Below are positions 1-64,000 of a stretch of DNA of 64,000 nucleotides, in pieces. Source of the DNA: Zhongshania marina (lineage in GTDB: Bacteria > Pseudomonadota > Gammaproteobacteria > Pseudomonadales > Spongiibacteraceae); assembly GCF_002915595.1 (NCBI RefSeq), contig NZ_PQGG01000031.1, positions 62,001 to 126,000 on the forward strand. The letters are read 5' to 3'. Position numbers and translations under genes: made by a program. Below the pieces are notes generated by a model. That model was not told the origin of the DNA, ran no database searches, and worked only from the letters and a program-made list of their open reading frames with translations. Every line of letters starts with the position of its first letter. Positions within the stretch are counted from its first letter, which is position 1.

Positions 1-161
1 TTTTGATAGTGAATCGGCGTTTCGGTGTTCGCAAAAATGGTAGTGATATTAAAAGAAAAGCCCATTTTGTCGTCTTTTAAAATCATGCGAACACTTTTCC
101 AAGTGTCGGTAGCGACACAACGCTCTGAGTTTTCACATTCTGCTAGCGTTCTAACAATCAT
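1..161 (-). CDS. ectC: L-ectoine synthase, N-terminal part (cut by window edge)
   Basis: EctC is a cupin-fold enzyme that cyclises N-gamma-acetyl-diaminobutyrate to ectoine, the last step of compatible-solute synthesis in the cytoplasm. About 53 codons are visible. They begin MIVRTLAECE and contain the family's DKMGFSFNITTIFANTETPIHY block, which aligns with the conserved start of the EctC cupin domain. An AAGGA sequence lies about 9 nt upstream of the ATG. The gene follows ectB by 130 bp on the same strand, and a stable hairpin sits in that gap, so its expression may differ from that of ectAB. The rest of the gene lies outside the window. Confidence 0.93.
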   Translation of the reverse strand, partial: MIVRTLAECENSERCVATDTWKSVRMILKDDKMGFSFNITTIFANTETPIHYQ

Positions 162-241
162 TTGAACATCCTTTCATTCATTAATTTTTAAATCCGCAGT
201 AATTTGTAATGAACTGGCGGCATAAACAAACCGTTAATAAA

Positions 242-277
242 CGCCTCTTCCACAGAATAAATCCTGTAGAAGAGGCG
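242..277 (-). terminator. Hairpin between ectB and ectC (attenuator or mRNA-processing element)
   Basis: A perfect 9-bp stem (CGCCTCTTC at 242-250, GAAGAGGCG at 269-277) encloses a second 4-bp stem (ACAG/CTGT). On the minus strand it is followed by TTTATTAACGG, a poor U-run. It lies inside the ectABC operon, so it would act as a partial terminator or as an RNA-stabilising element, not as a full stop. The structure is seen directly; its role is inferred. Confidence 0.55.
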
Positions 278-291
278 CATTACTCATTCAT

Positions 292-1572
292 TCAAGAGGC
301 TTTTTTTTCGACCGCTTTGCTTAAAACTTCGTCAATCGCATCGGTGAGAATATCTAGGCCGCGCATTAGCTCAGCCTTCTCAATAGTGAGCGGGCAAAAG
401 ACTTTAACTACCTGTCCGCGATTACCGCAGGTTTCAATAATTAAACCACGCTCAAAACAAGCTCGACCAATTTCATCGGCGGTTTCGCCGTCACGGCAAG
501 CCAAGCCCTGCATCATGCCACGACCTTTAGGCTGTAATTTTGTTACACCGTAGCGGTCAGAAATTTTCTTGAAGCGGTGGCTTACAATCGCTGATTTTTC
601 AACAATCTCGGCGGCGAATTTCTCATCCGTCCAGTAGTGGCGAATAGCCGCTGCGGCGGTGATGAATGCATGGTTATTACCACGGAAAGTACCGTTGTGT
701 TCACCCGGCTCCCATACATCTAAATCGGGGCGCAGCAACACAATCGCAAAGGGTAAACCGTAACCGCTCAATGATTTAGACATGGTAATAATGTCTGGCT
801 TAATGCCGCTGGCTTCAAAACTGAAAAAGGTACCAGTTCGGCCACAGCCCGCTTGAATATCATCAACAATTAATAATATTTCGTGCTTGCGACACAGCTT
901 TTCTAGGCCACGCAACCAATCATTATTAGCGACGTTTAAGCCACCCTCGCCCTGCACTGGCTCTACAATCATAGCCGCGGGAAGGTCTACGCCGGATGAT
1001 GGATCTGACAATAATTTATCCATCATTTTTAAGCTGTCAGCGTCGCGACCGTAGTAACCGCAGTAGGGCATGCGGTTTACATCGCCAAGTGCAACACCGG
1101 CACCGCCGCGATGGTGGCTGTTGCCCGTAGCGGCAACTGCGCCAAGTGTCACGCCGTGAAAGCCATTGGTAAACGACACGATTGAGGTGCGACCCGTCAC
1201 TTTACGCGCCAGTTTCAAGGCAGCTTCTACCGCATTTGTGCCGGTAGGGCCGGTGAATTGGAAGGTGTATTCCATATCACGCGGCGCAAGAATATGCTCA
1301 TTAAAGGCCTGCAAAAAATCGCCCTTAGCCGAGGTGTGCATATCTAGGCCGTGGGTGATGCCGTCGCGCATGATGTAATCAACCAGCGCCTGCTTTAATA
1401 CCGGATTGTTGTGGCCGTAATTAAGTGTGCCTGCGCCCGCGAGAAAGTCGATGTATTGCTTGCCGTTGGTGTCGTACAAGTGCTCACCCTGTGCCTTGTC
1501 GAAGGTCACGGGAAAAGATCGCGCATAAGATTGTACTTCTGATTCGAGTCTGTCAAAGATTGTCATATTCAT
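292..1572 (-). CDS. ectB: Diaminobutyrate--2-oxoglutarate aminotransferase EctB
   Basis: EctB is a PLP-dependent class III aminotransferase that converts aspartate-semialdehyde and glutamate to L-2,4-diaminobutyrate, the first step committed to ectoine. The 426-residue protein has the usual family length. Visible features are the EctB-type N-terminus with FLAGAGTLNYGHNNP (about residues 43-57), the PLP-contacting Asp in LLIVDDIQAG (about 233-242) and the Schiff-base lysine in TMSKSLSGYG (about residue 266). A TAAGGGAGAT ribosome site precedes the start; the second Met (MTIF, two codons later) is equally possible. The gene lies 56 bp downstream of ectA in the ectABC order. Confidence 0.96.
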   Translation of the reverse strand: MNMTIFDRLESEVQSYARSFPVTFDKAQGEHLYDTNGKQYIDFLAGAGTLNYGHNNPVLKQALVDYIMRDGITHGLDMHTSAKGDFLQAFNEHILAPRDMEYTFQFTGPTGTNAVEAALKLARKVTGRTSIVSFTNGFHGVTLGAVAATGNSHHRGGAGVALGDVNRMPYCGYYGRDADSLKMMDKLLSDPSSGVDLPAAMIVEPVQGEGGLNVANNDWLRGLEKLCRKHEILLIVDDIQAGCGRTGTFFSFEASGIKPDIITMSKSLSGYGLPFAIVLLRPDLDVWEPGEHNGTFRGNNHAFITAAAAIRHYWTDEKFAAEIVEKSAIVSHRFKKISDRYGVTKLQPKGRGMMQGLACRDGETADEIGRACFERGLIIETCGNRGQVVKVFCPLTIEKAELMRGLDILTDAIDEVLSKAVEKKAS

Positions 1573-1628
1573 ATCTCCCTTAGCATCCCTGAGTCTATAT
1601 TTGTTGGTGCTGCACCTAGCCCTGCCGC

Positions 1629-2156
1629 TTATTTTTGTGCGACAAATGGCCCAATGCGGAGCAGCGCCTCGCTGTCGTGTTGACCGCCGAAATGGGCGTC
1701 TTTTTCAAACCAAATATCGTGATTCAATTCGGTATTTAGGTCTCTGGCAAAGCTGCGAAACAGCGCCCAAGAGGCCTCGTTATCTGGGGTAATTGTGGTT
1801 TCTAAAAAGCTCACTCCCTCGCAAGCCGGGCGTTTGATAATTTCCTTCAGCATCCGCTTTGCCAATCCACGGCCACGCTGAGATTTGTCGACAACCACCT
1901 GCCATACAAATACCGTGTCACTTTTTTCTGGTGGGCGGTGGGCTGAGATAAATCCAACCAAACGACCATCTTCTTCTACAGCAACTGAGGTCGCGGCAAA
2001 GTGGGTGCACTGCAGCAGATTGCAGTAAACAGAGTTGGTATCTAGTGGGGGGCTGGCCGCCACTAATTGATTTAGGGCATAGCCATCTTCCGCCGTTGGC
2101 TGGCGAAAACGAAGCGTGGCAGCGTCGGCTTGCATCGCGCTATTTGATTTCAACAC
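1629..2156 (-). CDS. ectA: L-2,4-diaminobutyric acid acetyltransferase EctA
   Basis: EctA is a GNAT-family enzyme that acetylates the gamma-amino group of diaminobutyrate using acetyl-CoA, the second step of ectoine synthesis. The 175-residue protein shows the EctA signature LDTNSVYCNLLQCTHF (about residues 38-53), the acetyl-CoA-binding motif Q-R-G-R-G-L-A (about 93-99) and the ETTITPDN segment (about 119-126). It is the first gene of the ectABC operon and is transcribed away from the MarR-type regulator at 2407. Some start uncertainty remains: MLKSNSAMQADA has an internal Met at residue 8. Confidence 0.95.
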   Translation of the reverse strand: MLKSNSAMQADAATLRFRQPTAEDGYALNQLVAASPPLDTNSVYCNLLQCTHFAATSVAVEEDGRLVGFISAHRPPEKSDTVFVWQVVVDKSQRGRGLAKRMLKEIIKRPACEGVSFLETTITPDNEASWALFRSFARDLNTELNHDIWFEKDAHFGGQHDSEALLRIGPFVAQK

Positions 2157-2192
2157 AATTTATTTGTGTTCATACTAATTTAATAAGCAAAT

Positions 2193-2198
2193 AGTATA
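2193..2198 (-). promoter_or_regulatory. Candidate -10 element of the ectABC promoter
   Basis: TATACT on the minus strand, about 37 bp upstream of the ectA start. No good TTGACA-like box is found at 16-18 bp spacing, which would fit an osmotically induced or alternative-sigma promoter. The assignment is tentative. Confidence 0.25.
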
Positions 2199-2267
2199 TA
2201 AAGCGGCATTTTTATCGCTTTACATCTTATTTAATCACTAAATTGTGAACTCAACCTCCTGATTAAT

Positions 2268-2285
2268 TGCTTAGTACACGAAGCA
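2268..2285. promoter_or_regulatory. Inverted repeat in the ectA-ectR divergent region, possible operator
   Basis: TGCTT-AGTACACG-AAGCA is an 18-bp inverted repeat with 5-bp arms and an 8-bp centre. It is centred about 120 bp from both divergent start codons, in an AT-rich 250-bp intergenic region. MarR-family proteins bind such dyads, and EctR/CosR regulators are known to bind near ect promoters. Whether this repeat is the site is inference. Confidence 0.3.
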
Positions 2286-2406
2286 TTATACGTGATTTAT
2301 CTTAACAACTTCAAGTTTAGCTATTGACAACAACGTAGTTTATCTGGTGCAAAACTGGCGCTAAGCCGCTACCATTGGGCCGCTAAGGGAATCTAAGAAA
2401 ATTGAA

Positions 2407-2925
2407 ATGAATCGAATTGACGAAGTATTAATCTCGCTGCGACGGGTAACCCGCGCCATTGATTTGCACTCTAAGCATCTAATGAAGACCGCGGGACTTA
2501 CCGCCCCGCAAATGTTGATTCTGCAAACCCTGCGGGATCAAGGCGACGCGATTATTAGCGACGTCGCCCATCAAATCAGCCTTAGCCAAGCGACGGTTAC
2601 TAGTATTTTAGATCGCCTAGAAAAACGCGGATTGGTGATGCGCGAACGCTCACAACAAGATAAACGCAAGGTTTACGCCTGCCTTACTGACGCCGGCAAT
2701 GACTTAATTCGCAATGCTCCCATGCCCCTGCAGGATTACTTCATTCGCCAGTTCAGCGATCTACAGGACTGGGAGCAAACGCAAATCATCAGCGCCCTTC
2801 AGCGCGTTGCCCACATGATGGACGCCCAGCATATAGACGCCGCACCGCTGCTAGACGTTGGTGCAATTGATCGCCAAAGCGAGGAAGAGAACCGCACCTT
2901 CGGTTTTGACAACAAGGAAGTTTAA
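2407..2925 (+). CDS. ectR: MarR-family regulator, likely EctR/CosR-type repressor of ectoine genes
   Basis: This is a 172-residue winged-helix protein of the MarR family. The recognition region ISLSQATVTSILDRLEKRGLV (about residues 57-77) and the wing RERSQQDKRKVYACLTDAG (about 79-97) are clear, and the protein has the usual alpha-helical dimerisation ends. It starts at an ATG 250 bp from ectA and is transcribed divergently. MarR proteins of the EctR1/CosR group repress ectoine operons in methylotrophs and vibrios, so control of ectABC is likely. The MarR assignment is firm; the target is inferred from position. Confidence 0.82.
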   Translation: MNRIDEVLISLRRVTRAIDLHSKHLMKTAGLTAPQMLILQTLRDQGDAIISDVAHQISLSQATVTSILDRLEKRGLVMRERSQQDKRKVYACLTDAGNDLIRNAPMPLQDYFIRQFSDLQDWEQTQIISALQRVAHMMDAQHIDAAPLLDVGAIDRQSEEENRTFGFDNKEV

Positions 2926-3014
2926 TTCGCCACCGTCATATAAGCGCCACATTCAAGCTGTACATTGGGAGACTCATCACTGAGCTAAGTAGACTGCCAG
3001 ATTAGGAATTGCGA

Positions 3015-3740
3015 ATGGAGTGCCCCACCTGCCACAGCACCGAATCAAGTTTGGTGGGCAGCAAAAATGGACACAAATTACATCGCTGCGCCAACTGCAG
3101 CCTGCTTCACGTTCACCCCATGCCCGCCGCAGATGAGCTGCTTCGCTACTATCAGGACTATCACAAAACCCCGCAGTACACCCGCAAGTTAAAATCTAAG
3201 CAGCGCCGAGCAAAAAAACGAATCTGGTCTTTAAAGCGCCTCACCAAGGGCAGTAAGTTTTTGGATGTTGGCTGCAACGCCGGCTTTGCGGTAGAAGCCG
3301 CCCGCAGTCTGGGCCTAGAGGCTTGCGGTATTGATTTAGATGAGGCGAGTATAAAATTTGCCCGCCAACAGTATCCGATGGGCGATTTCAGAAAAATTAG
3401 CGCTCAAGACTTAGCCGCTAGCGCTGAGCGCTTCGACATAATCTATTGCTGCGAAGTAATAGAGCACCTAGCAGAGCCACACAGCTTTGTAGACGCACTT
3501 TACACTCTGCTCAATGAAAACGGTGTGCTGTTTTTAACCACCCCCGACATTGCGCACTTCTCTGTTCAACAAAACCTGCTGGAATGGACGGCTGTGCGAC
3601 CGCCGGAACATCTGCTGTACTTCTCAAAACCTGCGCTGACTGCACTTTTAGAAGCCCACCATTTTCGCAAAATTAATTTTCGGCCCAATTTAAAGCCCAC
3701 AATTAAGCTGCTCGCCCGCAAAGACGCAGCGGCGGTATAA
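3015..3740 (+). CDS. SAM-dependent methyltransferase with N-terminal zinc ribbon
   Basis: This 241-residue protein has two parts. The N-terminal zinc ribbon carries two Cys pairs (CPTC and CANC, about residues 3-30). The class I SAM-binding fold has motif I FLDVGCNAGFAVEAA (about residues 82-96), the acidic post-II GIDLDE and a motif IYCCEVIEHLAEP typical of the Methyltransf_23 group. Proteins of this architecture often modify sugars, lipids or quinone-like compounds; the substrate here is unknown. The ATG at 3015 is chosen because AGGAA at 3004-3008 is correctly spaced for it, whereas an in-frame TTG at 3009 lies too close. It appears to be a single-gene unit. Confidence 0.75.
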   Translation: MECPTCHSTESSLVGSKNGHKLHRCANCSLLHVHPMPAADELLRYYQDYHKTPQYTRKLKSKQRRAKKRIWSLKRLTKGSKFLDVGCNAGFAVEAARSLGLEACGIDLDEASIKFARQQYPMGDFRKISAQDLAASAERFDIIYCCEVIEHLAEPHSFVDALYTLLNENGVLFLTTPDIAHFSVQQNLLEWTAVRPPEHLLYFSKPALTALLEAHHFRKINFRPNLKPTIKLLARKDAAAV

Positions 3741-3810
3741 AGCAAAGAGACAAAGCAGCAGATTCACGCGTAAACTTTAGGTTTTATTAACTTTAAACCG
3801 GACAGGTTTT

Positions 3811-4206
3811 ATGCGTTTTCAATATCGAATACTCAATATTTTACTAGCCACAGCGGTATTAGTTAGCCTTTCGGCCTGCGGCCCCAGCCCAGACCCGTCA
3901 TCTGCGTCTAGCAACGGTGCGAGCCAAAGCGCTGCAAGCACGCCACGGAATCGCATGCCCAGCGACCCCGCCCTGAAATCCCTCTATATTCAAAGCTGCT
4001 ACGGCTGCCACAGCACCGGCGTGGCCAGCGCGCCGCGAAGCGGCAATACTGCAGATTGGGCGCCGCGACTGCAAAAGGGCATGAATGTACTACTCCACAA
4101 CACGATCAATGGCATTAACAGCATGCCACCCAAGGGTATGTGCATAGGCTGTAGCGATGAGGAATTTACCCGACTCATTTTATTCCTCTCGGGGCAAAGT
4201 GAGTAA
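3811..4206 (+). CDS. Cytochrome c5-type lipoprotein
   Basis: This 131-residue protein has a lipoprotein signal peptide with lipobox LSAC (Cys about residue 23) and a Ser/Ala-rich linker, followed by a single class I cytochrome c domain. Heme attaches at CYGCH (about residue 65). The axial Met lies in SMPPKGMC, and a C-x2-C pair (CIGC) beyond it is the disulfide typical of cytochrome c5. It closely resembles the soluble c5 at 11615-11917: both have ADWAPR, KGM and MPPKG. The lipid anchor should hold it at a membrane as an electron shuttle, possibly to the aa3 oxidase encoded in this window. The partner is not shown by sequence. Confidence 0.85.
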   Translation: MRFQYRILNILLATAVLVSLSACGPSPDPSSASSNGASQSAASTPRNRMPSDPALKSLYIQSCYGCHSTGVASAPRSGNTADWAPRLQKGMNVLLHNTINGINSMPPKGMCIGCSDEEFTRLILFLSGQSE

Positions 4207-4320
4207 TCACAAACTTAGTTATGCGCCAATACAATTATCACTATCGGCCTCACAATGATCTGGCAATAGGCTAAGCTCGTAATAGCAAAACTAAATTTAT
4301 GAGCAAGGACTTATCAAGCT

Positions 4321-5271
4321 ATGAGTGACACCCCGTCAATTCGCATTGGTATAAGCGCCTGCCTGCTGGGCGATCAAGTGCGCTACGATGGTGGCCATAA
4401 GCGCCTTCCATTTGCCTCTGAAGAATTATCGCGGCACTTCGACTTTGTGAAAATTTGCCCCGAACAAGCGATTGGCATGGGCGTACCAAGACCTACGATC
4501 CGCTTAGTCGGCGACGCCGAGAATCCACGCTTGCTAGGCAGCGCCGATACCAGTCTAGATGTGACGGAAAAAATGAAGGTGTTCGCCCGCGACACAGCGG
4601 CAAGCCTCGACTACATCAGCGGCTATATTCTCTGTGCAAAATCACCTAGCTGTGGCATGGAAAGGGTTCCAGTGTATTCGGAAGAGGGCACGGGGCTCGG
4701 CAAAATCGGTGTCGGGCTATTTGCCAAGCAATTAATGGATGCTCAACCTTTACTGCCGGTAGAGGAAAATGGCCGCCTAAATGACGTGCATTTACGTGAA
4801 AATTTTGTGCTGCGCGTAGTGGCCTATTCTCGCTGGCAAGCGATGATGGCCGAAGGGCTTAGCGCCAAGCGCTTGCAAGACTTCCACCGTCGTCACAAGT
4901 TTTTACTGCTCGCGCACAATCAGCCGCTTTACCGCGAACTAGGCCCCATAGTTGCTGAGTCTGGCGATCTGAATGATATGGCCGACCGCTATATTCAAAA
5001 GTTTATGCAAGCCATTCGGCAACCCGCCACCATTAAAAACCACACCAATACGCTGATGCACATTCAAGGATTCTTCAAAGACCATTTGGATTCTACCGAC
5101 AAAGCTCAACTCAGCGATGTGATCAAAGAATACGCCGCTGGCATGCTGCCCCTTTTGGTTCCGCTAGAAATGCTCAGCATGTTTTTAAAGAAATATCAGG
5201 TCGATTACTTGCTAGACCAATACTACTTTTCCCCTTACCCACGCGACCTAAAACTGCGTATCGGTTTATAA
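4321..5271 (+). CDS. DUF523 and DUF1722 domain protein (YbgA-like)
   Basis: This 316-residue protein has an N-terminal DUF523 domain (about residues 7-150), recognisable from ISACLLGDQVRYDGGHK, CPE and CAKSPSCGM. Its conserved cysteines suggest a metal or iron-sulfur site. The C-terminal DUF1722/YbgA domain (about 190-305) has FHRRHKFLLLAHN and the YSPYP-type ending. In many proteobacteria this protein is encoded directly before a photolyase, as here: only 3 bp separate it from phrB. A role linked to photolyase or to light and DNA-damage responses is suggested by this context, but its biochemistry is unknown to me. Confidence 0.85.
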   Translation: MSDTPSIRIGISACLLGDQVRYDGGHKRLPFASEELSRHFDFVKICPEQAIGMGVPRPTIRLVGDAENPRLLGSADTSLDVTEKMKVFARDTAASLDYISGYILCAKSPSCGMERVPVYSEEGTGLGKIGVGLFAKQLMDAQPLLPVEENGRLNDVHLRENFVLRVVAYSRWQAMMAEGLSAKRLQDFHRRHKFLLLAHNQPLYRELGPIVAESGDLNDMADRYIQKFMQAIRQPATIKNHTNTLMHIQGFFKDHLDSTDKAQLSDVIKEYAAGMLPLLVPLEMLSMFLKKYQVDYLLDQYYFSPYPRDLKLRIGL

Positions 5272-5274
5272 GCA

Positions 5275-6654
5275 ATGACTGGACTTATTTGGTTTCGCAA
5301 TGACCTGCGCAGCCTCGATCATCCCGCACTTTGTAGTGCCAGCAAAAACCACGCATCTGTGCGCGCCGTCTATTTATTATGTCCGCAGCAACTGGACGAG
5401 CACGGCATTGCGCCAATTAGGCGCCAATTTTTACGGCGCGCCTTAGATGATTTGCAGCGCCAGCTATCCAGCCTTGGTATTCCACTAGACATCATCGATG
5501 CAGAACACTTTAAACACGCGCCCCGTCATTTGCAGCATTATTGCCGCGAACACGAGATAAGCGCCGTCTACGCACACCGCGAGTGGCTAGTCGATGAAAT
5601 TAATCGCGATGAGCGCTGCGCCAAGCAATTAGACATAGCTCTGCACCTTATTGACGATAGTTTGATCAGCCCACTCACCCTGAGCAAATCTGACGGCACA
5701 CCCTATAAAGTCTTCACGCCCTTTTCTCGACGCTGCCGCGACCTACTCGCCGCGCAGTTTCCCAGGGTAATGCGTCGACCGACCGTTAAAGCGCCCGGCG
5801 CAATCAGTGCCGTTACACCATGCCCGATCTTTGGCGAAGAGAAGGATTCCAGCGCATGGCCAGCAGATGAGGAGGGCGTGTTACAGCAGCTACGGCAGTT
5901 TTGTGCCGAGCGAGCCGGCGATTATCAAAAACACCGTGACTTTCCCGCCCTAAATGGCACCTCTCGGCTTTCTGCAGCCTTGGCGCTAGGCTTACTCAGC
6001 CCGCGCCAATGCTTGGCGCGCCTGCAACAGGAATGCGGTGAAGACATATGGGATGCCAAAAGCGATGCTGGAACATGGCTAAACGAGCTGCTGTGGCGAG
6101 AATTTTACCGCCACGTTGCCTTTCATTTTCCCCGAGTCGTAAAAGGGCGAGCTTTTCAAAGCTACACCGACGCGATTCCGTGGCCCAATAAGCCCGCGCT
6201 ATTTGAGGCTTGGTGTGAAGGACAAACCGGCTACCCCATAGTTGACGCGGCAATGCGCCAGCTTAAAGAAACCGGCTGGATGCACAATCGACTGCGAATG
6301 ATCACCGCATCTTTTCTCTGCAAAGATCTACACATCGACTGGCGCTGGGGCGAGCGGCACTTTCTAGAACACCTCATCGATGCCGATTTCGCCTCAAACA
6401 ACGGTGGCTGGCAGTGGGCCGCCTCTACCGGCACCGATGCCGCACCGTATTTTCGAATTTTTAATCCCACCACCCAAGGTCAGCGTTTTGACCCTCAGGG
6501 TCAATTCATTTTGCGCTTTGTACCTGAGCTAAAAGGCCTACAGGGAAAGCAACTACACCAAGTACCCGCCACAGCTAGCTATCCACAGCCGATTGTCGAC
6601 CATAAAGAAAGCCGAAATATTACCCTCGCACTTTTTCAGGAAATAAGAGACTAA
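5275..6654 (+). CDS. phrB: Deoxyribodipyrimidine photolyase (class I CPD)
   Basis: This flavoenzyme repairs cyclobutane pyrimidine dimers using blue light. The 459-residue protein matches the usual length. The N-terminal Rossmann-like antenna domain starts TGLIWFRNDLRSLDHPAL. The FAD-binding C-terminal domain shows WLNELLWREFYRH, GYPIVDAAMRQL, TGWMHNRLRMI and the signature NNGGWQWAASTGTDAAPYF (about residues 371-389). Tryptophans of the electron-transfer chain lie in these motifs. It is translated 3 bp after the DUF523/DUF1722 gene and is probably coupled to it. A DASH-type or cryptochrome identity is less likely, because the class I CPD motifs and length fit. Confidence 0.94.
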   Translation: MTGLIWFRNDLRSLDHPALCSASKNHASVRAVYLLCPQQLDEHGIAPIRRQFLRRALDDLQRQLSSLGIPLDIIDAEHFKHAPRHLQHYCREHEISAVYAHREWLVDEINRDERCAKQLDIALHLIDDSLISPLTLSKSDGTPYKVFTPFSRRCRDLLAAQFPRVMRRPTVKAPGAISAVTPCPIFGEEKDSSAWPADEEGVLQQLRQFCAERAGDYQKHRDFPALNGTSRLSAALALGLLSPRQCLARLQQECGEDIWDAKSDAGTWLNELLWREFYRHVAFHFPRVVKGRAFQSYTDAIPWPNKPALFEAWCEGQTGYPIVDAAMRQLKETGWMHNRLRMITASFLCKDLHIDWRWGERHFLEHLIDADFASNNGGWQWAASTGTDAAPYFRIFNPTTQGQRFDPQGQFILRFVPELKGLQGKQLHQVPATASYPQPIVDHKESRNITLALFQEIRD

Positions 6655-6767
6655 GCCCACTCAGACATATTTAATGCTCTGCAGCTATACTGCACTGGCT
6701 AACACTAGCCGGCCTGATCTATTCTATATAGGCACTTGGGGGCACAATAAGATGAAAAGGAGAGACC

Positions 6768-7325
6768 GTGCGATTTGTTTTCTTTACGCTACTACTAACT
6801 AATACGCTTTTATTCACCACAGCTAGTTACGCCGATGAAGGCTCTCATAAAATATTTGGCTTAAGCGAATACGTTTATATCGAAGAACTAGGTGTTCGCT
6901 ACAAAGCGAAAATTGATACCGGCGCAGAAAGTGCCTCTATCAATGCGATAAACTCACAGGTAGAAAAGGGCAAAGACGGTGCTGATGACATTGTGCACTT
7001 CGATTTAGTATTGCCCGACGACACCCTTAAATCGGTGAGCCTGCCGCTTAGCAAACATATTCGTATAAAGCGCCGCGCATCTGATTACGATGAAGACGAA
7101 AAGGACTACAGCCGCCGTCCCGTGCTAGAGCTCACCCTTTGTGTTGGCGGTGAATCTCATAAAGTAGAAGTGAATTTGGCCGACCGCAGACAGTTTTCCA
7201 AGCCCATGCTGGTTGGTTCGGAGCCACTAACGGCATTTAATGCCTTAGTCGACCCCAGTAAAAAATATCTGCAGGACAAAACGCTCTGCGCCAAACAAGA
7301 TAACTCCGAGGAGCAAAAAGAATGA
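6768..7325 (+). CDS. Retropepsin-like aspartyl protease (Zn_protease/RimB family), secreted
   Basis: This 185-residue protein starts at GTG, 4 bp after an AAAAGGAGAG ribosome site. A signal peptide ends near ASYADE (about residue 23), so it is exported. The core KIDTGAESASI (about residues 48-58) carries the D-T-G motif of single-domain retropepsin-like proteases, the family historically annotated ATP-dependent zinc protease. GS-E-P-L near the C-terminus is the second conserved patch. It overlaps the next gene by ATGA and forms a unit with an inactive transglutaminase and an ATP-grasp ligase. It is presumably a processing or editing enzyme for the product of the ligase; the substrate is unknown. 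Confidence 0.8.
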   Translation: MRFVFFTLLLTNTLLFTTASYADEGSHKIFGLSEYVYIEELGVRYKAKIDTGAESASINAINSQVEKGKDGADDIVHFDLVLPDDTLKSVSLPLSKHIRIKRRASDYDEDEKDYSRRPVLELTLCVGGESHKVEVNLADRRQFSKPMLVGSEPLTAFNALVDPSKKYLQDKTLCAKQDNSEEQKE

Positions 7326-8854
7326 AGGGCGTAAAACTGCATGTCAGGGTACTGGCGCTGGCACTATTACTTATTGGTGTCGCCAGCACCGCATGGCAGA
7401 TTTTTGTTCTCAATATTCCCGTATCCTCTGAAACAACTGAGCCGGTGTGGGTTATCGACGCCAAGCTCAGCTTTACTGCCCGCGACAATAGTCCCGTCAA
7501 GGTACAAATGTATCTGCCGCCGGTGTGGAGCAAATTCATCACCCTGAACGAAAGTTTTATTTCTAAAAGTTACGGCGTGAATACCGATGTTGTTGGCGAC
7601 AATCGCCAAGCGGTCTGGTCTGCGCGACGCGCCGAGGGCAACCAACAACTGTTTTATCGATTAATGCTTACCAAGCGCAGTAATTCGCGCTTCTCAGAGT
7701 CTGAGCCTGGGCCACAGTTTAGCGAAAGCCCTGAGCTTATCGGCGTCGAGAAAGTCGCGGTAGAAGCACTGCTCAAGCCGATTCGCGAGCAATCTGCTGA
7801 CATCGAAACCTTTATCCGCGAAGCCATTAAGCTCATTAACGAACCCAGCAACGACAATTCCCGCTTGCTGCTGGGTAATGACTACACACAGGACAATAAA
7901 TCCCGCGTTCTTGAGCTACTGCTGTCCTCCGCACATATTCCCGTTGAACGAGTACACACCCTGCGCTTGGTTAGCAGCGTTGCTCAGGTGTCGGAATTAT
8001 GGATGCGCAGTTACAACGGCAAACGCTGGCTGTATTTCAATCCTGAAACCGGCGCCCAGGGCCTACCTAATGATCGCGTTGTTTGGTGGACGGGTGACGA
8101 ACCAATGGCCGCTGTTGAGGGCGGTCGCAATCTAAAAATCGAAGTTACCGCCAATCAAAGAACTATGAATTCCATTATGCTCGCGCAGTCTATTGCCGAG
8201 CGCAAAGAGAATAAACTATGGGCATTGTCGCTGTATGACCTGCCGCTTCAGTCCCAGCAAACCTTCGAAATCATTCTCATGATTCCGATTGGCGTCATGC
8301 TTATTTTACTGCTGCGCAATGTCATCGGCTTAGAAACGCTGGGTACATTTACACCGGTATTGATTGGCCTCGCCTTTAGAGAAACTCAAGTTTTCTGGGG
8401 TGTCATTCTATTTACCTTCATTACCGCACTCGGCTTGTCGCTGCGATCCTACCTCGAACATCTGCACTTACAATTGCTATCGCGGCTTTCTGTGGTGCTT
8501 ACCTTCGTGGTCATTATCATGGCGCTCATCAGCGTACTTGGTCACCGCTTAGGATTAGATCGCGGCCTCTCTATTGCTCTGTTCCCAATGGTTATTTTGA
8601 CCATGTCGATTGAGCGTATGTCGATTGTTTGGGAAGAGCGCGGCGGAGTTCACGCCGGTAAAGTGGGCATCGGCACCCTTATCGCTGCGACGTTGTCACA
8701 CTTAATGATGACCTACGAGCCCTGGGCCTATTTTGTGTTCACGTTCCCAGGCATGTTGCTGGTGTTTATGTCGATGATGCTGGCACTAGGCCATTATCGA
8801 GGCTATCGCCTAACTGAACTATTCCGCTTTAACGCCATGATTAAAGGCAAATAA
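7322..8854 (+). CDS. Inactive transglutaminase-like domain fused to seven transmembrane helices
   Basis: This 510-residue protein has an N-terminal membrane anchor (about 8-30), a large extracytoplasmic domain (about 35-300) and a C-terminal block of hydrophobic segments (about 318-500). The extracytoplasmic domain resembles a transglutaminase fold without its catalytic residues: where Cys, His and Asp are expected one sees RVLELLLSSA, SELWMRS and FNPETG. This matches the Transglut_i_TM and 7TM_transglut families. It starts inside the stop codon of the protease gene and ends 1 bp before the ATP-grasp gene. A role as a membrane scaffold or substrate receptor for the neighbouring enzymes is inference. 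Confidence 0.82.
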   Translation: MKGVKLHVRVLALALLLIGVASTAWQIFVLNIPVSSETTEPVWVIDAKLSFTARDNSPVKVQMYLPPVWSKFITLNESFISKSYGVNTDVVGDNRQAVWSARRAEGNQQLFYRLMLTKRSNSRFSESEPGPQFSESPELIGVEKVAVEALLKPIREQSADIETFIREAIKLINEPSNDNSRLLLGNDYTQDNKSRVLELLLSSAHIPVERVHTLRLVSSVAQVSELWMRSYNGKRWLYFNPETGAQGLPNDRVVWWTGDEPMAAVEGGRNLKIEVTANQRTMNSIMLAQSIAERKENKLWALSLYDLPLQSQQTFEIILMIPIGVMLILLLRNVIGLETLGTFTPVLIGLAFRETQVFWGVILFTFITALGLSLRSYLEHLHLQLLSRLSVVLTFVVIIMALISVLGHRLGLDRGLSIALFPMVILTMSIERMSIVWEERGGVHAGKVGIGTLIAATLSHLMMTYEPWAYFVFTFPGMLLVFMSMMLALGHYRGYRLTELFRFNAMIKGK

Positions 8855-8855
8855 C

Positions 8856-9917
8856 ATGTCCTTATTCAGCACGTGGAAAGAACTGCGTAAAAAAGGGGTG
8901 ATGGGTATTAACCAGCGCAATGCAGATTTTGTATTGCGCTATAACCAGCGCCATTTGTACCCCTTAGTCGACGACAAAATTAAAACCAAAGAGCGCGCCG
9001 TAGAAGCCGGTATTCACGTACCGCCTATGTATGGAATTATTGAATCCGACAAACAAATCAGCAGCCTCTCCGAGATCGTCAAAGACCACCGCGACTTTGT
9101 AATTAAGCCCGCACAGGGCGCAGGTGGCGATGGCATTATTGTTATTGCCGATCAGTTTGAAGGTTATTACCGCACAACCTCTGGCCGCCTGCTCAGCAAA
9201 GAAGATATAGAATTCCACCTGTCTGGCATATTGTCTGGAATTTACTCCTTAGGTGGCCACCGTGACCGCGCACTGATTGAGTACCGTGTGACACCCGACC
9301 CAATCTTCAGCGCAATCAGCTATGAGGGTGTCCCTGATATCCGCATTATTGTATTAAAGGGCTACCCACTACTTGCCATGCTGCGCCTGCCAACGCGGCA
9401 ATCAGGGGGAAAAGCAAACCTGCATCAGGGGGCTATCGGTGTCGGCGTCGACTTAGCCACAGGTATCACCCTAGACGGCACTTGGCTAAACAAGTTTATT
9501 AATAGCCACCCTGACACCACCAACCCCGTGCGCGGTGTTCAACTGCCGTTCTGGGACGGGTTTATGTCATTAGCGACCCGTTGCTATGAGCTGACAGGCT
9601 TAGGTTACTTGGGGGTGGATATGGTGCTAGACAAGGATCGCGGCCCACTCATGCTAGAACTGAATGCCCGCCCAGGGCTGAATATTCAGATCGCGAACGA
9701 TGCGGGACTCGCCGCGCGTTGCCGCACGGTGGAAAAAGAGATCGACCGTCTTGCCGCCAAGGGCATACACAAGCCGTCACCGGCAAAGCGTTTAGCATTC
9801 TGCCAACGAGAGTTTGCCCAGGCCTCTCTTGTCACCAGCAACGAAGCCTTGGCGACCGAGGTTTTGGCGAGCCTTAATACCGAAACTAGCAGCGACTCCC
9901 CGCCAAGTAATCCTTAG
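8856..9917 (+). CDS. ATP-grasp alpha-L-glutamate-ligase-like protein
   Basis: This 353-residue ATP-grasp enzyme is of the RimK-related group found with inactive transglutaminases. ATP-binding motifs are VIKPAQGAGGDGI (about residues 83-95) and the Mg-binding MLELNARPGLNIQ (about 261-273). No signal peptide is seen, so it should act in the cytoplasm, joining an amino acid or similar amine to a carboxyl group. It is the last gene of the three-gene unit and is followed within 10 bp by a strong terminator. Its true substrate is unknown; the neighbouring exported protease and membrane protein suggest a product that is exported or bound to the envelope. Confidence 0.84.
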   Translation: MSLFSTWKELRKKGVMGINQRNADFVLRYNQRHLYPLVDDKIKTKERAVEAGIHVPPMYGIIESDKQISSLSEIVKDHRDFVIKPAQGAGGDGIIVIADQFEGYYRTTSGRLLSKEDIEFHLSGILSGIYSLGGHRDRALIEYRVTPDPIFSAISYEGVPDIRIIVLKGYPLLAMLRLPTRQSGGKANLHQGAIGVGVDLATGITLDGTWLNKFINSHPDTTNPVRGVQLPFWDGFMSLATRCYELTGLGYLGVDMVLDKDRGPLMLELNARPGLNIQIANDAGLAARCRTVEKEIDRLAAKGIHKPSPAKRLAFCQREFAQASLVTSNEALATEVLASLNTETSSDSPPSNP

Positions 9918-9923
9918 TTTTTC

Positions 9924-9967
9924 AAAAAAAAGACCGCTTAGCACAATGTGCTAAACGGTCTTTTTTT
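9924..9967. terminator. Bidirectional intrinsic terminator
   Basis: AAAGACCG-C-TTAGCACA and TGCTAA-A-CGGTCTTT form a long near-perfect stem with an A-run on the left and a T-run on the right. It lies between the converging ATP-grasp gene and dsbA, so it can serve both strands. Confidence 0.88.
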
Positions 9968-10062
9968 AATGCTTCATATTCTGCGAAAAATCAAAACCCA
10001 AGCAGAATAGCCTTCTAAGAGGAGGGCGACCAAATTCCAAATCGCCCGCCCAAACTAAGAAC

Positions 10063-10770
10063 TTATTTTGCTGCACGCTCTTTAGCGATCAATTCCTCAG
10101 CAACTTTTAGCATTTCCGCACGACCACCGGCAGAACGGCCAGTAATACGGTACTTACCATTGACGATCAATTCCGGCGTACCCGCAATACCATAAGAACG
10201 GGCCCGCGCATCGGCCTGCTTAACTTGGCTATTCACACCAAAAGAATCAAAGGTTTTACGGAAAGTATCCGCATCAACCCCAGCATGCTCGGTAAACAAT
10301 TTCGCCAGTGCATCTGCGTCCTTCAGCATATTGCGATCAACATTGATGGCATTAAAAATAGGTTCATGCACTTTATCCAATACACCTAAAGTCAACGCTG
10401 CGTAATAGGCCTTGGCGTGTACCACCATCAAGTCATTCCACATGGCAGGGGAGCGATGAAAATCAACATCTGCAGGTAATTGCTTCTTCCATGCTTCTAT
10501 CATGGGGTCAAAATGGAAGCAGTGACTGCAGCCATACCAAAACACTTCTACCACTTCGATTTTATCTGGATTACTGGTTCTTACCGGCTGGGCAATACGA
10601 ATAAAGCGCTCGCCTTTGTCGCCAGCATCCGTCGGTTGCGCTTGGCTTTGGGTGGCATTTGCCACTGGTGGTGTAACTTTGGCTGCCGCTGGCTCTGCGC
10701 CGTCGCTGCAGGCAGATACCAATAACAAAAAGCTGAATACCGTCGCCAGTGAGAACATTTTCTTAAACAT
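10063..10770 (-). CDS. dsbA: Thiol:disulfide interchange protein DsbA, probable lipoprotein
   Basis: DsbA is the periplasmic oxidase that introduces disulfide bonds into exported proteins. The 235-residue protein has the thioredoxin-fold active site CSHC in FWYGCSHCFHFDP (about residue 81), the cis-proline loop AGTPELIVNGKY (about 197-208) and the inserted helical domain between them. Its first residues end in LLLVSAC, a convincing lipobox (Cys about residue 21) followed by Ser, so it is probably lipid-anchored. A long Ala/Pro/Gln linker follows. Most enterobacterial DsbA proteins are soluble, whereas neisserial ones are lipoproteins. It sits beside cytochromes c4 and c5, as in Pseudomonas. 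Confidence 0.92.
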   Translation of the reverse strand: MFKKMFSLATVFSFLLLVSACSDGAEPAAAKVTPPVANATQSQAQPTDAGDKGERFIRIAQPVRTSNPDKIEVVEVFWYGCSHCFHFDPMIEAWKKQLPADVDFHRSPAMWNDLMVVHAKAYYAALTLGVLDKVHEPIFNAINVDRNMLKDADALAKLFTEHAGVDADTFRKTFDSFGVNSQVKQADARARSYGIAGTPELIVNGKYRITGRSAGGRAEMLKVAEELIAKERAAK

Positions 10771-10904
10771 GAAGCCCCCTCATTTAAAAACGTCTTACCA
10801 ATCACACCCTAGCGAATGGCAATGTAATATACATAAAATTGTTATAAGTTGTCTGAGACCATATTAAAACTCAATGATTCCGACATACTGCCATCTTACA
10901 GCAA

Positions 10905-10934
10905 TAAAAAAAGCGGCCTAAGCCGCCTTTTTTA
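10905..10934 (-). terminator. Intrinsic terminator of the cytochrome c5-c4 unit
   Basis: On the minus strand GCGGC-TTAG-GCCGC is followed by seven T. It lies 12 bp after the cytochrome c4 stop codon. It separates this unit from dsbA, which therefore needs its own promoter. Confidence 0.85.
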
Positions 10935-10945
10935 TCTGTTTGCCC

Positions 10946-11572
10946 TTACTGGTGCAAACCTTGAATGAAGCTTGCTACCGCTTCAATTTCAGAATCACTC
11001 ATTTTAAAGGCAATAGAGCGCATAATTTGCGTATCGCCATCATTTGCACGTCCCTCACGACCATCTGCTGCAGCGCGGAAGGCCTTTAACTGGGCAATAG
11101 TGTAATCAGCATGCTGACCACTCAATGCAGGGAAGCCAGCCGCCGCCATACCATGGCCAGTGGGCGAGTGACATGCTGCGCAAGCTGGTACGCTGCGATC
11201 AGCAATACCGCCACGGTAAATAGCGGCGCCTTTTTCTAACAATGCCGGATCGGTCTGGCCAGTGCTGCTAGCTTTGCTCGCGTAAAACGCGGCAATATCA
11301 GCAATATCTTGGTCTGACAAATTGTCTGTCTGTCCCGCCATCATTGGCACAGGGCGCTCACCAGATTTAATGTCATGAATTTGCTTGGCCAAATAGCGCT
11401 CGCCCTGTCCCGCTAATTTAGGGAAGGTTGGCGCTGCGCTATTACCGTCAGCACCGTGACAGGCTGCACAGGGAGCTGCCTTCGCCTTACCGGCAGAGGC
11501 ATTGCCTTCTAATGCCGCAGCAGATCCGGCAAACATTAATGAGGCAATCATTACTAGTAGTGGTTTATTCAT
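10946..11572 (-). CDS. cc4: Diheme cytochrome c4
   Basis: This periplasmic diheme electron carrier donates electrons to terminal oxidases. The 208-residue protein starts MNKPLLVMIASLMFAGSAAALE; the signal peptide ends near residue 20. Two homologous cytochrome domains each carry CAACH (about residues 34 and 134) with downstream Met ligands in PMMAG and IMRSIAF. A longer in-frame extension upstream is unlikely because the Met chosen here begins the signal peptide. The gene follows cytochrome c5 by 42 bp on the same strand and ends in an intrinsic terminator. The c5-c4 pair next to engB and polA matches the Pseudomonas order. Confidence 0.93.
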   Translation of the reverse strand: MNKPLLVMIASLMFAGSAAALEGNASAGKAKAAPCAACHGADGNSAAPTFPKLAGQGERYLAKQIHDIKSGERPVPMMAGQTDNLSDQDIADIAAFYASKASSTGQTDPALLEKGAAIYRGGIADRSVPACAACHSPTGHGMAAAGFPALSGQHADYTIAQLKAFRAAADGREGRANDGDTQIMRSIAFKMSDSEIEAVASFIQGLHQ

Positions 11573-11614
11573 TGTCACACACTCTTTAATCAAGATAATT
11601 CTGTCACGCACTGC

Positions 11615-11917
11615 TTAAGATTTTGGCGTCGCCATGTACTCAATCAATGCTTTAAATTCGTCAGCGCTACAATCAAAGCACAAGCCTTTTGGCGGCATTG
11701 TATTAAAGCCTTCATCAGCGTGCTTCACTAGGGTTTCCATGCCTTTTTCCATGCGCGGCGCCCAATCTGCCGCAACACCCGTTTTTGGCGCACCGTTCGC
11801 ACCAAATCCGTGGCAGGCATAGCAGGATGCCTGATAACGATCTACAATCGCCTGCTCGGCGGCAACTGCAAACACGCTAGATGCCAAAAACAGTGCCGCT
11901 ACTAACCATTTACACAT
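11615..11917 (-). CDS. Cytochrome c5 family protein
   Basis: This 100-residue periplasmic monoheme cytochrome has a signal peptide ending near AVAAEQ (about residue 20). Heme attaches at CYACH (about residue 35), the axial Met lies in TMPPKG, and the c5-type Cys pair is CFDC (about residues 79-82). It is a close relative of the lipoprotein cytochrome at 3811-4206. The first gene of a two-gene unit with c4, it probably passes electrons in the bc1-to-oxidase part of the respiratory chain; the exact partner cannot be read from the sequence. Confidence 0.9.
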   Translation of the reverse strand: MCKWLVAALFLASSVFAVAAEQAIVDRYQASCYACHGFGANGAPKTGVAADWAPRMEKGMETLVKHADEGFNTMPPKGLCFDCSADEFKALIEYMATPKS

Positions 11918-12089
11918 GATCTACGTCTCCAAGTTCCAATAAGCAAACACCGCTTTTCAGAAAGCAGGGGGCTTTTCAGCAGCTAAAGTGACCCCGCACA
12001 AAAACTGCGGCATTATACACAACTAGTCGGCATGGGGGCCAATTATTGCCCTAATATGCCCCTGCATTAGCAATTTTCTCGGACAAATT

Positions 12090-12758
12090 ATGGATTCTTC
12101 ACCCGCCCTTAACTACCGCCGCGCCAGCTATCTAAAAAGCTCACCAGGCCTTATGCACTGCCCAGACGACTCCGGTGCAGAGGTGGCCTTTGCCGGCCGC
12201 TCAAATGCGGGGAAATCCAGTGCAATCAATCGCCTAACCGAGAACAAAAAGCTGGCTAAAACCAGTAAGACGCCTGGGCGAACGCAATTATTAAATTTTT
12301 TCGTCCTAGATGAAACCGGCAGGCAAAGACTCGTCGACCTACCGGGTTACGGCTTTGCCAAAGTCCCCCTAGCGGTAAAGAACGAGTGGCAACGCAATCT
12401 AGAAGCTTATTTGCAAAAACGCGAATCGCTGCGCGGCATGGTGCTGATGATGGATATTCGCCATCCATTAACCGATTTCGACCGGCAAATGGTGGGCTGG
12501 GCGACCAAAAGTGCCATGCCCATGCATATTTTGCTCACCAAGTCCGACAAGCTAAAACGCGGACCGGCACAGGCAACCCTGCTGTCAGTGCGCAGAGAGC
12601 TGGCCGAATATGGCGATTTAATCAGTGTGCAATTATTTTCTGCCCATAACGGCGACGGCCTGCAAGCCCTACGCACGCAACTAGACCAATGGTTAGATAC
12701 GCGGGCATTTGATGAAATAGATAGCGCTGGCGAGGATGAACCAGCAGCCGATAGCTAA
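12090..12758 (+). CDS. engB: Ribosome biogenesis GTP-binding protein EngB/YsxC
   Basis: EngB is an essential TRAFAC GTPase that assists maturation of the large ribosomal subunit. The 222-residue protein has all G motifs: G1 GRSNAGKSS (about residues 36-44), G2 TPGRTQLL, G3 DLPGYG (about 83-88), G4 TKSD (about 150) and G5 SAHNGDG. The acidic C-terminal tail is longer than in Escherichia coli. It is divergent from cytochrome c5 and convergent with polA; the space between engB and polA holds a candidate small RNA. Confidence 0.95.
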
Positions 12759-12773
12759 GAATACCGCACACGT

Positions 12774-12880
12774 AAAAAGGCCCGGCGCGCTGAACTCACC
12801 GGGCAATCCTACTCCTCAGGAGTCAGGGGGAGACAAGTCTCCTAACGCGGGGCTGTTACATACATTTAAGAGCAACAGCC
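12774..12880 (-). ncRNA. Candidate small RNA at the Spot 42/ErsA position between polA and engB
   Basis: This is a 107-nt minus-strand unit with its own promoter elements and an intrinsic terminator. Predicted stems, from the 5' end: GGCTGTTG/TAACAGCC (12880-12851), GGAGAC/GTCTCC (12842-12829), a CCT-ACTCC/GGAGT-AGG hairpin with a bulge (12827-12808), and the terminator GCCCGG/CCGGGC (12804-12780) with five T. A C-rich stretch TCTCCCCCTGACTCCT could pair with purine-rich ribosome sites. In Escherichia coli, Spot 42 (109 nt) and in Pseudomonas, ErsA are encoded at this location in polA orientation. Location, length and architecture support an analogue; I claim no sequence identity. The alternative is that only the terminator is real and serves polA. 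Confidence 0.65.
12780..12804 (-). terminator. Intrinsic terminator downstream of polA and of the candidate sRNA
   Basis: On the minus strand GCCCGG, a 13-nt loop, then CCGGGC, a C and TTTTT (12778-12774). The U-run is on the minus strand only, so it ends polA-direction transcripts, not engB. Confidence 0.8.
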
Positions 12881-12885
12881 TATTA

Positions 12886-12914
12886 AAAGTAGACGCAGAT
12901 TTGCGATTATGCAA
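12886..12914 (-). promoter_or_regulatory. Sigma-70-like promoter of the candidate sRNA
   Basis: TTGCAT (12914-12909) and TACTTT (12891-12886) are separated by exactly 17 bp on the minus strand, starting 2 bp after the polA stop codon. The predicted start falls at the GGCTG that begins the first hairpin (about 12880). Confidence 0.55.
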
Positions 12915-12915
12915 A

Positions 12916-15690
12916 TCAGTGCGCCTCATCCCAATTTGCGCCGACGCCTACCCCCACTTCTAGTGGCACGGACAAATCCGCAGCGGCCATCATTAACACC
13001 ACAACGTCCTTCTTCACTGTATCCAATGCTGCGGGAGCTACCTCTAAGACCAATTCATCATGCACCTGCATGATCATTTTTGCGTCAACTCCGCTGTCGC
13101 TGAGGTAGCGGTCTACTGAAATCATCGCACGTTTTATAATATCTGCCGCGCTACCCTGCATCGGCGCATTAATCGCCGTGCGCTCCGCCGCCTGCCGGCG
13201 CATACCGTTACTGGCATTAATTTCGGGCAGGTATAAACGTCGGCCGAACAAGGTTTCTACATAGCCCTTTTCCGACGCCAACATACGGGTTTCGTCCATA
13301 TAACGCAGCACACCGGGGTAACGCTCAAAATACAGATCGATGTATTCCTGCGCCTCTTTGCGACCAATATGTAGCTGCCGCGCAAGACCAAAAGCCGACA
13401 TGCCATAAATTAAGCCGAAATTAATGGCTTTCGCGTTACGGCGCTGATCGTCACTCACTTGATCTAAGGCAACCCCAAATACCTCTGCGGCGGTAGCCTT
13501 GTGAATGTCTTCTCCCGCGGCAAATGCATCAATCAAGCCGCGATCTCCCGACAAATGCGCCATAATGCGCAGCTCAATTTGAGAATAATCCGCCGCCATA
13601 ATCACATGATCCGCCGGCGCGATAAACGCCTGACGAATCCGCCGCCCCTCGGCGCTGCGTATAGGGATATTCTGTAAATTTGGATCGGAGGACGACAAAC
13701 GTCCGGTAGCGGCAACGGCCTGATGATAAGACGTGTGTATGCGACCTGTAGCCGGCGCAATCAGCAGCGGCAATTTGTCGGTGTAGGTGGATTTGAGCTT
13801 TGCCATGCCGCGATGCTCAAGAATCACCTTGGGCAAAGGGTAGTCATGTGCCAACTCTACCAACACTTCTTCGGCGGTGGACGGCGCGCCCTTTGGGGTC
13901 TTTTTAATAACGGGGATCTGCAAACGCTCAAACAAAATTTCGCCCAGCTGCTTTGGCGACGCCAAATTAAACTCACCGCCAGCCAGTTCATAGGCCTCGC
14001 TTTCTAGGGCCTGCATTTTTAAACCCAGCTCATGGCTCTGTACCTTCAACAGGTCGCGACTCACCAGCGCGCCGTTGCGCTCGATTCGAGATAGAACCGG
14101 CACCAAAGGCAATTCGATGTCGCGATAAACTGACATCAGCACCGAACTCGCCTCTAGTTGCGGCGACATGGCCTGATGTAGGCGGAGGGTGATATCAGCA
14201 TCTTCTGCGGCATAGGGCCCAGCTTGCTCCAAGGCAATCTGATTAAACGTTATCTGCTTTGCACCTTTACCGGCGATATCTTCGAAGTGAATCGTCGTGT
14301 GATCTAAATACTTTAACGCCAATGAATCCATGTCGTGGCGACTGCCCACGGAGTCCAAAACATAGGACTGCAACATGGTGTCTTCGGCAATGCCGCGCAA
14401 GGTAATCCCGTGATTTGCGAGCACATTGGCGTCATATTTTAAATTTTGGCCCAGCTTGCGCTTATTAGCGTCTTCGAGAATCGGCTTGAGGGCAGCCAGT
14501 ACCGCAGCCTCATCGAGCTGATCGGGTGCGTCCAAATAATCGTGGCCAAAAGGCAGGTAAGCGGCTTGGCCAGCCTGCACCGCAAAAGACACCCCGACAA
14601 CCCGCGCCTCCATATAATTTAAACTGGTCGTTTCGGTGTCAAAGGCGAAAAGCGGCGCGGCTTGCAGCTTTTTTAGCCACTCGTCGAACTGGGCTTGGCT
14701 AAGAATCAACTGATAATCTGCCTCGCCGGAAAAGGGCAGAGCGGCACCTTCAATGCCGCTGGCCACGCTGCCATCTTGCGCTGAGGGGGCATCCTGAGCC
14801 AAGGACTCTGCGCGATCTGCCCGACTTAACTCCTCAATCCAGCTTTTAAATTCAAGTTCGGTAAACAGACTCAATAAACGTGCATTATCAGGTTCCGTCG
14901 GTAGCAAATCCGCTACCGAGACATCTAAGGCCACATCGCATTTAATGGTCGCTAAGGTATACGACAGCATGGCCTGCTCATGACTGTCTGCGAGCTTCTT
15001 AGCTATTCCTTTGGCACCACGTATCGGTAAGTCTGGCACCTTGTCGAGATTTTTATAGATGTCATCTAAGCCACCCAAGGCCTGCAACAGGGCAAGCGCT
15101 GTTTTCTCACCAACACCGGCAACACCGGGGATATTGTCTACTTTGTCGCCCATCAGCGCCAAAAAGTCGATAATTAACTCCGGCGGAATACCAAACTTTT
15201 CATTTACACCCGCGATATCCATCACGGTATCGGTCATGGTATTAACCAAGGTTACATGCTCATTCACTAACTGAGCCATATCCTTATCACCGGTGGACAC
15301 CAACACTGGGCGCTCCTTACCCGCCTGAGCCGCCAAGGTACCAATTACATCGTCAGCCTCAACACCCTCAATAACCAATCGCGGTAAGCCCATTGCGTCG
15401 ACAATGTCGTTTATAGGCTGAATTTGACTGCGCAGATCATCAGGCATAGGCGGGCGCTGCGCCTTGTATTGCGGGTACATATCGTCGCGAAAGGTTTTTC
15501 CCTTGGCGTCAAAAACCACTGCAATTGGACTACCGGGATAGTCCTTTTTTAAACGGCGCAACATATTAATAACGCCTTTAATTGCGCCAGTAGGCTGCCC
15601 CTTTGAATTGTTTAGCGGCGGCAGAGCGTGAAAGGCACGGTACAAATATGAGGAACCATCTACTAAAACTAGGGGCTTTATTGCTGTCAT
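12916..15690 (-). CDS. polA: DNA polymerase I
   Basis: PolA performs Okazaki-fragment maturation and repair synthesis. The 924-residue protein is full length with all three activities. The 5'-nuclease domain (about 1-290) has [17 protein letters not shown] and GDKDMAQLV. The 3'-5' exonuclease (about 320-510) keeps the DTE acid pair in [12 protein letters not shown], so proofreading looks intact. The polymerase domain has motif [13 protein letters not shown], motif [15 protein letters not shown] and motif C QVHDELV. The start is placed at ATG 15690 (MTAIKPL) because the seven upstream in-frame codons begin at TTG and do not match the family. It converges with engB. Confidence 0.96.
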
Positions 15691-15871
15691 GGGGGTGAAT
15701 TGGCACGTCAATAATTGGGAAACGGCAGTGTACCACGACCCGTACCAGCATCATTAATCTGTCGAAAATCGCCTCCGTGTTACCGATTTTCACATTATTA
15801 GTAACGTGATTACTTGGCAATTTGCCACATTAACGGGAAATTAACAAAATTTAAGCAGACTTCTTTCTTTG

Positions 15872-15900
15872 TTGTGTTACCTTACGTAACACAAGGTAAC
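15872..15900. repeat. Two overlapping perfect inverted repeats (operator or switch candidate)
   Basis: TTGTGTTAC-CTTAC-GTAACACAA (15872-15894) is a perfect 9-bp-arm palindrome. Sharing its bases, GTTACCTT (15876-15883) and AAGGTAAC (15893-15900) form a second perfect 8-bp-arm repeat. Both lie 52-80 bp upstream of the small secreted protein gene. The arrangement could be a regulator operator (TetR-like spacing) or mutually exclusive RNA hairpins. The function is not known. Confidence 0.5.
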
Positions 15901-15951
15901 CTTTTATCTTGTAGAGGGCCAAACATGCCCATATTGAGAGGAGTAAGTCAC

Positions 15952-16218
15952 ATGAACAAAACTATCAGCGCAGCCCTTATCTTGGTTGCCAGTGCCACAG
16001 CAATTGCCGCAGAACCCAATGTCGCAGTTACTGAGCCGATGGTCTTAGCCTACAACCAGACTAACGACAGCAAGCCACTAGAACCCGCCGTCGAGTACAC
16101 TAGCGAAAACTCAGCAGCGCGCTTTCTTGAGAAAAACTTGGATGTTGTTGCCGCCAGCTTGAATTTAGAGCTAGACGACAAAATCAGTAGTGCGATGACA
16201 CCACGTATAGACGACTAA
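15952..16218 (+). CDS. Small secreted protein of unknown function
   Basis: This 88-residue protein starts at an ATG preceded by a strong GAGAGGAG site (15935-15942), which decides the start over longer in-frame upstream codons. A classical signal peptide ends near AIAAEPN (about residue 20). The mature part is acidic, has no cysteine, and ends in a predicted helix NSAARFLEKNLDVVAASLNLEL. I do not recognise a family. Overlapping palindromes lie upstream, pointing to regulated expression. It lies between divergently placed polA and convergent znuA, 34 bp from the latter. Confidence 0.7.
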   Translation: MNKTISAALILVASATAIAAEPNVAVTEPMVLAYNQTNDSKPLEPAVEYTSENSAARFLEKNLDVVAASLNLELDDKISSAMTPRIDD

Positions 16219-16252
16219 GCGCTAACCGCTTATGACGCGTCTTTACTGGCTG

Positions 16253-17131
16253 CTAATGATCAAAACAGGCCAGAAATGCCTGCCCGAGCTGACGGTATAA
16301 TTCCAGAAACCCGTCAGCACCGCCTTCTTTGCCCCCAGCGAGTATTTTCGCGCCCAAGGGGTCTATTTCAATTACCGGTATTTCAAGACCTACGGTTAAT
16401 GCCTTCAGCATTGCTGGCGCATATTGCGGCTCGCGAAACACGCAAGCAAACTCACCGGCCTGCAAGCGTTTACGCAGTTCAACGATATGCCTTGCACCTG
16501 GCAGGCGATCTGAGCCAGATATCACCATCTCACCCGCCGGAAGACCATAGTGGCGCTCAAAACGGCTAAAACCATCGTGTAGCAATAAATAGGGCAGCAC
16601 TTCGCGGCGATCTATTTCCTCCCGCAATTGCTTATCGTATTGCCGAAATTCAGTGCTAAATCGCGCGGCATTGGCGTGGAAATAGGCGCCACGAGAGGGA
16701 AGGCGGTCTGACAAAAGCCGCGCCACGCGCCGCGCTATGCTTTGAACCTCTTCAGCATCCATCCATAAATGAGGATCTTCGTCATGCTTTAGATCAGGGT
16801 ATAGGGCTACCGCATTGTCTTGTTTACGCAGTAGTTTTTCTAAATAGGTTTCCATAACAGGCCCAACCCAAACCACCAAATCGGCGGAGTGGACGCGCTG
16901 AGCGTCTGAGGGGCGCAGCTGAAAATCGTGGGGAGACACAGTGGCTGGCGCGAGCAGCTCTGCTGTAATCGCATCACCACCGACATCTTGAACGATTAAT
17001 TGCAGCGGCATAATACTGGACAGCACAACGGGCTTGCTGCTGTCTGCCCACGCGATATTGCTGAGCATCCAAGCCGTTAATACACCCCAAACTACTGCTT
17101 TCAACTGATCTTCCCCATTGTTTAACACCAC
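16253..17131 (-). CDS. znuA: Zinc ABC transporter substrate-binding protein ZnuA
   Basis: ZnuA is the periplasmic zinc-capture protein of the ZnuABC importer. The cluster A-1 fold is shown by metal-ligand histidines in VSPHDFQLRPSD, EDPHLWMD and LLLHDGFSRFE, plus the C-terminal Asp in IEIDPLG. The usual long His-rich loop before the second ligand is almost absent (only KHDEDPH). At 292 residues it is slightly short for the family. The listed GTG start has no ribosome site; a TTG at 17104, preceded by GGGGA and giving a clean signal peptide (KAVVWGVLTAWMLS...AWA), may be the true start. It is divergent from zur with a Zur-box-like palindrome between them. Confidence 0.9.
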   Translation of the reverse strand: MVLNNGEDQLKAVVWGVLTAWMLSNIAWADSSKPVVLSSIMPLQLIVQDVGGDAITAELLAPATVSPHDFQLRPSDAQRVHSADLVVWVGPVMETYLEKLLRKQDNAVALYPDLKHDEDPHLWMDAEEVQSIARRVARLLSDRLPSRGAYFHANAARFSTEFRQYDKQLREEIDRREVLPYLLLHDGFSRFERHYGLPAGEMVISGSDRLPGARHIVELRKRLQAGEFACVFREPQYAPAMLKALTVGLEIPVIEIDPLGAKILAGGKEGGADGFLELYRQLGQAFLACFDH

Positions 17132-17134
17132 ACT

Positions 17135-17155
17135 AATGCAATATTATAACATTTT
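17135..17155. promoter_or_regulatory. Zur-box-like palindrome between znuA and zur
   Basis: AATGCAATATTATAACATT is a near-palindrome; read on the minus strand, AATGTTATAATATTGCATT agrees with the gammaproteobacterial Zur consensus TGTTATANTATAACA at most positions. It abuts the znuA start and lies about 24 bp before zur, so zinc-bound Zur could repress both directions. Confidence 0.75.
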
Positions 17156-17178
17156 ATTCCGAAGCGAATTGGAACTCG

Positions 17179-17664
17179 ATGCACAATATACTCCAACAGC
17201 ATAATCATCAGCATTGCATCGATGACGCCTTGGCCCGCGCAAGGGAGTTATGCCAACGTCGCCAAGTAAAATTTACCCGCATTCGCGAGCAAGTTTTGGC
17301 CTGTGTGTGGGCAAACCACCAACCGGTAGGGGCTTATACCATTCTCGAAGAGATTGCGAAAGATAGCGATCGCCGTCCCGCACCACCGACTGTCTACCGC
17401 GCCCTCGATTTCTTGCTGGAAAACGGTCTCGTTCACCGCATTGCTTCATTGAACGCCTTTGTTGGCTGCAAGAATCCAAACCATCACCATCAGGGCCACT
17501 TTTTAATCTGCCGCCAATGTCGCAATGCAATAGAACTAGATACAGACGTTATTAATAGCGCGATTAACGCCGCGGCCACTCAACACGGCTTCGCTGTTGA
17601 AGCCCCCTGCGTGGAAGTCGTTGGTTGCTGCGCGAACTGTCAGGAGTTGAGCGACAATGAATAA
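17179..17664 (+). CDS. zur: Zinc uptake regulator Zur (Fur family)
   Basis: Zur is a Fur-family zinc sensor that represses zinc importers when zinc is plentiful. The 161-residue protein has the winged-helix DNA-binding half (LTRIREQVL-like start, PPTVYRALDFLLENGLVHRI, about residues 73-92) and a dimerisation half with NHHHQGHFLICRQC (about 98-111) and the second structural Cys pair in CCANC. Its N-terminus (HNILQQHNHQHC) is unusually His-rich. It overlaps znuC by 8 bp and forms an operon zur-znuC-znuB, so repression by Zur would be autogenous through the upstream box. Confidence 0.93.
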   Translation: MHNILQQHNHQHCIDDALARARELCQRRQVKFTRIREQVLACVWANHQPVGAYTILEEIAKDSDRRPAPPTVYRALDFLLENGLVHRIASLNAFVGCKNPNHHHQGHFLICRQCRNAIELDTDVINSAINAAATQHGFAVEAPCVEVVGCCANCQELSDNE

Positions 17665-18406
17665 TTCGCCACTACTTGCGCTAAACCAAATATCGCTAAA
17701 ACATCACCAGCAAAGCCTGCTAGACGATGTGAGCCTCAGTCTCTCGGCCCGCCAAATCATGACCATAATTGGCCCCAATGGCGCTGGAAAAAGCACGCTG
17801 GTCAAAATTGCTTTAGGCCTCGTCAAACCAGATAGCGGCACCGTATTCAGGCAGGCAAATCTGCGCATCGGCTATATGCCGCAACGCCTTTCACTCAATC
17901 CCCTTATGCCACTGAGCGTAGAGCGGTTTTTGGCAATGGCAAATACCCGCAATATCGATACCGCACTCGAACGCACCGGCATCAGCCACTTACGCAAGCG
18001 GCCACTACACGATATTTCCGGGGGTGAAACCCAGCGCGTACTGCTGAGCCGCGCCTTGCTGAGTGAGCCAGATTTATTAGTGCTGGACGAACCCGCCCAG
18101 GGGGTCGATATCAACGGCCAAACTGAACTCTATGAATTAATAAACCAACTGCGCGACTCATTGGGCTGCGCGGTGCTGATGGTGTCACACGATCTGCACT
18201 GGGTAATGGCGCAAACCGACACCGTTATTTGCCTCAACCAGCATATTTGCTGCCACGGCCACCCAGAACATGTAAGCAACGATCCCGCTTATTTATCACT
18301 TTTTGGCCGCCGCCACGCCGAAGCTGTCGCGCTTTATCAACACGACCACGACCACCAACACGACATCCACGGCGATGTGGTGTGCGAGCACCATCACCAT
18401 GACTGA
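17657..18406 (+). CDS. znuC: Zinc ABC transporter ATPase ZnuC with histidine-rich tail
   Basis: ZnuC is the cytoplasmic ATPase of the zinc importer. The 249-residue protein has Walker A GPNGAGKST (about residues 39-47), ABC signature ISGGETQRV (about 119-127), Walker B LLVLDEPAQGVD (about 138-149) and the switch His in VSHDLHWV. The last 20 or so residues are extremely rich in His and Asp (HDHDHQHDIHG ... EHHHHD), a tail that may buffer or sense cytoplasmic zinc. Part of it is encoded by the bases overlapping znuB. The gene overlaps zur by 8 bp and znuB by 8 bp. Confidence 0.95.
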   Translation: MNNSPLLALNQISLKHHQQSLLDDVSLSLSARQIMTIIGPNGAGKSTLVKIALGLVKPDSGTVFRQANLRIGYMPQRLSLNPLMPLSVERFLAMANTRNIDTALERTGISHLRKRPLHDISGGETQRVLLSRALLSEPDLLVLDEPAQGVDINGQTELYELINQLRDSLGCAVLMVSHDLHWVMAQTDTVICLNQHICCHGHPEHVSNDPAYLSLFGRRHAEAVALYQHDHDHQHDIHGDVVCEHHHHD

Positions 18407-19196
18407 CATCTTATTAAACGCATTATTCGCGGGCCTGCTACTGGCCGTTTTGTGCGGCCCACTCGGCGCATTAGTTACGTGGCAACGCATGGCCTATTAC
18501 GGTGACACCTTAGCCCACTCGGCGCTGCTAGGTCTCGCGCTCGGCCTCGCGCTGCAAGTAAATTTACAGTACAGCGTCTTAATCACCTGCCTGCTCATTG
18601 CCAGCATATTATTTGCTCTGCAGTGGTGGCGAGACATTGCCTTAGATAGCCTGCTTGGCATTTTGTCTCACAGCAGCCTCGCCCTCGGACTAGTCTGCCT
18701 ATCGTTTTTAGATGGGCAGCAATTAGATTTAAACGCTTTTCTATTTGGAGACTTATTAGCTATTGTCCGCGACGATTTAATCAGTCTAAGCATCATTTGT
18801 GCTTTGGTAATCGCACTGTTAATACGCTACTGGCCCGCGCTTGTTGCCATTACCGCCCACGCGGAACTGGCCGAAATAGAAGGCCTGCCGGTAAAACGTC
18901 TACGCTTATTGCTAATGTTGATGGTCGCTGCAACAGTTGCCGTTGCCATGAAGATAGTAGGGGTTTTGCTGATCACCGCCATGCTAATCATCCCAGCCTC
19001 GGCGGCGGGGCGTTTTGCCCGTAGCCCAGAGCAGGCTGCCGCGCTGGCGATGTTGTGCGGGGCAATTGCCGTTATCAGCGGCTTGGCGGGGGCGTGGTAT
19101 TGGGATACACCCGCTGGGCCAAGCATAGTGCTCGGCGCTGGCGGTTTATTTGTATTGGGGCAGTTGGCGCCAAGCTATCGGCGCCGCCGCAACTAA
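18399..19196 (+). CDS. znuB: Zinc ABC transporter permease ZnuB
   Basis: ZnuB is the inner-membrane channel of the zinc importer, ABC-3 family. The 265-residue protein is almost entirely hydrophobic with about eight membrane segments. It shows the family's start FAGLLLAVLCGPLGALVTWQRMAYYGDTLAHSALLG and the ATPase-contact segment with VGVLLITAMLIIPASAAG (about residues 188-205). The ATG at 18399 is chosen because it begins the conserved N-terminus and couples translation to znuC by an 8-bp overlap; the in-frame stretch before it is out-of-phase znuC sequence. It converges with the sco gene. Confidence 0.94.
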   Translation: MTDILLNALFAGLLLAVLCGPLGALVTWQRMAYYGDTLAHSALLGLALGLALQVNLQYSVLITCLLIASILFALQWWRDIALDSLLGILSHSSLALGLVCLSFLDGQQLDLNAFLFGDLLAIVRDDLISLSIICALVIALLIRYWPALVAITAHAELAEIEGLPVKRLRLLLMLMVAATVAVAMKIVGVLLITAMLIIPASAAGRFARSPEQAAALAMLCGAIAVISGLAGAWYWDTPAGPSIVLGAGGLFVLGQLAPSYRRRRN

Positions 19197-19204
19197 GCCG
19201 AGAC

Positions 19205-19873
19205 TTAATAATATTCCCGAATAGATAAATACGCGCGCTTCATCTTACTAATTTCTAAGGGTGCCTTAAAAAAGCCAACGGAATGCCCTTTTGGATTAAT
19301 CAAAGCAACATTGGCGCTGTGCTCTACAAGGTAATTACTGCCACCACCGGGCACCTTGGTGAACGGAATATTCAGCGACGTTGCGAAGCGGTGAATCTCT
19401 AAAAAATCGCCGGTAATTCCGCGAAATGCGGGATGGAAAAAATCCAAATAACTATGCAGCTGCTCAGGGGTATCGCGGGCGGGGTCTACACTCGCCAACC
19501 AAATTTGCGTGTCGGCCTGTACCTCTGGATCTAACTCTAGATAAAAAGCCTTTAACTGCGCCAAGGTAGTGGGGCAAACATCTGGGCAATAGGTAAACCC
19601 AAAAAACACAACACTCCACTGCCCCTGAAAAGTGGTCGGCGTGATACGCTCACCACGATCATTTTCCAAAGCGAAATTAGGCAGTAGGCGCGGGTTCTCA
19701 TATAAATACGCACCCTGGGATTTGAGCTCTTCCGTTGTCATAACCCGTGCGCGGGTGAAGGCATAAAAGAATCCACCCACCAATATTATGGCTATTGAAA
19801 CAATGGCCAACACCGTTAAACGAATACCGCGATCACGCTTCGCGGTCGGACTTAACTGCTTCTCTTCAGACAT
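19205..19873 (-). CDS. SCO1/SenC family copper chaperone
   Basis: Sco proteins deliver copper to the CuA centre of cytochrome c oxidase subunit II. The 222-residue protein has one N-terminal membrane anchor (about residues 20-41) and a thioredoxin-like periplasmic domain. That domain has the copper-binding CPDVC (about residues 96-100) and the third ligand His in VEHSANVALI (about residue 185). It overlaps ctaB by one base and is the last gene of a surf1-(Sco-like)-ctaA-ctaB-sco operon, which fits its role in oxidase assembly. Confidence 0.92.
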   Translation of the reverse strand: MSEEKQLSPTAKRDRGIRLTVLAIVSIAIILVGGFFYAFTRARVMTTEELKSQGAYLYENPRLLPNFALENDRGERITPTTFQGQWSVVFFGFTYCPDVCPTTLAQLKAFYLELDPEVQADTQIWLASVDPARDTPEQLHSYLDFFHPAFRGITGDFLEIHRFATSLNIPFTKVPGGGSNYLVEHSANVALINPKGHSVGFFKAPLEISKMKRAYLSIREYY

Positions 19874-20784
19874 CAGTATTCAACCTCAAAAATAGTCATC
19901 GCCGGCAATAAATAATGATCCAATAGCATGATCATAAATAAAGCCATCAAATAAATAATGGAATACTTAAACGTTGCCATAGGCGCCTTTGGATCATTTC
20001 CGCGCATTAACACAATCGCCCAGTACAAGAACCCAGCTCCCAAACACACTGCGCCGAGTAAATACAACGATCCACTCATACCCGTGGCGAAAGGCAACAG
20101 GGTAACAACACATAGCAAGATTGTATAAAGCAGGGTATGTAATTTGGTGTAACCAATGCCGTGGGTAACAGGCAACATCGGAATTTCGACCTTGGCGTAA
20201 TCATCGCGACGATGAATAGCCAGCGCCCAAAAATGCGGTGGCGTCCAGATGAAAATTATCAACACCAGTAATAGTGCGTGGCCGTCTACCTGATTAGTTA
20301 CCGCCGTCCAACCTAATAGTGGTGGCGCTGCGCCAGCGATGCCGCCAATCACAATATTCTGTGGCGTCGCACGTTTGAGAAAGAGAGTGTATACAACGGC
20401 ATATCCGAGTAGTGAAGCCAAGGTCAACCACGCGGTTAAGGCATTTACTTTAATAAGCAAAACCGCCATACCTAAACCACCGATAATCGCCGCAAAAATT
20501 GCAGCATCTCGGGTTTTTACTCGACCCTGAGCAATAGGACGATTGTGAGTACGAGCCATAACTAAATCGATACGGCTGTCTACCAAATGATTTACCGCCG
20601 CCGCCGCGCCCGCACACAGTGCAATGCCAAGGTTTCCGTATACCAGAGGCTCCCAAGGCACCATGCCCGGTACCGACATAAACATGCCAATCACGGAGGT
20701 TAGCAACATCAAGAGTACGACATTGGGCTTACACAGTTCGTAATAATCTCGCCAGTTTGCTGACTCGACCTTTGGCTGCGTCAT
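19873..20784 (-). CDS. ctaB: Protoheme IX farnesyltransferase (heme O synthase)
   Basis: This UbiA-family inner-membrane prenyltransferase adds a farnesyl group to heme B, giving heme O, the precursor of heme A for the aa3 oxidase. The 303-residue protein has multiple membrane helices and the two Asp-rich motifs: [19 protein letters not shown] (about residues 65-83) and [16 protein letters not shown] (about 195-210). It overlaps ctaA by ATGA on one side and sco by one base on the other, so the operon is tightly coupled. It could be called cyoE by homology, but the neighbours argue for the cta role. Confidence 0.95.
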
Positions 20785-21830
20785 ACTCGAATTCCCCCGC
20801 GGTTTACCGCCGCTGTATAAACAAAATAAGTCGTCGTGACCTGAGTAAGGAGTAATAGGGCACCGACCAAATTATGTGCGACGGCAACGTCGATCGGAAA
20901 ATGAAACACTACATTACTAATGCCCAAACTGATCTGCGCTGTAAGCACAACAACAATTGCGACAGCAAGTTTCTTCGCCGCCGCCAAACTCAAGCCGCAT
21001 AATTTTATAGCTAAAAATATTAGGTAAGCCGCTGTCACAATAGCGCCTACCCGATGGCTAAAATGAATAGCCACCCGCGCAGCATTATCCATCGTACCGC
21101 CCAAATAGTTAGGGCCAATATGCTGGGTAATATTAAAGCCTTCCGCAAAATTCATTGGCGGCAACCACGCACCCTGACAGGTTGGGAAATCTGGGCAGGC
21201 GATATCGGCATAATTTGACGTAGTCCAACCACCTAAAGCAATTTGGATTACAACAATCAGCAAACCAATAACCGCCAAGGGCCGGATAGCCTTTAATTTA
21301 TCTTCGGCAATTGCGGGAATTTGCCAGTGAAAATTATTAAGCCGCAGAGTAAGTAGCCACAGCAAACTAAGCGTAGTAAACCCACCTAAAAGATGAGCCG
21401 TTACTACCTGGGGCCACAACTTTAAGGTTACCGTCCACATACCAAACATGCCCTGCAATATAATAAATCCCAGCAGAAACATAGGCAGTTTTACCGGCTG
21501 CTTTGGCTCTCGACTACGCAGTGAAAAAACCAAAATCCCAATAGTGAACAAACCCAAACTAGATGCCAAATAGCGATGTATCATCTCTGGCCAAGTTTTA
21601 TCGTGCTCTACAGGTGTGTCTGGATACGCCTCATTTGCGCGCGCAACTTCATGATCTTCATTTGGCCACAAAACATGGCCATAGCAAGTAGGCCAATCTG
21701 GGCAACCCAAGCCCGCGTCAGCTAAACGCGTAAAAACGCCCATACCCAAGACAATCACTGCGACAAGGCAGGCGATAAATGTCAGACGAAAACCTGCTTT
21801 GCGCTGCTCTGGCGTATTAAAAAAAGCCAT
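20781..21830 (-). CDS. ctaA: Heme A synthase CtaA
   Basis: CtaA oxidises the C8 methyl of heme O to form heme A. This 349-residue inner-membrane protein of the COX15/CtaA family has about eight helices. Heme-ligand histidines are seen in [34 protein letters not shown] and [10 protein letters not shown]. Cysteine pairs in the loops [10 protein letters not shown] and CPDFPTC are typical of family members. It overlaps ctaB and is preceded by the Sco-like gene by 36 bp. It provides the heme for the subunit I encoded at 25232. Confidence 0.94.
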
Positions 21831-21866
21831 TGTTAAATTCCGTATTCGCTACTTGTCCCGCGCCGA

Positions 21867-22487
21867 TTACTTAATCAGGCGCCCCATATCTTTAAGGACG
21901 TCCTTGCCTAGTGTGGTCAGGGTTTCTTGCTCAGTATCCCCTGCGCGGTAATACATCATTACCCAACCCATCGGATCGACAACATAGAAAGCACGCGGAT
22001 CAAATGGATTAATTTCAAGGTTTTTTAACTTGCTTAAAAATGGCGTGCCGTCTGTATGCAACACCGTCATATCACTGTGTTCCGCCTCAATGAAATCGCG
22101 CAAGTTCGGTGACAAAGGCCCATCAACCGCAAGATAAATGCGCTCGACGCGATCCACTTTTTTACCCAGCGCGGTATGAGTTTGTCGCGTTAAATAAAGC
22201 ATGCGCTCACAGGCATCAACACAATCCTGACCACCAACTACCATAAATACCCAGCGCGATTCTGCGCGGTTAAACAAAAATTCGCCGCCATCAATACGCT
22301 GCGGATGTAGTTCGCCAAGCTGCACGGGAGGGTGAATCAAGGTGCCGCGATTAACCGTGCGGAAATTAATAATATTTTCCTTGGCCAGATAATAAACTGC
22401 GCTGGACAATAAAATAACGACGATAGGAATACCCAATATCAAACTAAGAAGACGCTTGCCACGCTTAGGATCTGCAGTTGTTGTCAT
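21867..22487 (-). CDS. Sco-like membrane-anchored protein of the oxidase biogenesis operon
   Basis: This 206-residue protein has one N-terminal membrane helix (about 14-33) and a periplasmic domain. The domain resembles a thioredoxin/Sco fold: the hydrophobic strand WVFMVVGG is followed by QDCVDACERML, where CVDAC is a C-x3-C motif like the CPDVC of Sco. The region corresponding to the Sco copper histidine (EHSANVALINPKG) reads DPRAFYVVDPMG, so that ligand is absent. It therefore looks like a Sco relative without full copper binding, perhaps a thiol reductase for CuA assembly. It overlaps surf1 by 4 bp. The fold assignment is my inference from motifs. Confidence 0.7.
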   Translation of the reverse strand: MTTTADPKRGKRLLSLILGIPIVVILLSSAVYYLAKENIINFRTVNRGTLIHPPVQLGELHPQRIDGGEFLFNRAESRWVFMVVGGQDCVDACERMLYLTRQTHTALGKKVDRVERIYLAVDGPLSPNLRDFIEAEHSDMTVLHTDGTPFLSKLKNLEINPFDPRAFYVVDPMGWVMMYYRAGDTEQETLTTLGKDVLKDMGRLIK

Positions 22488-23230
22488 AGCTCTTTGTTCT
22501 CTTCATCTTTGCCGCGCTTAAGTAGCACTGCCAGATTTGTGTTAAGAAAAATAAAAATAATGCCTAAGGCCACCGCCATTGCAAACCACTGCACGGCGTA
22601 GCCGGTATGCTTTGCTGGCGAAACATTCACTATCAATCGCTCAGTCTGTAAAGCACCAACACTGCCGCCTTCAAGCCGCAAACTGGTCGGCAACATGTTT
22701 TCAAAATCCTGTCTTGCGACATCGATATCCAGCCACTGCTGGCGACGTGGCCACTCAGTGTGTATCTCGCTACCCAAGCTGAAGTTCTTCTCTTCGCTTC
22801 GATACAGTTCTCCGCTAATCTTAACGGGACCTTTTGGTATAGAAACCTCTGGCAATGTGCGGCGAGAGGCATCTCCCGCAATCCAACCACGATCAACTAG
22901 CAGCTCACTGCCGTCGCTCAGGATAAAAACCGCCATTATCTCATATCCGAATCGACCGTGAGAAATTCGGTTATCGAGTAACCAGTATTTCTCGGAATCA
23001 TATTCGCCCTCTGCATATACGGGTCGATAATTGGGGTAGTCGTCGAGTTCTGCAATATTCACCGCCGGCAGCATTCGGCGCTCTTCAAAATCAGCCAGCA
23101 GAACGCGCTTTTCGTCGGCGCGGCGCAACTGCCAGCACCCGAGACTCACCAACACCGGCAATATTAAAATGATTGCCAGCACCGATTTCCAATCGAGCTG
23201 CCATTGAAAGCGTGTTCGCTGGCTGGCCAT
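22484..23230 (-). CDS. SURF1 family cytochrome oxidase biogenesis protein
   Basis: Surf1 proteins assist insertion of heme A into subunit I. The 248-residue protein has the family layout: one membrane helix near each end (about 17-33 and 215-235) and a periplasmic domain between. Motifs include GCWQLRRADEK, the NYRPVYAEGEYD segment and LLVDRGWI (about residues 111-118). The C-terminal HTGYAVQWFAMA is diagnostic. It starts the five-gene heme A/copper biogenesis operon and lies divergent from the DUF2909 gene, with 53 bp between. Confidence 0.92.
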   Translation of the reverse strand: MASQRTRFQWQLDWKSVLAIILILPVLVSLGCWQLRRADEKRVLLADFEERRMLPAVNIAELDDYPNYRPVYAEGEYDSEKYWLLDNRISHGRFGYEIMAVFILSDGSELLVDRGWIAGDASRRTLPEVSIPKGPVKISGELYRSEEKNFSLGSEIHTEWPRRQQWLDIDVARQDFENMLPTSLRLEGGSVGALQTERLIVNVSPAKHTGYAVQWFAMAVALGIIFIFLNTNLAVLLKRGKDEENKEL

Positions 23231-23283
23231 TTATGAAATCCTATTGTGTATACTGCGGCAAACAATAGAGGAGGCTTACCGGT

Positions 23284-23535
23284 ATGTGGTTAAAGATTGT
23301 CATAGTTGTGCTGTTTATCGCACTTGTCATCAGCCTATTTAGCGGGCTGTTCTTTTTAATGCAAGACCGTGGTACGACTATGCGAACATGGCAATCGCTA
23401 AAGGTTCGCTTAATCATTGCCACATTACTGATGGGCTTCTTGTTCTATGGTGTTTTCACCGGAAAACTTGGTTCAAAGGCGCCTTGGGACCAGCGCTATT
23501 TAGATTCCGGTAAAGCCGTTCTACAAACACCCTAG
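23284..23535 (+). CDS. Twin transmembrane protein, DUF2909 family
   Basis: This 83-residue inner-membrane protein has two hydrophobic helices (about 4-27 and 42-60) separated by a short loop carrying RGTTMRTWQSLKVR, which matches the DUF2909 family found among cytochrome oxidase genes. A good GAGGAGG ribosome site precedes the ATG. It is the only plus-strand gene inside the oxidase cluster, sitting between divergent surf1 and convergent coxC. Its function is unknown; the conserved location suggests a role in oxidase assembly. Confidence 0.82.
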   Translation: MWLKIVIVVLFIALVISLFSGLFFLMQDRGTTMRTWQSLKVRLIIATLLMGFLFYGVFTGKLGSKAPWDQRYLDSGKAVLQTP

Positions 23536-23551
23536 GCACTCAATAATGAAC

Positions 23552-23598
23552 TTGGCCGGTATCACCTGCTTACCGTAGTAAACAGATGTACCGGCCAA
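23552..23598. terminator. Long hairpin between DUF2909 gene and coxC
   Basis: TTGGCCGGTA (23552-23561) and TACCGGCCAA (23589-23598) form a perfect 10-bp stem, with further pairing inside (CTG...CAG, TTAC/GTAA). It lies between convergent genes and has no real T-run, so it may be a bidirectional terminator or a 3'-end stabiliser. Confidence 0.55.
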
Positions 23599-23625
23599 AT
23601 TTACTGAGCTGCTAGTAGTGTGCGC

Positions 23626-24606
23626 TTACAGAATGTAAACGAACAAGAACAAGAATACCCAAACCACGTCAACAAAGTGCCAGTACCAAGATGAAGCTTC
23701 AAAGCCAAATTGGTCTTCTGCAGAGAAGTGGCCTTTGGTTTTAGAACGCAGCCACTGCACCAGCAACATGAAGGTACCCATCGCCACGTGGAAGCCGTGG
23801 AAACCAGTCAGCATGAAGAAGGTGGTACCGTAAACACCGCTGTTCAGACGAATGCCGTATTCAAAAAGGGCTTCGTGGTACTCCATATACTGCAAGTACA
23901 AGAAGATACAGCCCAAAGCAACAGTGATAAACAACCACAAATTAAACTTCTTGCGGTCATTCTGCTTAATGCCCATATGAGCAATGTGGCAAGTGAAGCT
24001 AGATGCCAACAGAATTATTGTGTTGTAGAGCGGTAACCAGTGAGCAATGTTTGCAAAACCTGGGAAGGACAAGCTGTGCTCCGCACCAACGAACTCGCCG
24101 TTATTTGCCAAATGTCCCGCTGCGGCTTGTGCTTGCACACCACCAATTGCGTCCTGTGGTGTTTCCAGCAATGGCCAAGAATATTCAAAACCAGGCCATA
24201 AAAGTGTATTCATTGCACCTGCACCTTCACCAGCAAGCCAAGGCGCTGACAGGTTACGGATGTAGAATAAGGCACCAAAGAATGCTCCGAAGAACATGAC
24301 TTCTGAAAAGATAAACCACTGCATACCAATCACATAGGATTGCTTTAGCTGTGCGCTATTCATGCCCGCGCGGTTTTCACGAATTGTCGTGCTAAACCAA
24401 ACAAACAAAGTAGCAGCAAACCAAAGTAAGCCAGCCCATAAAATAAAGCCGGAGTTGGTTTCTTCGCCTGCACGGTAACTACTATCGTTAATGACGCTGG
24501 CAGCACCATAAACGATAGCTGTCATGCCAATCGATGCGCTGATAGCAAGCTTACTACTGTCGGGCACGTAGTAGGTTTCGTGCCCTGTATTGCTTTGACC
24601 CGCCAT
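23626..24606 (-). CDS. coxC: Cytochrome c oxidase subunit III
   Basis: Subunit III is a seven-helix membrane protein that stabilises the aa3 oxidase. The 326-residue protein starts MAGQSNTGHETYYVP; this start has a GGAG site 8 nt upstream and excludes 20 upstream in-frame codons. Family motifs are EVMFFGAFFGALFY (about residues 117-130), TLWPGFEYSWP, the GTTFFMLTGFHGFHV segment and the C-terminal WYWHFVDVVWVFLFLFVYI. A longer insert before the third helix is rich in Ala/Gly. It follows cox11 by 40 bp; a short hairpin lies just upstream of its ribosome site. Confidence 0.95.
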   Translation of the reverse strand: MAGQSNTGHETYYVPDSSKLAISASIGMTAIVYGAASVINDSSYRAGEETNSGFILWAGLLWFAATLFVWFSTTIRENRAGMNSAQLKQSYVIGMQWFIFSEVMFFGAFFGALFYIRNLSAPWLAGEGAGAMNTLLWPGFEYSWPLLETPQDAIGGVQAQAAAGHLANNGEFVGAEHSLSFPGFANIAHWLPLYNTIILLASSFTCHIAHMGIKQNDRKKFNLWLFITVALGCIFLYLQYMEYHEALFEYGIRLNSGVYGTTFFMLTGFHGFHVAMGTFMLLVQWLRSKTKGHFSAEDQFGFEASSWYWHFVDVVWVFLFLFVYIL

Positions 24607-24619
24607 TGTTAAATCTCCA

Positions 24620-24637
24620 TTTTCTCGGGGGAGAAAA
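24620..24637 (-). other. Hairpin upstream of the coxC ribosome-binding site
   Basis: TTTTCTC-GGGG-GAGAAAA is a perfect 7-bp stem with a 4-base loop, lying a few bases before the GGAG of coxC. It could protect the coxC message or modulate translation. The structure is seen; the role is inferred. Confidence 0.35.
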
Positions 24638-24646
24638 ATCTCTTTT

Positions 24647-25216
24647 CTATTTCGATGATGCCGCAACAGAATCCTGTTTCGCCGCCATCTCGGTTACATC
24701 AAAAATCGTATACGACAAGGTAATTACGTGGATATCGTCCGGTAAGTCACGATCAATAATAAATTGTAGTGCCAAATCTGCGTCTTTGCCCGCCGCCAAT
24801 GGCTGCTGATTGAAACAAAAACACTCTGTTTTGTGAAAATACTCAGCAGCGCGGGACGGAACAATGCTGGGAATCGCCTGTGACACCATATACCTATTCT
24901 GCGTGTTCTTGGCGTAATAGGTGACTTGGCTAGATTCACCGGGGTGAACCTCAACCTGACTGGTGTTGGGCGCAAACTCCCACGGCATCATTTCATTGTT
25001 TTGCGCAACAAACTGCACTTTCACAATTCGACTTGTATCGATTTGACTATCTACAACTGTGTACTGCTGACCGGTTTTACCGTTAATGCCCAACGCTTCA
25101 CACAAAGCATCGTAAAGCGGGGGCATTACCCACATGGCGAAGGCAAACATTATCACTACCAAGCCCAGCAACTTAATGCTGAGCTTCTTGATATTTTTGT
25201 CTGCCTGAGTCGCCAT
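24647..25216 (-). CDS. ctaG: Cytochrome c oxidase assembly protein CtaG/Cox11
   Basis: Cox11 delivers copper to the CuB site of subunit I. The 189-residue protein has one N-terminal helix (about 13-32) and a periplasmic immunoglobulin-like domain with the copper motif CFCF (about residues 132-135 in KTECFCFNQQPLAAG). Other family motifs are MPWEFAPNTSQVEVHPGE and YYAKN. It lies 15 bp downstream of coxA and 40 bp upstream of coxC, in the usual coxB-coxA-cox11-coxC order. Confidence 0.94.
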   Translation of the reverse strand: MATQADKNIKKLSIKLLGLVVIMFAFAMWVMPPLYDALCEALGINGKTGQQYTVVDSQIDTSRIVKVQFVAQNNEMMPWEFAPNTSQVEVHPGESSQVTYYAKNTQNRYMVSQAIPSIVPSRAAEYFHKTECFCFNQQPLAAGKDADLALQFIIDRDLPDDIHVITLSYTIFDVTEMAAKQDSVAASSK

Positions 25217-25231
25217 AATTACATCCAGCCC

Positions 25232-26791
25232 TTACTTAAGTTCTGGCGGAGTCGTAAAGGTGTGGTATGGCGCAGGCGTAGGCACTGTCCACTCCAGAGT
25301 AGTACCACCTTCCCATACTTTTGGATCGCTGACCGGCTTGCCGTGGGTAATTGTTCTAACGATATTGAACAAGAACAACAACTGGCTAGTACCGTAAATA
25401 AACGCACCGATGGATGACATCATATTGAAGTCAGCAAACATCAGGTTGTAGTCAGGGATACGACGCGGCATACCTGCCAGACCCACAAAGTGCTGCGGGA
25501 AGAAGGTCAGGTTAAAGCCAATGAACGAGATCCAGAAATGCGCTTTACCCATTGTCTCGTTGTACATTTTGCCGGTCCACTTTGGAATCCAGTAGTACAC
25601 AGCAGAAGACAGGGCGAAGATCGCACCAGCAACCATCGTGTAGTGGAAGTGGGCAACAACAAAGTAGCTGTCGTGGTACTGGAAGTCAGCAGGCGCAATA
25701 GCGAGCATCAGACCAGAGAAACCACCTACGGTGAACAAGAACACCTTGGCAATGGCAAACAGCATCGGCGTTTCAAGGGTGATAGAGCCCTTGAACATAG
25801 TGGTGATCCAGTTGAACACCTTAGCCGCTGTTGGCACCGCAATTAACATCGTGGCGTACATAAAGAACAGTTCGCCAGCAATCGGCATACCTACCGTGTA
25901 CATATGGTGAGCCCATACGATGAACGACAAGAAGGCGATTGATGAAGTTGCGTAAACCATTGAGTCATAACCGAACAAAGGCTTGCGTGAGAAGGTTGGG
26001 ATAACCTCTGACACCACGCCAAATGCTGGCAGAATGATGATGTAAACTTCTGGGTGACCAAAGAACCAGAACACGTGCTGGAACAGTACTGGGTCACCAC
26101 CACCGGCAGCGCTGAAGAAGCTAGTGCCGAAGTGAATATCCATCAACATCATGGTCACTGCACCCGCCAATACTGGCATAACAGCAACTAACAAGAACGC
26201 AGTGATCAACCAAGTCCATACAAACATTGGCATTTTCATGTAGGTCATGCCAGGCGCGCGCATGTTCACTACTGTAGCAATGATGTTAATAGAACCCATG
26301 ATCGACGATATACCCATGGCGTGAACCGCGAATATAAAGAAGGTCACGCTTGGTGGCGCATACGTTGTAGACAATGGCGCGTAGAACGTCCAACCGAAGT
26401 TAGGACCACCACCTTCCATCAGGAGGGTAGATGCCAACAACAAGAATGTTGGTGGCAGAATCCAGAACGACCAGTTGTTCATCCGTGGCAGAGCCATATC
26501 TGGCGCGCCAATCATCATCGGAATCATCCAGTTAGCCAAGCCAACGAAGGCCGGCATAATGGCACCGAAAACCATAACGAGACCATGCATGGTCGTCATT
26601 TGGTTGAAAAACTCAGGCTGAACTATTTGTAGGCCTGGTTGAAACAGCTCGGCGCGAATAATCATGGCGAAAGAACCGCCAAGCAAGAACATCGCAAAGC
26701 TGAACCACAAGTACATCGTACCGATGTCTTTGTGGTTGGTGGTAAATAACCACCGAGTTAAACCTTTTGCAGGTCCGTGATGAGCACCCAT
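25232..26791 (-). CDS. coxA: Cytochrome c oxidase subunit I (aa3 type)
   Basis: This is the catalytic subunit carrying heme a and the heme a3-CuB centre, with 12 membrane helices. The 519-residue protein shows all key residues: heme a ligand His in MHGLVMVFG, CuB His and the cross-linked Tyr in GHPEVYIIILPAFG (with the Glu of the proton path), the His pair in WAHHMYTVG, and heme ligands in VVAHFHYTM. The D-channel Asp (GAPDMALPRMNNW) and K-channel Lys (VPTAAKVFNWI) are present, so this is an A-type oxidase. It is 12 bp from coxB. Confidence 0.97.
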   Translation of the reverse strand: MGAHHGPAKGLTRWLFTTNHKDIGTMYLWFSFAMFLLGGSFAMIIRAELFQPGLQIVQPEFFNQMTTMHGLVMVFGAIMPAFVGLANWMIPMMIGAPDMALPRMNNWSFWILPPTFLLLASTLLMEGGGPNFGWTFYAPLSTTYAPPSVTFFIFAVHAMGISSIMGSINIIATVVNMRAPGMTYMKMPMFVWTWLITAFLLVAVMPVLAGAVTMMLMDIHFGTSFFSAAGGGDPVLFQHVFWFFGHPEVYIIILPAFGVVSEVIPTFSRKPLFGYDSMVYATSSIAFLSFIVWAHHMYTVGMPIAGELFFMYATMLIAVPTAAKVFNWITTMFKGSITLETPMLFAIAKVFLFTVGGFSGLMLAIAPADFQYHDSYFVVAHFHYTMVAGAIFALSSAVYYWIPKWTGKMYNETMGKAHFWISFIGFNLTFFPQHFVGLAGMPRRIPDYNLMFADFNMMSSIGAFIYGTSQLLFLFNIVRTITHGKPVSDPKVWEGGTTLEWTVPTPAPYHTFTTPPELK

Positions 26792-26803
26792 GGTGTAATC
26801 CCC

Positions 26804-27961
26804 CTACTGACCTTTCTTGAATTTGTAAATGTCAACTGGCTGCAACATGTCACCCATGTTGTTACCAAAGGCGTTGCGCTGATATGTAATTACAGCAGCA
26901 AGATCCACCTCATTTAGCTGACTACCAAATGCCGGCATAGCTGTGCCAGGCACACCGTCTACAACACGCGCTGTGTGCTCTTTCATTGCACCCGTCGCAA
27001 TTGGGCTGCCAGCAATCGCTTTACCGACGCCGCCTTCACCGTTTGCTCCGTGACACGCTGCACAGCTGCTGGTGTAAACTGATTTACCGCGCTCAACCAG
27101 CTCTTCCAAAGAAAAATCTTTCGCCATCAATTCTTTAATTTCAGCAGCGGCGGCTTGTTTCTCGCCCAACCACGCTTCGTACTGAGGCTCTTCAACGACG
27201 TTAACCACTATCGGCATAAAGCCGTGGTTACGACCGCAAAGCTCGGCACACTGACCACGGAAAACACCGGTTTCAGTCGCTTTAGTCCACGCCTCGTTGA
27301 TAAAACCAGGAATCGCATCGCGTTTTACCGCCAGTGCAGGTACCCACCAAGCGTGTAATACGTCGTTCGCCGTTACCAAGAAACGTACTTTCTTGTTAAC
27401 TGGAATAACCACAGGCTCATCAACTTCTAACAAATAGTTAGAACCTTTGTCTTCGGTGTTCGCAATTTCTGCGCCATCGGTCAACAAATTAGAAAAGAAG
27501 CTGATATTGTCGCCATTCGGGTTGATGTATTCGTATTTCCACTTCCACTGGTAGCCGGTGATCAAAATATCTAGATCAGCATCATCGGTGTCGTAGATTT
27601 GAATAAGTGTTTTGGTGGCTGGAACAGCCATAAACAACAAAACTAGAAATGGAACTATTGTCCAAGCAATCTCCACGCGGGTATTTTCGTGAAAAGTTGC
27701 CGGCTCCTGATGACGTTCTTTACGGTAGGCAAATACCGAGTAAAACATCACGCCAAAAACCACTATGCCTGTTACGACGCAGATGTAGAAAACCCACATA
27801 TGCAAATCGTAAATTTGATGACCAACCTCGGTAATACCGGGGGTCATATTGGTTTGCCAACGCTCGGCCTGTTCGGCCCATGCGCCGGTACTAAACAGAC
27901 TTAGCAGCATTAGCACAGGACTAAGCGCCAGCTTGAAAAGCCGTTTCGCTTGTAAATACAT
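26804..27961 (-). CDS. coxB: Cytochrome c oxidase subunit II with C-terminal cytochrome c domain
   Basis: This subunit accepts electrons at CuA. The 385-residue protein has a signal peptide (ending near GAWAEQ, about residue 29), two membrane helices (about 55-77 and 98-118), a cupredoxin domain and a fused class I cytochrome c (caa3 type). CuA ligands are His in DVLHAWWVPAL and the CAELCGRNHGFM motif. The heme site is CAACH (about residue 301) with axial Met in AMPAFG. The fusion means the enzyme can receive electrons directly through its own heme c. It is the first gene of the structural operon. Confidence 0.96.
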   Translation of the reverse strand: MYLQAKRLFKLALSPVLMLLSLFSTGAWAEQAERWQTNMTPGITEVGHQIYDLHMWVFYICVVTGIVVFGVMFYSVFAYRKERHQEPATFHENTRVEIAWTIVPFLVLLFMAVPATKTLIQIYDTDDADLDILITGYQWKWKYEYINPNGDNISFFSNLLTDGAEIANTEDKGSNYLLEVDEPVVIPVNKKVRFLVTANDVLHAWWVPALAVKRDAIPGFINEAWTKATETGVFRGQCAELCGRNHGFMPIVVNVVEEPQYEAWLGEKQAAAAEIKELMAKDFSLEELVERGKSVYTSSCAACHGANGEGGVGKAIAGSPIATGAMKEHTARVVDGVPGTAMPAFGSQLNEVDLAAVITYQRNAFGNNMGDMLQPVDIYKFKKGQ

Positions 27962-28414
27962 TCCCGTGTCTCCATGTACAGTTAATAAAGACCCCTTAGC
28001 CGGCTAGAGCGAGCGATGTACAAGTTTTTGATCTGCGGGGGAACACAATCGTTAAATTGAACTCTTAAACAGACACAAACAAATCCCAGTGCGAATTTCG
28101 TGAAATCCGTATTGAGATTCATTCGTAATTTGTGCATCACATACCCATTAACACTGCTTTGGGTGCGACAAAACGCCGCAATTATAAACCCGTTAAATGC
28201 ACCAGCGCTACTCTGCAGCACAGGAATACTACGAGAGTTTCTAGGTAACTCCCGCTCTTTTACCTTATCCCCACCAATTAAAGGGTTATTGCCAAGGCAG
28301 AACCACTAGATATGGGGTAAAATCTATTTTTCTTTTGATCTCGTGATCGATTTCCACTCGCCCCATTTATGTGCAAATCTTCACCACATCCGCTGCAAAC
28401 ATTAAGAATTGACC
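27962..28414. other. Intergenic region between coxB and the MATE gene, about 450 bp
   Basis: No convincing gene is present; the short open frames here lack ribosome sites and family resemblance. It must hold the coxB promoter (minus) and that of the MATE gene (plus). A perfect TATAAT on the minus strand (28186-28181) lacks a matching -35 box at normal spacing. A GATCTCGTGATC element lies at 28338-28349. The coxB leader may therefore be long, over 200 nt. Confidence 0.5.
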
Positions 28415-29737
28415 ATGCCCCCACGTGATCGCCAAATTCACCGCCGCATCAGAGCGCTCGCGTGGCCCATGATCCTTGCCAATTTATCAGCTCCGCTGCT
28501 TGGCATTGTGGATACCGCCATTCTCGGACACCTTGGCGACAGCCGTTATTTGAGCGCAGTTGCCATCAGCACCAGCCTTCTTGCCTTTTTATATTGGGGC
28601 TTTGGCTTTTTACGAATGGGAACCACCGGCGCTAGTGCGCAAACGGCCAATATGCAGGAAAGTGCAGGGCTGCTATTAAAAGCACTGCTACTAAGCCTAG
28701 TGATTGCACTATTTATACTCTTGGCCGGTCACAAATTAAGCCATCTCGGACTCCGCTTAATGAATGCCGACAGCACTCTGCTGCCGCTGGCCCAAAGCTA
28801 CCTACATATCCGCCTATTCAGCGCGCCCGCCGTATTAGCTACATACGTCGTTATCGGCTGGCTTATTGGGCAGCAAAACACGCGCTGGCCACTACTTATC
28901 GCCATCGGCACCAATGTGCTTAATATCGCGCTAGATTATCTTTTTATTGTCAAACTGAACCTTCACAGCGACGGCGCGGCAATAGCCAGCGTTATAAGTG
29001 AGTACTGCGGTTTTGGTCTAGCATTATGGGCGGTGCGATCGAGTTTAAAACACAGCATTTCATTCGGTATTAAGCAAACTTGGCGGTACGGACCCCAAAT
29101 AAAGCAACTGCTTAGCAGTAATTTGCAGCTTTTTATCCGCACCGCAGCACTTCTTTTCAGCTTTGCTTTTTTCACAGCCCAAAGCGCGGCGTTAGGACAA
29201 AATCAACTCGCCGCAAACGCGATATTGCTACAACTTATGATGATTAGTGCCTACGGCTTAGATGGTTTTGCCCATGCCGCAGAAGCCTTAGTGGGGGAAG
29301 CGTATAAACACCGCGACGCTCAAATGCTAATCGCCACCTGCCGAGCCTGTGCGAAATACTGCGCAATTACCGCCGTCACCGTAAGCGCAGCGCTTTTTTT
29401 ACTAGAGCCACCCATTATTATGGTGATGACAGATTTGACCGCCGTTCGAGAGCTCGTGCGTGATTACTATGGTTGGCTAGTATGGCTGCCAATACTGTGC
29501 GCTCCAAGCTATCTATTAGACGGTATTTATATAGGCACCCTCAAAACCAAGGCCATGCAGTGGTGCATGCTGTTCTGCGTCTGCCTAGTGTTTTTACCGC
29601 TTTGGGGCCTTAGCCAGCACTGGGGCAATAATGGCCTGTGGTTTGCGTTCTGCATCTTTAACCTTGCTAGAGGACTTAGCCTAGCCCTTATGTTTCGGCG
29701 CTGCGTTCTAAAAGAGCTAAAAGCCAGTTCAAGTTAA
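28415..29737 (+). CDS. MATE family efflux transporter, DinF-like
   Basis: This 440-residue multidrug and toxin extrusion protein has about 12 membrane segments in two homologous halves. The start RRIRALAWPMILANLSAPLLGIVDTAILGHLG and YWGFGFLRMGTTGASAQ are typical of the DinF subgroup, which exports bile salts, oxidants or drugs using Na+ or H+. The ATG at 28415 is preferred over a TTG two codons upstream; neither has a strong ribosome site. It is a single gene. In Escherichia coli dinF is SOS-controlled with lexA, but no LexA box is seen here. Confidence 0.88.
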   Translation: MPPRDRQIHRRIRALAWPMILANLSAPLLGIVDTAILGHLGDSRYLSAVAISTSLLAFLYWGFGFLRMGTTGASAQTANMQESAGLLLKALLLSLVIALFILLAGHKLSHLGLRLMNADSTLLPLAQSYLHIRLFSAPAVLATYVVIGWLIGQQNTRWPLLIAIGTNVLNIALDYLFIVKLNLHSDGAAIASVISEYCGFGLALWAVRSSLKHSISFGIKQTWRYGPQIKQLLSSNLQLFIRTAALLFSFAFFTAQSAALGQNQLAANAILLQLMMISAYGLDGFAHAAEALVGEAYKHRDAQMLIATCRACAKYCAITAVTVSAALFLLEPPIIMVMTDLTAVRELVRDYYGWLVWLPILCAPSYLLDGIYIGTLKTKAMQWCMLFCVCLVFLPLWGLSQHWGNNGLWFAFCIFNLARGLSLALMFRRCVLKELKASSS

Positions 29738-29944
29738 TCCGCTACCCCTAGTAACACTTCTCTGTGGTTTTAAGCCCATACATACCCCGCGCAAACGCTG
29801 ACAAGCTCAGATTTTCAATCTAAACCTAATAGCGATTGATTATTTCGCGAATATCGGTAACAATATTTGTGTATTTAGGTATCAAAACATCCACCTGCAT
29901 TTCCCTGCGATCTTTCAGTGTCATTTTTTTAAGAGGTATGACCA

Positions 29945-30277
29945 ATGAAAAAAGCCACATACTTACTCGGCAGCCTGCTGTTATGTTTAATCAGCACGAG
30001 CGTATTCGCCGAATGTGCCGCCCGCGCCGTTTACCGCGCTCCAGAAATCCCAGATTTGAAAGACACCAGTTTCGAACAAGCCGTTCAGCTTGAAGCGGAA
30101 GTCAAATTTTATATACAAGATGCGGATCAAAGACTGCAGGAATGCGGCCGTAAAGCCTCACCATTTGCCCACAATGTTGCCATAGGTCGCATGGAAAGAG
30201 TCGCCAGGGCATATAACGAAATCGCAGAGTTTTATAACCGCGCGACCGTTGCGTCCAATAACGTCGCCTCCAACTAA
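29945..30277 (+). CDS. Small secreted protein of unknown function
   Basis: This 110-residue protein has a signal peptide ending near SVFAECA (about residue 22) and a clear AAGAGG ribosome site. The mature part is probably helical with two cysteines (about residues 24 and 74) that could form a disulfide. It contains a run of charged and aromatic residues ending in YNEIAEFYNRAT. I recognise no family. Its stop codon directly abuts the stop codon of the convergent DinB-like gene, with no spacer. Confidence 0.7.
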   Translation: MKKATYLLGSLLLCLISTSVFAECAARAVYRAPEIPDLKDTSFEQAVQLEAEVKFYIQDADQRLQECGRKASPFAHNVAIGRMERVARAYNEIAEFYNRATVASNNVASN

Positions 30278-30844
30278 TCATTTGCTAGGAATGCCGCCAT
30301 CATCATGGGGCAATTCATCAATCCACAGCAGCAAATCAGTAAGGCCCACATCCACACCCTGCTGACTTAGCAGGGTAGTGACCTGCCCCCGATGATGGGT
30401 CTGATGATTAAAGAAATGCTGCAGCACCAAACCAAATGGCTTATTAAAGTCGTGGCCCTTGCTGTTTTTATACTCTAAAGGCCGATCAAAGCTGTCTTCC
30501 GTTAAGGACTCGGTCCAGCGGCAAATCTGCGTATCAATCACCCGGCGAGCGCCGAACAAAGCATCGAACTCCTCATGCAACACCTCGTTTAGCGCAGCAG
30601 GCGCAGGCATCGCCGCAATCTCAACCAGTACCGGCGCCCCTGCAAAAGATCGCTTTGCGAAGCGCTGCAGCCACATAATGTCTGCCACCAGAAGATGGTT
30701 TAAGGTCCCCAAAATAGACTGAAAAAACGCCCCCACATTACTTGCTAGTTGCTCTTCACTTAGTGACTGCGCCGCCGCATAAAGACGCTGATTCATATCG
30801 CGGTTATAACGGCCCATCAAAACATATTGCTGTTGACGCCCCAT
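30278..30844 (-). CDS. DinB-fold damage-inducible protein
   Basis: This 188-residue protein of the DinB/YfiT four-helix-bundle superfamily (not DNA polymerase IV) contains the metal-site histidines in GTLNHLLVADIMWLQRF (about residues 45-61) and the C-terminal HHRGQVTTLLSQQG (about residues 150-163). These bundles bind a divalent metal, and some act as thiol transferases. The function here is unknown. It is transcribed toward the small secreted protein gene and lies beside a LysR regulator on the same strand. No DNA-damage promoter signal is visible. Confidence 0.85.
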   Translation of the reverse strand: MGRQQQYVLMGRYNRDMNQRLYAAAQSLSEEQLASNVGAFFQSILGTLNHLLVADIMWLQRFAKRSFAGAPVLVEIAAMPAPAALNEVLHEEFDALFGARRVIDTQICRWTESLTEDSFDRPLEYKNSKGHDFNKPFGLVLQHFFNHQTHHRGQVTTLLSQQGVDVGLTDLLLWIDELPHDDGGIPSK

Positions 30845-30888
30845 TTCTCAAACTCCACTAGTCCAACACATGGCCAAACCACACAACT

Positions 30889-31785
30889 TCAACACGACAA
30901 ACTGGCCGCCGAAGCCTTTAATAATTGCTCACAGCGCAGCGCAGCCGCCCCCGCAAGATCCCTATTTGGTAAAATCAAAAACAGATCGGCAAAACGCTCA
31001 CCACCCTCCATCATTGGGAGCGGGACAATTTCGCCGCTCGCTAGCTCCTCCCGCATGACCAACTCGGGAAGCCACGCAAAACCCAAGCCCCTTGCCACCG
31101 CTTTTATCGATACCTCCATGCGGCTAACGGTTAAACGCTGAGATGCCTCCAACCAACCCGAGTCGCGCTGACGCCTCACCCCCGAATCCCGTACCACAAG
31201 CTGCCGAAAAGGCCGTAAATCTCGATAATCTAGCATGCGATCCAACTTATGTAGCGGATGATCTCGGTGTGCAACTGCAATGAATTTAACCCGCAGTAAG
31301 TGATCACCTAAAAACCCTGGCGGCACAATGCCCGTTATTGCAACATCGCAGCGCCGCTCAAGCAGGGCTTCTTCGGCGCCACTTAATACGCTTTCAACAC
31401 ATTCAATGCGAGTGTCCGGGCAGCTTTCGCTAAGATCCGCCAAGCAATCCAACATGGCGTGACTGGGAAACAAGGTGTCGCACACTATGCGCAATTGTGG
31501 CTCCCAGCCTAGGGCGGCGGACTTAGCTGATTTTTCTAAACGCAGCGCCTCGTCAATCAAAGCCTTACCACGGCGATACAGCATTTGCCCAACTTCAGTT
31601 AGCTCAGACTTCCGGCCGCGAATTTCAAATACCTTAACCCCGAGCTGTTCCTCCATCTTTTGAATGGTATAGGTCACCGCCGACTGGCTTTTATGCAGCA
31701 CCTCCGCAGCGCGGGCATAACTACCCTCATCCACAACTGCCAAAAAGCAGTGCCACTGCTCAAGATTTGTTCTAGGTCCAGACAT
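30889..31785 (-). CDS. LysR family transcriptional regulator
   Basis: This 298-residue protein has an N-terminal winged helix (about residues 7-66) with GSYARAAEVLHKSQSAVTYTIQKMEEQLG and a C-terminal periplasmic-binding-like effector domain. The ATG at 31785 is preferred to the TTG three codons upstream. It is divergent from an azoR-type quinone reductase and pirin, with 112 bp between, so it probably controls them. The usual inducers of such sets are quinones, electrophiles or nitro and azo compounds; the effector cannot be read from the sequence. Confidence 0.88.
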   Translation of the reverse strand: MSGPRTNLEQWHCFLAVVDEGSYARAAEVLHKSQSAVTYTIQKMEEQLGVKVFEIRGRKSELTEVGQMLYRRGKALIDEALRLEKSAKSAALGWEPQLRIVCDTLFPSHAMLDCLADLSESCPDTRIECVESVLSGAEEALLERRCDVAITGIVPPGFLGDHLLRVKFIAVAHRDHPLHKLDRMLDYRDLRPFRQLVVRDSGVRRQRDSGWLEASQRLTVSRMEVSIKAVARGLGFAWLPELVMREELASGEIVPLPMMEGGERFADLFLILPNRDLAGAAALRCEQLLKASAASLSC

Positions 31786-31897
31786 ATAAATCAACTTTTC
31801 TGATCATTAATGTCAATAAATTGCGCTTTTTAAACAACTTTATCAATAGTTTAATGAAGTCATCGAACACTTACTGATACCCACTTTGGAGCAAATC

Positions 31898-32500
31898 ATG
31901 ATGAATATTCTTCATATAAATAGCAGCTTATTTGGCGAAGGTGGCAAATCAAGCCAAATGGCGAATGAATTTATTCAAGCCCTACGCAGTAACTTAGATA
32001 ATTCTGCGTTGGTGTCCCGCGATCTACATAGCAACCCACTTCCCCATTTAGATGGTGAGCGATTCTCTGCGTTTGTAACACCAGCAGAAAATAGAAACGA
32101 TGCCCAAAAGCGCATCGTGGCCGAATCAGATGTGCTGATAAATGAACTGCGCGATGCCGATATCATCATCCTTGGCATACCGCTTTACAATCTCGGCGTG
32201 CCATCCACCTTTAAAGCCTATATTGACCACATCGCCCGCGCCGGTGAGACCTTTCGCTACACCGCTAACGGCCCAGAAGGATTACTAAGCAATAAAAAAG
32301 TGTATGTCTTTGCCGCACGTGGCGGTCAGTACAAAGACACCCCACTAGACACACAAACTCCGTATTTACGCCATATTTTCGGCCTAATGGGTATCAGTGA
32401 TATTGAGTTTGTCTATGCGGAAGGACTAAACATGGGGCCAGAAGTGGCCGATAAAGCCCTAGCGGACGCCCGCAAACAATTGCTTGAAAAGGCCGCTTAA
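31898..32500 (+). CDS. azoR: FMN-dependent NADH:quinone/azo oxidoreductase (AzoR family)
   Basis: This 200-residue flavodoxin-like FMN enzyme reduces quinones and azo compounds by two electrons. FMN-phosphate binding is seen in INSSLFGEGGKSSQMANEF (about residues 6-24), with PLYNLGVPSTFKAYIDHIARAGETF (about 96-120) and the AARGGQY loop typical of AzoR. The start is set by TTGGAGC about 7 nt upstream; ATG 31898 or the adjacent ATG 31901 could serve. A pirin gene follows by 27 bp, probably in an operon, with the divergent LysR as likely regulator. Confidence 0.9.
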   Translation: MMNILHINSSLFGEGGKSSQMANEFIQALRSNLDNSALVSRDLHSNPLPHLDGERFSAFVTPAENRNDAQKRIVAESDVLINELRDADIIILGIPLYNLGVPSTFKAYIDHIARAGETFRYTANGPEGLLSNKKVYVFAARGGQYKDTPLDTQTPYLRHIFGLMGISDIEFVYAEGLNMGPEVADKALADARKQLLEKAA

Positions 32501-32527
32501 GCAGACTTAGCCAAGATATATTGGAGA

Positions 32528-33397
32528 ATGACCATGACGATACGCACTGTGACCCGCATTATTCCTGCACAGGCAACCTCTGACGGCGCCGGCGTAAAGC
32601 TCAAACGCAGCATAGGGCAGTCAAACGCCACTCGTCATGATCCCTTCTTGATGCTGGATGAATTCTTTTCCGATGAACCCGCTGACTATCTGGCGGGCTT
32701 CCCCTCGCACCCGCACCGCGGCTTTGAAACCGTAACCTATATGCTTGAAGGTCATATGCTTCACGAAGACCATCTCGGTAACAAAGGGCATCTCAAAGAC
32801 GGCGGCGTGCAATGGATGACTGCTGGGCGCGGGGTTATTCATTCCGAAATGCCACAACAAGAAGCCGGTCGCATGCGGGGTTTTCAGCTATGGATCAACC
32901 TTCCGGCAGCGGAAAAAATGCAGCCGGCAAGTTACCAAGATATTCCGGCTGACGCCATCCCGAACTTAGTTTTAAGCGAGCATAGCAAAGCTGTACTTAT
33001 TGCCGGCCGCAGCAATATTAATGGCCACGACGCCATTGGCTATATAAATGGTCTTGACGGTCGCTCGATGAGTACCGACCCAATTTATATCGATCTGCAA
33101 CTCGGCTCAGCTGAGAATGTCAGCCTCAATTTGCCGACAGACCACAACGCCTTGGTATATGTTTACGAAGGTGAAGTCGCTATTGGCGACCAAGTTCTCA
33201 GCAGTAACCGCAGCGCCATACTCAGCAGCGGCGACACGCTAAGCTTAGAAACCAAAAATAGCGCTAGGCTGCTCATACTAGCAGCCCAGCCAATTGGCGA
33301 AGCGATTGTTCAATACGGGCCTTTTGTAATGAACAGCAGTGATGAAATTGAACAGGCACTCAAAGACTATCGAGACGGCGTACTTGCCATCGCGTAG
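32528..33397 (+). CDS. Pirin family bicupin protein
   Basis: This 289-residue protein has two cupin domains. The N-terminal domain keeps the metal-site residues HPHRGFETVTYMLEG (about residues 58-72) and a downstream His/Glu in GRGVIHSEMP. Pirins of this group (YhaK/YhhW-like) include enzymes with quercetinase activity and redox-sensing proteins. A TTGGAGA ribosome site precedes the ATG. Its place behind an azoR quinone reductase and under a LysR regulator suggests handling of quinones or flavonoid-like aromatics, which is inference. Confidence 0.9.
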   Translation: MTMTIRTVTRIIPAQATSDGAGVKLKRSIGQSNATRHDPFLMLDEFFSDEPADYLAGFPSHPHRGFETVTYMLEGHMLHEDHLGNKGHLKDGGVQWMTAGRGVIHSEMPQQEAGRMRGFQLWINLPAAEKMQPASYQDIPADAIPNLVLSEHSKAVLIAGRSNINGHDAIGYINGLDGRSMSTDPIYIDLQLGSAENVSLNLPTDHNALVYVYEGEVAIGDQVLSSNRSAILSSGDTLSLETKNSARLLILAAQPIGEAIVQYGPFVMNSSDEIEQALKDYRDGVLAIA

Positions 33398-33531
33398 TAA
33401 CTAGCGGAATAGATGGGCATAAAATACACTTAGATACAGAGCACATTCGTCAACTCTCGACTGTTAATAGTTAAAAGCTTTTGTCTTAATCGAAACTTTG
33501 CATTTACGCTATTAATCCCAGCAGGATATAT

Positions 33532-33546
33532 TAGAGCTCAGCTCTA
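33532..33546 (+). other. Inverted repeat beside the ribosome site of the CBS gene
   Basis: TAGAGCT-C-AGCTCTA is a 7-bp-arm palindrome ending one base before the AGGAG of the CBS-domain gene. It could be an operator or an RNA hairpin masking the ribosome site; nothing more can be said. Confidence 0.35.
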
Positions 33547-33558
33547 CAGGAGTATTTT

Positions 33559-33984
33559 ATGACAAGCTCAATGCTCGTCCGCGACGTAATGACCTCACCA
33601 TCACCACTGGTAAAGCAAGGCTGTGATCTCGGCGAAGTCGTACAAACTCTACTTAAACACGGCGTTTTTGGCCTGCCCGTAATTAACGACAATAACGAAC
33701 TAGTCGGCTTTGTTTCAGAGCAAGACTGTATACATTCAGTATTAGTCAGCAGCTATCACTGCGAAGGGTCGCCGGTTGTAGACGATGTCATGAGCAGGGA
33801 AGTGCTAGCCGTTGAAGCTGACTCATCTATTATCGACCTCGCGCAAAAAATGGGTAAGAACAAACCTAAGTCCTACCCCGTGATTGATGAGGGCAAATTA
33901 ATCGGCCTAGTTACCCGCAGCGCCATTTTAGAATCGCTCTGGGCAAACAGGGCTAGCTGCGACCTACCCAACGACAAACAGTAA
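33559..33984 (+). CDS. CBS domain-pair protein
   Basis: This 141-residue cytoplasmic protein is formed by two CBS motifs (about residues 7-62 and 75-128): RDVMTSPSPLV...GLPVINDNNELVGFVSEQD and DDVMSREVLAV...YPVIDEGKLIGLVTRS. CBS pairs bind adenine nucleotides and act as energy sensors, either alone or attached to other proteins. There is no fused effector domain here. An inverted repeat touches its ribosome site. It is a single gene followed by an imperfect hairpin. The partner is unknown. Confidence 0.88.
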   Translation: MTSSMLVRDVMTSPSPLVKQGCDLGEVVQTLLKHGVFGLPVINDNNELVGFVSEQDCIHSVLVSSYHCEGSPVVDDVMSREVLAVEADSSIIDLAQKMGKNKPKSYPVIDEGKLIGLVTRSAILESLWANRASCDLPNDKQ

Positions 33985-33998
33985 AGCGCCAAGTACAT

Positions 33999-34024
33999 CG
34001 CCGCTGCGACAATCCGCAACGGCG
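33999..34024 (+). terminator. Possible weak terminator after the CBS gene
   Basis: CGCCGCTGCG and CGCAACGGCG pair with one mismatch around a 6-nt loop, followed by TCCTTTAAA. The stem is good but the T-run is short. Confidence 0.4.
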
Positions 34025-34058
34025 TCCTTTAAACAACACAGCTTAAAGGAGCACACGG

Positions 34059-34907
34059 ATGAAGCTTGCCATTCTTTTCAGCTGTATTTTTGGCTTTTTT
34101 CTTGCCCCGCACTCGCAGGCAAACACCCTCACCGATCTCCCTTACGGTGAGGCCAAAGAACAAAAGCTCGATGTCTATCTGCCAGCAAAATCACTAAATA
34201 GCCCGATATTATTTATGGTTCACGGCGGCGCTTGGCGAATTGGCGACAAACAAAATCACAGCGTAGTTAAAGCCAAAGTTGAGCGCTGGGTAAAACAAGG
34301 CTGGGTATTCGTTTCCATTAATTACCGCATGCTGCCAAAGACAGATCCCTATCGGCAGGCGGGCGACGTCGCCAAAGCCCTTGCCTATCTGCAGGCACAC
34401 AGTACAGAGTGGGGCGCAGACCCAGGCAAACTTGTCGTAATGGGGCATTCCGCCGGCGCGCATCTAGTTTCCCTGGTATTAACTGATGCCGCTCTTTATG
34501 ACGCCGAGGCAATGAAGCAAATACAAGGCGGTATTCTCCTCGACAGCGCCGCTCTAGATATCACTAAAATTATGAGTGAAAAACATCCGCGCCTCTATGA
34601 TCGGGCCTTTGGCAAAGATCCCGTCTATTGGCGTAAAACCTCCGCCATTGAGCATCTCCACAGCAAAGTAAAACCGATGCTAGCTGTGTGCTCAACTCAG
34701 CGCGACAATAGCTGTGCACAGGCAAGTGCCTTCGTCAAAAAGGCGCGCACTCTCGGGGTGGACGCGCGACAATTAGGCGTAGATTTATCCCACACCCAAA
34801 TAAACGCTAATCTCGGTGAAGACTCGCATTACACAGAAAATATAGAAGAATTTATTCGCAGCCTCGATCCACGCTTTAAGGATTTTTTGGCACCCGCAAC
34901 GCAGTAA
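34059..34907 (+). CDS. Exported alpha/beta-hydrolase (esterase/lipase family)
   Basis: This 282-residue protein has a signal peptide ending near SQANTLT (about residue 22). The oxyanion-hole motif HGGAWRIGD (about residues 53-61) and nucleophile elbow GHSAGAH (Ser about 131) mark the hormone-sensitive-lipase-like/BD-FAE group. The catalytic acid and His are probably in the CSTQRDN region and LSHTQIN. It should act on esters in the periplasm or outside; the substrate is unknown. It is followed by a ZIP transporter gene 12 bp downstream and may be co-transcribed with it. Confidence 0.86.
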   Translation: MKLAILFSCIFGFFLAPHSQANTLTDLPYGEAKEQKLDVYLPAKSLNSPILFMVHGGAWRIGDKQNHSVVKAKVERWVKQGWVFVSINYRMLPKTDPYRQAGDVAKALAYLQAHSTEWGADPGKLVVMGHSAGAHLVSLVLTDAALYDAEAMKQIQGGILLDSAALDITKIMSEKHPRLYDRAFGKDPVYWRKTSAIEHLHSKVKPMLAVCSTQRDNSCAQASAFVKKARTLGVDARQLGVDLSHTQINANLGEDSHYTENIEEFIRSLDPRFKDFLAPATQ

Positions 34908-34919
34908 ATAGACGTAACT

Positions 34920-35636
34920 ATGCACGGCATACTCACAATTATTCTGTTAACCGCCGCAGCTGGCGCGTGTATTCCGATTGGCGGCTATATTGCCAGCCGA
35001 ACCCGTATTCAACAGCATTGGCTGGATGAAGAGCTACGCCACTCTATTATATCGTTAGGTGCAGGGATTCTACTCGGCGCGGTCGCCATAGTATTAGCGC
35101 CTGATGCATTGGAGCACCTCAATCACTCTCCGTGGTCTATTCTCTTATTACTAAGTGGCGGTGGCATTTTTTATTATCTAGAAAAATATTTAGATATTCA
35201 CCGCCGATCCGCGCCACAATTAACAGGTATGCTGCTAGATTATATTCCCGAGTCATTGGCCCTCGGCGGTATAGCGGCAAGCGGTGCAGACACCACACTT
35301 CTGCTCGCTGTACTGATTGGTTTGCAAAATTTGCCCGAAGGCTTCAACGCCTTCAAAGAGCTTACCGATACCGGACGCAGCGCGAATAAAGTACTAATGA
35401 TGATGCTCGCACTAGTGCCGCTCGGCCCCTTATTTGGCTTAGCAGGTTACACTTTTTTAGGTGAACAGAATGAAATTCTGGGAAGTATTATGCTAATTGC
35501 CAGCGGCGGAATTTTATACCTAATATTTCAAGATATTGCCCCGCAAATACCCATACGCAAACACCGTGGTCCACCGCTTGGAGCGGTCATTGGCTTTGCT
35601 ATCGCCATGCTAGGTAGCGTACTTAGTCAGTATTAG
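34920..35636 (+). CDS. ZIP family metal transporter
   Basis: This 238-residue membrane protein has about eight helices. The metal-path residues are in DYIPESLALGG (helix 4, about residues 108-118) and LQNLPEGFNAF (helix 5, about 139-149), the signature of ZIP transporters. It likely imports zinc, iron or manganese into the cytoplasm. The family's usual His in helix 4 (HNxPEG) is replaced by Tyr-Ile, so selectivity may differ from zinc. It lies 12 bp after the esterase gene. No Zur-like box is seen upstream. Confidence 0.85.
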   Translation: MHGILTIILLTAAAGACIPIGGYIASRTRIQQHWLDEELRHSIISLGAGILLGAVAIVLAPDALEHLNHSPWSILLLLSGGGIFYYLEKYLDIHRRSAPQLTGMLLDYIPESLALGGIAASGADTTLLLAVLIGLQNLPEGFNAFKELTDTGRSANKVLMMMLALVPLGPLFGLAGYTFLGEQNEILGSIMLIASGGILYLIFQDIAPQIPIRKHRGPPLGAVIGFAIAMLGSVLSQY

Positions 35637-35703
35637 GCAAATATTCTTGTGGGCTGTAGTCCGGTACAATCTTTAACTCAAATGTATCAACGGGTTTTCA
35701 TTT

Positions 35704-35862
35704 ATGCGGTTTTTGCTGTTAATCATCTTCACTAGCCTAATCAGCGCCTGTGGACTTTCGTCCTATGACCAATCGCGAGAATGGCGTCTGCAAGAATGCG
35801 AAAAAATACTTAACGACACCGACCGCGCCAACTGCAAAACCAACACACCATATTATAAATAA
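35704..35862 (+). CDS. Small lipoprotein (52 residues)
   Basis: This short gene encodes MRFLLLIIFTSLISACGLSS followed by 32 polar residues. The lipobox LISAC (Cys at residue 16) is clear, with Gly at +2. The mature part is highly charged and has two further cysteines (about residues 30 and 44). I know no family. The start codon is the only ATG in frame. It stands alone between the ZIP gene and the reductase at 36047. The lipoprotein signal makes chance unlikely, but the function is unknown. Confidence 0.6.
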   Translation: MRFLLLIIFTSLISACGLSSYDQSREWRLQECEKILNDTDRANCKTNTPYYK

Positions 35863-36046
35863 TCAACCGCAAACACTTATTCCCACAAATGGGCTCTCTA
35901 TAGCTTGTCGTGATATTCGGCATTTTTAAGAACAATGTTTACAGTGAACAAATAGTGCTAAGCTCCTGTCCCAATAAGTCACTATTCACCTGATTGACGC
36001 TAATCACCTCCCTAGCGCAATACACTAAAACTAAAAGGGGACAACA

Positions 36047-37264
36047 ATGGCAGAGCATAAATACGATATCGTGGTTTTTGGCGCCAGCAGCTTTGTCGGC
36101 GAAATTTTATGCAACTACCTAAGCAAAAATCGCGAAGAACCCACTCTGCGCTGGGCCATTGCAGGTCGCTCTAGTGCGAAGCTAGAAGCGGTAAAAGCCA
36201 AGCTCGACAAGCCCGACTTAGACATCATCATTGCAGACGCTGCCGACGAGGAGGCATTGCGGGCGCTATGCGCACAAACCCACGTGGTCACAACAACGGT
36301 CGGCCCCTATGCGCTATATGGCGAAACCTTATTAAAAATTTGCGCCGAAACCGGCACCGACTATTGCGATCTAACAGGTGAAAACCAGTGGATCAGAAAA
36401 ATGATCGAGCGCTACGACGCCACCGCTAAAGCATCCGGGGCGCGCATTGTAAACTGCTGCGGCTTCGACTCCATTCCATCGGATCTCGGTGTGTACTACA
36501 CCCAGCAACAAAGTAAAGAGCTCTTTGGTGAGTACTGCGACACCGTCAGTATGCGGGTAAAAACCGCCAAAGGTGGCTTGTCCGGCGGAACCTTTGCCAG
36601 CTTGCTCAACCTAATGAAAGAGGCATCCACTAATCCCGCATTGCGCAAGGAAATGGCCGATCCTTATTCCCTATGCCCCGACGAAGAGAGCAAAGCGCGT
36701 CAAATAAACACCGGCCTAGCCCAATTCGACAAGATCTCAGGAAGCTGGACGGCACCCTTTATCATGGCGGCAATTAACACTCGCGTAGTACAGCGCTCAA
36801 ATTTTCTACTAAAAGAAGCCTACGCAAAGCCCTTTTTTTACGACGAGGCGATGATGCTTGGCAAAGGTTTCAGTGGTCGGCTGCGCGCCGGTGCCGTTGG
36901 CGGAGGGCTCGCCGGCTTCATGCTCACCGCCAGCCTCAAACCTGGGCGCTGGATTTTATCTCGGGTATTGCCGTCACCGGGTGAAGGCCCCAGCCCGCAA
37001 GAACAAGAAAACGGTTTTTACGATCTGTATTTTTATGGCAAAACCGCCTCGGGTAAAAAGCTACAATGTCGAGTCACCGGCGACAAGGACCCCGGCTACG
37101 GCTCAACCGCAAAAATGCTCGGCCAAGCCAGCATTTGCCTTGCCCGTGACATTGATAAAGCAGAACTTGCAGGCGGCTTACTCACCCCCGCAAGTTGCTT
37201 TGGCAATATTCTAATCGAGCGTTTAAAGGCGTACTCAGGACTAACGTTTAGCGTGATTCGATAA
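36047..37264 (+). CDS. Saccharopine-dehydrogenase-like / trans-acting enoyl reductase family protein
   Basis: This 405-residue NAD(P)-binding protein has a Rossmann motif VVFGASSFVGEIL (about residues 9-21) and CDLTGENQWIRKMIERY with NCCGFDSIPSDLGVYY (about 143-158), which define the family containing the mycobacterial trans-acting enoyl reductase and eukaryotic saccharopine-dehydrogenase-like oxidoreductase. These act on lipids or polyketide-like chains; a true saccharopine dehydrogenase is unlikely. A good AAAAGGGG site precedes the ATG. It is a single-gene unit with no lipid-synthesis neighbours, so its pathway is unknown. Confidence 0.82.
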   Translation: MAEHKYDIVVFGASSFVGEILCNYLSKNREEPTLRWAIAGRSSAKLEAVKAKLDKPDLDIIIADAADEEALRALCAQTHVVTTTVGPYALYGETLLKICAETGTDYCDLTGENQWIRKMIERYDATAKASGARIVNCCGFDSIPSDLGVYYTQQQSKELFGEYCDTVSMRVKTAKGGLSGGTFASLLNLMKEASTNPALRKEMADPYSLCPDEESKARQINTGLAQFDKISGSWTAPFIMAAINTRVVQRSNFLLKEAYAKPFFYDEAMMLGKGFSGRLRAGAVGGGLAGFMLTASLKPGRWILSRVLPSPGEGPSPQEQENGFYDLYFYGKTASGKKLQCRVTGDKDPGYGSTAKMLGQASICLARDIDKAELAGGLLTPASCFGNILIERLKAYSGLTFSVIR

Positions 37265-37277
37265 TATCTGCATAAAG

Positions 37278-37322
37278 GCTGAGTGGCGTTGGTACAGCAA
37301 TTAAGTACAAAATCCACTCAGC
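37278..37322. terminator. Hairpin between the reductase and STAS genes
   Basis: GCTGAGTGG (37278-37286) and CCACTCAGC (37314-37322) form a perfect 9-bp stem with a long loop containing a smaller GTAC/GTAC pairing. It lies between convergent genes and has no T-run, so it may be a bidirectional transcript end. Confidence 0.45.
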
Positions 37323-37334
37323 ACAAACTACAGC

Positions 37335-37715
37335 TTAACCAAGTGCACCCACATCCCGCTCGCTCACCCAAATTAATGCTTCATCCTTTTGCAAAGGAAT
37401 GAAGTGGTCAATTTCAATATTCGGAAAAGCACGTGTAATAAGCGCTGTACCGCGGTTAAACCAACGGGGCTCGCCGAGAATAGCTGTACGTGTAAAACGG
37501 TTTATATACTTGGCTAAAAACCGCATTTCTTTTAACCAGCCGCGCACCGTAAAACCTTCAAAATGATCGAGCTCAATAAAGATATTTAAATTATCTTCAT
37601 CGATCAGTTTGCGCTCAACTTCCTTCAATATGACTTCAATGTCTGTGTGATTAATCTTGCCAGAAACCCTAACACCTACAACGTGGGGGAATGGAAGGGC
37701 TAACAACTCCAGCAT
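37335..37715 (-). CDS. STAS/SpoIIAA-like domain protein
   Basis: This 126-residue protein matches the SpoIIAA-like family (STAS superfamily). It has an alternating beta/alpha pattern, with VVGVRVSGKINHTDIEVIL near the start, LDHFEGFTVRGWLKEMRF in the middle (about residues 49-66) and a C-terminal LIWVSER strand. Members are small cytoplasmic proteins that may bind lipids or act in signalling. No phosphorylatable Ser in the classical anti-anti-sigma position is evident. It follows yheV by 87 bp on the same strand. Confidence 0.78.
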   Translation of the reverse strand: MLELLALPFPHVVGVRVSGKINHTDIEVILKEVERKLIDEDNLNIFIELDHFEGFTVRGWLKEMRFLAKYINRFTRTAILGEPRWFNRGTALITRAFPNIEIDHFIPLQKDEALIWVSERDVGALG

Positions 37716-37802
37716 AGAATTTCCTCCGCAAATGCTTTGTAAAAAGTATAGGCAAGATCAGCGCATTTGCGTTCCCTATAAATAAAAAATCGGTATTATT
37801 CC

Positions 37803-38090
37803 TCAATGATCGTTGCGATTGCGGCCATCCCGGGGATCAATCAAAGACACAATATGCACTTCGTCCTCATGGGCCAGCACTTTCTCACCTGGCCTCGGCT
37901 GATTAACACGCGTTGTCGGCTCTTCAATTTTGCCGGTGTCGTCACGAATAGATTCTTTAAATCCGCAGCGCACGCACTCACGAATTTGCTCTACATCAGA
38001 CACTCGGTACATCACGGTTTTATCCATTTCTGCACACTTGGGGCAAACGGCTCCCGCTATAAAACGACGTTGATTAAATACCGTAGCCAC
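37803..38090 (-). CDS. yheV: YheV family zinc-ribbon protein
   Basis: This 95-residue protein has one zinc ribbon: CPKC (about residues 16-19) and CVRC (about 39-42). It starts ATVFNQRRFIAGAVCPKC, as in YheV of Escherichia coli. The ribbon is followed by an acidic and Pro-rich tail. It lies 2 bp downstream of prlC, the same pairing seen in many gammaproteobacteria, so they are probably co-translated. The function is unknown; a role with the peptidase is suggested only by context. Confidence 0.88.
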   Translation of the reverse strand: MATVFNQRRFIAGAVCPKCAEMDKTVMYRVSDVEQIRECVRCGFKESIRDDTGKIEEPTTRVNQPRPGEKVLAHEDEVHIVSLIDPRDGRNRNDH

Positions 38091-38092
38091 GT

Positions 38093-40126
38093 TTACGCTC
38101 CCTTGGAAATAGCGATGCCAGAATGACGCAATAGGGCATCATTCGCTGGGGCCCGACCACGGAAATTTTTAAATAAAACATCGGCGGCTTCGGAGCCACC
38201 GCGCTCTAAAATTTCAGTGCGGAATTTTTTGCCGACTTCAACATTCATCACGCCTTTCTCTTCGAACAAAGAAAAAGCATCTGCTGATAAAACCTCAGCC
38301 CATTTATAACTGTAATAGCCCGCAGCGTAGCCACCAGCAAAAATATGCGAAAAACTATTTTGAAAGCGGTTAAATGCCGGTGGCTGAAAGACTGCAACTT
38401 GATCTCGAACAGCGTTAATAACCGAATCTATATCCGTCTCATCACAAATGCCAGACTGCATATGCAATTTAAAATCGAATAAAGAAAACTCTATTTGACG
38501 CAGCATCTGCATACCAGATTGAAAATTCTTCGCCGCTAACATCTTGTCTAGCAACTCTTCTGGCAATGGCTCACCGCTTTGATAGTGAGCAGAAATATCG
38601 GGGATCACCGATTTTTCCCAACACCAGTTTTCCAAAAATTGGCTGGGTAGTTCTACCGCATCCCAAGCAACGCCACTTATACCCGCCACGCTCAGGCAAT
38701 CTATTTGCGTCAACATATGGTGAAGGCCGTGACCAAACTCATGAAATAAGGTGGTCACTTCATTATGGGTTAGTAGAGAAGGGCGCTCACTGGTTGGCGG
38801 CGAAAAGTTGCACACCAAAAACGCGACTGGCTGCTGCACACTGCCATCGTCTAGCAGGCGGCGGCCCCGTGCGTTTGCCATCCACGCACCACCGCGCTTA
38901 TTGTTGCGGGCGTATAAATCTAAATAGAAATGTGCGAGCACCTCGCCATTGCGAGAGATGCGATAGCACTGAGCATCTTTATGCCAAAAATCAGCGTCAT
39001 TGAGTGCACTAATCTCAATATCAAATAATTGACCGGTGATCTTGAATAAGCCACTCATCACTTTTTCGACTGGAAAGTAAGGGCGCAATGCCTCTTGGGA
39101 AAGCGTAAATGAGGCTTCTTTTAACTTTTCGCTAAAATAGGCTACGTCCCAGGCCTTCAACTCTCCGACGCCTTGCTCAGCAGCAAAAGCCGCCAGTTCA
39201 GCAAATTCCTTCGCTGCCACCGGCTTGCTGGCCTCGGCCAGTTCTTCCAAAAAGTCGATAACTTGCCGGCTAGATTCCGCCATTTTGCTGGCAAGGGAGT
39301 ACTCAGAATAATGTTCAAAACCGAGTAGCTGCGCCATTTCTTGGCGCAGCTGTGAAATCTCTACCATCAAGGGGCCGTTGTCCCACTTACCGGCCTGCGG
39401 CCCTTGAGCAGAGGCACGCGTTGCATAGGCCGTGTACATTTCCTCGCGCAGTTCGCGGTTGTCGGCATACTGCATAATGGGAAGGTAGGTGGGGATATCC
39501 AAGCTGAGGCGATAACCATCAAAACCTTTGGCCTGAGCAGACTCACGCAAATTATCAAGCACCGTGGCTGGCACACCAGCTAGGTCAGCAGCGTCGCTAA
39601 TTAACTTTTCCCAACCGTCGGTGGCGTCCAAAACATTATTTGAAAACCCCGTCGATAATTCGCTTAGGCGCTGTTGAATTTCGCTAAATCGGCTGGCTTT
39701 ATCGCCCTCTAAGGCAACGCCTGACAGGGTGAAGTCTCGCAGCATATTGCGCACAGCTTGCTGGCGGGGCCCGCTTAAACAACTAAATGAATCACTTTCA
39801 GCAAAGGCCTGCACTCGCTCAAACAAGGGGCGGTTTTGACCCATTTCGCTGTTGTACGCCGTCAATAATGGCAAGCAAGCACTATAGGCTTCGCGCCATG
39901 CATCGCCACTGAGAACGCTGTGTAAATGACTCATCGGCGCCCAGAAGCAACCAATTTTGTCATCAATTTCTTCCAGCGGTGCCATTAAATTTGACCAATC
40001 TGGACTGCACTCATCGGCAACAACGACCGCCACCTGCCGCCGCGACTCCGCTAATAAATCCTCACATTCTTTTGCCATTGCCTGAGGATCAAGGGTAGAG
40101 AAAATTGGTAAACTATTAGCCGTCAT
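38093..40126 (-). CDS. prlC: Oligopeptidase A (M3 metallopeptidase)
   Basis: This cytoplasmic zinc peptidase degrades signal-peptide fragments and other short peptides. The 677-residue protein has the M3A catalytic motif HEFGH in TLFHEFGHGLHHML (about residue 465) and the downstream Glu in VAWDAVELPSQFLENW. Its length is that of Escherichia coli OpdA. It is the first gene of a prlC-yheV unit. A gamma carbonic anhydrase gene is divergent 140 bp away, a neighbourhood also found in Pseudomonas. Confidence 0.95.
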   Translation of the reverse strand: MTANSLPIFSTLDPQAMAKECEDLLAESRRQVAVVVADECSPDWSNLMAPLEEIDDKIGCFWAPMSHLHSVLSGDAWREAYSACLPLLTAYNSEMGQNRPLFERVQAFAESDSFSCLSGPRQQAVRNMLRDFTLSGVALEGDKASRFSEIQQRLSELSTGFSNNVLDATDGWEKLISDAADLAGVPATVLDNLRESAQAKGFDGYRLSLDIPTYLPIMQYADNRELREEMYTAYATRASAQGPQAGKWDNGPLMVEISQLRQEMAQLLGFEHYSEYSLASKMAESSRQVIDFLEELAEASKPVAAKEFAELAAFAAEQGVGELKAWDVAYFSEKLKEASFTLSQEALRPYFPVEKVMSGLFKITGQLFDIEISALNDADFWHKDAQCYRISRNGEVLAHFYLDLYARNNKRGGAWMANARGRRLLDDGSVQQPVAFLVCNFSPPTSERPSLLTHNEVTTLFHEFGHGLHHMLTQIDCLSVAGISGVAWDAVELPSQFLENWCWEKSVIPDISAHYQSGEPLPEELLDKMLAAKNFQSGMQMLRQIEFSLFDFKLHMQSGICDETDIDSVINAVRDQVAVFQPPAFNRFQNSFSHIFAGGYAAGYYSYKWAEVLSADAFSLFEEKGVMNVEVGKKFRTEILERGGSEAADVLFKNFRGRAPANDALLRHSGIAISKGA

Positions 40127-40266
40127 GGTGAAAAAGACCTATAAACTGGAAAGCGAGAATGCACCCAGTGTATCAAATCTACCGCCCTGCCGAATCCTGT
40201 TAGTATTCTTTTAACAGGCGGGGCCACCGAAAAGTAAGTACCTCACACGCCTACCGGAGAAAAATA

Positions 40267-40824
40267 ATGAGCTACCAAGCCCAGCAATTTATCAGAACAT
40301 TTGAAGAGCACACTCCGCACTTAGGTGAACGCGTTTTTATTGACCCCAGCGCCGTGGTTATAGGTGATGTGAGTATTGGTGACGACAGTTCAATTTGGCC
40401 AAACACGACTGTGCGCGGCGACATGCACCGCATCCGAATTGGCGCCCGCAGCAGTATTCAAGACAATAGCGTTTTACACATTACCCACGCTGGCCCCTAC
40501 AATCCCGAAGGTTACCCTCTTAGCATTGGCGACGAAGTCACCGTTGCCCACAGCGTAACACTGCATGGCTGCACCATAGGCAGCCGCGTACTCATTGGCA
40601 TGGGTAGCATTGTGATGGACGGCGCCGTAATCGAGGACGATGTGGTAGTTGGTGCAAATTCGCTAGTGCCACCCGGTAAAAAACTAGCCAGCGGCTGGCT
40701 GTATGTGGGCAGTCCGGCAAAACCAGTACGGGAACTTAGTGAAGGGGAGTACAAGTACTTTAGCTATAGCGCTACAAATTATGCCAAGTTGAAAGATCGG
40801 CATATTGCAGCGCTATCACGTTAA
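40267..40824 (+). CDS. Gamma carbonic anhydrase family protein (YrdA-like)
   Basis: This 185-residue left-handed beta-helix protein is built of hexapeptide repeats (about residues 20-145). Zinc-ligand histidines are in LHITHAG (about 71-77), VAHSV and TLHGC (about 95-101), matching the YrdA/CaiE-like gamma carbonic anhydrase family. It acts as a cytoplasmic trimer; the activity of these members is often weak or undetected. It starts 140 bp from prlC and ends 3 bp from the convergent antiporter gene. Confidence 0.9.
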   Translation: MSYQAQQFIRTFEEHTPHLGERVFIDPSAVVIGDVSIGDDSSIWPNTTVRGDMHRIRIGARSSIQDNSVLHITHAGPYNPEGYPLSIGDEVTVAHSVTLHGCTIGSRVLIGMGSIVMDGAVIEDDVVVGANSLVPPGKKLASGWLYVGSPAKPVRELSEGEYKYFSYSATNYAKLKDRHIAALSR

Positions 40825-40827
40825 ACC

Positions 40828-41796
40828 CTAGTAGACGCCCGCATCGTGCAACAGATAAACGATATAGGCGATATAAATTAACAGTAAACCGCCGCCCTCT
40901 ACACGAGAAATACGCCGCCCTTTACGGGGCCCGCAGGCCACCAAAAAGAACAGCCCGGTGAGTACAAGCATCACTGGGTAGTCTCGGCTCAAGACCTTTT
41001 CATCTATCACACCTGGCGCAATTACCCCGGGTAGGGCCATAACCCCCAATAGGTTAAATAGGTTTGAGCCCACCACATTACCGATCGCGATGTCGTGTTC
41101 GTTCTTGCGCGCAGCCGCAACCGACGCTGCCAGCTCCGGCAAACTGGTGCCTACCGCCACAACGGTCAATCCAATAACCAAGTCACTCAAGCCGAAGAAT
41201 TGGGCAATCTCCACCGCTGACCACACCAGCAACCGCGCCGAGCCAATAAGCAGCAAAAAGCCAAATAACAGCCAGCCTAGCGCAACTCCCAGCGACATAT
41301 CGCGGGGAATTTCTGCTTCAAACTCAGCCTCTATACTGTCGCCCTTGCTGTGCTTGGCCTCCCACAATTGCCTAAGCACCACCAGCAAAAAACCTACTAA
41401 TAAGATGCTGCCGTCCATGACACCTAAATGCCCATCCATCAGCAAGACGAAACCCACCAACATCACCAAAATCAGCAGGGGAATTTCGCGGGTAATCAGC
41501 TTAGATTGCACATTAAGAGGGATTAGCAGGGCGGTAAAACCTAAAATTAAGGCGATATTGGTGATATTTGAGCCCAGCGCATTACCAACGGCTAGGCCGG
41601 GCTGACCGTCTACAGCAGCAATGGCAGACACCAACATTTCCGGCGCAGAGGTGCCAATACCCACTACCAAAATACCCACCACCAAAGGCGATACACCTAA
41701 GATTGAGGCGGTAGCCGAGGCACCGATAACAAAGCGGTCTGCGCTCCACACGAGTAAAACCAAACCCACTATCAAGGCGACAACGGTTAATAACAT
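40828..41796 (-). CDS. Calcium/sodium antiporter (CaCA family, YrbG-like)
   Basis: This 322-residue membrane protein has about ten helices in two inverted halves. The alpha-repeats are VGIGTSAPEMLVSAIAAV with GNALGSNITN (about residues 45-85) and VAVGTSLPELAASVAAA with GNVVGSNLFN (about 211-250). Those GTSxPE/GSN motifs line the ion sites of Na+/Ca2+ exchangers, so it likely expels Ca2+ using sodium or protons. In Escherichia coli the homologue lies near LPS-transport genes, which are absent here. It is followed by nothing in its own direction. Confidence 0.9.
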   Translation of the reverse strand: MLLTVVALIVGLVLLVWSADRFVIGASATASILGVSPLVVGILVVGIGTSAPEMLVSAIAAVDGQPGLAVGNALGSNITNIALILGFTALLIPLNVQSKLITREIPLLILVMLVGFVLLMDGHLGVMDGSILLVGFLLVVLRQLWEAKHSKGDSIEAEFEAEIPRDMSLGVALGWLLFGFLLLIGSARLLVWSAVEIAQFFGLSDLVIGLTVVAVGTSLPELAASVAAARKNEHDIAIGNVVGSNLFNLLGVMALPGVIAPGVIDEKVLSRDYPVMLVLTGLFFLVACGPRKGRRISRVEGGGLLLIYIAYIVYLLHDAGVY

Positions 41797-41830
41797 ACAA
41801 TTATTTCCAACTAGACCATCGGCATAAAGT

Positions 41831-42664
41831 TTATGCCGACAAAGATTGACGAACTAACTCAATAACAGGCTTGGTATCTGGGCGCACTCCGCGCCAAATG
41901 CAGAAAGATTCCGCCGCCTGCTCAACTAGCATCCCCAAGCCATCGGATACTGCCCATGCGGTTTCACCTGCGGCCCAACGCATAAAAGGTGTTGGTTCAG
42001 GCCCGTACATCATATCGTAAGCACAGGCCTCCGTGCTCAAGATATGGTGAGGCAAGGGCGGCAAATCGCCACTCATACTCGCGCTAGTGCCATTTATAAT
42101 GAGGTCAAATTGCCCACCAGCCAAACCGTCATAGCTACAGCCGGCGATATTTCCCAGCGAATCAAAATGCGCAGCCAAACTTTGCGCTTTATCCACCGTC
42201 CGGTTCGCCACCAAAACATGGGCGGGGCCTTGTTTTAGTAGAGGCCCAAGAATACCCCGCACCGCACCGCCAGCACCTAAAACTAGCACCCTACGTCCAC
42301 TCAACTCCCAACCAAGGTTGTCATGCATGTCGCGAACTAGGCCAACACCGTCGGTATTGTCGCCGTAAATGCTGCCATCTTCTTGTAAAGCAAGGGTATT
42401 TACTGCACCAGCGCGGCGGGCGCGACCACTGAGCTGGTCGGCAAATTCAAAGGCGTCCAATTTAAAGGGCACCGTAATATTTAAGCCCTTACCACCGTGA
42501 CTAAAGAATTGGCCCGCGGTCTCAGCAAAACGCTCCAACTCCACTTTGTGGGCGCGATAATGCAATTGCTGGCCAGTTTGCTCAGCAAAGGCTGCATGTA
42601 TTTGGGGGGATTTGCTGTGCTTAACGGGGTTTCCGTACACTGCGTACTGATCTTTACTTTCCAT
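41831..42664 (-). CDS. aroE: Shikimate dehydrogenase
   Basis: AroE reduces 3-dehydroshikimate to shikimate with NADPH in aromatic amino acid synthesis. The 277-residue protein has YGNPVKHSKSPQIH (about residues 8-21), the catalytic Lys in NITVPFK (about residue 64), the Asp in GDNTDGVGL (about 101) and the NADP-binding GAGGAVRGI (about 127-135). The ATG is chosen two codons inside a TTG-started frame. It is the last gene of the LysM-dprA-tsaC-hemF-aroE series; the hemF-aroE neighbourhood matches Pseudomonas. Confidence 0.95.
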   Translation of the reverse strand: MESKDQYAVYGNPVKHSKSPQIHAAFAEQTGQQLHYRAHKVELERFAETAGQFFSHGGKGLNITVPFKLDAFEFADQLSGRARRAGAVNTLALQEDGSIYGDNTDGVGLVRDMHDNLGWELSGRRVLVLGAGGAVRGILGPLLKQGPAHVLVANRTVDKAQSLAAHFDSLGNIAGCSYDGLAGGQFDLIINGTSASMSGDLPPLPHHILSTEACAYDMMYGPEPTPFMRWAAGETAWAVSDGLGMLVEQAAESFCIWRGVRPDTKPVIELVRQSLSA

Positions 42665-42685
42665 AAGCAAAAAATACTGCCTTTA

Positions 42686-43618
<933 letters not shown>

Positions 43619-43628
43619 TTAATACTAC

Positions 43629-44210
43629 TCAGGCACCGCGTAAATATTCGCCACTCAAGGCATCGCGGATATCCGTCGGTTGCGCTCGCTCACCTGTGCG
43701 GCCTGGCAAGTAATAATCAATTTGGGGGCCAAAATACCGCTGCGCTTCACGCTGGGTTCTGGCGGGCTCATACCCTGCTGGATTGGCGGAAGTCGACACT
43801 AAACAGGTATTGGCAGCACGACAAAGCGCTGCTGTAAGTGGGTGACCACTAACGCGGATAGCCACACTCTGATGGCTTCCGCGAATCCACGACGGTGCCC
43901 ACGCGTAATCAGGCACAACCCAAGTGTGCGGCCCAGGCCAGCTGGCTTCGACCGTGTTACGCGCCGCCTCAGGCAGATTTGGCAGTATTTCGTCAAAACG
44001 GGCAAGGCAATCAGCGACCAAAACCAAACCCTTGGCGGGGTCGCGATTTTTCATACTCAAAATACGCCCCACCGCAGTGCGATCCCAGGGCACACAGGCC
44101 AATCCCCACACCGCTTCAGTAGGATGGCTCACAACAGCGCCCGCGCGCAGCAGGGCAGCAGCACGGCGCAAACGATAAGATTCTGGCAAGGCCATAAAAT
44201 TGATCCGCAT
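43629..44210 (-). CDS. tsaC: Threonylcarbamoyl-AMP synthase TsaC
   Basis: TsaC (YrdC/RimN) makes threonylcarbamoyl-AMP from threonine, bicarbonate and ATP for the t6A37 tRNA modification. The 193-residue protein has the YrdC-fold start VSHPTEAVWGLAC (about residues 28-40), KNRDPAKGLVLVA (about 54-66) and the SANPAGYEPA segment (about 140-149). ATG 44210 is chosen; a TTG seven codons upstream and an ATG five codons downstream (MALPE) are alternatives. It is the short TsaC form, without the Sua5 C-terminal domain, as in most gammaproteobacteria. Confidence 0.93.
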   Translation of the reverse strand: MRINFMALPESYRLRRAAALLRAGAVVSHPTEAVWGLACVPWDRTAVGRILSMKNRDPAKGLVLVADCLARFDEILPNLPEAARNTVEASWPGPHTWVVPDYAWAPSWIRGSHQSVAIRVSGHPLTAALCRAANTCLVSTSANPAGYEPARTQREAQRYFGPQIDYYLPGRTGERAQPTDIRDALSGEYLRGA

Positions 44211-44368
44211 AGTGATTAGCGAAAGCGACAAAATGCGGCCAAAGTATACCCGTTTTTACCCTGCGATGAGCCGTAAATTCACGATTGAATACGGAACAGC
44301 AATCAAACCGCGCAAGCCGTGAACATTTGCTTGCGCTAATTTTATTCGCTCACAATACAGCAGAGAGC

Positions 44369-45454
44369 TTATCGACAACGCAGCCAACCGCCGCGCTGCT
44401 GTTCAACCCAACCCTCTACTTCAAGTTCACTGAGTTCAGCCAAGGTAGCAGTTACCCCCAAGCCACAATGCTGCACGAGTTCATCGAGGGATTGTGGCTC
44501 GTAGCCAAGCGCGTCGTAAACCTTAGAGGCAACACTGCTTTCGCTTGATGTTGACGCAGTCTCTAATGGCAATTCGCCGCTCGTCCACCCAGCAAATTCT
44601 TCAACGATGTCAGCTAGGGTTTCGACCAATTTTGCTCCCTGTTTAATCAGAGCATTACAGCCACGGCTAGCGGGATTATGAATAGATCCTGGTATGGCGA
44701 ATACTTCGCGATTTTGTTCTAGTGCCTGCCTAGCGGTGATTAAGGAGCCACTGTGTATTGCCGCCTCAACCACCAGCACACCCAAGCTCATGCCACTGAT
44801 TATGCGATTACGGCGCGGAAATTGGTGGCGCAACGGCAGGCTACCGAGCGGAAACTCGCTGAGAAGCAAGCCCTCTACACCTATTTGCTGATATAGCGCT
44901 GCATTGCTTCGTGGATAACAACAGTCCACCCCCGTTCCCAATACCGCAATGGTAGAGGCGGGTGTCGAGATAGCCCCAGTATGGGCTGCGGCGTCCACGC
45001 CAAGCGCCATGCCACTAACCACCGTAAAGCCAGCCTGACCCAGCGCGCTGGCAAATGCCTTTGCATCACTATGACCCATACGGCTGGGGCGACGACTACC
45101 CACCACAGAAAACAGCAACTGATTCAGCAGCTCACGGCGACCTCGGTAATACATCAACGGCGGGGCATCGTGAATTTCTTTTAGAAGGGCGGGGTAGTCC
45201 TCGTCATGCCAACACACGAGCTCAGCATTGGCAATGTCTAGCATGTCATCAACTGCGCCATGATCTGAACACCCCAAAGCCTGAGCAAGTAAATCTAGCT
45301 GCTTAGCACTCACGCCAAATTGTATTAATTCAGAAGCGGGGCGCTCAAGTAATGCATGAGGGGTGTTAAACGCGCTCATCAAGCGGCGAAAATTCGCAGG
45401 TGACGGCGTGAGGGTTTGCTGTGCTTGTAGCCAGCGACGGGCAAGTATTTCCAC
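44369..45454 (-). CDS. dprA: DNA-processing protein DprA
   Basis: DprA loads RecA on incoming single-stranded DNA during transformation and is widely kept even in bacteria not known to be competent. The 361-residue protein has the extended Rossmann fold with VVSGMALGVDAAAHTGAI (about residues 139-156), AVLGTGVDCCYPRSN (about 169-183) and FPRRNRIISG (about 205-214). A C-terminal winged-helix (DML1-like) domain follows. An N-terminal SAM-like domain is also present. It lies 60 bp downstream of the LysM gene and 158 bp before tsaC. Confidence 0.94.
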   Translation of the reverse strand: MEILARRWLQAQQTLTPSPANFRRLMSAFNTPHALLERPASELIQFGVSAKQLDLLAQALGCSDHGAVDDMLDIANAELVCWHDEDYPALLKEIHDAPPLMYYRGRRELLNQLLFSVVGSRRPSRMGHSDAKAFASALGQAGFTVVSGMALGVDAAAHTGAISTPASTIAVLGTGVDCCYPRSNAALYQQIGVEGLLLSEFPLGSLPLRHQFPRRNRIISGMSLGVLVVEAAIHSGSLITARQALEQNREVFAIPGSIHNPASRGCNALIKQGAKLVETLADIVEEFAGWTSGELPLETASTSSESSVASKVYDALGYEPQSLDELVQHCGLGVTATLAELSELEVEGWVEQQRGGWLRCR

Positions 45455-45514
45455 ATTCGCATCCTTGCGTGTTGTGGCAGGGCCGCGATTAGCGACCCGC
45501 TGTTAACAGTTCTA

Positions 45515-46540
45515 CTATGGGTTTTTAACGATATCACCAACTTTTAACGGCTGTTCTGCTTTTAATACCAACGCGTAACTCACCCGTTCAAAGCTGCGGA
45601 AAACCATTAATAAGCCAGCGCGTACATCGGGAACCTTTACCCGCTCATTGGTAACGGGGTCAGTCACAACCCCGCCAGCAGAATAAATCGCCATCACATC
45701 ACCGGGCTCTAGCTTATTGCGCTCACCTAAATTTAAGGTGACCACATCAAGACTGCCGATCTGGGTCACACCACCCTCGACCGCAATAATAAAACCATTG
45801 CTGTCTTCCGCCGGCGCCTTTGGCTCAAAGCGCGCATGAATATGACGAATTTCCATCGGCAAGAAGCGGTCGGCGCGGCGAATTTCTTGGGTGCTGCGAT
45901 TTAAGGTCAGCGTAGCAATGTCTTTTTCGGTAGCAAGTAGATTGGCCGTACCAATATCAGTAGCCTCTACACCCAATACCTCGCCGGTGACGGGGTCCTT
46001 GTAGACCTGACCGCGACGATAAACGCCGTAGGTTTCATCATTACTAAAATCACCGCGCCCCAATATCTGATCCCCCGCGCCGGCAACGATATTGCCGCGC
46101 TTACCCGCCAAAACGTAAGGGGCCTGCTCCAATTCAGCATCGCTAACAACGCGGCTGCGGGTTAAAAAGGGCGCAATCACATCGAGAGGGATTGCCGGAA
46201 TAGCGTCGGTAATCTCAGAGATACGCATTTCTGGTGTTAGCTTTACAACACTATTGTCAGGCGCTGGATTTCTCACCAGCACCGGCTTGCCATCTACCCA
46301 CATCAACTTCAATACGTCGCCGGGGTAGATCAAATGCGGATTTTTCACCTGTGGGTTGTAATACCACAACTCCGGCCAGAGCCACGGATCATCCAGAAAC
46401 ATGCCTGAAATAGCCCAGAGCGTGTCGCCCTTTTTAACCACATAGCTTTGCGGGTGACCAGCTTTTAAGGAGAGCACATCACCAGCCTGGGCCAACGTCA
46501 TCACCAGACCAAGACAAAGCCCCAATACCGTGTTCTTCAT
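45515..46540 (-). CDS. LysM peptidoglycan-binding domain protein
   Basis: This 341-residue exported protein has a signal peptide ending near LAQAGD (about residue 19) and one LysM domain, YVVKKGDTLWAISGMFL ... HLIYPGDVLKL (about residues 33-85). The WLWPELWYYNPQVKNPHL insertion is characteristic of the group encoded next to dprA and def. The C-terminal two-thirds is beta-rich with no catalytic motif I know. It probably binds peptidoglycan in the periplasm. It is divergent from def with 187 bp between, and heads the dprA-tsaC-hemF-aroE series. Confidence 0.9.
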   Translation of the reverse strand: MKNTVLGLCLGLVMTLAQAGDVLSLKAGHPQSYVVKKGDTLWAISGMFLDDPWLWPELWYYNPQVKNPHLIYPGDVLKLMWVDGKPVLVRNPAPDNSVVKLTPEMRISEITDAIPAIPLDVIAPFLTRSRVVSDAELEQAPYVLAGKRGNIVAGAGDQILGRGDFSNDETYGVYRRGQVYKDPVTGEVLGVEATDIGTANLLATEKDIATLTLNRSTQEIRRADRFLPMEIRHIHARFEPKAPAEDSNGFIIAVEGGVTQIGSLDVVTLNLGERNKLEPGDVMAIYSAGGVVTDPVTNERVKVPDVRAGLLMVFRSFERVSYALVLKAEQPLKVGDIVKNP

Positions 46541-46727
46541 AATTAAATCCTATTACTCTTTAAACTGGCCGCCAGCAAATGGCAAGAATCAGGCATTTCT
46601 TATACGCTCTCTGTATAATATAGAGGATACGCCACAACAGGCGAATATTTTGTAGGCCAAAATGTCTACTCAATCATTATCTTAGCAATAGTTACACAAC
46701 TTACACGATAAATGGTCACGAACTACT

Positions 46728-47237
46728 ATGCCTGTACTTGAAATCCTTGAGTTTCCCGATTCAAGACTGCGGACGGTGGCAAAACCCGTTAAGGATGTTG
46801 ACGATCGCGTCCGTCAATTAATCGACGACATGTTTGAAACGATGTACGACGCACCTGGCATTGGCTTGGCGGCAAGCCAAATCAATGTACACGAGCAAAT
46901 TGTGGTGATTGACGTTAGCGATGACCGCAGTCAACCGCTGGTGTTTATCAATCCTGAAATCACCGTCATCGACCAAGACACCTTTGAATACGATGAGGGC
47001 TGCCTGTCCGTGCCCGGCTTTTACGAAACGGTGGTGCGGCCACAACATATTCGCGTAAAAGCCTTAGACCGCAACGGCGAACCCTTTGAAATGGAGCCAG
47101 AAGGTCTGCTAGCGGTGTGTATTCAACACGAGAATGACCATCTCTTGGGCAAACTGTTTGTCGATTATATTTCGCCGCTCAAGCGCAACCGTATTCGCAG
47201 CAAGCTGGAAAAACTCCATAAGCAACAATCCTCATGA
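46728..47237 (+). CDS. def: Peptide deformylase
   Basis: Deformylase removes the formyl group from nascent proteins. The 169-residue metalloenzyme has its three family motifs: GIGLAASQ (about residues 44-51), EGCLSVPG with the metal-binding Cys (about 89-96) and QHENDHLLG, in which the two His and the Glu complete the site (about 132-140). It overlaps fmt by ATGA, so the enzymes that formylate initiator tRNA and deformylate protein are co-translated, as in most bacteria. Confidence 0.96.
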
Positions 47238-48220
47238 GCACAGCACCTTTACGGCTAATATTTGCTGGCACCCCAGACTTTGCCGCCCAACACCTGCAGG
47301 CGCTAATAGACGACGGCAGCCACAACATTGTCGCCGTTTACAGCCAGCCTGACCGCCCAGCGGGACGCGGTAAGAAAACCCTGCCCAGCGCCGTAAAGCA
47401 ATGTGCAGAAGCGGCGGGACTGCCGGTATACCAGCCCTATAATTTCAAAGAGGCCGCCGACCGCGAGCTTCTCGCCAGTCATCAAGCAGACTTAATGATA
47501 GTGGTCGCCTACGGCTTGCTACTGCCACAAAGCGTTTTAGATATTCCTCGCCTTGGTTGTATAAACGTTCACGGTTCACTGCTGCCGCGCTGGCGTGGCG
47601 CGGCGCCGATCCAGCGCGCCATTGAAGCGGGGGATTTAATAACCGGCGTTACCATTATGCAAATGGATGCCGGCCTAGACACCGGCGCCATGCTTAGCAA
47701 GGTCGAATGTGACATTCTAGATACTGACTCCGCCGCTGATCTATTTGAGCGACTAGCAGAGATTGGCGGCCCCGCGCTGATTAAAGCCGTGTCTGCGCTA
47801 GCCCAAGGCACCGCGCACAAAGAAGTTCAAGACAACGCCCTCAGTAATTACGCCAAAAAAATTACCAAGGACGAAGCCTTTATTAATTGGCAGGAGGACG
47901 CGATCACGCTGCACAGAAAAATTCGCGCCTTTAATCCATTCCCCATCTGCTATACGCAATTTGCCGCGAACAGCCGCGACCAACGCATTAAAATCTGGCG
48001 GGCAGAACCCGTCTCTGTGGCTGGCTCAAACACAGTTGCCGGCGAAATTCTCAGTGCGGATAAATCTGGCATCACCATCGCCTGCGGCCACGGCGCACTG
48101 CGTATTCTCGATTTACAAATGCCCGGCGGCAAAGTACTGTCTGCTCGCGATATTCTCAATGCCCGCGCTGAGCAGTTTAGCCCCGGCACACTAATGGCTT
48201 CGCCCTCAGGCACACTATGA
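47234..48220 (+). CDS. fmt: Methionyl-tRNA formyltransferase
   Basis: Fmt transfers a formyl group from 10-formyl-tetrahydrofolate to initiator Met-tRNA. The 328-residue protein has the N-terminal formyltransferase fold with [15 protein letters not shown] (about residues 10-24) and the catalytic [21 protein letters not shown] (about 111-131, with the Asn and His), then a C-terminal OB-like domain. It overlaps def and rsmB by ATGA at both ends, forming a tightly coupled def-fmt-rsmB unit. Confidence 0.96.
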
Positions 48221-49524
48221 AATGTCCCCGCGTCGCCGCCGCGCGCTGCCTTGCAAACATTGAGCAGGAGGGTAGTTCGCTCTCTCGCGTATTAGCTCGT
48301 TACGAACAGGATGTTGAGCCGTCTCAACGCTCGCTTTATCGCGAACTTTGCTACGGTAGCCTACGGTATTACTGGAAGCTAGACGCAGCCCTAAAGCCCT
48401 TTTTTAGTAAGGCTTTAAAAGCCAAAGACAGCGACGTAAAAATGCTGATTTACCTTGGCGCATATCAACTTTTTTACACCCGCATTCCTGCCCACGCAGC
48501 CATCAATAGCAGTGTTGAAGGCTGTCGAAGCCTTGGCAAAAAATGGGCATCGGGTATGGCCAATGCGATTTTGCGCCGCTGCCAGCGCGAACAAGACAGC
48601 ATATTCGCAGCACTCAGCGCAGATGCTGATGCCGCCTTTCCAGCATGGCTTTTCGACGCCCTAAAGCAGGCGTGGCCAGAACAGCTAGAGGATCTTCTCG
48701 CCGCCAGCAATGCCCATCCGCCGTTTTGTTTACGCGTAAACGCACTGCAGCAAAGCCGAGAAGACTATTTAACTATTCTTGCCAAGACCGACATCGCCGC
48801 CCAAGCCTGTGCCTTCGCCGACTTAGGCATACGTCTTGAGCAGGCTTGTAGCGTAGACAAATTGCCCAGCTTTCACGACGGTCACGTCAGCGTGCAGGAC
48901 GAAGCCGCCCAGCTGTGCACCCAATTGCTGGAGCTATCGGCTGGCATGCGAGTGCTAGACGCCTGCGCTGCGCCAGGGGGTAAAACTGGCGCCATCTTAG
49001 AGTGCGAGCCGCAATTAACAGAAGTTGTCGCCCTTGATATAGACGAGCAGCGTCTTGCCCGAATTCAAGACAACTTAGATCGCCTCGAACTTAGCGCAAC
49101 ACTCCTCAGTGCCGACGCTGCCGATATGGACGCTTGGTGGGATGGGATTCATTTTGATCGCATTTTGCTGGACGCGCCGTGTTCCGCCACCGGCGTTATT
49201 CGCCGCAATCCCGACATTAAGCTCAACCGGCTCGCCACAGATATCGGCCCGCTGGTAGAACTACAAGCCAAGCTATTAGGCCGTCTCTGGCAGAGCCTAA
49301 AACCAAACGGCATATTTGTTTACGCTACCTGTTCATTGTTACCTGCGGAAAACGAAGCGCAAATAGCCGCATTTTTGGCCAATCATTCAGATGCCGAATT
49401 AGTGCCAATAAACGCCAATTGGGGGATAGATCGCGAAGGTTGCCGACAACTTTTCCCACAAATTGACGGACACGATGGCTTCTTCTACGCGAAAATTCGC
49501 AAAAACTCTGATCGCGGCTATTGA
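48217..49524 (+). CDS. rsmB: 16S rRNA (cytosine-967-C5)-methyltransferase RsmB
   Basis: RsmB methylates C967 of 16S rRNA with SAM. The 435-residue protein joins an N-terminal NusB-like RNA-binding domain (about residues 1-140) to a class I methyltransferase. SAM motif I is VLDACAAPGGKTGAIL (about residues 247-262). The two catalytic cysteines are in LDAPCSATGVIRRNPD and YATCSLLPAENE. It overlaps fmt by 4 bp. trkA follows after 133 bp. Confidence 0.95.
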   Translation: MKCPRVAAARCLANIEQEGSSLSRVLARYEQDVEPSQRSLYRELCYGSLRYYWKLDAALKPFFSKALKAKDSDVKMLIYLGAYQLFYTRIPAHAAINSSVEGCRSLGKKWASGMANAILRRCQREQDSIFAALSADADAAFPAWLFDALKQAWPEQLEDLLAASNAHPPFCLRVNALQQSREDYLTILAKTDIAAQACAFADLGIRLEQACSVDKLPSFHDGHVSVQDEAAQLCTQLLELSAGMRVLDACAAPGGKTGAILECEPQLTEVVALDIDEQRLARIQDNLDRLELSATLLSADAADMDAWWDGIHFDRILLDAPCSATGVIRRNPDIKLNRLATDIGPLVELQAKLLGRLWQSLKPNGIFVYATCSLLPAENEAQIAAFLANHSDAELVPINANWGIDREGCRQLFPQIDGHDGFFYAKIRKNSDRGY

Positions 49525-49657
49525 GTGGCGCACCCCGTCGCCGCACAATGACGGGCTTGATCGTTACTATGTTTTTCTCACCCCAGCACGCGTCATCTCG
49601 CTGTGGTAACCGTATCAGGTATGAATCAATAACAGGCAGCGCAGGCGACTTCGAACA

Positions 49658-51031
49658 ATGAAAATCATTATTCTCGGCGCAGGGCAGGTAGGGGGCACAC
49701 TGGCCGCCAACCTCGCCAGTGAACACAATGACATTACTGTTGTAGACAAAGACTCTGATCGACTCAGAGAGCTGCAGGATCGCCTAGATATCGGCACCGT
49801 GACCGGCCAAGCCTCACACCCCGACGTGCTAGCCCGAGCGGGGGCCGCAGATGCAGATTTATTAATCGCGGTAACCAATAGCGACGAGATTAATATGGTC
49901 GCCTGCCAGGTGGCCTACACACTGTTTCGCACCCCGACTAAAATTTCTCGGATTCGCTCCAATGCCTACACTAATGTAGAAAAGTTGTTTGGCAATGACG
50001 CTGTGCCGATTGACGTCTTTATCAGCCCAGAAGAATTAGTCACACGCTACATTAAACGCCTATTACAGTACCCCGGCTCACTCCAAGTTTTAGATTTTGC
50101 CGACGGCAAGGTTCAGCTAGTTGGCGTAAAAGCGTATTACGGTGGCCCGATGGTGGGCAATGAGCTGGCCGCTATCCGCGACCACATGCCCACCGTCGAC
50201 ACCCGTGTTGCCGCTATTTTCCGGCGCGGAACAGCCATTTTGCCCAGCGGCGACACCGTGGTTGAAGCCGGTGATGAGGTATTTTTCATCGCCGCCAAAA
50301 AGAATGTTATGCCGGTCATGAGTGAGTTGCGTCGCTTAGACACCCCCTATAAGCGCTTGGTTATTGCCGGCGGCGGTAATATTGGCGAACGCCTTGCGAG
50401 GGCGGTAGAAAGCCGTTATCACGTGAAAATTATTGAGCGCAGCTACGATCGCTGCCGCGCCCTATCAGAGCAATTATCTAAAGCCATAGTGTTACATGGC
50501 AGCGCTTCTGACCACGATTTACTCGCCCAGGAAAACATCGAAGAGACTGATGTGTTTCTCGCGCTCACCAATGACGATGAAGCAAATATCATGTCGTCTT
50601 TGCTGGCTAAGCGAATGGGCGCCAAAAAAGTAATCACCTTAATTACCAATCCGGCTTATGTCGATTTAGTGCAGGGTGGTGATATCGACATCGCCATCTC
50701 ACCCCAGCAAATCACCATTGGCAGCCTGCTCACCTATGTCCGTCGCGGCGATATTTACAATGTCCACTCATTGCGACGTGGCGCTGCTGAGGCGCTCGAA
50801 ATTATTGCCCACGGTGACAGTCGCTCCTCCAAAGTCGTTGGTCGCCGACTGGATGAAATCGTCTTACCCGAAGGCGTCAACATTGGCGCGTTAGTCAGAG
50901 GCGAGGAGGTCATGATCGCCCACAGCCACTTGCTCGTTGAATCCGAAGATCACTTGATTTTATTCCTCGTCGATAAGAGCAAAATCAAAATGGTCGAAAA
51001 ACTATTCCAGGTCGGGTTTACCTTCTTCTGA
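49658..51031 (+). CDS. trkA: Trk potassium uptake regulator TrkA
   Basis: TrkA is the peripheral NAD-binding subunit of the Trk potassium importer. The 457-residue protein is a tandem of two RCK units, each with an N (Rossmann) and C subdomain. Dinucleotide motifs are [13 protein letters not shown] (about residues 3-15) and [13 protein letters not shown] (about 235-247). It precedes trkH by 37 bp, so both subunits are made together. With the ectoine genes, it covers the two usual responses to high osmolarity, rapid K+ uptake and later compatible-solute synthesis. Confidence 0.96.
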
Positions 51032-51068
51032 TGACAAACCAGTTTATCGCAATGAAGGGTGAGCATTT

Positions 51069-52517
51069 ATGCACCTGAGAATCATCGGTCGAATCATCGG
51101 CATGTTACTGATGATATTCAGTTTAACTATGGCTCTACCCGCCATTCTGTCTATGTGGCAAAACGATGGCGCACTCAATGCCTTTTCTACCGCCTTCGTC
51201 CTAACCTTTGGCAGTGGTCTTGCACTGTGGCTAAGTAATCTAAAACAACAACACGAGCTCAGCATACGCGACGGCTTTCTGGTGGTTTCGCTATTCTGGA
51301 CCGTACTCGGCCTATTCGGTGCGCTGCCGTTTTATTTAGCCGACAACCCCGGCCTGTCAGTGAGCGACGCGGTATTTGAATCAATATCCGGTCTTACCAC
51401 CACCGGCGCCACCGTTATTACCGGCTTGGATGAGCTACCGATTTCTATATTGTTTTACCGTCAGTTTCTGCAGTGGTTAGGCGGGATCGGTATCATCGTT
51501 ATCGCCGTCGCCATTCTGCCGATACTGGGTATTGGCGGCATGCAGCTCTACCGTGCCGAAACACCTGGCCCCGTAAAAGACAATAAGCTCACCCCGCGGA
51601 TTACCGGCACCGCGAAAGTCTTATTCCTTATGTATGTGTCACTGACCTTGGTTTGCACCTTGGCCTATTGGCTTGCTGGAATGAGCTTTTTCGATGCCCT
51701 TTGCCACTCATTTTCCACCGTCGCCATCGGCGGCTTCTCTACCCATGACGCCAGTATGGGCTACTTCCAAAGCCCGCTGATACTAATGATATGCAGCGGC
51801 TTTATGCTGTTTGCGGCGCTGAGTTTTACTATCCATTTTCACGCTTGGCGGTCTCGGTCCATACGCCATTACCTAAGAGACGCTGAAACCGGCTTTTATC
51901 TATCTGTGATTGCCATTTCTACTCTGACTATCTCGGTATACCTGTATTTCAGCGGCACATATTCTTTAGAAGACAGCTTTATTCACGGCATTTTCCACAC
52001 CATATCCGTTGCCACCACCTCTGGATTTGGTGCCGAAGACTTCTCAATTTGGCCAAGCTTTCTACCCGTCGCAGTAATCATGCTGTCCTTCATCGGCGGC
52101 TGCGCAGGGTCTACCGGCGGCGGCATGAAGGCGGTTCGTGTCATGCTCGTCGCAAAGCAGGGGATTAGGGAAATGAAACAACTCATTCACCCCAACGCCG
52201 TCATCCCCCTCAAAATTGGCAGCCACCGTGTAGAAGCAAAAATCGTGAGCGCGGTGTGGAGTTTTGTTGGCGTTTACATGATCTCCTTTATTCTCATCAC
52301 CCTGGCAATGATGGCCTGCGGGCTCGACTCACTCAGCGCCTTCTCTGCAACCGCCGCCTCCATTAATAATATGGGCCCCGGACTGGGTGAGGTAACGGCT
52401 AGCTACCGCAGCGTAAGTGATACCGGAAAATGGATACTCTGCTATGCCATGCTGCTTGGACGTTTAGAAATTTTTACCTTGCTAGTGCTGCTGATGCCCT
52501 CGTTTTGGCGGCGCTGA
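51069..52517 (+). CDS. trkH: Trk potassium channel subunit TrkH
   Basis: TrkH is the membrane subunit of the Trk K+ importer. The 482-residue protein has four pore units with selectivity-filter glycines: TTTGATVITG (about residues 112-121), TVAIGGFSTHD (about 217), SVATTSGFGAED (about 312) and INNMGPGLGEV (about 434). It matches TrkH/TrkG in length. It follows trkA in the same unit, and a methyltransferase gene starts 3 bp after its stop. Confidence 0.96.
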   Translation: MHLRIIGRIIGMLLMIFSLTMALPAILSMWQNDGALNAFSTAFVLTFGSGLALWLSNLKQQHELSIRDGFLVVSLFWTVLGLFGALPFYLADNPGLSVSDAVFESISGLTTTGATVITGLDELPISILFYRQFLQWLGGIGIIVIAVAILPILGIGGMQLYRAETPGPVKDNKLTPRITGTAKVLFLMYVSLTLVCTLAYWLAGMSFFDALCHSFSTVAIGGFSTHDASMGYFQSPLILMICSGFMLFAALSFTIHFHAWRSRSIRHYLRDAETGFYLSVIAISTLTISVYLYFSGTYSLEDSFIHGIFHTISVATTSGFGAEDFSIWPSFLPVAVIMLSFIGGCAGSTGGGMKAVRVMLVAKQGIREMKQLIHPNAVIPLKIGSHRVEAKIVSAVWSFVGVYMISFILITLAMMACGLDSLSAFSATAASINNMGPGLGEVTASYRSVSDTGKWILCYAMLLGRLEIFTLLVLLMPSFWRR

Positions 52518-52520
52518 TTC

Positions 52521-53102
52521 ATGCCCAGCGATAGCCGCAACAAGTGGAATCAACGCCATGCCGAGCGCGCGCTTGCTACCCCCGCCTGTGAGGTCTTACA
52601 GCAACACGCCGCCATGCTACCCAAGCAGGGCAGCGCATTAGATTTGGCCTGCGGCTTAGGCAGAAACGCGATATTTTTAGCGCAACAGGGCTTGGAGTGT
52701 GACGCTATTGATGTTTCTGATGTGGCGCTGGCTCGTTTAAAACACTATGCCGATGAAGAAAATTTAAAGATAAACACCCTCCGCGCAGACATAGAGCAAG
52801 ACGGATTAACTAGCAAACAATACGACCTTATTGTCGTGAGCTACTTTCTGCATAGGCCGCTATTTGCAGCTATTCAGCGCGCGCTTAAGCCCGGCGGGCT
52901 ATTGTTCTATCAAACCTTTGTGCAAGCTCAAACTGAGGCCCCACAAGCTAAACCAATAAATACACGCTTCTGTTTAAAACATAATGAGCTGTGCCTCGCC
53001 TTCCAAGACTTAGAAATCCACTACTATCACGAAACGACCTTTGATCCAGTCAATGACACAGCACCGCTTGCGATGTTGGTAGCTAGAGCTGGCTCACACT
53101 AA
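52521..53102 (+). CDS. Class I SAM-dependent methyltransferase, TehB-like
   Basis: This 193-residue cytoplasmic methyltransferase has SAM motif I ALDLACGLGRNAIFLAQQG (about residues 39-57), the acidic CDAIDVSDVAL and post-motif LIVVSYFLHRPLF. The NKWNQRH N-terminus and overall size resemble the tellurite-resistance TehB group, which may methylate tellurite, thiols or other small toxicants. Its start lies 3 bp after trkH, so it is probably co-translated with a potassium importer to which it has no obvious functional tie. The substrate is unknown. Confidence 0.82.
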   Translation: MPSDSRNKWNQRHAERALATPACEVLQQHAAMLPKQGSALDLACGLGRNAIFLAQQGLECDAIDVSDVALARLKHYADEENLKINTLRADIEQDGLTSKQYDLIVVSYFLHRPLFAAIQRALKPGGLLFYQTFVQAQTEAPQAKPINTRFCLKHNELCLAFQDLEIHYYHETTFDPVNDTAPLAMLVARAGSH

Positions 53103-53231
53103 TGAAATGTCACTCCAGCAAGGCAAAACAATAGAAGCTCGACAGTTCTAAATAAAATAGCGATAGATAACACTGACTAAATCGCGCAAATATGATTACA
53201 TAGCTCTACGTTATATTTTTACGAGTTATCA

Positions 53232-55109
53232 ATGGCATACCTTTTTTTAGCCATAGCACTTGCCCTGTCTGCCGTATTGTCGGCGGCGGCTTACTTCGTT
53301 TTAATAACGCCTTACGACCCAGCATTACTCATGTTAGCCACATTGGTGGGCTGTATAAGCTTAACGGCGCTTATCCTTAGCGGTGTATTGGAGCGCCAAC
53401 GCAAAACCCGCCAGCAGCTAGAACAACAGAATGAGCAACAAAACCTACTATTAGCCCATAAATCATCTGCCTTAATGCTGCTGGATAAATATCTAAATAT
53501 AGAATTTATCAACACCCACCACTCTTCCCTAAATATTATTCAAGCCAATAATTCAAACAACGATTCCTTACTGGATATTTGGACTGCCAATGTCGAGGAA
53601 GAAACCCGTCTGTTGGTGCGCAAGGCTGTAGATGAAAAACGAGAATGGCGCGGTGAATTACGCGTTGGCGACAAGAAAAAATACCGCTACCTCGCCGCGA
53701 CAGTTACGCCAATTCTCGATGATATTGGTGAACTCACTAGGGTGATTGTGTGTGCAGAAGATATATCTGAACACAAAGCCATAGCAGACCGGCTATTTAT
53801 CCGTGAACACTACAATGTACTAACGGGTTTACCAAATCGACAATTTGCTTTACGAGCGATTCAATCGACCATTAATGACGATAGCTCGAGTAGCGGATTT
53901 ATTCTTATCCACATTGATCTTGATCGTATTCGCTATATCAACGATTCGCTAGGTCATCACGTTGTAGACAAAATCTTTGTTGAAACCACCGAGAGATTAC
54001 GACGCAGTGTTAGCGACGATCAAATACTTGCGCACTTAGGAGCGGATGAATTTCTAATTGTTTTAAGTACCGAAAATTGTATAAACGAAGCGGGCATTCT
54101 CGCCGAAACCATACTCGACAAATGCCGCCAACCGTTTTACGTCAATCATCATGAAGTCACCATTTCTGCCAGCCTTGGTTTGTGTAAATACCCAGAAGAC
54201 GGTGACGACAGCACGGTGTTAATGCGTCGCGCCGAGGCCGCAATGTTCAGTGCCAAAGAAAAAGGCGGCGATCGTTTCAGCTTTTATGAAGAAGGTATGA
54301 GTAGCGAAACTGAACGCAGACTAGAGATGGAAAAATATTTGCGTCACGCCATCGAACGCGACGAATTTAAACTCTACTACCAACCTGTTATTAATCTTGA
54401 AAATAATAGATTGCGCGGTGTAGAAGTTCTATTGCGCTGGCAAAATAGTGCCTTAAACAATCCAACACCTGATCACTTTATTGCTGTTGCCGAGCAAAGC
54501 GGCTTGATTGTGGGTATTGGCAAATGGGTGCTAGAACATGCCTGCCAACAAGTAGTAGCTTGGACGCGATCAGGCTTGCCAGCATTAAGTGTAGCGGTGA
54601 ACATTTCTGCCAAACAATTTACCGATGGCGATATTGTTGAAAATGTTCGCTACGCCCTACAGCAAAGCGGTTTACCCGCAGCGCAGCTAGAACTAGAAAT
54701 TACCGAAGGTTTGTTGATTAACGACACGCCAGAAATTCGCGACACATTTAAACAACTCAAAGCCTTGGGCATACATTTATCTCTCGACGATTTCGGCACC
54801 GGCTACGCATCACTTAGTTATTTAAAACGCTACCCTTTTGACAGCTTAAAAATCGACCGCAGTTTTGTAAATGATATAGACAATTGCAGCGACAGTGTGA
54901 CACTAACCAATGCTATTATCGCAATGGGGCATAGCTTTAATATGAAGGTTATTGCTGAAGGGGTAGAGAACCTAAATCAGCGGCGCATTTTAAGAGAGCA
55001 CCACTGCGATATGGTACAGGGCTTTCTGTATTCTCCCCCCATCCCCGCTGAACAATTTGTTGCGTGGGCAAAGCGCTATGCCGACATGCAAACCAGCCGG
55101 CACGTCTAA
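53232..55109 (+). CDS. Membrane GGDEF/EAL protein with PAS domain, likely cyclic-di-GMP phosphodiesterase
   Basis: This 625-residue protein has two N-terminal helices (about 4-24 and 33-52), a short coiled coil (QQLEQQNEQQN), a PAS domain (about 70-180), GGDEF (about 195-355) and EAL (about 370-615). The GGDEF signature is degenerate: AHLGADEF instead of ARxGGDEF, with no RxxD inhibitory site nearby. The EAL motif reads EVL, but the other catalytic residues are present (NISAKQF, ELEITEG, DDFGTGYASL, LKIDRSF, IAEGVEN). It is probably a phosphodiesterase whose GGDEF part is regulatory. It is a single gene. Confidence 0.9.
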   Translation: MAYLFLAIALALSAVLSAAAYFVLITPYDPALLMLATLVGCISLTALILSGVLERQRKTRQQLEQQNEQQNLLLAHKSSALMLLDKYLNIEFINTHHSSLNIIQANNSNNDSLLDIWTANVEEETRLLVRKAVDEKREWRGELRVGDKKKYRYLAATVTPILDDIGELTRVIVCAEDISEHKAIADRLFIREHYNVLTGLPNRQFALRAIQSTINDDSSSSGFILIHIDLDRIRYINDSLGHHVVDKIFVETTERLRRSVSDDQILAHLGADEFLIVLSTENCINEAGILAETILDKCRQPFYVNHHEVTISASLGLCKYPEDGDDSTVLMRRAEAAMFSAKEKGGDRFSFYEEGMSSETERRLEMEKYLRHAIERDEFKLYYQPVINLENNRLRGVEVLLRWQNSALNNPTPDHFIAVAEQSGLIVGIGKWVLEHACQQVVAWTRSGLPALSVAVNISAKQFTDGDIVENVRYALQQSGLPAAQLELEITEGLLINDTPEIRDTFKQLKALGIHLSLDDFGTGYASLSYLKRYPFDSLKIDRSFVNDIDNCSDSVTLTNAIIAMGHSFNMKVIAEGVENLNQRRILREHHCDMVQGFLYSPPIPAEQFVAWAKRYADMQTSRHV

Positions 55110-55111
55110 TA

Positions 55112-57886
55112 TCAAATCGCTGGCAGCAGTGCCCGCTCGTCTTCCCAAATCTGTGGAACTAAGCAACTCGGCAGAGGCTCAACACCTTCAGAAAGCCAAA
55201 TCGGCGCCGAGAATGCTATCGGCCTTTCACCATCAAATACGCGAACAAAAATATATTTTAAGTCATTATTATAAATAATACTTTTCTGCACATTTGTACC
55301 GTTAGATGATTCTATTATTGTGTTATTTGGACCCACTAATTCAAAACGTGGCGCACCCACAACAACATTATTTGTGCTCAAATTTATGCTTACATTTAAT
55401 TTATCGCCAATCTGTTTACGCAGCCGAGAGCCCATAGGATTATCATTAATTTGGTAGTCTAGCCTAACGCCATTGTAATTTTGCGCTACAGCGTAAAATC
55501 GACGAGCTAGCATCGCCTCACGTAAATCATCGCGACTGCGAGATCGCGCAATGAATACCGTTTTGGGTAAATCAGCATCTCCCCAACGGGTATCATGATG
55601 ATCTTCTGATCCAATCGGCGCCAAATACCAGCCTTTATCTAAAGCATAACTTAGCCAACTACCGTTCGGACCATCACTGTCGTATTCACTACTCTTGCCA
55701 AATACTTCTATACCTACCGTGCGGTAATCGGCAGCAGCAACATAGCGGAAATCATTAAAGGTAAAGCCAGGGTCACCACCGAGGCCTTCGACAAGATTTT
55801 CTATAGCATCTTCTCTGCCGGGATGATTAAAACTTAGTAAACCATCCGAGCCGCCACCAAATTGGGCTGGATAAGAAAACCACTCCCAAAACAGAACCAT
55901 ACTCACTGCATAACCCGGCCCAGTTTTCGCATTTATTATATTTCTTGAGAAGAATATATTGGCGTGACCAAATCTATCTGAGGTCCATTCAAATCCGCGA
56001 AAGGCGGTGAAATTGTCGTCACTGGCAGCAAGCGCCTGTTCCTGTGTGGCCTTCCACTTCACAAATGCATCACTGCGATTGTCGGGATCGACAAAGAAAT
56101 AGCAATCTAATAATTGCTCAGGCGGACAATCGCCGCGACCAACCGAAAGCGGGAGCGCCATATTGTCTGAATGATCTGCGCTACCAACAAAATCTAGACC
56201 GGCTGACTTTACGCGCTGGAAAACATCGGCAGGGCGAGTTAAAAAGGTACCGTCAGAATATGCAGTATGCTCGTGCAGCGCGCCCACATAATGTTCATAA
56301 CTATTTTCATCATATGCAGGATTACATACTCCTGCAGTATCTTCCTCTCCCAACTGTTCTAAAACATAGCTCGGATCTGTAATGCTCGTTAATGCCGTGG
56401 CGCAGGTTTGTGGCCCAGGATTATCAATGCAGGCGAGCACGGCAGGGCCCGCAAGCTGAATAAAGATACATTCACTGCTTCTGGGGTCAGTCGCGCAGGC
56501 ACTAAAGGAATTGGGATCTAATACCGGTGCAAGCGGGGCGAGAGGACAGCCAGGATGCAACGGTTGCGACAGACAGCTCAACGGATCCGGCGCTGGCGCA
56601 AAGTTAGCAACTCCCTGAAAACCCACTTCTCGACTGACCGTGCTTATACCGTCACTCACCGACAAAACTAAAACAAAGTTTTCGTTTTTACTCAGTGTCG
56701 GCAAGCTCGCACTAATATTTCCGCTCTCATCTTGCTCAATAGTAAGCAATGCTTGGTCTTGAGCCGGAATTTGCTGCCAGTTAAAACTTAGTGCATTGCC
56801 ATCTGGATCTTGCCCCGTCGCGATCAACTGCACTGTCTCACCACTATAGGCAACCCCAGGATCGACATAGGCACTGCTAATTTCAGGGGCTTCATTTGGC
56901 GTGGCGATAATTCGAACTACGGTGTTGTCACTGCCGCTAGCACCGTCGTTGTCAGTTGCGGTTAAGCGTATTACTACATCGCGATCTTCCGATACGTTTG
57001 GCGCCATAAAACTGGCATTGAGGCTATCGGCTTGATTAATAATGATGCTGCTATCTTGGCCTAGCGCCTCCCAAAGCACCGACACAATTTCTCCATCGGC
57101 ATCTGTCGCACTGCCATGTAAATTAACTGTGCTATTCGCAGCAGACTCCTGATCTGCTCCCGCACTGACTACCGGCAATGTATTCTCGAAAACATTCAAT
57201 ACTCGCACCACCACCTCAGCGCTCGCGCTAAATCCACCGCTGTCCTGCGCCTGAACTGCAAACCTTAAGGTTTGCTCCGTGTCGACTTGGGGTAGACGAA
57301 TAAAAAACGTATCTTGGTCATGTGCACCAAGAAGCTGAGCCGCTGGCCCTGATAGTTGCTGCCATGCAATAGACCGAATACTGCGACCCTGCCGCGCAGC
57401 CGCACTTACCGACAACAACACATCTGTGCCTTCGTCGGCAGATAGGTCATCACTCAGCTCAAGGGTGGGCCGCTTAGTGGCGTCATCTAGGGCGAATACC
57501 ACTACGGCAAGGCTCGCATTTTGTGGACTTTGGCCACTCGCGTTACGCTGTACAGCAAAGTTAATCGTCGTAGGATTATTTACATCTGGTGCGGTATAGC
57601 TAAGGCGATCGCCGTCGACCTCTACGTTCTCGTCGCTCAATACGCCGCGGTCAAATTGCCAGCTCCATGAACTCGCTAGACCATTATCTTCTGTTAGAGC
57701 GCGCAAGGTATGTGCAGAGCCAGAGGCAACTTCGTTATTGCCCGCTATTTCCAGCGCTGGGGCTGGAGGCGTTTCAGTATCAGGCGATTGCGTTACTGCT
57801 TGAGTAGAGCTCACACTATCCCCACCACAGGCGCCAAGCAGGCCACTCAATAGAAAAATGCCACCAAGTTTTAAAAATGAGTTCAT
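55112..57886 (-). CDS. Large lipoprotein with Ig-like repeats and C-terminal PHP/CehA-McbA-like metallohydrolase domain
   Basis: This protein of about 924 residues has a lipoprotein signal (GLLGACGG, Cys about residue 20). Residues about 45-455 form four or more Ig/PKD/cadherin-like beta repeats, each with an N-x-x-P/D-D-G-type edge (ISAGADQESAAN, ATGQDPDGNALSF). A Cys-rich linker follows (about 460-540). The C-terminal domain has YVGALHEHTAYSDG, GSADHSDN, FNHPGRED and SEDHHDTRWGD, the His/Asp set of PHP-type metallohydrolases. It is probably outer-membrane anchored; the substrate is unknown. The start is the ATG at 57886; MCM at 57892 is possible. Confidence 0.85.
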   Translation of the reverse strand: MNSFLKLGGIFLLSGLLGACGGDSVSSTQAVTQSPDTETPPAPALEIAGNNEVASGSAHTLRALTEDNGLASSWSWQFDRGVLSDENVEVDGDRLSYTAPDVNNPTTINFAVQRNASGQSPQNASLAVVVFALDDATKRPTLELSDDLSADEGTDVLLSVSAAARQGRSIRSIAWQQLSGPAAQLLGAHDQDTFFIRLPQVDTEQTLRFAVQAQDSGGFSASAEVVVRVLNVFENTLPVVSAGADQESAANSTVNLHGSATDADGEIVSVLWEALGQDSSIIINQADSLNASFMAPNVSEDRDVVIRLTATDNDGASGSDNTVVRIIATPNEAPEISSAYVDPGVAYSGETVQLIATGQDPDGNALSFNWQQIPAQDQALLTIEQDESGNISASLPTLSKNENFVLVLSVSDGISTVSREVGFQGVANFAPAPDPLSCLSQPLHPGCPLAPLAPVLDPNSFSACATDPRSSECIFIQLAGPAVLACIDNPGPQTCATALTSITDPSYVLEQLGEEDTAGVCNPAYDENSYEHYVGALHEHTAYSDGTFLTRPADVFQRVKSAGLDFVGSADHSDNMALPLSVGRGDCPPEQLLDCYFFVDPDNRSDAFVKWKATQEQALAASDDNFTAFRGFEWTSDRFGHANIFFSRNIINAKTGPGYAVSMVLFWEWFSYPAQFGGGSDGLLSFNHPGREDAIENLVEGLGGDPGFTFNDFRYVAAADYRTVGIEVFGKSSEYDSDGPNGSWLSYALDKGWYLAPIGSEDHHDTRWGDADLPKTVFIARSRSRDDLREAMLARRFYAVAQNYNGVRLDYQINDNPMGSRLRKQIGDKLNVSINLSTNNVVVGAPRFELVGPNNTIIESSNGTNVQKSIIYNNDLKYIFVRVFDGERPIAFSAPIWLSEGVEPLPSCLVPQIWEDERALLPAI

Positions 57887-57999
57887 ACACATGTTACAAC
57901 GGCTTCTTACAATTTGTAGCGAGGCTACTTGAAGCTCGTGACAGAACGATGAAAACCACAATTCCTTGCTAGCGCAACAATTAAGCCTTGCACCAAAAA

Positions 58000-58015
58000 C
58001 TGTATTTATATACAG
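58000..58015. promoter_or_regulatory. LexA (SOS) box upstream of yebG
   Basis: CTGTATTTATATACAG has the perfect CTGT-N8-ACAG core of gammaproteobacterial LexA sites, flanked by AA and TT. It lies 46 bp upstream of the yebG start, as expected for a LexA-repressed promoter. Confidence 0.88.
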
Positions 58016-58060
58016 TTCTTCTAATATTTATATCGTTCAACAAATCAAACGGGGTGAAAC

Positions 58061-58348
58061 ATGGCGGTAGTAGCCAAGTGGATGTGTGACAGGGACAATA
58101 GTATGTTTGACAACAAAAAAGATGCCGATGCCTACGACAAAATGTTGGAGTTAGCAGAAGGTTTCACTGCGTTGCTCCAGCAACATATTCCCGATGTTGA
58201 TGAAACCAAGGCTGAAGAATTTGGTATTTTCTTATCCAAAAACAAAGAGGCGATTATGCAGGCCTGTAAAGGCAGGGTAGAGGCCCTTGAGGAAATCGAC
58301 GCTCAAACTACTGATAATGTGCGCCCCCTTTCGGCCCAAGCCAGTTAA
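58061..58348 (+). CDS. yebG: YebG family SOS-induced protein
   Basis: This 95-residue protein starts MAVVAKWMCDRDNSMFDNKK, the YebG signature, and is mostly helical and acidic. YebG is a LexA-regulated protein of Escherichia coli with no assigned biochemical function. A GGGGTGA ribosome site and a strong LexA box upstream agree with this. It is convergent with djlA and divergent from the large lipoprotein gene, about 174 bp from the latter. Confidence 0.93.
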   Translation: MAVVAKWMCDRDNSMFDNKKDADAYDKMLELAEGFTALLQQHIPDVDETKAEEFGIFLSKNKEAIMQACKGRVEALEEIDAQTTDNVRPLSAQAS

Positions 58349-58381
58349 TGCCTGGCCGGACCAAAAGAGTTTATTCCCTAC

Positions 58382-59167
58382 TCAGGTGCCGCGATTTTTC
58401 TTAATAAGATCGTAGGCCACCTGAATTTCCTGCGCTTTCTCCGTCGCAAGTTTCATCATATCTTCCGGCACACCTTTGGCAATCAGCTTATCTGGGTGGT
58501 GCTGACTCATTAATTTGCGATAGGCGCGCTTTAAATCCGCATCGCTTATCGACTCATCAACCCCCAACGCTTGATAGGCCTTCTTTAAATCAGAAGCACT
58601 GCTTGTCTGCCCACCCGCGCTGCCGCCGTGGAACTGGCGCTGCGCCATCATCATATCTAATAAACGCTGGAATTCTTGGCCCGACACTCCTAAATAGCCT
58701 GCCACCCGCGTCACGATATCCCGCTCAGCGTCGGCCATATCACCGTCGGCCAGTGCCATTGCCAATAGCGCTTCTAGTAGCATTTGTCTCAGCAGAGGCT
58801 GGGCTTTGGCCACACTCATGAAATCGGACATTTGTGGCTCTAGCGCAAAACTGCTATCACTACCTTGTTTAAATTTTGCAATTGCATCCTGACGACGAGC
58901 ACCGCTGAGACCTAATTGTGTGATTATCGCCTCTGCTTGGGCGACTTCAGACTCACATACCCGGCCGTCGGCTTTGGCAATATGTCCCATAACGCGGAAT
59001 ACAGTGTCAAAAAAGATGCCTTGAATACGCTCACGCTCGGCGCCGTAATTAAAGCGCATCGCCTGACCCAAGCCGCGATCGAAGAAGCTACCGACGACAA
59101 AACCCAGCAGTGCCAATAGTGGGCCGCCCACTAAAAACCCCAATATCGCACCAATTATTTTTGCCAT
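58382..59167 (-). CDS. djlA: Membrane-anchored co-chaperone DjlA
   Basis: DjlA is an inner-membrane DnaK co-chaperone that stimulates the Rcs pathway in enterobacteria. The 261-residue protein has one N-terminal helix (about 5-27), a central TerB-like domain (about 50-170) with two acidic motifs (AKADGRV, ALADGDM) and a C-terminal J domain (about 195-260) with the HPD tripeptide in SQHHPDKL. It starts 137 bp from glyQ and converges with yebG. Confidence 0.93.
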   Translation of the reverse strand: MAKIIGAILGFLVGGPLLALLGFVVGSFFDRGLGQAMRFNYGAERERIQGIFFDTVFRVMGHIAKADGRVCESEVAQAEAIITQLGLSGARRQDAIAKFKQGSDSSFALEPQMSDFMSVAKAQPLLRQMLLEALLAMALADGDMADAERDIVTRVAGYLGVSGQEFQRLLDMMMAQRQFHGGSAGGQTSSASDLKKAYQALGVDESISDADLKRAYRKLMSQHHPDKLIAKGVPEDMMKLATEKAQEIQVAYDLIKKNRGT

Positions 59168-59243
59168 TGTGGCCTGTCTCCTTAATATCTGGACGCCGAT
59201 GATAACAAGTCCACCACTACTACGACCAGAAAGCAGCTTAGTC

Positions 59244-59273
59244 TTAACGCACCGGCTGTCATACCTGTATAAT
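59244..59273 (+). promoter_or_regulatory. Candidate promoter of glyQS
   Basis: A perfect TATAAT (59268-59273) is preceded, 18 bp upstream, by TTAACG (59244-59249), a four-of-six match to TTGACA. The likely start is about 25 nt before the glyQ start codon, so the leader would be short. Confidence 0.5.
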
Positions 59274-59304
59274 TCACCTCTTTATTTATTTCGTGGGGAA
59301 GGCC

Positions 59305-60243
59305 GTGAGTAAGGCAGACGTCAGCACCTTTCAGGGGCTAATTTTGGCATTACAACAATATTGGGCAGAGCAGGGGTGCGTGCTACTGCAACCCTTGGAC
59401 ATGGAGGTCGGTGCCGGCACCTTCCACCCAGCCACGTTTTTACGTGCCATCGGCCCAGAAACTTGGAATGCTGCCTACGTTCAACCCTGCCGTCGCCCCA
59501 CTGACGGTCGCTACGGCACCAACCCCAACCGCCTTCAGCACTACTATCAATTTCAAGTCATCATGAAGCCATCGCCCAGCAATATTCAGGATCTGTATTT
59601 AGATTCTTTGAAAATGCTTGGAATCGACCCTGAAGTACACGATATACGCTTTGTTGAAGACAACTGGGAATCCCCAACCTTAGGCGCTTGGGGACTGGGC
59701 TGGGAAGTCTGGCTAAATGGTATGGAAGTCACCCAGTTCACCTACTTCCAACAGGTTGGTGGTCTTGAGTGCTATCCGGTCAGCGGCGAAATCACCTACG
59801 GTTTAGAGCGCATCGCCATGTATCTACAGGGCGTAGACAGTATTTATGACCTGGTTTGGACCAATGGCCCAGAGGGCGCGGTTACCTATGGTGATGTGTT
59901 TCATCAAAACGAAGTGGAAATGTCGCACTTCAACTTTGAAGAAGCCGACGTTACACAATTGTTTGCGCAATTCGATCACTGCGAAAAAGAGAGCGAGCGC
60001 CTAATAGACAAAGGCCTGCCGCTACCAGCCTACGAAATGGTTATGAAGGCATCACACGCCTTTAATTTACTCGATGCACGTCACGCAATTTCGGTTACTG
60101 AACGTCAGCGTTTTATTTTGCGCGTTAGAAGCTTGGCCCGCGCAGTTGCGCAAGCCTATTTCGACGCTCGCGAAGCGTTGGGCTTTCCTATGGCACCAGA
60201 AAATTTACGTAAAGAATTCGCTGCCGCAAAGGAGAGCAAATAA
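59305..60243 (+). CDS. glyQ: Glycyl-tRNA synthetase alpha subunit
   Basis: GlyQ is the catalytic alpha subunit of the bacterial alpha2-beta2 glycyl-tRNA synthetase. The 312-residue protein has [41 protein letters not shown] near the start and the class II core [12 protein letters not shown]...HYYQFQV. GTG at 59305 is chosen because GGGGA lies 5 nt upstream and it gives the family's start length; an in-frame GTG four codons earlier is less likely. Its stop overlaps the glyS start by one base (TAATG). Confidence 0.95.
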
Positions 60244-62330
60244 TGACGACCACTCGCGATTTACTCATCGAAATCGGCACCGAAGAGCTACCGCCAAAAT
60301 CGTTAAAAACCTTGTCGGAAGCCTTTAGCGCGAGCATTAGCTCACAACTTAATGATCTAGCGTTGAAATTCAGCACAAGCAAAAGCTTTGCAACGCCGCG
60401 TCGACTCGCTATTTTAGTTTCCGGCTTGGCAGAATCAGCACCCGACAAAGAACTAGAAAATTGGGGCCCACCAGTTAAAGTTGCCTTTGATGATAGTGGC
60501 AAGGCAACAAACGCCGCTTTAGCTTTTGCAAAAAAGAACAATATTAGCGCCGACGATTTAAGCCAGCATATCGCCCACGACGGCAAGCAAGAAAAGCTCT
60601 GTTACCGTAGCAATGCCAAGGGCGCAGAAACCAAGGAAGTTATTGCCAGCGTCATTGAAACAGCGTTGAACTCTTTGCCAATTGCAAAAAGAATGCGCTG
60701 GGGTGCATCCCGCACCGAGTTTGTTAGACCTATACAGTGGCTCACCATTATTTTTGGCGAAGAAACTATTCAAGAAAATATTTTTGGCTTAACGTCATCA
60801 AATGTTAGCCGTGGCCATCGCTTTCATTGCAATAATGAATTACAAATTAGCTCTGCCAGCAGTTACGAATCTGTCCTAAAAGATCAGGGAAAAATTATTG
60901 CCGATTATAAAATTCGGCAAGACATTATTCGTGAACAAATTACTGATGTCGGCCGTACTTTAGGCGGGCAAACGGTTATTAGCGACGACCTACTAGATGA
61001 AGTTAGTTCATTAGTAGAGTGGCCGGTCGCTCTTGCCGGCAGCTTTGAAGAGCGCTTTCTTAAAGTGCCGGCTGAAGCCTTGATCTCCTCAATGAAAGAA
61101 CATCAAAAGTATTTTCATGTTGTAGATTCTAACAACAAACTTATGCCGTATTTTATTACGGTATCTAATATTGAAAGTCGCGATCCACAAAAAGTGGTTG
61201 ACGGTAACGAGCGGGTTATTCGACCTCGCCTTAGCGACGCCGCATTCTTTTTTGAAACCGATTGTAAAATTAGCCTTGAACAACGTCGCGAGAAATTACG
61301 CAGCATTGTCTTTCAGGATAAGCTCGGTACCATCTACGACAAAACCTGCCGCGTAGCCGAGCTAAGTGAAGACATTGCAAAGCTGCTTAATGCGAATACC
61401 GCCGAGGCAAGACGCGCTGCAGAGCTTTCTAAAAGCGACCTCGTTACCGAGATGGTATTAGAGTTCGACGATATGCAGGGTATAGCAGGGTATTACTACG
61501 CACAAAATGATGGTGAAGCGGGCGATGTCGCCCTCGCTATGAACGAGCAATATATGCCGCGCTTTGCAGGTGATTCCTTACCCACATCGCTTACCGGCAC
61601 CATCGTCGCACTGGCAGATCGTTTAGATACCATCACCGGTATTTTCGGCATAGGTCAGATCCCTACCGGATCAAAGGACCCCTTCGCCTTGCGCCGCGCT
61701 TCTCTTGGTGTCTTGCGAATAATTGTTGAAAAGCAATTAACTCTAGACCTTGGCGAATTAGTGGCACTAGCGATCAGCAAACACCAACAATTCGCTAGCG
61801 ACAACAAACTCAAAGACACCGTCCTTAATTATATTATTGATCGACTGCGAGCTGGTTACGAAGATCAAGGTATATCTGCAGAGGTATTCCTATCGGTAAG
61901 CGCAAAACAACTTAGCGCGCCACTGGATATAGATAACCGCATTAAAGCCGTGCAGGCCTTTAACCAGTTACCCGAAGCGGCGGCACTTGCTGCAGCAAAT
62001 AAACGCGTATCAAACATTCTAGCTAAGGTAGAAGGAAGCATCGCCGACACGGTTAATACAGATCTACTGCAGGAGCCAGCCGAAGTCGCACTAGCTGCAC
62101 AGTTATTAGAGCTGCAAGAAAAGGTTGCGCCACTTTTTGCCAAGGCTGACTATGAGGGCGGCTTAAAATCACTCGCCAGCTTGCAATCAAGTGTTGATGC
62201 CTTTTTTGACCAGGTAATGGTAAATGCCGACGATGAAGCGCTGCGACGTAATCGCCAATCTCTGCTCAAACAATTACAGGGACTGTTTTTAGAGGTTGCC
62301 GATATTTCGCAGTTAGTTGTAGGTAAGTAA
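60243..62330 (+). CDS. glyS: Glycyl-tRNA synthetase beta subunit
   Basis: GlyS is the beta subunit that binds tRNA-Gly and completes the synthetase. The 695-residue protein has the family start DLLIEIGTEELPPKSL (about residues 6-21), the HD-like SLVEWPVALAGSFEERFL segment (about 256-273) and the conserved C-terminal DALRRNRQSLL region. It is translationally coupled with glyQ. A strong hairpin follows, before plsC. Confidence 0.96.
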   Translation: MTTTRDLLIEIGTEELPPKSLKTLSEAFSASISSQLNDLALKFSTSKSFATPRRLAILVSGLAESAPDKELENWGPPVKVAFDDSGKATNAALAFAKKNNISADDLSQHIAHDGKQEKLCYRSNAKGAETKEVIASVIETALNSLPIAKRMRWGASRTEFVRPIQWLTIIFGEETIQENIFGLTSSNVSRGHRFHCNNELQISSASSYESVLKDQGKIIADYKIRQDIIREQITDVGRTLGGQTVISDDLLDEVSSLVEWPVALAGSFEERFLKVPAEALISSMKEHQKYFHVVDSNNKLMPYFITVSNIESRDPQKVVDGNERVIRPRLSDAAFFFETDCKISLEQRREKLRSIVFQDKLGTIYDKTCRVAELSEDIAKLLNANTAEARRAAELSKSDLVTEMVLEFDDMQGIAGYYYAQNDGEAGDVALAMNEQYMPRFAGDSLPTSLTGTIVALADRLDTITGIFGIGQIPTGSKDPFALRRASLGVLRIIVEKQLTLDLGELVALAISKHQQFASDNKLKDTVLNYIIDRLRAGYEDQGISAEVFLSVSAKQLSAPLDIDNRIKAVQAFNQLPEAAALAAANKRVSNILAKVEGSIADTVNTDLLQEPAEVALAAQLLELQEKVAPLFAKADYEGGLKSLASLQSSVDAFFDQVMVNADDEALRRNRQSLLKQLQGLFLEVADISQLVVGK

Positions 62331-62375
62331 ACTATCCCGTCATTCGATAGGGTAAAGGCATGATACATAAGTTGA

Positions 62376-62402
62376 TCTGCGCTAGTTCATTGCTAGCGCA
62401 GA
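62376..62402 (+). terminator. Strong hairpin between glyS and plsC
   Basis: TCTGCGCTAG-TTCATTG-CTAGCGCAGA is a perfect 10-bp stem with a 7-nt loop, but no T-run follows. It lies less than 20 bp before the plsC start, so it may be a partial terminator or an RNA element acting on plsC translation. Confidence 0.5.
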
Positions 62403-62419
62403 CCTAATTGAGACTCGGA

Positions 62420-63145
62420 ATGGAACTGATAGCAAATAGTATTTTAGCATTACGCTCAATGCTTTTTTTCACTGGCTACGCCTTAATCACCGTGTTTATC
62501 AGTACCACGGGGCTGTTATTTACCTCTTTTCTGCCTTTCCACATCCGCGGCCGCTATTTTGTCTTGGGCAATGCAGCAATTATTTTTTTACTGCGTATTT
62601 GCTGTGGTGTAAAAACCGAGATTCGCGGCTCATTACCTACGGATCTCCCCTATGTGGCGATGGCGAAGCACCAAAGTCAGTGGGAAACTTTTTATCTTCA
62701 GTGGTTTTTATTCCCTGTTGCAACGGTGGTAAAACGGGAGCTATTTAACATTCCCTTTTTCGGCTGGGCTCTAAGAATGATGAACGCTATTGGAATTGAT
62801 CGTAGCAATCCACGGGCCGCCATGCGACAAACAATGGAGCAGGGGCTATCACGGCTAAAAAATAACTATAGTGTGCTTATATTCCCAGAGGGAACTCGCA
62901 CACCTGTCGGCACCCGCGGCCGCTATGCCCGCAGTGGCTCAGGAATAGCCATTGCAGCGGGGGTAGCTGTACTACCAATAGCGCATAATGCTGGCAAATT
63001 ATGGCCGGCGAAGGGGCTTCTTATTAAACCCGGTACGGTAACCCTTGTTATAGGCGAACCGATATCAAGCCAAGGACGGGAAAGCAAAGAGCTGACGCTG
63101 GAAGTAGAAAACTGGATAGAAGCTCAGTGTGAACTAATCCAATAA
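62420..63145 (+). CDS. plsC: Lysophospholipid acyltransferase (PlsC family)
   Basis: This 241-residue 1-acyl-glycerol-3-phosphate acyltransferase-like protein of phospholipid synthesis has an N-terminal helix (about residues 12-35), acyltransferase block I as HQSQWE (His-x4-Glu, rather than the usual His-x4-Asp) in AKHQSQWETFYLQ (about 76-88) and block III FPEGTRTPVG (about 155-164). The H-x4-E form is typical of the group encoded between glyS and gyrB. The ATG at 62420 is preferred; a TTG four codons upstream is possible. The ribosome site is weak and lies near a hairpin. Confidence 0.9.
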   Translation: MELIANSILALRSMLFFTGYALITVFISTTGLLFTSFLPFHIRGRYFVLGNAAIIFLLRICCGVKTEIRGSLPTDLPYVAMAKHQSQWETFYLQWFLFPVATVVKRELFNIPFFGWALRMMNAIGIDRSNPRAAMRQTMEQGLSRLKNNYSVLIFPEGTRTPVGTRGRYARSGSGIAIAAGVAVLPIAHNAGKLWPAKGLLIKPGTVTLVIGEPISSQGRESKELTLEVENWIEAQCELIQ

Positions 63146-63210
63146 TAATCGCTGCAATGTACTTTGCGACTTTGTAGAGAAGGCGGCTTTGTTCGATTAT
63201 TAAAGAAAGC

Positions 63211-63239
63211 TGGAGCTACGGCTTTTGCCAGTAGCTCCA
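63211..63239 (-). terminator. Intrinsic terminator of gyrB
   Basis: On the minus strand TGGAGCTAC-TGGC-AAAA-GCC-GTAGCTCCA is a long perfect stem followed by GCTTTCTTT. It lies 17 bp after the gyrB stop codon, between gyrB and convergent plsC, and may serve both. Confidence 0.75.
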
Positions 63240-63255
63240 AATAAGAAGGGCAGAC

Positions 63256-64000
63256 CTATACGTCTAGGTTGGCAACCTTCAATGCATTGGTTTCTATGAA
63301 ATCTCGGCGCGGTTCAACGTGATCTCCCATCAGGGTAGTAAATATTTGATCCGCGGCTACCGCATCTTCAATGGTTACCCTCAACATACGGCGTGCATCT
63401 GGGTCCATCGTTGTTTCCCATAGCTGCTCGGGGTTCATTTCACCTAGACCCTTATAGCGCTGGACGTTAAATCCGCGTTCAGCTTGCTGCATAAGCCAGC
63501 TAATGACCTCAGAGAAATCGCTGACTTCTTGAACCCGCTCACCACGCTTAATATATGCACCTTCTTCCAGTAGACCTTGCAAGCTCTGGCCTAATGAAAC
63601 GATGGCCTGGTAGTCCGCAGACTTGAAGAAATCACGCCCAAACTGATAGTGATCACTCACTCCGTGAGAGATGATATCAATTACCGGCAAGAATACGTGT
63701 AGCTCTGGGTCTTCAACTATACGCACATCGTAGCGGTGCTGAGCATCGCGCTGCTCTAACTCAACCGTCACTTCGGCTAGTCTTTCTGCCCACTTAGCCA
63801 CTACGGCCTTATCGGCAAGCTCATCGGCATTCAACACCGGCATATACGTTAGTTCACGCAAAACGCCGGCAGGGTAGAGGCGAGATAGGCGAGCGATAAT
63901 GCTATCGACTCGACGATATTGAACAATGAGTTCCTCTAATCCTGCACCACCAATGGGGGCTGCATCTGGGTTAACGTATAGCGCTGCGCCATCTAATGCG
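63256..64000 (-). CDS. gyrB: DNA gyrase subunit B, C-terminal part (cut by window edge)
   Basis: GyrB is the ATPase subunit of DNA gyrase. About 248 C-terminal residues are visible, running off the window edge. They include the gammaproteobacterial insert ([42 protein letters not shown]) and the Toprim-region end [19 protein letters not shown] ... [12 protein letters not shown]. The insert and motifs distinguish it from ParE. The stop codon is followed by an intrinsic terminator. gyrB normally lies near the replication origin with dnaA-dnaN-recF, so the origin is probably beyond the right end. Confidence 0.96.

Follow-up and report, generated by a model that had tools for sequence, protein, structure and literature searches.

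Locus and Predicted Structure

The window, i.e., the whole analysed stretch of 64,000 nucleotides, contains a polA-engB interval of 157 nt. The two flanking genes are convergent, with polA on the minus and engB on the plus strand; the latter we take to be engB (yihA), the name also used in a preliminary description of this DNA. On the minus strand, the polA stop codon (12918-12916) is followed by TTTGCATAATCGCAAATCTGCGTCTACTTTTAATAGGCTG. This interval holds TTGCAT (12914-12909), a 17-nt spacer, TACTTT (12891-12886), a GGCTG start (12880) and the run CTTTTT that extends to 12774. That is, both the TTGCAT-17-TACTTT arrangement right after the polA stop and the GGCTG start read as they had been described. 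The features of the locus are the following.

12774-12880, minus strand: small RNA of about 107 nt, proposed from fold and conservation, with putative start and end
12886-12914, minus strand: putative promoter region, TTGCAT/17 nt/TACTTT (all 10/10 carriers agree in TTGC, GTCTA and alignment position T30)
12894-12890, minus strand: sigma-E-like GTCTA inside the promoter region
12851-12880, minus strand: predicted stem-loop 1 (changes on both sides with pairing kept in 2/5 aligned pairs, 0 broken)
12843-12850, minus strand: linker CCGCGUUA, candidate seed (predicted unpaired probability 0.98-0.99 in the window RNA)
12829-12842, minus strand: predicted stem-loop 2, GGAGA-CUUG-UCUCC (identical in 10/10 carriers)
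12825-12832, minus strand: C-rich tract CUCCCCCU (invariant save one extra C in G011 and G002)
12808-12827, minus strand: stem-loop 3, CCUGACUCC-UGA-GGAGUAGG, from fold and conservation
12774-12804, minus strand: intrinsic terminator, GCCCGGUG...CGCCGGGC plus CUUUUU, from fold and conservation
12916-15711, minus strand: polA, upstream same-strand neighbour (located in relatives via its C-terminal 120 aa)
12090-12758, plus strand: engB (yihA), convergent neighbour (used as tblastn query)

The predicted fold consists of three hairpins and a fourth, GC-rich one that is followed by CTTTTT, 107 nt in total, which bears out the three stem-loops, the fourth one with its T run and the length of about 107 nt given in the preliminary description. 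For nt 1-106, the folding energy is -45.5 kcal/mol compared to a shuffle mean of -31.1 kcal/mol (sd 3.6, z = -4.06), and none of the 200 shuffles was as good. The terminator is absent from the list of our intrinsic-terminator scan, since its loop of 9 exceeds the scan's loop limit of 8. Given this layout, transcription would start near 12880 and the 107-nt RNA would end at its own terminator.

Conservation within the Genus

DNA of the RNA was matched in 10/18 genomes of the window's genus, each time behind polA. A short match in G036, of 28 nt (E 0.0056), was set aside. In the alignment of the ten carriers, hardly any position varies within a core of about 43 nt, GGAGACTTG...TTGCCCGG. The adjoining polA end is less conserved: of the nine other carriers, eight agree with the window at 34-50% of the fourfold sites in the last 160 polA codons, and the nearest one (G017) at 68%. 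Hairpins 2 and 3 and the terminator fold alike in all ten carriers (z between -2.7 and -4.1). This also holds for the presence of the linker CCGCGUU, two bases of which are paired in the predicted folds of G011 and G002.

With regard to the structure as a whole, 98.8% of the alignment cells are paired; shifting the partners by 1-3 columns lowers this to 39-53%. Two pairs show changes on both sides, a number that is reached by 172 of 500 shuffles (mean 1.2). Within stem 1, two of the five aligned pairs changed on both sides and none is broken; for stems 2 and 3 the sequence itself is frozen, i.e., there is too little variation for a covariation test. Stems that are frozen and show no covariation would be compatible with a protein-binding site, e.g., that of a small CsrA/RsmA sponge with the conserved GGA motifs UUAGGAGA, GAGGAGU and GUAGGAUU, and the GGAGA, AGGAGU and AGGAUU segments are indeed invariant in 10/10 carriers. 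There are, however, only these three GGA motifs and most of them are located within stems of the predicted fold, whereas CsrA prefers GGA motifs in loops. We thus regard a protein-binding RNA as quite unlikely. A short peptide gene is extremely unlikely: reading by eye, an AUG frame runs through the core in G011 and G002, but the frame of the window stops after eight codons, G008 has no AUG, and the length of the C run differs among the carriers, which shifts the frame.

Eight of the 18 genus genomes have no such RNA at the polA locus, so the RNA is dispensable. In five of these eight, polA and engB are only 7-17 nt apart, while in the other three no engB was detected beside polA. Among the carriers, the gene's own promoter region and terminator are conserved while the flanks vary, as is characteristic of an independent intergenic small RNA gene. 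The preliminary description would be refuted if relatives had kept the terminator alone; in the alignment of the ten carriers, promoter region and stems are kept as well. This supports its suggestion that a separate, lineage-specific gene for a small RNA occupies the position of Spot 42 and ErsA, in the same orientation. Judged by its sequence, the small RNA gene of the window is real and strongly conserved, with transcription presumed.

Promoter

By hand count, the promoter agrees with the sigma-70 consensus at 6/12 positions. A consensus scan, which needs 9/12, did not list TTGCAT/TACTTT; it listed a different site. Nevertheless, we give weight to this promoter, as 10/10 carriers are identical in TTGC, in GTCTA and in the final T of the -10 hexamer. 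The weak agreement and the missing scan entry, together with an RNA that begins right behind the polA stop, would also fit a 3' untranslated piece of the polA mRNA, i.e., no separate gene and selection on the terminator only. What makes this improbable in our view is that hardly any change occurs in the core ahead of the terminator and that TTGC and GTCTA are kept in all ten carriers, even in G011 and G002, whose polA stop lies some 45 nt farther upstream.

A weak sigma-70 promoter, with its TTG and TA...T, would likewise be compatible with the invariant positions. Readings as a sigma-54 or an extended -10 promoter were discarded by eye, given their misfit in spacing. Compared to a sigma-E site, GTCTA is kept in 10/10 carriers and TTGC is found where GAACTT would stand. 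The sigma-22/AlgU-type pattern GAACY-N15-18-(G)TCNNM occurs in none of the ten polA-engB intervals of the genus. A loss of sigma-E does not explain this change, since RpoE/AlgU (sigma-E) was found in 18/18 genus genomes and GAACTT-N15-GTCTA[TC] precedes rpoE in 9/9 genus genomes examined; a genome of the sister genus has GAACTA in this place. The genome-wide pattern GGAACTT-N16-TCTGA yielded 7 sites compared to 13 for its backwards control and was discarded as uninformative.

Comparison with Known Small RNA Families

Scored against Rfam, the window yields no match at or above the gathering score of any family. At low thresholds, only sub-threshold C-rich hairpin families were reported, and neither Spot 42 nor ErsA was listed by cmscan of the interval at E values up to 10. 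The best sub-threshold match of the interval is to RF02278, a toxic small RNA of Betaproteobacteria (22.5 bits, E 0.017; gathering score 50). It has in common with the window a UGUCUCC C-rich hairpin that is followed by a GCCCGG terminator, a likeness in build and not a membership.

The ErsA model RF01719 (cut-off 50 bits) matches five loci of Pseudomonas, Stutzerimonas and Halopseudomonas and, in the same run, 0/7 loci of Spongiibacteraceae. Among 293 genomes sampled from the order, it passes the cut-off in 12, all from one family; a further 10 give weaker matches, and the 12 genus genomes within this sample give none. Thus, a membership in Spot 42 or ErsA, as considered in the preliminary description, finds no support from the covariance models (cmscan at E up to 10; RF01719).

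ErsA of Pseudomonas is located between polA and engB, and the window RNA has its place, orientation and a terminator in common with it (PMC8575079). As described there, ErsA has an unstructured stretch between its stem-loops 1 and 2, and it depends on sigma-22/AlgU (PMC7565897, PMC8395346). In the polA-engB intervals of Pseudomonas we find GAACT promoters and C4 loops, while the window's genus lacks both; that is, the window RNA agrees with ErsA in locus and orientation but neither in covariance score nor in a sigma-22/AlgU-type promoter. Spot 42 (spf) resides at the same place as the window RNA, i.e., in the polA-engB/yihA interval, and its promoter carries a CRP site (PMC3295665); ErsA is called a functional orthologue of Spot 42 in a review (PMC8395346). 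The third case, sX13 of Xanthomonadaceae, is described as lying behind polA with three stem-loops and C-rich segments, as does the window RNA, but it acts independently of Hfq and bears its 4C/5C motifs in apical loops (PMC3771888). The C5 run of the window is located outside an apical loop, and apical loops with four or more Cs are found in 0/10 of the genus.

One may still ask whether the RNA is a diverged true ortholog of ErsA or Spot 42 with the same job, i.e., envelope stress or carbon control. Interval and orientation are the same (PMC8575079, PMC3295665), as is the order of stem, linker, stem and terminator. Against this stand the missing RF01719 matches in the genus and family samples, the absence of both families from the cmscan list and the lack of a GAACT promoter in 10/10 genus intervals, such that we consider true orthology with an unchanged function unlikely.

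In addition, we built a covariance model (R1) from the RNA of the genus. Within an equal number of genomes of the order (293) it matches six, all from the window's genus (6 of its 12 listed genomes). A second match in G002 (27.3 bits, E 0.005) was rejected as chance, as it is a terminator behind a superoxide-dismutase-like gene. Applied to 85 loci, R1 yields six weak full-length matches outside the genus (11.8-17.4 bits, E 0.055-1.1), all behind polA and in sense orientation, namely in L027, L028 and L033 from the sister genus as well as in L189, L161 and L171. Since these agree mostly in the terminator, we treat orthology as no more than probable. Five antisense terminator matches in loci of the genus score in a similar range (10.3-18.4 bits).

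Survey of polA-engB Intervals

We surveyed 190 loci, i.e., 30 from the order sample, 80 named ones and 80 chosen from 153 matching genomes to spread families. A convergent engB was found for 109 of them; 83 intervals have at least 100 nt and the 81 of 100-700 nt were used. Left out were 26 short intervals (promoter motif in 0/26) and 81 loci without a detected engB (motif in 24/81). Four duplicates were removed only for the promoter/loop count on 67 intervals, while the accessibility count (77/81 intervals) keeps duplicates. Because the species are related, none of the survey counts are independent.

On the polA strand, GAACY-N15-18-(G)TCNNM is present in 49/83 intervals, compared to 12/83 on the other strand and a mean of 3.6 in mononucleotide shuffles. 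A similar picture emerges for CCCC within an apical hairpin loop, which is predicted for 51/81 intervals; the opposite strand has it in 7/81, and ten dinucleotide-preserving shuffles gave 5-14. Outside the genus and with duplicates removed, 45/67 intervals show the sigma-E/AlgU-type promoter, 49/67 the CCCC apical loop and 38/67 both; the respective values for the window's genus are 0/10 each. On the level of families (order-sample genomes with a usable interval, genus excluded), the promoter is found in 15/22, the loop in 16/22 and both within one genome in 13/22. As to predicted accessibility, the best CCCC is unpaired with a probability of at least 0.8 in 51/67 non-genus intervals (with T run, duplicates kept) but only in 1/10 of the genus.

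The sister genus shows the sigma-E-type promoter in 3/3 and the C4 loop in 2/3 cases. Taking the sister genus and the other families as a guide to the ancestral state, we think that an ancestral sigma-E promoter has been replaced by another promoter in the window's genus.

C-Rich Tract and Target Prediction

In the preliminary description, the C-rich segment was suggested to pair with AGGAG-type ribosome sites. The segment is real, but it is mostly base-paired: four of the five Cs of the C5 tract are paired in the predicted fold of the window RNA, shared between two hairpins. The predicted opening cost is 4.1 kcal/mol for GUCUCCCCCUG and 11.3 kcal/mol for the longer GUCUCCCCCUGACUCCU. Within the genus, the best CCCC has an unpaired probability of 0.26-0.52 in 9/10 members and of 0.84 in G006.

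In Oceanicoccus (L043) and G081 (L122), the C run is located in the apical loop of a hairpin before an ACCCGGUG terminator, while the window has GGAGACUUGUCUCCCCCUGACUCC...AGGAGUAGG ahead of GCCCGGUG. The common AGACUU and UCCCCC suggest that a segment of the Oceanicoccus type was refolded into two hairpins in the window. This refolding is our own reading of the sequences, since the automatic alignment with the Oceanicoccus type left the C-rich hairpins out of register.

The exact complement AGGGGGAGA of UCUCCCCCU has 14 genomic sites, among them the antisense strand of the RNA gene, compared to 9 for the backwards pattern; none of these 14 exact 9-mer sites is a convincing ribosome site. For the target prediction called for in the preliminary description, we used 774 start regions from gene calls of our own, covering 864 kb out of 4.13 Mb, and 30 shuffled RNAs. 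No target exceeded the shuffled controls, i.e., the best pairing energies for core, linker and loop were -21.9, -19.2 and -15.0 kcal/mol, respectively, vs. mean best values of -23.2, -21.0 and -17.0 kcal/mol for the shuffles. Given both results, we name no target. By analogy to sX13 we also considered hfq. CUCCUG in the window RNA is able to pair with the hfq site ACAGGAGGCUACACC, but as this RNA segment differs in other carriers, we do not claim hfq as a target. Hfq itself was found in 17/18 genus genomes, and the remaining one (G003) is 84% complete.

Proposed Function and Origin

Most likely, the RNA is a trans-acting antisense regulator; its anatomy and constraint were observed, and the pairing is presumed. 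The RNA would act in trans by antisense pairing with mRNAs, either via the exposed CCGCGUU linker, via the CUCCCCCU tract or via both. The linker is placed like the unstructured domain II that is described between stem-loops 1 and 2 of ErsA (PMC8575079). For the tract, a G-rich target would open the hairpins that hold it, and Hfq probably assists the pairing. Relative to most of the surveyed polA-locus RNAs, the promoter would differ from the sigma-E type and the C tract would have moved from an apical loop to a partly self-paired position. From this changed promoter and shifted tract, one would expect a signal other than envelope stress and a different engagement of targets.

We consider it fairly probable that this free-standing small RNA gene of the Spongiibacter group corresponds in position, and probably by orthology, to the polA-locus small RNAs (ErsA, sX13, Spot 42), acting as an antisense RNA in trans and with both promoter and C tract rewired. 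Among the small RNAs of the polA locus it represents a new variant, which is outside of Spot 42 and ErsA as defined by Rfam. More tentatively, it is conceivable that one ancient, fast-changing small RNA gene occupies the polA interval across much of Gammaproteobacteria, mostly under sigma-E control and with C4-C7 apical loops that would hook G-rich ribosome sites, and that the Rfam ErsA model recognises only part of it. The Spongiibacter lineage would then be a rewiring, in which another promoter took the place of the stress promoter and the C hook came to form hairpins with GGAG segments of the RNA itself, such that the regulator would be self-masked until a strong target opens it.

Of more interest than the single gene is the wider pattern, i.e., sigma-E promoters and C-loops at the same locus across many families, to which the window's lineage is an apparent rewired exception. 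The paper on sX13 closes with the question whether small RNAs are encoded at the polA locus of other bacteria, too, and act in the same way (PMC3771888). Our survey provides a first testable answer to it, as 13/22 families include at least one genome with both marks, while RF01719 passes its cut-off in one family. With a frozen core and neither of the two marks, the window's genus offers a natural comparison for separating the contributions of promoter, loop and core. Our literature search, which covered open-access papers, returned no prior survey of the polA-engB locus.

Further Elements at polA Loci

Beside the intervals' general pattern, some loci show individual arrangements. By eye, two consecutive GAACT-led C-rich elements are found behind polA in L129 (G090), L134 (G116) and L169 (G128), and two tandem sub-threshold RF01719 matches are present at G199:C1:7304805-7305128. 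These tandem elements suggest that some loci carry a duplicated small RNA.

A CTCCTT.TGTG...TTAGTGTTGG segment, common with the ErsA of Pseudomonas, is located behind polA in L036 (G053), L124 (G143) and L182 (G083), and the RF01719 score of G083 is below the cut-off. ErsA proper may thus extend beyond Pseudomonadaceae. Further sub-threshold RF01719 matches of 33.9-45.8 bits lie on contigs other than that of polA (G021:C38:32305-32420, G064:C1:785976-786090 and G068:C123:34280-34400), for which moved copies as well as chance are possible. Finally, in the named loci L059, L060, L065, L070 (Woeseiaceae) and L091, the sequence behind polA shows a GAACT promoter and, besides a hairpin loop of CUCCC or CCUCCC, a second hairpin rich in C, where L059, L060, L065 and L091 are labelled Gammaproteobacteria.
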